A stretch of DNA of 21,558 nt from a virus. Made by a program: the position numbers and the translations under genes. Below are positions 1-21,558 of this stretch, piece after piece (the stretch's first letter is position 1; every line of letters starts with the position of its first letter). The DNA lies in IMG/VR virus record IMGVR_UViG_3300025120_000658, positions 1-21,558 of that record. One strand, written 5' to 3'. The notes under the pieces are model-generated. The model was not told the DNA's origin and ran no database searches. It worked only from the letters and a program-made list of their open reading frames with translations.

Positions 1-56
1 GGTAAATTCGCACCCCATGTTTTTTTTAGCGACAGCCTCTTTTTAATTAGGTAATT

Positions 57-557
57 ATGGCCACTCAGAGGGAATTAGCAGAACACCTGGATCTAAGCAC
101 CAAAAGGATCTCAGAACTTATAAGGGATGGTATTTTGCCCTCTAAAATGGGTAGATCCCCATTAAACCTGGATGTTTGCAGAATTGCCTACATTTCTTAC
201 CTTAGAAAACTAGGCGGCTACAACAAACGCAGCGGTGGTGGTGATATAGCAGAAGAAAAAACCAGGCTCACTAAGGCCCAGGCTGATAAAGCAGAATTAG
301 AAGTTTCAGAATTAGAAGGCCAACTTATACCAGCACAGCTTGTTCAAGATACCTGGACTGACTTTGTGGCCAATGCCAGGGCAAAGCTATTAGCACTGCC
401 AAGCAAAATTGCACATCAAGTTATTGCCCTGGACAAATATGCAGAAGCAGAATTATTAATTAAAGAAAATGTGCATGATGCACTTTTGGAGTTATCTGAT
501 AATGGATTACCTAGCAAATATGCAGATCGTGTTGAACAACACGAAGAAAGTATTTAA
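57..557 (+). CDS. Terminase small subunit (lambda Nu1-like)
   Basis: This 166-aa protein should be the DNA-recognition subunit of the packaging motor: it binds the cos or pac region and recruits the large subunit. Residues 1-35 look like the winged helix-turn-helix of the Nu1 family (TQRELAEHLDLSTKRISELI, then a basic turn). Residues about 68-120 match the lambda Nu1 middle region, notably EKTRLTKAQADKAELE, which parallels RLTRAQADAQELK in Nu1, followed by a helical stretch ending in LPSKIAHQV. Lambda Nu1 is 181 aa, so the length fits. The ATG at 57 has a weak purine stretch (TTAGG) upstream and no earlier Met in the visible DNA. The 3' end overlaps the large-subunit gene in another frame, as Nu1 and A do in lambda. 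Family assignment is confident from sequence and position; the binding site is not identified. Confidence 0.9.
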   Translation: MATQRELAEHLDLSTKRISELIRDGILPSKMGRSPLNLDVCRIAYISYLRKLGGYNKRSGGGDIAEEKTRLTKAQADKAELEVSELEGQLIPAQLVQDTWTDFVANARAKLLALPSKIAHQVIALDKYAEAELLIKENVHDALLELSDNGLPSKYADRVEQHEESI

Positions 558-2328
558 ACCACCGCCAGAATTAAAGATTTCACAATGGGCCGATGCTCAT
601 AGAAGGCTATCACCAGAAAACTCAGCTGAAGCTGGCCAATGGAATACAACCAGGGCCGAATATCAAAGGGAGATTATGGATACCTTTAATGATCCAGATA
701 TACAGCGGATAGTTGTAATGACATCATCCCAGGTTGGCAAAACAGAATTGGTCTTAAATGCTATTGCGTATTACATGGATCAAGATCCCAGCCCATTGTT
801 AGTAGTGCAACCAACTCTAGCTATGGCCCAATCATTTTCAAAAGATAGACTTGCGGCCATGATAAGAGATTCAAAAAAGATAAAAGACCTGGTTGCGGAA
901 TCAAGATCCAGGGATAGCGGTAATACTGTGCTGCATAAGAAATTTCCTGGTGGCCATTTATCTTTGGTTGGATCTAACTCAGCAGCTGGTCTTGCAAGTA
1001 GGCCAATTAGAGTTTTACTATTGGACGAAGTAGATCGTTATGAACTTAGTGCTGGATCTGAAGGATCTCCTACAGATCTGGCCATAGCCAGGACAAAAAC
1101 TTTCTGGAATCGCAAAATTTATATGTGCAGCACTCCAACAATTAAAGGTATCTCTAAAATTGAGGCCGCATTTGAAGAATCTGATAAAAGGTATTACATG
1201 GTTCCATGTCCAGAGTGTCATACAAAGCAAAGATTAATGTGGAAAAATGTTGTTTGGGATGAAGGTAAGCCAGAAACTGCTCACTATTGTTGCCAAGAAT
1301 GTGGATCTGTAATTGACGAATCTAAAAAGCCCTGGATGTTAAAACATGGTGAGTGGCAAGCAACAGAAACTTCCGTTGATACAGCTGGCTTTCACATATC
1401 AGAATTGTATTCTCCCTGGTCAACCTGGGGATCTATGGCCCAGAATTTCTTAGAGGCCAAGAAGATGCCAGAAATGTTAAAGACTTTTATAAATACTAGC
1501 CTGGGCGAAAGCTGGGAAGAACAGGGCGATGGTGTAGAACATGAAGGCTTGTTGGCCAGAAGATTAAATTATGATCCTTTAACGCTGCCAGAAGAAATAT
1601 TAGTTGCAACTTGCGGGGTAGATACGCAAAAAGATAGATTAGAAGCACAGGTTATGGGTTGGGGTCATAACTACGAGGCCTGGGTTATTGAATACAAAGT
1701 ATTTTGGGGAGATCCAAATGCCGTCAATGTATGGAATGAGTTAGATCTATATCTTAAAAGTAGATTTAAAACAGAGTCTGGCAGATCTATTGCAATATCA
1801 GCTACTTGCATTGATTCTGGTGGCCATCATACAAACCAGGTTTATTCATTTACAAAACCACGCCAGGGCAGAAGAATATTTGCAATTAAAGGTGCTAATG
1901 TTCCAGGCAAGCCAATTGTTAGCAAGCCAAGTTATGTAGGTAAAACGCAAACAGCTTTATACACAGTTGGAACAGATACTGCCAAAGAAAACATATTTGC
2001 CAGGCTTAACGCTGAAGAAGATCTAAGCACTTTACATTTTCCAGCAGACTTAGATGAAGAATACTTTAAGCAGCTTACAGCTGAGAAAAGAATTACTAAA
2101 TGGATCCGTGGCCGCAAATCTTTAGCCTGGAAACAAATTAGGCCAAGAAATGAGGCCCTTGATGTAACTGTTTACAACTTTGCTGCAATTTATTTACTAA
2201 ATCCAAATTTTGATTTAATTGAGGAAAGATTAGTAACTGGATCTAAAGAAGATCCAAACTTAGTACAAAATCAGCAAAAAAATAGAAATGCTAGGCCAAA
2301 AAGCAATTTTATTAATAGTTGGAAGTAA
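502..2328 (+). CDS. Terminase large subunit (lambda gpA / GpA family)
   Basis: ATP-driven packaging motor and genome-cutting nuclease, about 608 aa from the ATG at 502. The frame stays open to an ATG at 469, but GGAG at 488-491 lies 10 nt before 502, and 502 gives a start like lambda gpA, so I prefer 502; 520 is also possible. Visible motifs (numbering from 502): variant Walker A TSSQVGKTE at 74-82, Walker B VLLLDEVDRY at 171-180, coupling motif CSTPT at 209-213, zinc-ribbon-like cysteines C236, C239, C264 and C267, then the RNase H-like nuclease with GVDTQKDR (D374), IDSGG (D438) and NEALDVTVY (D554). Many blocks align by eye with lambda gpA, including YSPWSTW, NTSLGESWE and GTDTAKE. It overlaps the small subunit by 56 nt, implying translational coupling. 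Confidence 0.96.
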   Translation: MDYLANMQIVLNNTKKVFKPPPELKISQWADAHRRLSPENSAEAGQWNTTRAEYQREIMDTFNDPDIQRIVVMTSSQVGKTELVLNAIAYYMDQDPSPLLVVQPTLAMAQSFSKDRLAAMIRDSKKIKDLVAESRSRDSGNTVLHKKFPGGHLSLVGSNSAAGLASRPIRVLLLDEVDRYELSAGSEGSPTDLAIARTKTFWNRKIYMCSTPTIKGISKIEAAFEESDKRYYMVPCPECHTKQRLMWKNVVWDEGKPETAHYCCQECGSVIDESKKPWMLKHGEWQATETSVDTAGFHISELYSPWSTWGSMAQNFLEAKKMPEMLKTFINTSLGESWEEQGDGVEHEGLLARRLNYDPLTLPEEILVATCGVDTQKDRLEAQVMGWGHNYEAWVIEYKVFWGDPNAVNVWNELDLYLKSRFKTESGRSIAISATCIDSGGHHTNQVYSFTKPRQGRRIFAIKGANVPGKPIVSKPSYVGKTQTALYTVGTDTAKENIFARLNAEEDLSTLHFPADLDEEYFKQLTAEKRITKWIRGRKSLAWKQIRPRNEALDVTVYNFAAIYLLNPNFDLIEERLVTGSKEDPNLVQNQQKNRNARPKSNFINSWK

Positions 2329-2330
2329 TA

Positions 2331-2381
2331 ATTACGAATTACATTGCTTTTACAGCTGAGATCTCTTAAATAATTCGTAAT
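2331..2381. repeat. 11-bp perfect inverted repeat after the terminase genes
   Basis: ATTACGAATTA (2331-2341) and its exact reverse complement TAATTCGTAAT (2371-2381) flank a 29-nt spacer that itself contains the 8-bp palindrome GAGATCTC (2358-2365). The repeat starts three bases after the large-terminase stop, in the longest non-coding gap of the window. It could fold as a weak, AT-rich RNA hairpin or act as an operator for a dimeric protein. No U-run follows, so it is not a convincing intrinsic terminator. Confidence 0.55.
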
Positions 2382-2391
2382 ATTTATATAT

Positions 2392-2419
2392 TTGACAAGT
2401 TTTAAAACGACCTTAGTGT
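2392..2419 (+). promoter_or_regulatory. Possible sigma70-type promoter
   Basis: A perfect -35 hexamer TTGACA (2392-2397) is followed after 16 bp by TAGTGT (2414-2419), which matches only three of six positions of a -10 box. The site lies in the non-coding gap ahead of the connector gene, about 40 bp upstream of its start, where a promoter for the head genes would be reasonable. The weak -10 keeps confidence low. Confidence 0.3.
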
Positions 2420-2456
2420 TTTTGTTTAACTACAAATTAAATACACAGAGGATTAA

Positions 2457-3077
2457 TTGGCCAATTTATTCGATTCAACTAACTATCCAAACTATGTACC
2501 TTCTGAATTTAAGAAGGGCGATAACTGGAATTGGAAAAATGATAGTTTAGGAACAGATTACGACAACGCATCTTTTACTCTTAAATACGAATTTAATTTA
2601 ATTGATGGATCCACAAATACTCATTTCCAGGTTGTAGCTACAAATGACGGATCTAATTACAAAATTGAAGTTCCGCATTCAACCACTACTAATTACACGG
2701 CTGGGGAATACAACTGGATAGCTAATATCCATCGCAATTCTGGCGGCAGAGTAAAAGTTGGCGAAGGCTTTATTACGATACAAGACGATTACGCTACCAC
2801 AACAACTTCAGTAAGATCATTTGCCAAACAAATGCTAGATGCTATTGAGGCCGTGGCTTTAAACAGAGCCACCATGGATCAATCATCAATGAGCATTGCG
2901 GGCAGATCGCTTTCTAGAATGTCTATAGATGAATTAATGAGTTTTAGAGATCGATTTAAAACTGAATACTTGCAAGAACTTAAACAAGCCAGGGCTAAAA
3001 ATAACAAAGGCACTGGTAACAATATCAAAGTTAGATTTGGACAGCATTCAACATTTAACCCAACAGACTTAACATAA
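2457..3077 (+). CDS. Head-tail connector protein with C-terminal gpW-like domain
   Basis: This 206-aa protein occupies the position of lambda W, between large terminase and portal. Residues about 118-195 look like gpW: a helix (RSFAKQMLDAIEAVALN), a beta hairpin region (SMSIAGRSLSRMS), a second helix (DELMSFRDRFKTEYLQEL) and the terminal IKVRF strand. Lambda gpW is only 68 aa; here about 115 residues precede it, with alternating beta-rich sequence (GDNWNWKNDSL, TLKYEFNLIDG, IEVPHSTTTNY, GEYNWIANIHR) resembling a small immunoglobulin-like or tail-type domain. The start codon is TTG, supported by AGAGGA at 2447-2452 four bases upstream. gpW-type proteins close the packaged head and receive the tail, so a structural connector role is inferred; the N-terminal domain's function is unknown. 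Confidence 0.7.
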   Translation: MANLFDSTNYPNYVPSEFKKGDNWNWKNDSLGTDYDNASFTLKYEFNLIDGSTNTHFQVVATNDGSNYKIEVPHSTTTNYTAGEYNWIANIHRNSGGRVKVGEGFITIQDDYATTTTSVRSFAKQMLDAIEAVALNRATMDQSSMSIAGRSLSRMSIDELMSFRDRFKTEYLQELKQARAKNNKGTGNNIKVRFGQHSTFNPTDLT

Positions 3078-4567
3078 TGGCCTGGTACAACAATATTTTA
3101 AATCGAAATCCAAAACCTAAGAAACAAACTTTTAAAAGAAGTTATCAAGGTGCATCTACTGGTAGATTGTTTGCTGACTTTTTAACATCAAGCAAATCAG
3201 CAAATGCTGAAATAAAAGATAATTTAAGGACTTTGCGAGATAGGGCCAGGGAACTAGCCAGAAATAACTCATACATAAATCGTTATTTAAACTTAATGAT
3301 TTCCAATGTTATAGGCAAGCATGGCGTTAGAATTTCAGCTAAGGCCAGAAATGATAATGGATCTTTAGATCTGCTGGCCAACAAACAAATAGAAGATGCC
3401 TGGAAACAATGGACTAGATATGGAGTGCCAACAGCAAATGGCAAAATGTCTTTTCTTGATTGTCAAAAACTTTTTGTAGAATCTTTGGCCAGGGATGGCG
3501 AAGTTTTAATTAGACACATAAAAACTAATAAAAATTCTTTTGGCTATCACATACAATTTTTAGAAGCAGATTATCTTGATGAAGATTTAAACACTGTTGC
3601 AAAAAATGGCAACAAGATATGTATGGGGGTTGAGGTTGACTCTTACTACAGGCCAATTGCATATCATTTGTTTAAAGAGCATCCCTACGATACTACTTAT
3701 ACAAAATACAGTAGAAAACATATAAGAGTGCCAGCTGAAGAAATTACGCATTGCTATATGCCAAATAGGGCAGAGCAAACAAGAGGCGTGAGCCACATAG
3801 CTACAGCAATGGCAAATGTAAAACAATTAGATGGATATTTAGAGGCAGAAATAATTGCTGCCAGATTAGGGGCCAGCAAAATGGGTTTCTTTACTTCACC
3901 AGACGGCAATTCATATGTTGGCGATGACACTGAAGATACGTTTAACCCAGTTATGAATGTTGAGCCTGGAACCTTCCACCAATTAAGCAGTGGCCAGGAG
4001 TTCCAAACATTTGATCCCAATCATCCAACAAGTGCATTTGAATCTTTTACAACTACAGTTTTAAGATCTATTGCTTCAGGACTAAATATCTCATATCACG
4101 CTTTGAGCAATGACTTAACTTCGGTCAACTATTCTTCTATTCGCCAAGGTGCATTAGAAGATAGATCTAACTTTCAGATCTGGCAAGAATTTATTGTTCA
4201 GCATTTTATAGATGTTGTATTCAAACGCTGGTTAGAAATGGCCATAACAACTAAAGCTATTAACTTGCCAATCGGTAAATATAGTAAGTTTGCTAATTCA
4301 ATAAATTACATTCCAAGATCTTTCCCTTGGATAGACCCATTAAAAGAAATGCAAGCCAATGTGGTTGGCCTACAAAATGGAATCGTTACCTATTCAGAAA
4401 TTGTTTCAAACTACGGCAAAGATGTAGAAGAAACATTTGAACAACATCAAAAAGAAAAAGAACTAGCTGCACAATATGGAATTGAAACAGCATTCCAGCC
4501 ATTTGGTCAAAAAGCACCAGTTGAAGCTATTGTCCAAGGCAGCAACCAGGAACAAGAGGATGGCTAG
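3077..4567 (+). CDS. Portal protein (lambda gpB family)
   Basis: This 496-aa protein is the expected dodecameric portal, the channel for DNA entry and exit at one capsid vertex. It carries typical lambda-family portal blocks: an early RDRARELARNNSYINRYLNL helix, NVIGKHGVR, the QKLFVESLARDGEVLIRH segment, IQFLEADYLD, EEITHCYMPNRAEQTRGVS and the later GLNISYHALSNDLTSVNYSSIR region, which marks the crown/clip-proximal part. Lambda gpB is 533 aa, so the length fits. The start ATG shares a base with the previous stop (TAATG at 3075-3079). The acidic C-terminus (QEQEDG) overlaps the start of the capsid fusion gene by 8 nt. Assignment is firm on family similarity and gene order. Confidence 0.95.
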   Translation: MAWYNNILNRNPKPKKQTFKRSYQGASTGRLFADFLTSSKSANAEIKDNLRTLRDRARELARNNSYINRYLNLMISNVIGKHGVRISAKARNDNGSLDLLANKQIEDAWKQWTRYGVPTANGKMSFLDCQKLFVESLARDGEVLIRHIKTNKNSFGYHIQFLEADYLDEDLNTVAKNGNKICMGVEVDSYYRPIAYHLFKEHPYDTTYTKYSRKHIRVPAEEITHCYMPNRAEQTRGVSHIATAMANVKQLDGYLEAEIIAARLGASKMGFFTSPDGNSYVGDDTEDTFNPVMNVEPGTFHQLSSGQEFQTFDPNHPTSAFESFTTTVLRSIASGLNISYHALSNDLTSVNYSSIRQGALEDRSNFQIWQEFIVQHFIDVVFKRWLEMAITTKAINLPIGKYSKFANSINYIPRSFPWIDPLKEMQANVVGLQNGIVTYSEIVSNYGKDVEETFEQHQKEKELAAQYGIETAFQPFGQKAPVEAIVQGSNQEQEDG

Positions 4568-6815
4568 GCCAAACGAAGGTATGAAAACAGCTGCAAAAAG
4601 AGCCTTAGCCCAACGTGAAGAATATGGCCGTGGTGGAACTAGAACAGGTGCTATAAGAGCCAGGCAAATCGTAGCTGGAGAAAACCTATCTGATACAACA
4701 ATAAAAAGAATGTATAGCTTTTTTTCTAGGCATAAAAATAACAAAGCAAAGTTTTACGATAAAAAAGAAAACGATGGCGGGCCAACAGCCTGGAGAATTG
4801 CATGGGATCTCTGGGGTGGCAACGCTGGCTTTACTTGGTCAAAAGGCAAAGTAGAGCAAATGAACAAAGAAAAAAGTTTTAACAAGTTTCAAGAGGCAAT
4901 TACGCCAAATGAAAAACATCCTAGCGAGGTAAGCATGGAATTTAAAAGTGAAAATCCCATCCTCAGCGAAACAGAAGCAGAAGGCTTAATTGATTCTGCT
5001 GAAGTCATTGAGGATGTTGAATTAGATGCAACAGAAAGATTGTTTGACGATGAGGTAACTTATCGAACAATTGATCTCTCCAGGGCATCTTATATTGACG
5101 AAGAAACCAGACGAGTTCGCATTGGAGTATCCTCTGAAAGCGGAGTTGAAAGGTCATTTGGTTTAGAGGTATTAAGCCACAAAGCAGAGGATGTAGATAT
5201 GTCATTTATGGCCTCTGGATCAGCACCATTATTGAACAACCATAATATGGAAGAACAAATAGGTGTTGTTGAAGAATATAAACTTGACGAGGCTGCAAAA
5301 AGAACAGTTGCAGTAGTTAGATTTGGTAAATCTGCACTTGCTCGTGAAGTCTTTGATGATGTAAAAGACGGCATAAAAAGAAACATATCCGTTGGCTACA
5401 GAGTAAATAAACTGGAACAGGCAAGCAATGAGGAGATTGGCGATCATTACAGGGCTAGTTGGACACCTATGGAAGCATCCGTAGTTTCAATCCCAGCAGA
5501 TCAATCCAAGCAAGTTGGCGTGGGCCGTTCTAAATCTAACAAACTTCCAAACACAAAGGTGAAAATAATGGAAAACGAAAAACAAGAAATTAATCTTGAT
5601 GAAGTTAGATCTCAAAGTGCAGACGAAGCAAGAAAAGAATTTGCTAAAAACTCAAAAGAGATTTTAGACCTTGCTGCTAAGCACAATAAAAGAGATTTAG
5701 GCAATCAAGCTATTCAAGATCAATTATCAGTTGACGAGTTCAGAGGACAATTACTAGAAACTATTTCTAATGATGTGCCTTTAGAAACTCCAAATGAAAT
5801 TGGTTTAAGCAAAGCTGAAACACAAAGATTCAGCGTTATGCGTGCTATTAATGCAATGGCAAATCCAACAGATCGCAAAGCACAAGAAGCTGCACGATTT
5901 GAAATGGAATGTTCAGAAGCTGCACAAGAAGCATATGGCAGAACAGCCCAGGGAGTTATGCTTCCAGCTGAAGTCATGGCTAATTGGAATCAGCGTGATA
6001 TGTCAGCTGGTAGTGATGGCGATTTAATTGGTGAGGATTACAGAGGACAAGATTTTATCGATGTTCTTAGAAATAACTCAGCAGTTATGCCTTTAGCAAC
6101 TAATCTTAATGGCCTATCTGGCGATGTTAAGATTCCTAAGAAAACTGCCGCTTCAACAGCAGCTTTCATTAGCTCAGAAGGCGGAGCAGCTGGTGAGTCA
6201 GAAATGACAATCGGTAACATCTCTCTTACCCCAAAAACTTTGGGTGCATTTACTGATGTAACTAGACAGCTAATGATTCAATCTTCATTGGATATTGAAA
6301 ATCTAATTAGACAAGATCTTGCAGCTGGAATGGCGATTGCTATTGATGATGCTTGTTTAGAAGGTGATGGTCAAAATGGTAAGCCAACAGGTATTACAAA
6401 TACTACTGGCATTAATACTGTTTCATTAACTTCTGCTGCTGCTCCAACATGGCCAGAAATGGTTAGCTTGGAATCAGCTGTTGGCGTTGATAATGCTCTA
6501 TTAGGCAGACTTTCATACATTGTTAATCCATCAAACTATGGCACATTAAAATCTACATCTAAAGACACTGGAAGCGGTATCTTTATTGCAGACGGCAATG
6601 GCATGAATGGCTACCAAGTGGTTGTTTCTAACCAATTGACTGCTAATAACTATGTATTTGGAAACTTTAGCGACTTGCTAATCGGCTTCTTTGGCGGATT
6701 AGACCTGGTCGTGGATCCTTATACGAGTTCAAGTTCTGGAACTGTTCGAGTAGTTGCACTTCAATCTGTTGATGCAGCTGTAAGAAACCCAGTCTCATTT
6801 GTAGTTGGTTCTTAA
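4560..6815 (+). CDS. Prohead protease-major capsid protein fusion (HK97-fold)
   Basis: One uninterrupted 751-aa frame encodes three modules. Residues 1-105 form a small domain with YGRGGTRTGAIRAR, IKRMYSFFSRH and WDLWGGNAG, a pattern I recall beside prohead proteases. Residues about 165-325 are a U35-type prohead protease with likely catalytic His228 (LLNNHN), Ser277 (RNISVGYRV) and an acidic partner E305 in PMEASVVSIPAD. Residues about 337-751 are an HK97-fold capsid protein: a helical delta-like scaffold (337-445), then the capsid core (KIPKKTAASTAAFISSEGG, FTDVTRQLMIQSS, GDGQNGKPTGI). The ATG at 4560 is chosen over an open frame back to 4476 because AGGA (4548-4551) lies 8 nt upstream and the gene then overlaps the portal stop by 8 nt. 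Protease-capsid fusions are known in other phages. Cleavage sites cannot be read from the sequence. Confidence 0.93.
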   Translation: MARPNEGMKTAAKRALAQREEYGRGGTRTGAIRARQIVAGENLSDTTIKRMYSFFSRHKNNKAKFYDKKENDGGPTAWRIAWDLWGGNAGFTWSKGKVEQMNKEKSFNKFQEAITPNEKHPSEVSMEFKSENPILSETEAEGLIDSAEVIEDVELDATERLFDDEVTYRTIDLSRASYIDEETRRVRIGVSSESGVERSFGLEVLSHKAEDVDMSFMASGSAPLLNNHNMEEQIGVVEEYKLDEAAKRTVAVVRFGKSALAREVFDDVKDGIKRNISVGYRVNKLEQASNEEIGDHYRASWTPMEASVVSIPADQSKQVGVGRSKSNKLPNTKVKIMENEKQEINLDEVRSQSADEARKEFAKNSKEILDLAAKHNKRDLGNQAIQDQLSVDEFRGQLLETISNDVPLETPNEIGLSKAETQRFSVMRAINAMANPTDRKAQEAARFEMECSEAAQEAYGRTAQGVMLPAEVMANWNQRDMSAGSDGDLIGEDYRGQDFIDVLRNNSAVMPLATNLNGLSGDVKIPKKTAASTAAFISSEGGAAGESEMTIGNISLTPKTLGAFTDVTRQLMIQSSLDIENLIRQDLAAGMAIAIDDACLEGDGQNGKPTGITNTTGINTVSLTSAAAPTWPEMVSLESAVGVDNALLGRLSYIVNPSNYGTLKSTSKDTGSGIFIADGNGMNGYQVVVSNQLTANNYVFGNFSDLLIGFFGGLDLVVDPYTSSSSGTVRVVALQSVDAAVRNPVSFVVGS
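4935..6815 (+). CDS. Possible internal-start product: protease-capsid without N-terminal domain
   Basis: Codon 126 of the fusion gene is an ATG (4935) preceded by GAGG (4926-4929) with a 5-nt gap, a spacing as good as at the annotated starts. Initiation here would give a 626-aa protein starting MEFKSENPIL, exactly between the N-terminal domain and the protease domain. This is an inference from ribosome-site placement and domain boundaries; a chance purine run is possible. Confidence 0.35.
   Translation: MEFKSENPILSETEAEGLIDSAEVIEDVELDATERLFDDEVTYRTIDLSRASYIDEETRRVRIGVSSESGVERSFGLEVLSHKAEDVDMSFMASGSAPLLNNHNMEEQIGVVEEYKLDEAAKRTVAVVRFGKSALAREVFDDVKDGIKRNISVGYRVNKLEQASNEEIGDHYRASWTPMEASVVSIPADQSKQVGVGRSKSNKLPNTKVKIMENEKQEINLDEVRSQSADEARKEFAKNSKEILDLAAKHNKRDLGNQAIQDQLSVDEFRGQLLETISNDVPLETPNEIGLSKAETQRFSVMRAINAMANPTDRKAQEAARFEMECSEAAQEAYGRTAQGVMLPAEVMANWNQRDMSAGSDGDLIGEDYRGQDFIDVLRNNSAVMPLATNLNGLSGDVKIPKKTAASTAAFISSEGGAAGESEMTIGNISLTPKTLGAFTDVTRQLMIQSSLDIENLIRQDLAAGMAIAIDDACLEGDGQNGKPTGITNTTGINTVSLTSAAAPTWPEMVSLESAVGVDNALLGRLSYIVNPSNYGTLKSTSKDTGSGIFIADGNGMNGYQVVVSNQLTANNYVFGNFSDLLIGFFGGLDLVVDPYTSSSSGTVRVVALQSVDAAVRNPVSFVVGS
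5568..6815 (+). CDS. Likely internal-start product: stand-alone major capsid protein
   Basis: Codon 337 of the fusion gene is an ATG (5568) preceded by AAAGGTG (5555-5561) with a 6-nt gap. Initiation here gives a 415-aa protein beginning MENEKQEINLDE, which is the usual size and start of an HK97-type capsid precursor: a charged, helical delta-like segment of about 110 residues followed by the capsid core. A head needs hundreds of capsid subunits but few proteases, so a separate capsid start would solve the ratio problem that a one-piece fusion creates. Lambda uses the same trick in the C/Nu3 gene. The sequence shows the start site; use of it is inferred. Confidence 0.55.
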   Translation: MENEKQEINLDEVRSQSADEARKEFAKNSKEILDLAAKHNKRDLGNQAIQDQLSVDEFRGQLLETISNDVPLETPNEIGLSKAETQRFSVMRAINAMANPTDRKAQEAARFEMECSEAAQEAYGRTAQGVMLPAEVMANWNQRDMSAGSDGDLIGEDYRGQDFIDVLRNNSAVMPLATNLNGLSGDVKIPKKTAASTAAFISSEGGAAGESEMTIGNISLTPKTLGAFTDVTRQLMIQSSLDIENLIRQDLAAGMAIAIDDACLEGDGQNGKPTGITNTTGINTVSLTSAAAPTWPEMVSLESAVGVDNALLGRLSYIVNPSNYGTLKSTSKDTGSGIFIADGNGMNGYQVVVSNQLTANNYVFGNFSDLLIGFFGGLDLVVDPYTSSSSGTVRVVALQSVDAAVRNPVSFVVGS

Positions 6816-6840
6816 TAATCAGTGTTAACCACTAATAAGA

Positions 6841-6861
6841 TGGCGGGCCTAGTGTCCGCCA
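6841..6861 (+). terminator. GC-rich hairpin just downstream of the capsid gene
   Basis: TGGCGGGC (6841-6848) pairs with GTCCGCCA (6854-6861), eight pairs including one G-U, around a five-base loop. It starts 26 bases after the capsid stop and is unusually GC-rich for this AT-rich DNA. The following bases (GCTTTAAAC) hold only a short T-run, so it may be a leaky terminator or a 3' stabilising hairpin that raises capsid mRNA relative to the genes behind it. Confidence 0.45.
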
Positions 6862-6881
6862 GCTTTAAACAGGGAAAAAAT

Positions 6882-7094
6882 ATGAAAGTTTTAATATTGG
6901 CAGATACAGTTGCTAACAACAAAAGAGTTCATGCTGGCGATGTGATTGAGGTTACTCAATCTGAGGCCCACATTTTAATTGGTTGTAATAAAGCAAGCGT
7001 TCATGTTGCTAAAGAGAAAAAAGAAAGCAATAGAAGCGTAGGCTTGGAAGTTTCTGAAACTCCAAAACCAAAAAAAAGATCTAAGGCTAAATAA
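6882..7094 (+). CDS. Small lysine-rich head-region protein, function unknown
   Basis: A 70-aa protein translated from the ATG at 6882, which has AGGGA (6871-6875) six bases upstream. The frame is open to a GTG at 6822, but that would place the start ahead of the capsid-trailing hairpin and lacks a ribosome site. Residues 1-43 form a compact beta-rich unit (MKVLILADTVANNKRVHAGDVIEV, then SEAHILIGCNKASV), a pattern common in short phage proteins found right after capsid genes. The last 20 residues are strongly basic (PKPKKRSKAK). It may be a head-completion or nucleic-acid-contacting accessory, but I do not recognise a defined function. Its stop overlaps the next start (TAATG). Confidence 0.7.
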   Translation: MKVLILADTVANNKRVHAGDVIEVTQSEAHILIGCNKASVHVAKEKKESNRSVGLEVSETPKPKKRSKAK

Positions 7095-7498
7095 TGGCCT
7101 TGGAAAGTGCTGCTGATTTCAGTTCCTATGTAGATTCAAGCGTAGGTTTTGGGATCACTGGTACTTTTTTTGAGGTGCAAGATACATTAATAGATTCTAG
7201 GTTAGGACTAATAGACACATATTTTGATATTGATTCTGGTGCTTCTGCAAACATAAGTTTAATTATGGATGAAGATTATTTTGCCATTGAAGGCAACAGC
7301 ATTGCAGCTGAAGGTTATCAACCTAGGGCCACAATGAAGGCCAGCGATGCACCTTTTATATCACACCAGGATAAATTAATTGTTGATGCTGTTACTACAG
7401 ACCAGGGCAATGTTATTAAGCCAGCAACCACATATTTAGTGGTTGAAGTGCAGCCAGATAATGTTGGTATGTTAACGCTAGTTTTAGAGGCCGCATAA
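7094..7498 (+). CDS. Head-tail completion protein, FII-like (copy 1)
   Basis: This 134-aa protein sits where lambda FII lies. Its second half follows the FII pattern: a DKLIVDA strand, then YLVVEVQPDNVGMLTLVLEA, comparable to the DTLTIG, FWVDRVSPDDGG and LWLGR stretch in FII. FII is the last protein added to the filled head and forms the surface on which the tail docks. The N-terminal ADFSSYVDSSVGFGITGTF and the C-terminal block align closely with the next gene, so the two are paralogues from a tandem duplication. The stop overlaps the next ATG, and GAGG in the final codons forms the next gene's ribosome site. Family call is moderate: FII homologues are divergent. Confidence 0.65.
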   Translation: MALESAADFSSYVDSSVGFGITGTFFEVQDTLIDSRLGLIDTYFDIDSGASANISLIMDEDYFAIEGNSIAAEGYQPRATMKASDAPFISHQDKLIVDAVTTDQGNVIKPATTYLVVEVQPDNVGMLTLVLEAA

Positions 7499-7848
7499 TG
7501 AGCCAAATTAAATATGAAACAGAGGCTGATATGGCCGCATATTTAGATCCTAGCTATGGCCATGGTTTAGCAGCAACATACACCAGGAATGGGGTTAATA
7601 CTTCATTAAATTTAATTTTAAATGAAGAGTATGTTGAGTTGGACGAAGGCTCTGGAGTAGAAGCAGTACAACCTATTGCTTATTGCAGATCTATAGATAT
7701 TCCAAGTGTTTCACATAATGACACTCTAGCAGTTAGTGCATACAAAGATGTAAACGGCAATATTTTGAAGGCCGCAACTAACTACAAGATTGTTAATGTG
7801 CAGAAAGATTTTAAGGGTTTTACGGCCCTAGTTTTAGAGGAACAATAA
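7498..7848 (+). CDS. Head-tail completion protein, FII-like (copy 2)
   Basis: A 116-aa paralogue of the preceding gene. Shared blocks are AD..AYLDPSYGHGLAATY, LNLILNEEYVEL, EAVQPIAYCRSIDIPSVSHND, GNILKAATNYKIVNVQ and the terminal ALVLEEQ. Copy 2 is 18 residues shorter, mostly in the region after residue 20, and has an N-terminal extension MSQIKYETE in its place. One copy may be the true tail-docking protein and the other a connector ring or stopper; sequence alone does not say which. Start is supported by GAGG about seven bases upstream and the TAATG overlap. Confidence 0.65.
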   Translation: MSQIKYETEADMAAYLDPSYGHGLAATYTRNGVNTSLNLILNEEYVELDEGSGVEAVQPIAYCRSIDIPSVSHNDTLAVSAYKDVNGNILKAATNYKIVNVQKDFKGFTALVLEEQ

Positions 7849-8294
7849 TGGCGGATCATGTAAGACAACAAATCCGCAACCAGGTAGTTACACAATTAAC
7901 TGGTTTAACAACCACTGGATCCAATGTGTTTGATTCCAGGGTTTACCCTTTAGAAGATGGCAACTTGCCAGCGATTTTGGTTTATACAAAATCCGAAGAT
8001 AGCGAGCCAATAGAGATTGGCCCAAACAGAACAAGTGAAAGAATGTTAAGCCTAATAGTTGAGGCCTATGTTAAGAGTACAACTAATTTTGAAGATACTC
8101 TGGACACTGTTTGCAAGGAAGTAGAACAAGCAATTGCAGCTGATCCCACATTATCTGGGAAGGCCAAAGATTGCTACATAGAATCTACTGAAATTGAATT
8201 TAATGCAGAGGGTGAGAAGCCGCTGGCTTTTGCTACTTTGACTTTTTTAACTAGCTACTATGTCCAGGAGCAAAATCCAGATGTGGCGGTTTAA
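7848..8294 (+). CDS. Tail terminator protein (lambda gpU-like)
   Basis: This 148-aa protein should form the hexameric ring that stops tail-tube growth and joins the tail to the head. It matches the gpU family plan: an N-terminal helix (VRQQIRNQVVTQLTGL), then FDSRVYPLEDGNLPAILVYTKSED, parallel to FPAVAVYLTGAE in lambda U, a LSLIVEAYVKS strand, a helix with a DTLDTVCKEVEQAI pattern and a final beta strand LAFATLTFLTSYYV. Lambda U is 131 aa. It is translationally coupled to the gene before it (TAATG, with GAGGA in the preceding codons). Position between FII-like genes and the tail tube supports the call. Confidence 0.85.
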   Translation: MADHVRQQIRNQVVTQLTGLTTTGSNVFDSRVYPLEDGNLPAILVYTKSEDSEPIEIGPNRTSERMLSLIVEAYVKSTTNFEDTLDTVCKEVEQAIAADPTLSGKAKDCYIESTEIEFNAEGEKPLAFATLTFLTSYYVQEQNPDVAV

Positions 8295-8307
8295 CCAGGA
8301 GTAAATT

Positions 8308-8469
8308 ATGAAAATGATTTCACCAAATGGCAAAGATTTTATAGATGCACATCCTACAAGGGTTGAGTATCTTAAAAAAAAGGGTTGGAAGGAAGAAGCA
8401 GCCCATGAAATTAAATCTTCTTCTAAAAAACAGGCGAAAGCCGAGGTAAAAGAAAATGGCGATACATAA
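8308..8469 (+). CDS. Small lysine-rich protein (53 aa), function unknown
   Basis: The ATG at 8308 has an excellent ribosome site, AGGAG at 8297-8301 with a six-base gap, and opens a 53-residue frame ending at TAA 8467-8469. The product begins MKMISPNGKDFIDAHPTRVE, continues with YLKKKGWKEEAAHEIK and ends in a basic tail. The HPTRVEYLKKKGW pattern resembles short unnamed phage proteins that follow head or tail-terminator genes, known to me only as hypothetical. It overlaps the tail-tube start by 14 nt, which indicates coupling. Without it there would be a 161-bp gap between the tail terminator and tail tube, so I consider it real. Confidence 0.75.
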   Translation: MKMISPNGKDFIDAHPTRVEYLKKKGWKEEAAHEIKSSSKKQAKAEVKENGDT

Positions 8470-8845
8470 AGGCTCGGAAGGGCTTGTTAAGGTTGGTGCT
8501 AATACTGTTGCTGAAGTTAGATCATATTCAATTGATGAGACAGCGGACACAGTAGAATCCACATCAATGGGCGATGCTGCTAAAACTTTTGAATCTTCAC
8601 TAACATCCTTCTCTGGATCTGTTGAGTGTTTTTGGGATGAAACGGATACAACTGGCCAGGTGGCTATGAGTATTGGTTCTTCTATAACTCTTAATTTATA
8701 CCCAGAAGGTGCTACAAGTGGCGATACTTATTACACTGGTACTGCAATCATTACTGGTAAAACAGTATCTGGTTCACACGATGGATTGGTTGAGGCAAGC
8801 ATTAGCTTCCAGGGTAGTGGTGCATTAACTATTACAACAGTATAA
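8456..8845 (+). CDS. Major tail tube protein (lambda gpV-like)
   Basis: This 129-aa beta-rich protein is the expected tail-tube subunit, forming stacked hexameric rings around the tape measure. It starts with MAIHKGSEGLVKVGANTVAEVRSYS, followed by DTVESTSMGDAAKTFESSLTSFSGSVECFWD and a GAIITGKTVSG-like C-terminal strand; the ESTSMGD and SGSVE features are typical of siphovirus tube proteins. Lambda V is longer (246 aa) because it has an added C-terminal Ig domain, which is absent here. GAGG eight bases upstream supports the start, inside the preceding small gene. The position directly before the chaperone pair is diagnostic. Confidence 0.88.
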   Translation: MAIHKGSEGLVKVGANTVAEVRSYSIDETADTVESTSMGDAAKTFESSLTSFSGSVECFWDETDTTGQVAMSIGSSITLNLYPEGATSGDTYYTGTAIITGKTVSGSHDGLVEASISFQGSGALTITTV

Positions 8846-8848
8846 AAA

Positions 8849-9184
8849 ATGTCAGTAATAGATAACGCAGTTAAACATTTTGAAAATCAAGATGTGAGAG
8901 TAACGCTGGTTCCTGAATGGGGCCAAGACGATGAACCTTTGAAAATATACAGCAAGCCATTAACGCTTAGTGAAACTTCTAAACTCTACAAAATGAGCCA
9001 GGAAGATGATCTAACGATGATGGCTTATGTATTAATTTATAAGGCATTGGATAGCGAAGGGGAAAAGTTATTTGATATTGGCGATAAAAATAAACTTCTA
9101 AACAAAGTTGATCGTGAGGTGTTAGTTAGAGTGGCCCAGGAGATTATGGGGCAAGAGCCTATTGAGGATATAAAAAAGGACTAA
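8849..9184 (+). CDS. Tail assembly chaperone, zero-frame product (lambda gpG-like)
   Basis: An 111-aa, mostly helical and acidic protein between tail tube and tape measure, the place of lambda G. It contains LKIYSKPLTLSETSKLYKM followed by a helical core (MAYVLIYKALDSEGEKLF). G-type chaperones coat the tape measure and recruit tube subunits and are not part of the finished virion. The last sense codons before the TAA are ATA AAA AAG GAC, which hold a slippery site; a -1 shift there would extend the protein into the following frame. The start ATG lies three bases after the tail-tube stop, with only a weak A-rich stretch upstream. Confidence 0.87.
   Translation: MSVIDNAVKHFENQDVRVTLVPEWGQDDEPLKIYSKPLTLSETSKLYKMSQEDDLTMMAYVLIYKALDSEGEKLFDIGDKNKLLNKVDREVLVRVAQEIMGQEPIEDIKKD
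9172..9178 (+). promoter_or_regulatory. Programmed -1 frameshift site (A-AAA-AAG)
   Basis: The heptamer AAAAAAG occupies 9172-9178 and is phased X-XXY-YYZ relative to the upstream chaperone frame (ATA AAA AAG). A -1 slip lets ribosomes bypass the TAA at 9182-9184 and continue to the TAA at 9331-9333. A-AAA-AAG is among the most efficient bacterial slippery sequences, used for example in dnaX. Lambda has the same arrangement with a different heptamer in G/T. Confidence 0.85.
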
Positions 9185-9333
9185 CAGAGGATGCTAATTT
9201 ATTTCTGCAATACAGCCTTGCAGAACGACTAGGAAAAACCCTAGAGGAATTACAACAAATTAGTGTCCAGGAATACCAGGGCTGGATTGCTTATTTAGAA
9301 ATCTTGGAAGATAGAAGGAAGCATGGCAAATAA
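9178..9333 (+). CDS. Tail assembly chaperone extension, T-like, made by -1 frameshift
   Basis: After a -1 slip at 9172-9178 the reading frame continues for 51 residues, making a 161-aa fusion with the upstream chaperone. The extension begins GLTEDANLFLQYSLAERLG and continues KTLEELQQISVQEYQGWIAY to RRKHGK. This matches the usual T-domain pattern of a short helix, LAxxLGKTLEEL, then a Q/E-rich helix with W. It has no start codon or ribosome site of its own and fills precisely the gap between the G-like stop and the tape-measure start, overlapping the latter by 11 nt. In lambda the GT fusion arises at a few percent and its T domain binds the tail tube. Confidence 0.85.
   Translation, partial: GLTEDANLFLQYSLAERLGKTLEELQQISVQEYQGWIAYLEILEDRRKHGK
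9203..9225 (+). other. Hairpin downstream of the frameshift site
   Basis: TTCTGCAA (9203-9210) and TTGCAGAA (9218-9225) are perfect complements around a seven-base loop. A second short hairpin follows (CTAGG at 9229-9233 with CCTAG at 9240-9244). They begin 24 bases after the slippery heptamer, farther than the usual 5-9 bases of a stimulatory structure, so a role in frameshifting is only possible. Confidence 0.35.
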
Positions 9334-10999
9334 AAAAGTCAAAATTGAGTTAACAGCTGTTAATAAAACAAAGGCTGCATTTGGTGCAGTCACTGGTAGT
9401 TTAAAATCTGTTGGTAGTGCAGCTGCAAGTGCAACTAAAGGTGTAGCAGCAGTAGGTATTGCAGCAACAGCAGCAGCTGGTGCATTGGCTTTAATTGTTA
9501 ACAAATCTTTTGATGCCGTAGATGCTTTAGGTAAAACTTCTACACAAACAGGAATAGCTACAGATACACTCCAGGCTTTTCATCTTGCGGCCAGGGAATC
9601 TGGAACGACTGTTGAGGGTGCTAATACAGCACTTATTAAATTTGCCAGAAGTATTGGTGATGCTTCTAGGGGCCTAAAAACCCAAGCTGATATTTTTAAA
9701 GATCTAGGCGTTGAGTTAAAAGATAACAATGGCAACCTAAAAGATTTTGACACTTTGCTAGCAGAAACTGCTGTTGGTATTTCAAACATGGCAGATCAAT
9801 CAACCAGAGCAGCTGCATTGGCTGGTTTATTTGGTAGGCAAGGTGTTGTTTTAACTGGTGCAATTAGAGATCTAAGCCAAAGAGGCCTACAAGATTTTAT
9901 AAGTAGAGCAAAAGAGTTAGGCATTGTTTTAAGCGAAAAGGTTATTAGAAGAACAGAGCAATTTAATGATGCTGTAGGCGTTATAAAAATGCAGCTTGGA
10001 TCTTTTGTAAACAATATTACAACTTCATTCTTGCCAGTCTTTGAAGCAATGCAAGAAACAATATCTAAAAAAATAAAACAAATAGTAGATGATGCTGGCG
10101 GCATGGATGCCCTGGGATTAAAAATTGCTAATGGAATTATTGAAGGTGTTGCTAGTGGCATAGAGGCTTTAGGAGATCTTGGCGATAATATTTTTAAGGT
10201 CTTTAATGATATAAGAATTAAGGTAAAAGAAACTGAAATAGCATTTTTAGAATTTCAAAAATCTATATTAAGCGTAATGCCTGGTAAATTCGCAGACGAA
10301 TTAGGAGATATAGAATTAAAACTGATTCATAACGATGTAGCACTTAAAGATCTAAATAAAAATACAACTAATTTTGGTGAACAAGCAGAGGTTGTTGCTA
10401 ATAAAGTTAGAGGCTACAAATTAACCATTGATGATTTAACAGATGGCACTAAAGCTGCCACAGATGCAGTTGCAGAAACAGGCAATGTATTTACAGATTT
10501 ACTAAGCCCAATAGATAAATATGCACAATCATTAGCGGATGTAAATTTAGCAATTGAAAATGCAACTGTAGCATCAATGAAAAAAATGGAAGATACCATT
10601 TTGGATGGTATTAAAACTGGCAAGTTAGCATTTGAAGATTTTGCATCTTTTGTTGTCGAACAATTATTAAGAATTGCAATACAACAAATGATTATTGCTC
10701 CTATAACTGGTGGTTTTCAGAATTTTTTAGATAGTTTTGATGGCGGTGGCTATACAGGCATGGGTTCCAGGAGTGGCGGTGTAGATGGCAAAGGTGGCTT
10801 CCCAGCAATACTACATCCAAATGAAACAGTCATAGACCATACAAAAGGCCAGGGCATGAGTTCTGGAGCAACAGTTAATTTTAATATTTCTACAGTAGAT
10901 GCAGCTGGCTTCGATCAGTTATTGACATCAAGAAAAGGTTTAATCACATCAATAATAAATAACGCCATGAACAATCAAGGCAAAATGGGGGTTGTATAA
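9323..10999 (+). CDS. Tail tape measure protein (lambda gpH-like)
   Basis: This 558-aa protein sets tail length and is expelled ahead of DNA during infection. The N-terminus is basic, followed by an Ala/Gly-rich hydrophobic segment at about 33-59, a candidate membrane-inserting stretch. The centre has tape-measure helices including TSTQTGIATDTLQAFHLAA and AGLFGRQG. The last 140 residues show the lambda-type C-terminal module: TILDGIKTGKLAFEDFASFV, IAIQQMIIAPITGGF, a glycine-rich FDGGGYTGMGSRSGGVDGKG, the FPAILHPNETVIDHTKG motif and a VNFNIS beta segment. Lambda gpH is 853 aa, so the tail should be shorter. The ATG at 9323 lies inside the end of the chaperone extension; the AGGAAG at about 9316-9321 just ahead serves as its ribosome site. 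Confidence 0.92.
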   Translation: MANKKVKIELTAVNKTKAAFGAVTGSLKSVGSAAASATKGVAAVGIAATAAAGALALIVNKSFDAVDALGKTSTQTGIATDTLQAFHLAARESGTTVEGANTALIKFARSIGDASRGLKTQADIFKDLGVELKDNNGNLKDFDTLLAETAVGISNMADQSTRAAALAGLFGRQGVVLTGAIRDLSQRGLQDFISRAKELGIVLSEKVIRRTEQFNDAVGVIKMQLGSFVNNITTSFLPVFEAMQETISKKIKQIVDDAGGMDALGLKIANGIIEGVASGIEALGDLGDNIFKVFNDIRIKVKETEIAFLEFQKSILSVMPGKFADELGDIELKLIHNDVALKDLNKNTTNFGEQAEVVANKVRGYKLTIDDLTDGTKAATDAVAETGNVFTDLLSPIDKYAQSLADVNLAIENATVASMKKMEDTILDGIKTGKLAFEDFASFVVEQLLRIAIQQMIIAPITGGFQNFLDSFDGGGYTGMGSRSGGVDGKGGFPAILHPNETVIDHTKGQGMSSGATVNFNISTVDAAGFDQLLTSRKGLITSIINNAMNNQGKMGVV

Positions 11000-11599
11000 A
11001 TGTCTGGACAATTTCCAACAGATCCAAATTTTAAAACTATTAATTTTAAAGGCGAAACGCCAACTCTAGTTAATCAAACATTATCTGGCCGTAAACAAGT
11101 TAGACAAATTGGCTCACAATATTTTTCATTTACAGTGCAAATGCCGCCTATGCAACAAGAAAAGGCCCAGGCAGTATTTGCATTTTTACAAAAACAAAAA
11201 GGCTCATTTGAAGATTTTACAGTTGTAGAGCCAATAAATAATCTAGGAGCAAGCAAGTCTGAAACAGATATATTAGTTAATGCGGCCCATGTTGCTGGCG
11301 ATAGCACCATCGCCATGGATGGTTTTTCACAGTCTACTGGTGTGCTTAAAGCTGGCGATAAAATTAAATTTGCCAATCATACAAAGGTTTATATGGTAAC
11401 CGATGATGCCAATGCTACAGCTGGAGCAGCAACGATAAGCATATCTCCTAATTTAGTGGCCGCACTGGCAAACAATGAAGCTGTTACTGTTAACAAGCCT
11501 AGTTACACTGTTTATCTTGCCAGCAATGAAATCATGTATGTAACCGATGCCAGTAACTTATACAGCATTTCATTTGATGTGCGAGAGGCCATTGCATAA
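11000..11599 (+). CDS. Minor tail protein at the tip, gpM / distal-tail-like
   Basis: This 199-aa protein takes the place of lambda M, the first tip protein after the tape measure. Residues 8-80 form the ring-type beta domain: NFKTINFKGETPTL, LSGRKQVRQIGSQYFSFTVQMPPM and a helix AVFAFLQKQKGSFEDF; the C-terminal VYLASNEIMYVTDASNLYSISFDVREAI closes the same fold. Between them, residues about 90-165 look like an inserted beta domain (VAGDSTIAMDGF, LKAGDKIKFANHTKVYMVTDD, AGAATISISPNL). This protein probably forms the ring linking tube to tip complex. The start ATG directly follows the previous stop. The exact family name is uncertain; the position and fold pattern are clear. Confidence 0.72.
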   Translation: MSGQFPTDPNFKTINFKGETPTLVNQTLSGRKQVRQIGSQYFSFTVQMPPMQQEKAQAVFAFLQKQKGSFEDFTVVEPINNLGASKSETDILVNAAHVAGDSTIAMDGFSQSTGVLKAGDKIKFANHTKVYMVTDDANATAGAATISISPNLVAALANNEAVTVNKPSYTVYLASNEIMYVTDASNLYSISFDVREAIA

Positions 11600-12147
11600 T
11601 GCCAAGAAGTTTATCAACAGCCATACAAAACCAGGTATCAGCAACTGCAACCAAAACAGCTTTTTTAGTTGAGTTAAATTTATCGACAGTAATAAGACTT
11701 ACAGACTGGTACACAAATGTTACTTATGATTCTAATGCTTATGAAGCTGGTGGATCTTTTTTAACAGTAGATTCAACAACTGAAACAGGCCAGCTGCAAG
11801 TAAATGAAATAAACATTGGCTTTTCAAACATTACAGATCAAGTTAGATCCGTGGTGCAAAGCGGAGCATTTACAGATAAAACAGTTGAGGTTTATTTAGC
11901 TTACTTTGATTCTAATGAATCTATTGTTGGTGCAATTAACTTTTTTACAGGTCAAATTAGAAATGTATCAATTCAAGAAGATTTGGGTAACTCTATTTTA
12001 AATATGACAGTTGCATCACATTGGTCTAACTGGAATTTGACAAAAGGCAGACATTATTCAGAGGAATCGCAACTAACTTTTAGTGCTGGCGATAGAGGCA
12101 TGGAATTTGCAGGCCAGGTTAAAGAAGATGTTAGGTGGGGTATGTAA
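11599..12147 (+). CDS. Minor tail protein, gpL-like (DUF2163-type hub protein)
   Basis: A 182-aa protein between the M-like and J-like genes. It opens SLSTAIQNQVSATATKTAFLVEL, then RLTDWYTNVTYDSNAYEAGG, a beta-rich core with LQVNEINIGFSNI and VEVYLAYFD, and ends with a KGRHYSEESQLTFSAGDRG pattern seen at the end of DUF2163/gpL-type proteins. Lambda L binds an iron-sulphur cluster through cysteines; no cysteine is present here, so that feature is lost or absent in this branch. It probably forms the hub around J. Start and stop are both coupled by TAATG overlaps. Confidence 0.75.
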   Translation: MPRSLSTAIQNQVSATATKTAFLVELNLSTVIRLTDWYTNVTYDSNAYEAGGSFLTVDSTTETGQLQVNEINIGFSNITDQVRSVVQSGAFTDKTVEVYLAYFDSNESIVGAINFFTGQIRNVSIQEDLGNSILNMTVASHWSNWNLTKGRHYSEESQLTFSAGDRGMEFAGQVKEDVRWGM

Positions 12148-15100
12148 TGGGTTTTTGGACAGCGGTTGGAACATTTTTTACAAAGATTGGAAAAGCATGG
12201 GCTGCTGCTGACACATTACAAAAAATTAATTATGTTTTAACAGCAGTAACGCTTGCAGTTGGTGTTAAAGGATTTCTTCAAGCAAGAAATATGCTCAATA
12301 AGGGCCAAGACATACTTGCCAACAAAACTTCTATGGGTGGAAAAATAGGCCTTATTTATGGAACAAGAAGGGTAGGTGCACAAATTATTTACATGGATGT
12401 CAATGCAAATGATTCAAGGGATATGTATGTTGTTTATGCCTTATCAGTTGGTGAGTGTGATGAAATTATAGGCAGAACAATAGAATTAGATGGCAATCCT
12501 TTAACCGATTCAGCAAGATTTATAGATGGAGGTTATATTGGCTCAGATAAAATTTCTTCTGGATCTGGATCTTTAAATACAGTTTCACAAAATGGAACTG
12601 GTGGTGATCCAGGTGCTGGCAGTTTTGGTACAGATCCAACTGCCAAATATAGGTATGTTATGAATTTGCATCATGGAGCTGCAACACAAACAGCCGATCC
12701 CATGCTAGTTGCATCCATGCCTAACTGGACTACAGCACATAGGCTTGATGGCATTTGTTACATAGCGGCTCATTACGGCTATAGCAAAGAAGGTATGTGG
12801 CGAGGCGTGCCACAATTAACAGTACAGGTGCGAGGTAAAAAAGTTTTTGATCCCAGGGATAACACTCAAACATTTGGCACTGTTTCTACTTACAAACATT
12901 CAGACAATCCAGCATTGTGCTTTTTGGATTACATTACAAACGATGAATATGGAAAGGGCCTAACATCTAGCCAGATAAATATGTCAACTTTTACAGCAGC
13001 TGCAAATGTCTGTGATACACAGGTAGATCAACCATATTTTAATGGATCTGCACAAAATGTTACTTGGGAAGGAACTGCTGGTAATGATTTTATTAATATT
13101 ACAGGCACTGGATCTAATACAGTTTGGTGGCAAAACAAAATAAGTGAGTTAATAAATTTAGAAGATAGTTCTGGTAACGCTGTTTTAACTAGTGCTGAAA
13201 TTAAAGATATACAAAGAACAAATTTTTATGATGCCAGTGAGCAATACTCTGTTTATTTTAACGGCACTCTTGGATCTACTTACGCCTCACAAAACGGCCA
13301 ATCATTATTGAAAGTCAAAAGATTTCATTGTAATGGTTTTGTAGATGTAAATAAAAATGTCATGGACAATGCCAAAGAACTTCTGGCAAATATGCGAGGC
13401 ATATTTTTGTACATAGATGGCAAATATGAATTATCAATTGAAGATACAGGCTCATCAACATTTAGCATTAATGACAATCATATAATTGCTGAATCTGGTA
13501 TAGGCGTTGATTATGGCAACAAAGATAAAAAGGCCAACAAAGTTATAGTTGAATTTTTTAATGCTAATAAAAAATACGAATTAGACACAGCAACAGTTTT
13601 ACATACTGCATCACCATTCACAGCCGATGATGGTGGCGAAGTGCTAGAAATTAAAGCTGAGTTTCCTTTTGTCTCAGATCCTTATATTGCTTACAACATG
13701 GCTAAAGCAATTTTAACCAGGAGCAGAAACCAAACAACAATGCAGTTTATGGGTACGCCAGAAATGTATAAATTAAATGTGGGAGACATTGTAGATTTAA
13801 CTTATGCTGGTTTAGGTTTTAACGGCAAAGTTTGTAGGGTTGAGGCCTTGGAATTACAATCAAACGGATTGGTTGCTGTTAGCTTGATTGAGTATTTTGA
13901 TGTTTATACTTGGGAAGTTCCGCCACAAGAAGCAGTTGAAGAATTAGCAGATCTACCTTCAGCTTTTGCTGTTAAGGCTCCTACTGGTTTAGCTTTTACA
14001 GACAGCGGATCTAGTTCAACCGCCAGGCCTTTTTTATCCTGGAATGAGCCAACAGATTTTCCAGATCATACTTTTAGAGTCAACATTGTTGATAGCTCTG
14101 GAAATCAATTAACTAATAAAATTGTAGATACTAATAATGCAGATTTAAATTATTTACCTAAAGGCAATAACTATGTTGCCAGTGTAAGTTCTATAAATAC
14201 TTTAGGCGTTGAATCAGTACCCGCAACACTCACATTTAGCATAACTACAGAGCCAGTAAATACAGCTGATATAAAAGATGCAGCTGTAACCTTATCAAAA
14301 GCTGGTACAGATTTAGTGGCCGCAATTAACTCTGGAAGTGCAGCTGCAACAGAATTAATAAAATCAACTTCAGCACCTAGCACCAGGGCAAATGGGGATG
14401 CGTTACAGGCCCAGGATTTATGGGCAGATACAAACGATAACAATCAGATATATGTAAGAAATGCAGCAAACAATGGCTGGGAAAAGGCCAGGGATTCATC
14501 GCTTGTAACTTTGTTTGGTACGTCCAGCTTTACTGGTAACGATATTACCTCAGCCATGGCTACTGCACAGGGCGATATTCTTACACTAACCACAGACACC
14601 ACAGCAACCGCATCTGCATTAACAAATTTAACAGCCACAGTTGGCACTAACACAGGTGCTATAAGCACTGAACAGACAACAAGGGCCACTGAAACAGCTG
14701 CATTAGCTACAAGCATAGGTGTAGTATCTGCAACTGCTGGTACAAATTCCGCTGCAATATCTACAAATGCAACAGCTATAGCAGACATTGATGGCAATGT
14801 TAGTGCTGGTTATGTACTAAAGGTTGATGCAAATGGCAAGGTTGCACAAATGGTTTTAGGATCTAATGCTTCTTCTGGATCTGGTGCATCAAGCATTGTT
14901 TCTTTTTTGGCTGATACTTTTCAAATTGATAATGATGCTGGATCTAGCGTAAGCCCATTTATAGTTAGTGGCGGATCTGTGTTTATAGACAATGCCAGGA
15001 TAAATAATTTATCTGGTACAAAAATAGACGTTGATACTCTGGCTGTTAAATTTTTTGCCGATGTAACCAGTAAAATTTATAACCACGATAATACTGCCGT

Positions 15101-15470
15101 GCCTTTAACCAGAGTTGGATCTAATTACATTGCTTCTGGCAACAGCGGCCAAAGCGGCATCCATACTTGTGCACCAGTAGCCATAACCAATTGCAGATCT
15201 GGGGGCTCATTTGTTGCTTATGTACAAGGCATTCTAGGTGATGTACAAAACATGGTAGTTGAATTTTCAACCGATGGAACTAATTACTCTGATGCAAACG
15301 GCCAAGTATTTACAATTAATGCTGGTACTTTTAGAGGTTATACACTTTTATACAATGACACTTTGACTTTTGCTTCTGGTGCAAGCACTGCTAATTTTAG
15401 AATTAAATTTAATGGCAAACAAAACTACACTCAAATTGGCCTAACTGTAACTGTAGATAACACAAATTAA
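12147..15470 (+). CDS. Tail tip / central fibre protein (lambda gpJ-like)
   Basis: This 1107-aa protein should sit at the tail tip and make first or central contact with the host envelope; lambda J is 1132 aa. Start choice: the ATG at 12147 overlaps the previous stop and has GGTGGGG (12134-12140) six bases upstream, better than the GTG at 12135. Residues about 25-50 are hydrophobic (INYVLTAVTLAVGVKGFL). The hub-like core follows (GKIGLIYGTRRVGAQIIYMDV, DYITNDEYGKGL, MRGIFLYIDGKYELSI). A fibronectin-III-like domain begins near residue 610 (PTGLAFTDSG). Then come an Ala/Thr-rich, probably coiled-coil segment with a WADT...IYVRNAANNGW module, a DUF1983-like stretch near 885-950 (GYVLKVDANGKVAQM) and a beta-rich C-terminal domain. 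No lambda K or I gene lies between L and J. Confidence 0.88.
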   Translation: MGFWTAVGTFFTKIGKAWAAADTLQKINYVLTAVTLAVGVKGFLQARNMLNKGQDILANKTSMGGKIGLIYGTRRVGAQIIYMDVNANDSRDMYVVYALSVGECDEIIGRTIELDGNPLTDSARFIDGGYIGSDKISSGSGSLNTVSQNGTGGDPGAGSFGTDPTAKYRYVMNLHHGAATQTADPMLVASMPNWTTAHRLDGICYIAAHYGYSKEGMWRGVPQLTVQVRGKKVFDPRDNTQTFGTVSTYKHSDNPALCFLDYITNDEYGKGLTSSQINMSTFTAAANVCDTQVDQPYFNGSAQNVTWEGTAGNDFINITGTGSNTVWWQNKISELINLEDSSGNAVLTSAEIKDIQRTNFYDASEQYSVYFNGTLGSTYASQNGQSLLKVKRFHCNGFVDVNKNVMDNAKELLANMRGIFLYIDGKYELSIEDTGSSTFSINDNHIIAESGIGVDYGNKDKKANKVIVEFFNANKKYELDTATVLHTASPFTADDGGEVLEIKAEFPFVSDPYIAYNMAKAILTRSRNQTTMQFMGTPEMYKLNVGDIVDLTYAGLGFNGKVCRVEALELQSNGLVAVSLIEYFDVYTWEVPPQEAVEELADLPSAFAVKAPTGLAFTDSGSSSTARPFLSWNEPTDFPDHTFRVNIVDSSGNQLTNKIVDTNNADLNYLPKGNNYVASVSSINTLGVESVPATLTFSITTEPVNTADIKDAAVTLSKAGTDLVAAINSGSAAATELIKSTSAPSTRANGDALQAQDLWADTNDNNQIYVRNAANNGWEKARDSSLVTLFGTSSFTGNDITSAMATAQGDILTLTTDTTATASALTNLTATVGTNTGAISTEQTTRATETAALATSIGVVSATAGTNSAAISTNATAIADIDGNVSAGYVLKVDANGKVAQMVLGSNASSGSGASSIVSFLADTFQIDNDAGSSVSPFIVSGGSVFIDNARINNLSGTKIDVDTLAVKFFADVTSKIYNHDNTAVPLTRVGSNYIASGNSGQSGIHTCAPVAITNCRSGGSFVAYVQGILGDVQNMVVEFSTDGTNYSDANGQVFTINAGTFRGYTLLYNDTLTFASGASTANFRIKFNGKQNYTQIGLTVTVDNTN

Positions 15471-15531
15471 AAATATATATGCGAAAAGATCTTAATAAAA
15501 GTAAAATTTATAAACAACAAAAGGGTAATTA

Positions 15532-18500
15532 ATGTCTCAGAATACGAACTACAATTTAGCAAACCAGAGTGGGGCAAACTTTAGGGCGGAACTAAACAAT
15601 ACTCTCCTAGATATTGTTTCTAATAACTCTGGTGCGACAGAACCAGCAACTATGTTTGCTTATGAATTATGGGTAGATACTAGCAGTTCAGTTATGAAGA
15701 TCCGCAACAGCGGAAACGATGCCTGGATAACTTTGCCCTGGAGTATTACAGCTGATAATACAGTTGATATAAATGGCGGTACAGTTAATGGGATAAGTAG
15801 TTTATCTTTTAGCAGCGGATCTACAGTTGCATCTATTTTAGATGAAGATAATTTAAGTTCAGATAGTGCAACAGCTTTAGCAACTCAACAATCAATTAAG
15901 GCTTATGTTGATAGCCAAGTTACAGCCCAGGATTTAGATTTCCAAGCCGATAGCGGTGGGGTGCTTTCAATTGATCTTGATAGTGAGACATTTACTTTAA
16001 ATGGCGGCACTGGCATAACTACACTTGGAGCAGAAAACACAGTTAGTTTTTCTATTGATTCAACTGTTGCAACTTTAATTGGAAGCCAGACACTTACAAA
16101 CAAAACCATAGATTTAGATAACAATACTTTATCTAACATTGAAACTGACAATTTAAAATCTGGTGTCCTGGACACAGACTTAACTTCAGTTTCTGCATCC
16201 GACAATACTTTGGCTTCAGCAAAAGCCATTAAGACGTATGTTGATGCGGCCATAACTGCTGAGGATCTTGATATAAGCGATGGATCTAATTCTGGATCTA
16301 TAGATCTTGATTCAGAAACTTTAGGCTTACTAGGTGGCACTGGCGTTACTTCTGCTTTATCTGGCAACAATATTACATTTTCTATTGGCCAATCAGTTGG
16401 CACTTCAGACAATGTTCAGTTTGGAGTTATTACAGCTGCATTGACTGGTAATGTAACTGGCCAGGTAAGCGATATATCTAACCACTCAACTACCAATTTA
16501 AGTGAGGGTACTAATCTTTATTACACTGATGCCAGGAGTTTTACAGCGTTTGATACCAGGCTTGCCACTAAGGACACTGGCGATTTATCTGAAGGATCTA
16601 ATCTTTACTATACAGATACAAGATTTGATACAAGGCTTGCGAGTAAGGACACTGGAGATCTAACAGAAGGATCTAATTTATATTTTACCAACGAAAGAAC
16701 AGACGATAGAGTTGCAGCCCTTATACAAAATGGTACAGGTATAACCTGGACTTATGATGATGCCTCTGGAACATTAACAGGCGTTGTATCTTTATCTTCG
16801 TTTAACACATCCCAACTTACAGAATCTGGGAATTTGTATTACACGGATGCTAGAGCAAGGGCCGCAATATCAGAAAACTCTGCTCAACTTTCTTATGATT
16901 CTTCTACTGGTGTTTTAACTTATAGCCAGGGAAATTCAGACACAGTATCTGAAGGATCTACTAATTTATTTTATACAGATACCAGGGTAGCCACTAAGAT
17001 TGATTCTTATGTAGATAAAGCATTTGTGGATGCACTTAATGTTGTAGCTGCATCAACCTCTGGTAATGCGGCCACGGCCACGGCTTTGGCAACAACCAGG
17101 ACATTTTCTATTACAGGCGATGCTACAGCTTCTGCACAAAACTTTGATGGATCTGGCAATGTAACTTTATCTTTAACCATTGATGATGATGCAGTTGCCC
17201 TGGGTACAAAAACCACAGGAAATTATGTTGCCACAATTGCTGGCACTACTAATGAGATTGAAGTAACTGGATCTGGATCTGAAACAGCAGCTGTAACCAT
17301 TGGCCTTCCTAATGATGTTTCTATTGCAAACGATTTAACAGTTGCTGGAGATCTAACAGTTAATGGAGATCTAACTTATTTAGATACAACCAATTTAAAA
17401 ATTGAAGATAATTTATTTGAATTAAATTCTAATCTTACTGGATCTCCAGTTAATGATTCTGGAATGTTAATCAATAGAGGATCTTCAGATAATGCTGTAT
17501 TTATTTGGGATGAATCAGCGGATAAATTTACCCTGGGCCTAACAACAGCAGACGGATCTGCAACAGGCAACATAACTCTGGCCTCATTGGGAACATTGGT
17601 TGCTAATGTGGAAGGAGCAATTACAGGAAATGTCACTGGCCAAGTTTCCACTTTATCTAATCACGATACAGATAATTTAAGCGAAGGATCCTCATCTTTA
17701 TATTTTACAAACGCTAGGGCAAGATCTGCAATTTCAGCAAGCGGAGATATTTCTTATAACAGTTCAACTGGTGTTATATCTTTTACAGCTTCAGCTGCAC
17801 CAGTAACTTCAGTTAATTCAGCAACAGGGGCCGTGGTTTTAGATAGCGATGATGTAGCAGAAGGCACAAACAATCTTTATTACACAAATGCCAGGGCCAG
17901 GGCGGCCATATCTGAGGGATCTACACAATTAAGCTATAACTCTGGAACGGGTGTTTTAACATTTAGCCAAGGCAACTCAGACACAGTTGCAGAAGGATCA
18001 AGCAACTTGTATTACACAGATACCAGGGTTGCTACAAAAATTGATTCATATGTTGATAAGGCATTTATAGATAACTTGTCAGTGGTGGCCGCAAGTGCCA
18101 CAGGCAATGCTGGATCCGCAACAATATTACAAACAGCCAGGACAATTGCTGGCGTATCATTTAATGGATCTGCAAACATTTCTCTGGACACTTCTAACAT
18201 TACTGAAGATAGCAGTTATTTATATTACACAGATGCCAGGGCAAACAGTGCTATTGATACCAGGGTAAATAAGGCCTTTGTTGATGGTTTAAATGTGGTT
18301 GCAGCTTCTGCAACTGGTAATGCTGGTTCAGCCACAGTTCTGGCCAACGCCAGGACAATTGCTGGAGTGTCTTTTGATGGATCTGCAAATATAACTTTAG
18401 ATACAGCAGACATAACTGAAGATTCTTCAGCATTATATTTTACAAATGCCAGGGCCAGATCTGCTATTAGTGTTTCTGGATCTCTTGCATATAACTCATC

Positions 18501-20229
18501 AACTGGCGTACTTTCATTTACTCAAAGAACTGATGCAGAAGTACAGGCCCTTATTACAGCTGGCACTGGTGTTAGCGTTTCAAGTGGTGCTGTTTCTATT
18601 GGCCAGGCCGTAGCAACTTCCGATTCACCAACATTTGCCAACATGACATTAAGTGGCACTGGCTCTATAAAAGTTCCAAGTGGTACTACAGGCCAAAGAG
18701 ATGGATCCCCAGCAAATGGTATGTTTAGATACAACACCACCGATGCACAATTTGAAGGATATGCAGATGGTGCCTGGGGTGCTATTGCTGGATCTGGTGG
18801 TGGTGCATCCGCCATGGAAACCAACAACTTTACTGGAGATGGATCTGCTACTGCTTTTACATTAAGCAGCAGCGTTTCAAGTGAAGATAATTTACTAGCC
18901 TTTATAGAAGGTGTTTATCAAAACAAAGCTGACTTTGTGGCCAGCGGAACAACCATAACTTTTGACACAGCCCCAGCTTCTGGCCGCAACATAGTGGTGC
19001 ATCATGTTAAATCTAATATTGGTGGAAGCAATGTAATTTTAAATTCATTTACTGGCGATGGCTCAGATACAACCTTTACATTATCAACAGCACCACAATC
19101 TGAAAATAATACCCAGGTTTATTTAAATGGTGTTTACCAAAATAAATCAACTTACTCAGTATCTGGAACAACTTTAACTTTTGATGCAGCACCAGCTAAT
19201 AGTGTTGCGATTGAAGTAATGATGTTTACTCAGACAACTGTAAATGTACCTACTACAAACAGCGTAGGGATTACCCAACTAAATGTAAGCGATGGATCTA
19301 ATGGTCAAGTGCTTACAACAAATGGATCTGGTACTTTATCATTCTCTACTGTAAGCGGTACAACTATAAATAATAATGCTGATAACAGAATCATAACTGG
19401 TAGCGGTACAGCTAATACTTTAGAGGGTGAAGCTAATTTAATATTTGATGGGACAAATTTAGGAATTGGTCAAGCAAGTGATGGCGATAAACTCCATGTA
19501 TTAGGTACAGGTTTTTTTGAAGATGCTAGAGCCAATGGCGTAGGTGTTCAAATAAATGGTGGTAGTGGTAGTGAATTTGCTCATATAGGCGTAAGTGCAA
19601 GCAACCCCCTTACTTTTCAAACTGCTAACACAGAACGCATGAGGCTTCATGGTGGTGGAGATTTAACAGTTGCAACCACTACAGCGATTGGCTCAATGTA
19701 TAACGGAGTTAGTGGCATTGGTTTTGGTTATAGCTCTGGTGGCTATGGTGCTTGTGTTAGAGGTGGAACAAATACGCCTTTTTATGTATCTACCACTTCG
19801 CAAGGTGCTGGTGGTTTTATTGAGTTTGCACAAAATGGTGCAACCAGAGGTAACATTACTTACACAGGTTCAGCAACCTCTTATAACGCTTCCTCAGATT
19901 ACAGGCTAAAAGAAAATGCTGTTCCAATACAAAATGCACTATCTAAAATAGATTCTTTAAATCCAATTAATTTTGACTGGATAGAAAGTGGCGATAATTC
20001 AGACGGATTTTTAGCACATGAAATTCAAGCAGTTTTGCCATACACAGTTACAGGAACTAAAGACGAAGTTTATACAGATGATAATTCTGGCGAAGAAAAA
20101 ACAAATGGATTGCCAAAATATCAAGTTATGGACTACGCAAAACTTACACCATTGCTTGTTAAAGCAATACAAGAACAACAAACAATAATAGACGACTTAA
20201 AGTCAAGAATAGAAACACTAGAGGGATAA
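15532..20229 (+). CDS. Long repetitive tail fibre with C-terminal S74 self-cleaving chaperone
   Basis: This 1565-aa protein is a trimeric beta-structured fibre. AAGGG (15521-15525) lies six bases before the ATG. Residues 1-75 are a virion-attachment type domain (LANQSGANFRAELNNTLLDI, ELWVDTSSSVMKIRNSGNDAW). Residues about 315-980 carry about a dozen repeats of the type EGSNLYYTDAR with intervening GVLTFSQGNSDT and RTIAGVSFNGSANI units. Two FTGDGS...GVYQNK domains lie at about 1099-1235. The C-terminus (1455-1565) is a peptidase S74 intramolecular chaperone, with SDYRLKEN, LNPINFDWIES, GFLAHEIQ and a terminal helix AIQEQQTIIDDLKSRIETLE. S74 domains fold the trimer and then cut themselves off at the Ser of SDYR (Ser1455 here), leaving about 1454 residues per subunit. 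Base composition changes near residue 1270. Confidence 0.93.
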   Translation: MSQNTNYNLANQSGANFRAELNNTLLDIVSNNSGATEPATMFAYELWVDTSSSVMKIRNSGNDAWITLPWSITADNTVDINGGTVNGISSLSFSSGSTVASILDEDNLSSDSATALATQQSIKAYVDSQVTAQDLDFQADSGGVLSIDLDSETFTLNGGTGITTLGAENTVSFSIDSTVATLIGSQTLTNKTIDLDNNTLSNIETDNLKSGVLDTDLTSVSASDNTLASAKAIKTYVDAAITAEDLDISDGSNSGSIDLDSETLGLLGGTGVTSALSGNNITFSIGQSVGTSDNVQFGVITAALTGNVTGQVSDISNHSTTNLSEGTNLYYTDARSFTAFDTRLATKDTGDLSEGSNLYYTDTRFDTRLASKDTGDLTEGSNLYFTNERTDDRVAALIQNGTGITWTYDDASGTLTGVVSLSSFNTSQLTESGNLYYTDARARAAISENSAQLSYDSSTGVLTYSQGNSDTVSEGSTNLFYTDTRVATKIDSYVDKAFVDALNVVAASTSGNAATATALATTRTFSITGDATASAQNFDGSGNVTLSLTIDDDAVALGTKTTGNYVATIAGTTNEIEVTGSGSETAAVTIGLPNDVSIANDLTVAGDLTVNGDLTYLDTTNLKIEDNLFELNSNLTGSPVNDSGMLINRGSSDNAVFIWDESADKFTLGLTTADGSATGNITLASLGTLVANVEGAITGNVTGQVSTLSNHDTDNLSEGSSSLYFTNARARSAISASGDISYNSSTGVISFTASAAPVTSVNSATGAVVLDSDDVAEGTNNLYYTNARARAAISEGSTQLSYNSGTGVLTFSQGNSDTVAEGSSNLYYTDTRVATKIDSYVDKAFIDNLSVVAASATGNAGSATILQTARTIAGVSFNGSANISLDTSNITEDSSYLYYTDARANSAIDTRVNKAFVDGLNVVAASATGNAGSATVLANARTIAGVSFDGSANITLDTADITEDSSALYFTNARARSAISVSGSLAYNSSTGVLSFTQRTDAEVQALITAGTGVSVSSGAVSIGQAVATSDSPTFANMTLSGTGSIKVPSGTTGQRDGSPANGMFRYNTTDAQFEGYADGAWGAIAGSGGGASAMETNNFTGDGSATAFTLSSSVSSEDNLLAFIEGVYQNKADFVASGTTITFDTAPASGRNIVVHHVKSNIGGSNVILNSFTGDGSDTTFTLSTAPQSENNTQVYLNGVYQNKSTYSVSGTTLTFDAAPANSVAIEVMMFTQTTVNVPTTNSVGITQLNVSDGSNGQVLTTNGSGTLSFSTVSGTTINNNADNRIITGSGTANTLEGEANLIFDGTNLGIGQASDGDKLHVLGTGFFEDARANGVGVQINGGSGSEFAHIGVSASNPLTFQTANTERMRLHGGGDLTVATTTAIGSMYNGVSGIGFGYSSGGYGACVRGGTNTPFYVSTTSQGAGGFIEFAQNGATRGNITYTGSATSYNASSDYRLKENAVPIQNALSKIDSLNPINFDWIESGDNSDGFLAHEIQAVLPYTVTGTKDEVYTDDNSGEEKTNGLPKYQVMDYAKLTPLLVKAIQEQQTIIDDLKSRIETLEG
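16483..18474 (+). repeat. YYTDAR-type repeats in the tail fibre gene
   Basis: Around a dozen related segments carry the consensus SEGSNLYYTDARxxxAI. Two large units are near-identical in protein: RARAAISE...VVAAS around 16850-17055 and again around 17890-18090. A further pair of about 71 residues starts at 18082 and 18295 (both VVAASATGNAGSAT...). Synonymous codons differ widely between copies. They likely form the repeating shaft of the fibre. Confidence 0.85.
18826..19230 (+). repeat. Two tandem FTGDGS/GVYQNK domains in the fibre
   Basis: Copies start at 18826 and 19045. Both read F-T-G-D-G-S, then FTLS, GVYQNK, SGTT.TFD.AP and a closing strand. This domain recurs in marine phage fibres, from memory, and is probably a beta-sandwich on the fibre shaft. 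Confidence 0.8.
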
Positions 20230-20233
20230 AAAA

Positions 20234-20647
20234 ATGGCAAATACAAAAGTGACACAAGAACTCATAGCGGATGATGCTATAGGTAGCGATCAGCTTGCAA
20301 GCAGCGTATCAGTTGCTGGTTCGGCCAGGATTGCACAGGTGGCATTAACTTCAAGTAGCAATGCAGTTGCTTGGGATGCTACAGCAGCAGCTAATGCTTA
20401 TTATTTGACTACAGAAAATACAACTTTTGCAGCACCAAGTAACAATGTACAGGGTGCAATTATTTCTGTAGAAATAGCCCAGGGCGGCACACCTTACACA
20501 GTAGCCTGGAATACAATTTTTGAATTTGCAGCTTCAACTGCCCCAACAGTAACTGCTACAGCCAACAAAACCGATATTTTCAGTTTTCGCTTTAATGGTA
20601 GTGTCTACCAAGAACTTGGCCGAGTACAAAACATGGCACAAACTTAA
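20234..20647 (+). CDS. Fibre-associated structural protein, beta-rich
   Basis: A 137-aa protein directly after the fibre, with GAGGG eight bases upstream of its ATG. The N-terminus (MANTKVTQELIADDAIGSDQLAS) has the ELIADDAIGSDQLA pattern that I recall from attachment segments of marine phage fibres. The rest is a small beta domain: QVALTSSSNAVAWDATAAAN, YYLTTENTTFAAPSN, GAIISVEIAQGG, YTVAWNTIFEFA and FSFRFNGSVYQELG. It may cap, brace or connect the fibres on either side. Function is not established. CCAGG and CCTGG sites reappear here, unlike in the flanking sequence. Confidence 0.7.
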   Translation: MANTKVTQELIADDAIGSDQLASSVSVAGSARIAQVALTSSSNAVAWDATAAANAYYLTTENTTFAAPSNNVQGAIISVEIAQGGTPYTVAWNTIFEFAASTAPTVTATANKTDIFSFRFNGSVYQELGRVQNMAQT

Positions 20648-20648
20648 T

Positions 20649-21558
20649 ATGGAAACGCTACAGCGTACAGCAAATAGAGGAAGCATATCTACTGGGTATG
20701 ATATTGATAACTCTTGTAAGTTTGAAATTGATAATAGTGAATGCCTAACTAAAACATTTGGGTCTAGTGGCAATAGAAAAGCATGGACTTGGAGTTCGTG
20801 GGTTAAAAGAACTGAACTAAATTCTTCAACAACCTACCAACTACTTTTTTCAGCAGGAACAGGAAATCCACCTAGAGATGTTTTTTTCTTTGATGATGAT
20901 ACAGATGATACTTTGTGCTTTTTTTCAAATGGTGGATTATTTTCTTCAGGAACACTTGGCTTTAGAACTGATGCCGTTTTTAGAGATACATCAGCTTGGT
21001 ATCATATAGTTCTTGTTTTAGATACAGCAAACTCTACAGCAGCAGATAGATTAAAATTATATGTAAATGGTGTAAGTCAAACATTTTCTACATATAACGC
21101 ACCTACTCAAAATGCTGATTCATTAATAAATAGTAATACTGCCCATGCTATAGGAAGAGATTCATCTTTTGCTGCTTTGGGTTTTGATGCTCAATATTTT
21201 AGTGGATATATGGCTGAAACACATTTTGTTGATGGCTCTGCTTTAGCACCAACTTCGTTTGGTGAAGTTGATGATGATAGTGGTATTTGGAAACCCAAAG
21301 CCTATACAGGTTCACATGGTACTAATGGTTTTTATTTAGATTATGCGGATGCTGCGGACTTGGGTGATGATGAAAGTGGTAATGGTAATGACTGGACTGA
21401 AGTCAACATCACAGCCGCAGATCAAGCTGTGGACACACCTACTAATAATTTTTGTACGCTTAATCCTTTATATAACTATGCTTATGGAAATACCATTACA
21501 GAAGGAGCAACAAAAATTTATGGAGCGGCAAATAACTGGGGTGGTGGCAAAGCAACTT
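20649..21558 (+). CDS. LamG/concanavalin-A-like receptor-binding protein, 3' end outside window
   Basis: The ATG at 20649, one base after the previous stop, opens a frame that stays open to the window edge (303 codons). It begins METLQRTANRGSISTGYD. The body has the lectin-like pattern RKAWTWSSWVKR, a WYHIVLVLDT strand, LKLYVNGV, AIGRDSS and GYMAETHFVDGSALAPTSFG, followed by GTNGFYLDYAD, DESGNGNDWTEVNIT and DTPTNNFCTLNPL. This is the laminin-G-like domain that recurs in marine phage tail proteins and is a strong candidate for carbohydrate receptor binding. No clear ribosome site precedes it; coupling to the gene before may drive translation. Codon and motif use differ from the head and tail genes. 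The C-terminus is missing. Confidence 0.85.
   Translation, partial: METLQRTANRGSISTGYDIDNSCKFEIDNSECLTKTFGSSGNRKAWTWSSWVKRTELNSSTTYQLLFSAGTGNPPRDVFFFDDDTDDTLCFFSNGGLFSSGTLGFRTDAVFRDTSAWYHIVLVLDTANSTAADRLKLYVNGVSQTFSTYNAPTQNADSLINSNTAHAIGRDSSFAALGFDAQYFSGYMAETHFVDGSALAPTSFGEVDDDSGIWKPKAYTGSHGTNGFYLDYADAADLGDDESGNGNDWTEVNITAADQAVDTPTNNFCTLNPLYNYAYGNTITEGATKIYGAANNWGGGKAT

Follow-up and report, generated by a model that had tools for sequence, protein, structure and literature searches.

Nested in-frame start sites predicted in a protease-scaffold-capsid fusion gene of a marine phage

Introduction

Phage lambda carries a nested protease-scaffold gene, C/Nu3, whose short product is made in excess, whereas in HK97 separate genes for the protease and for the scaffold-capsid protein supply the two in different amounts. 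In lambda C/Nu3 as in Mu I/Z, an in-frame internal start with a Shine-Dalgarno site lies near the protease-scaffold boundary and the products have a common C-terminus, while the capsid protein is encoded by a separate gene. HK97 genes 4 and 5 encode an S78-type protease and, after it, a capsid protein whose N-terminus is a helical scaffold. The internal in-frame scaffold start of Mu has been described, and in PaMx73 a Val codon with ACGAGGA was proposed as the start (PMC4378225); another paper cites lambda C/Nu3 (PMC8508860).

Protease, scaffold and capsid protein have been described as one gene or as a single propeptide (PMC8508860, PMC10892653), and capsid and protease as fused (PMC8601537). 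The phrog_617 fusions of ep3, FoX5, PPpW-3, VP882, phiHAP-1, RcCronus, S-CBS1 and the Roseobacter CRP phages belong to the same family as the gene studied here and share its gene order. Apart from the CRP and S-CBS phages, most of their cultured members are devoid of the N-terminal add-on domain that we call module A. In the records and papers covered here these fusions are annotated as a single major head protein with no internal start, and the paper on the CRP phages is silent on the matter (PMC12629253). The tripartite gene of Gifsy-2 type (Fels-1, F10 and relatives) also joins protease, scaffold and capsid and has a Shine-Dalgarno-like site and an ATG at the protease end, but it carries a ClpP-type (S14/S49-like) protease and represents a different fusion lineage. 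With the protease fused to every capsid subunit, such genes pose a ratio problem that the papers covered here leave open. Our search of the open-access literature found no report of an internal start in a capsid fusion.

Here we analyse a gene of this kind in a window of 21,558 nucleotides (the whole stretch of DNA under study; the source record is a virus contig of 21.6 kb). The original prediction read it as three nested products, and sequence comparison with relatives across bacteria supports this reading: we put at roughly 0.8 the probability that the protease-scaffold-major capsid fusion, with its N-terminal module, is read as nested in-frame products with a common C-terminus. One gene would then probably give much capsid protein and little protease. 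Conserved internal starts would solve the ratio problem and make a prediction open to direct test in laboratory phages. A further implication is that annotated N-termini and sizes may be wrong for most capsid copies, as may the structural or proteomic readings built on them.

The fusion gene and its domains

The head module is lambda/HK97-like, its genes following the order terminase small and large subunits, head-tail joining protein, lambda-family portal, fusion gene, then connector and tail genes. The fusion gene occupies one open frame, 4560-6815 on the + strand (stop 6813-6815), and encodes 751 aa; this marine phage gene thus holds an add-on domain, a protease, a scaffold and a capsid protein in a single frame. 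The features are as follows.

3077..4567, + strand: portal protein gene, lambda family (Pfam Phage_portal_2, 1.1e-98)
4548..4562, + strand: start 1, AGGA 4548-4551, 8 nt gap, ATG 4560 (duplex -4.3; predicted product 751 aa)
4560..4889, + strand: module A, helical add-on domain, residues 1-110 (phrog_2859, 1.7e-21)
4890..5087, + strand: disordered linker with start 2, residues 111-176 (pLDDT < 50 at 114-176)
4926..4937, + strand: start 2, GAGG 4926-4929, 5 nt gap, ATG 4935 (duplex -7.8; predicted product 626 aa)
5088..5489, + strand: prohead protease domain, S78 type, residues 177-310 (Pfam PF04586 and AlphaFold)
5490..5609, + strand: disordered linker with start 3, residues 311-350 (pLDDT < 50 at 311-350)
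5555..5570, + strand: start 3, AAAGGTG 5555-5561, 6 nt gap, ATG 5568 (duplex -6.9; predicted product 415 aa)
5598..5984, + strand: putative helical scaffold (delta-like) domain, residues 347-475 (AlphaFold helices H347-374, H378-386, H391-404, H446-459)
6048..6812, + strand: HK97-fold major capsid protein core, residues 497-751 (Pfam Phage_capsid and phrog_617)

The TAG stop of the portal gene overlaps start 1 (ATGGCTAG), which makes translational coupling of the fusion gene to portal probable. An in-frame ATG at 4476 was considered as the gene start and rejected, close relatives L002-L005 having a stop and no ATG there.

From 29 aligned relatives, AlphaFold2 predicts, at a mean pLDDT of 69.9, folded units at about residues 1-110, 177-310, 347-475 and 497-751, and longer segments with pLDDT < 50 at 114-176, 311-350, 404-415 and 478-496. 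Module A is without a match in the Pfam search; its pLDDT is mostly 76-90 up to residue 100. The PF04586 (Peptidase_S78) match at residues 220-324 is weak (22.7 bits for a cut-off of 21), but matches to phrog_617 and phrog_4523 agree with it and support the S78 assignment; in contrast to the Gifsy-2-type genes, there is no match to a ClpP family. The capsid part matches Phage_capsid (PF05065) at residues 497-750 with 4.5e-41, and the phrog_617 profile covers residues 163-750 with 2e-140, protease and capsid being in one open frame.

In this model, residues 126 (ATG 4935) and 337 (ATG 5568) fall inside the two long disordered linkers, which places the internal starts at domain boundaries, as had been proposed. 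The N-terminus of the 415-aa product would lie ten residues ahead of the helical scaffold domain, and the product would therefore comprise scaffold and capsid. Its predicted length holds, but not its original description as capsid alone: it would be the equivalent of HK97 gp5, with the scaffold role of residues 347-475 assigned by analogy with the HK97 delta domain. HK97 differs in using two genes, whereas here an internal start in one frame would take the place of the gp5 start. The comparison with lambda C/Nu3, already drawn in the original prediction, is apt in that both have a conserved in-frame internal start with a Shine-Dalgarno site. Unlike in lambda and Mu, the arrangement is extended here to the capsid protein, the short product consisting of scaffold plus capsid, and the gene has a further start for the add-on module.

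Start signals within the window

As first reported, the gene has three in-frame ATGs with the stated purine runs and spacings, and the predicted products measure 751, 626 and 415 aa. When the 22 in-frame ATGs of the gene are ranked by anti-Shine-Dalgarno duplex energy, a rough proxy for initiation, 4935 (-7.8) comes first and 5568 (-6.9) second. The runners-up, ATG 5199 (-6.8) and ATG 6204 (-6.5), score nearly the same, and the window alone is therefore insufficient to single out 4935 and 5568. Across the family, the Met residues at 5199 and 6204 vary, whereas Met 337 (5568) is conserved. In strength, the 4935 and 5568 sites match ordinary gene starts of the same phage. RNA openness at the starts is mild: 5568 lies in the most open 19% of windows and 4935 in the top 36%, while 4560 does not stand out.

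Start 3 across the phrog_617 fusions

Comparison covered 244 loci (65 close virus contigs, cultured phages, and distant virus and prophage loci), from which removal of similar sequences left 113 de-replicated lineages. An ATG is present at the protease-scaffold junction in 113/113. In 111 lineages it lies 4-50 residues past the VGxGR motif that closes the protease, and in the remaining two (L209 and L220) at +54 and +60, each with a Shine-Dalgarno-like site. A junction site with duplex <= -4 is found in 85% of the lineages, against 17% and 24% in windows of equal length from the protease and capsid parts of the same genes, the linker window having been chosen after the alignment had been seen. 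Counted per ATG, the duplex reaches -5 in 67% at the junction and in 15% in controls. About 70% of junction sites have G at -9/-10.

Linker protein sequences are unrelated between lineages and variable in length, which leaves the Met as the constant feature of the junction. One could suppose that the purine runs, which fall between folded domains, are pause sites aiding sequential domain folding and not starts. An ATG 5-8 nt downstream is not required for pausing, however, and it is the ATG that varies least at the junction. The residue that follows is E, P, S or T in most cases, which resembles genuine N-termini; we consider the pause explanation very improbable.

Codon choice also points to starts. 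For this test, the first linker ATG was taken regardless of its site and the six upstream codons were re-drawn synonymously from the same gene. The redraws give weaker junction sites (mean -3.8 versus -6.0 observed; Fisher 1e-18), whereas control ATGs in the capsid part give a null result (Fisher 0.92); as the lineages share ancestry, these and the other Fisher or combined P values are indicative and overstate independence. Among 44 close relatives, the two windows of strongest synonymous conservation in the gene, 5529-5555 and 5580-5606, flank ATG 5568. Thus the conservation of the ATG and its purines exceeds the demands of the protein, the point that the original prediction had proposed to check. 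The sites might still be relics of formerly separate genes, kept by descent without function, given that HK97 has protease and capsid as separate genes. Such relics would be expected to decay first in the linker, but the site is still there in members that share as little as about 35% identity and have unrelated linkers of different lengths, and we give this idea almost no credence.

A different alternative is a single polyprotein, in which translation yields nothing but the full-length form and proteolysis alone separates protease, scaffold and capsid. The published fusions of MD8 and Murka are described in this way (PMC8508860, PMC10892653), and HK97-type proteases do cleave the scaffold domain of the capsid protein. 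This would nevertheless put one protease on each of several hundred capsid subunits, and it leaves unexplained both the junction ATG with a spaced site in nearly every lineage and the codon bias. We regard it as unlikely, and favour internal initiation at 5568.

No natural split between protease and scaffold was found among the 244 loci, and frame breaks on the 5′ side of the gene are confined to the region upstream of the protease. Homologues lacking the ATG or the purines had been named in the original prediction as counter-evidence. The ATG is present throughout, but a cyanophage-like clade has no site: the cyanophages S-CBS1, S-CBS3 and S-LBS1 (L069, L070, L071) and the contigs L153, L168 and L175 keep the junction ATG without a Shine-Dalgarno-like sequence. 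Other genes of the three cyanophages mostly do have such sites. In this clade the internal start may have been lost or may work differently.

In a Haematospirillum prophage (L224), the fusion gene is followed at 5742-6803 by a further capsid-part match, which lies in a different frame.

Start 2 and the mosaic N-terminus

The N-terminus of the fusion family is mosaic (4560-4934 in the window; also L014, L020, L024 and L028), with modules that come and go before the protease: module A (phrog_2859), Hva1/Tudor-like and DUF5824-like modules, and in L020 a tail-fibre-like stretch. Module A is absent or replaced in many relatives.

The sequence GAGGTAAGC-ATG is identical in L001-L005, which have module A, and in L006-L011 and L019, which do not. 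Close relatives devoid of module A (L006-L010 and L019) keep both internal sites, which argues for tiers. In distant relatives, start 2 typically reads GAGGAGAAAGCT-ATG-AAC-AAA-GAA-GAT, at a near-constant distance to the protease. A GAGGAG- or GAGGA-like site ahead of ATGAAYAAAGAAGAT recurs whatever modules precede, be it module A, the Hva1/Tudor-like module, the DUF5824-like module or none.

Since upstream modules differ, start 2 was scored by its position relative to a protease landmark. An ATG lies 55-90 aa before this landmark in 32 of the 41 lineages with module A, and 91% of those 32 ATGs reach a duplex <= -5, whereas 16% of the remaining ATGs from module A to the junction do so (p 7e-14). 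Nine lineages have no ATG in this slot; in seven of these an Hva1-like module occupies it, with the candidate start 2 apparently located upstream of that module. The synonymous test gives Fisher 1e-6 with 17 relatives. The GAGG and ATG at 4935 are thus also kept beyond protein need, on a data set smaller than that of start 3.

In cultured relatives without modules, the gene begins near the start 2 position. This coincidence, together with the fewer data for start 2, would suit an arrangement of two tiers only, in which 5568 is real and 4935 is the little-used leftover start of an ancestor without module A. The 4935 site, however, persists behind many different upstream modules and in relatives with a broken frame, and codon choice is biased towards it; we find two tiers rather unlikely, preferring three. 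In the frame-broken relatives, CRP-823 (L068), L043, L056 and L109, the frame is interrupted between or within the upstream modules and is intact from start 2 on; these breaks may be recent mutations or sequence errors. The annotation of the CRP-823 locus (2989-5917) shows two major capsid genes that overlap.

A proposed model of nested products

The internal sites thus lie in linkers between domains and are conserved beyond the protein in many lineages. From this we infer initiation at the sites, an order of abundance, co-assembly, a release step and a role for module A. Initiation at 5568 would yield the scaffold-capsid subunit (415 aa) in excess; initiation at 4935 would yield less of the same subunit carrying the protease (626 aa), and initiation at 4560 some of a form that also carries module A (751 aa). 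The two longer products would join the short one during assembly by way of the common scaffold-capsid part, bringing the protease inside the procapsid at limited copy number, where it would later remove both itself and the scaffold. For a fused gene, the simplest route to surplus capsid subunits is additional initiation at the junction.

Other protease-capsid fusion lineages

ClpP-type fusions (F10, Fels-1 and relatives; L245, L246, L302-L408) display GAGGA or AGGAG, a gap of about 8 nt and ATG-CCN at the protease end. The layout is present in 39/39 lineages with the motif, one of 40 not matching, and codon bias is again seen (Fisher 6e-6, control 0.73); the EFxxMP motif of these fusions may be conserved as protein in its own right. 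The same layout occurs in the RcKvothe and Helicobacter prophage fusions. Two Helicobacter prophage matches considered as split genes were rejected, both proving to be fused. The ClpP-type, RcKvothe and Helicobacter fusions count as additional lineages rather than as proof. We think it reasonably likely that nested starts are a general means by which tailed phages carrying protease-capsid fusions set their capsid-to-protease ratio, with two or more unrelated types of protease, and that N-terminal modules were added upstream of a retained old start, the gene growing by tiers. Such a gene would be a translational counterpart of retroviral Gag / Gag-Pol, except that the minor product is here an upstream extension.

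Further downstream in the window, at 8849-9323, the tape measure gene is preceded by a small gene and a gap of about 140 bases, where a frameshifted tail assembly chaperone is usually found. In the related RcCronus, a joined (frameshifted) tail assembly chaperone gene is annotated.
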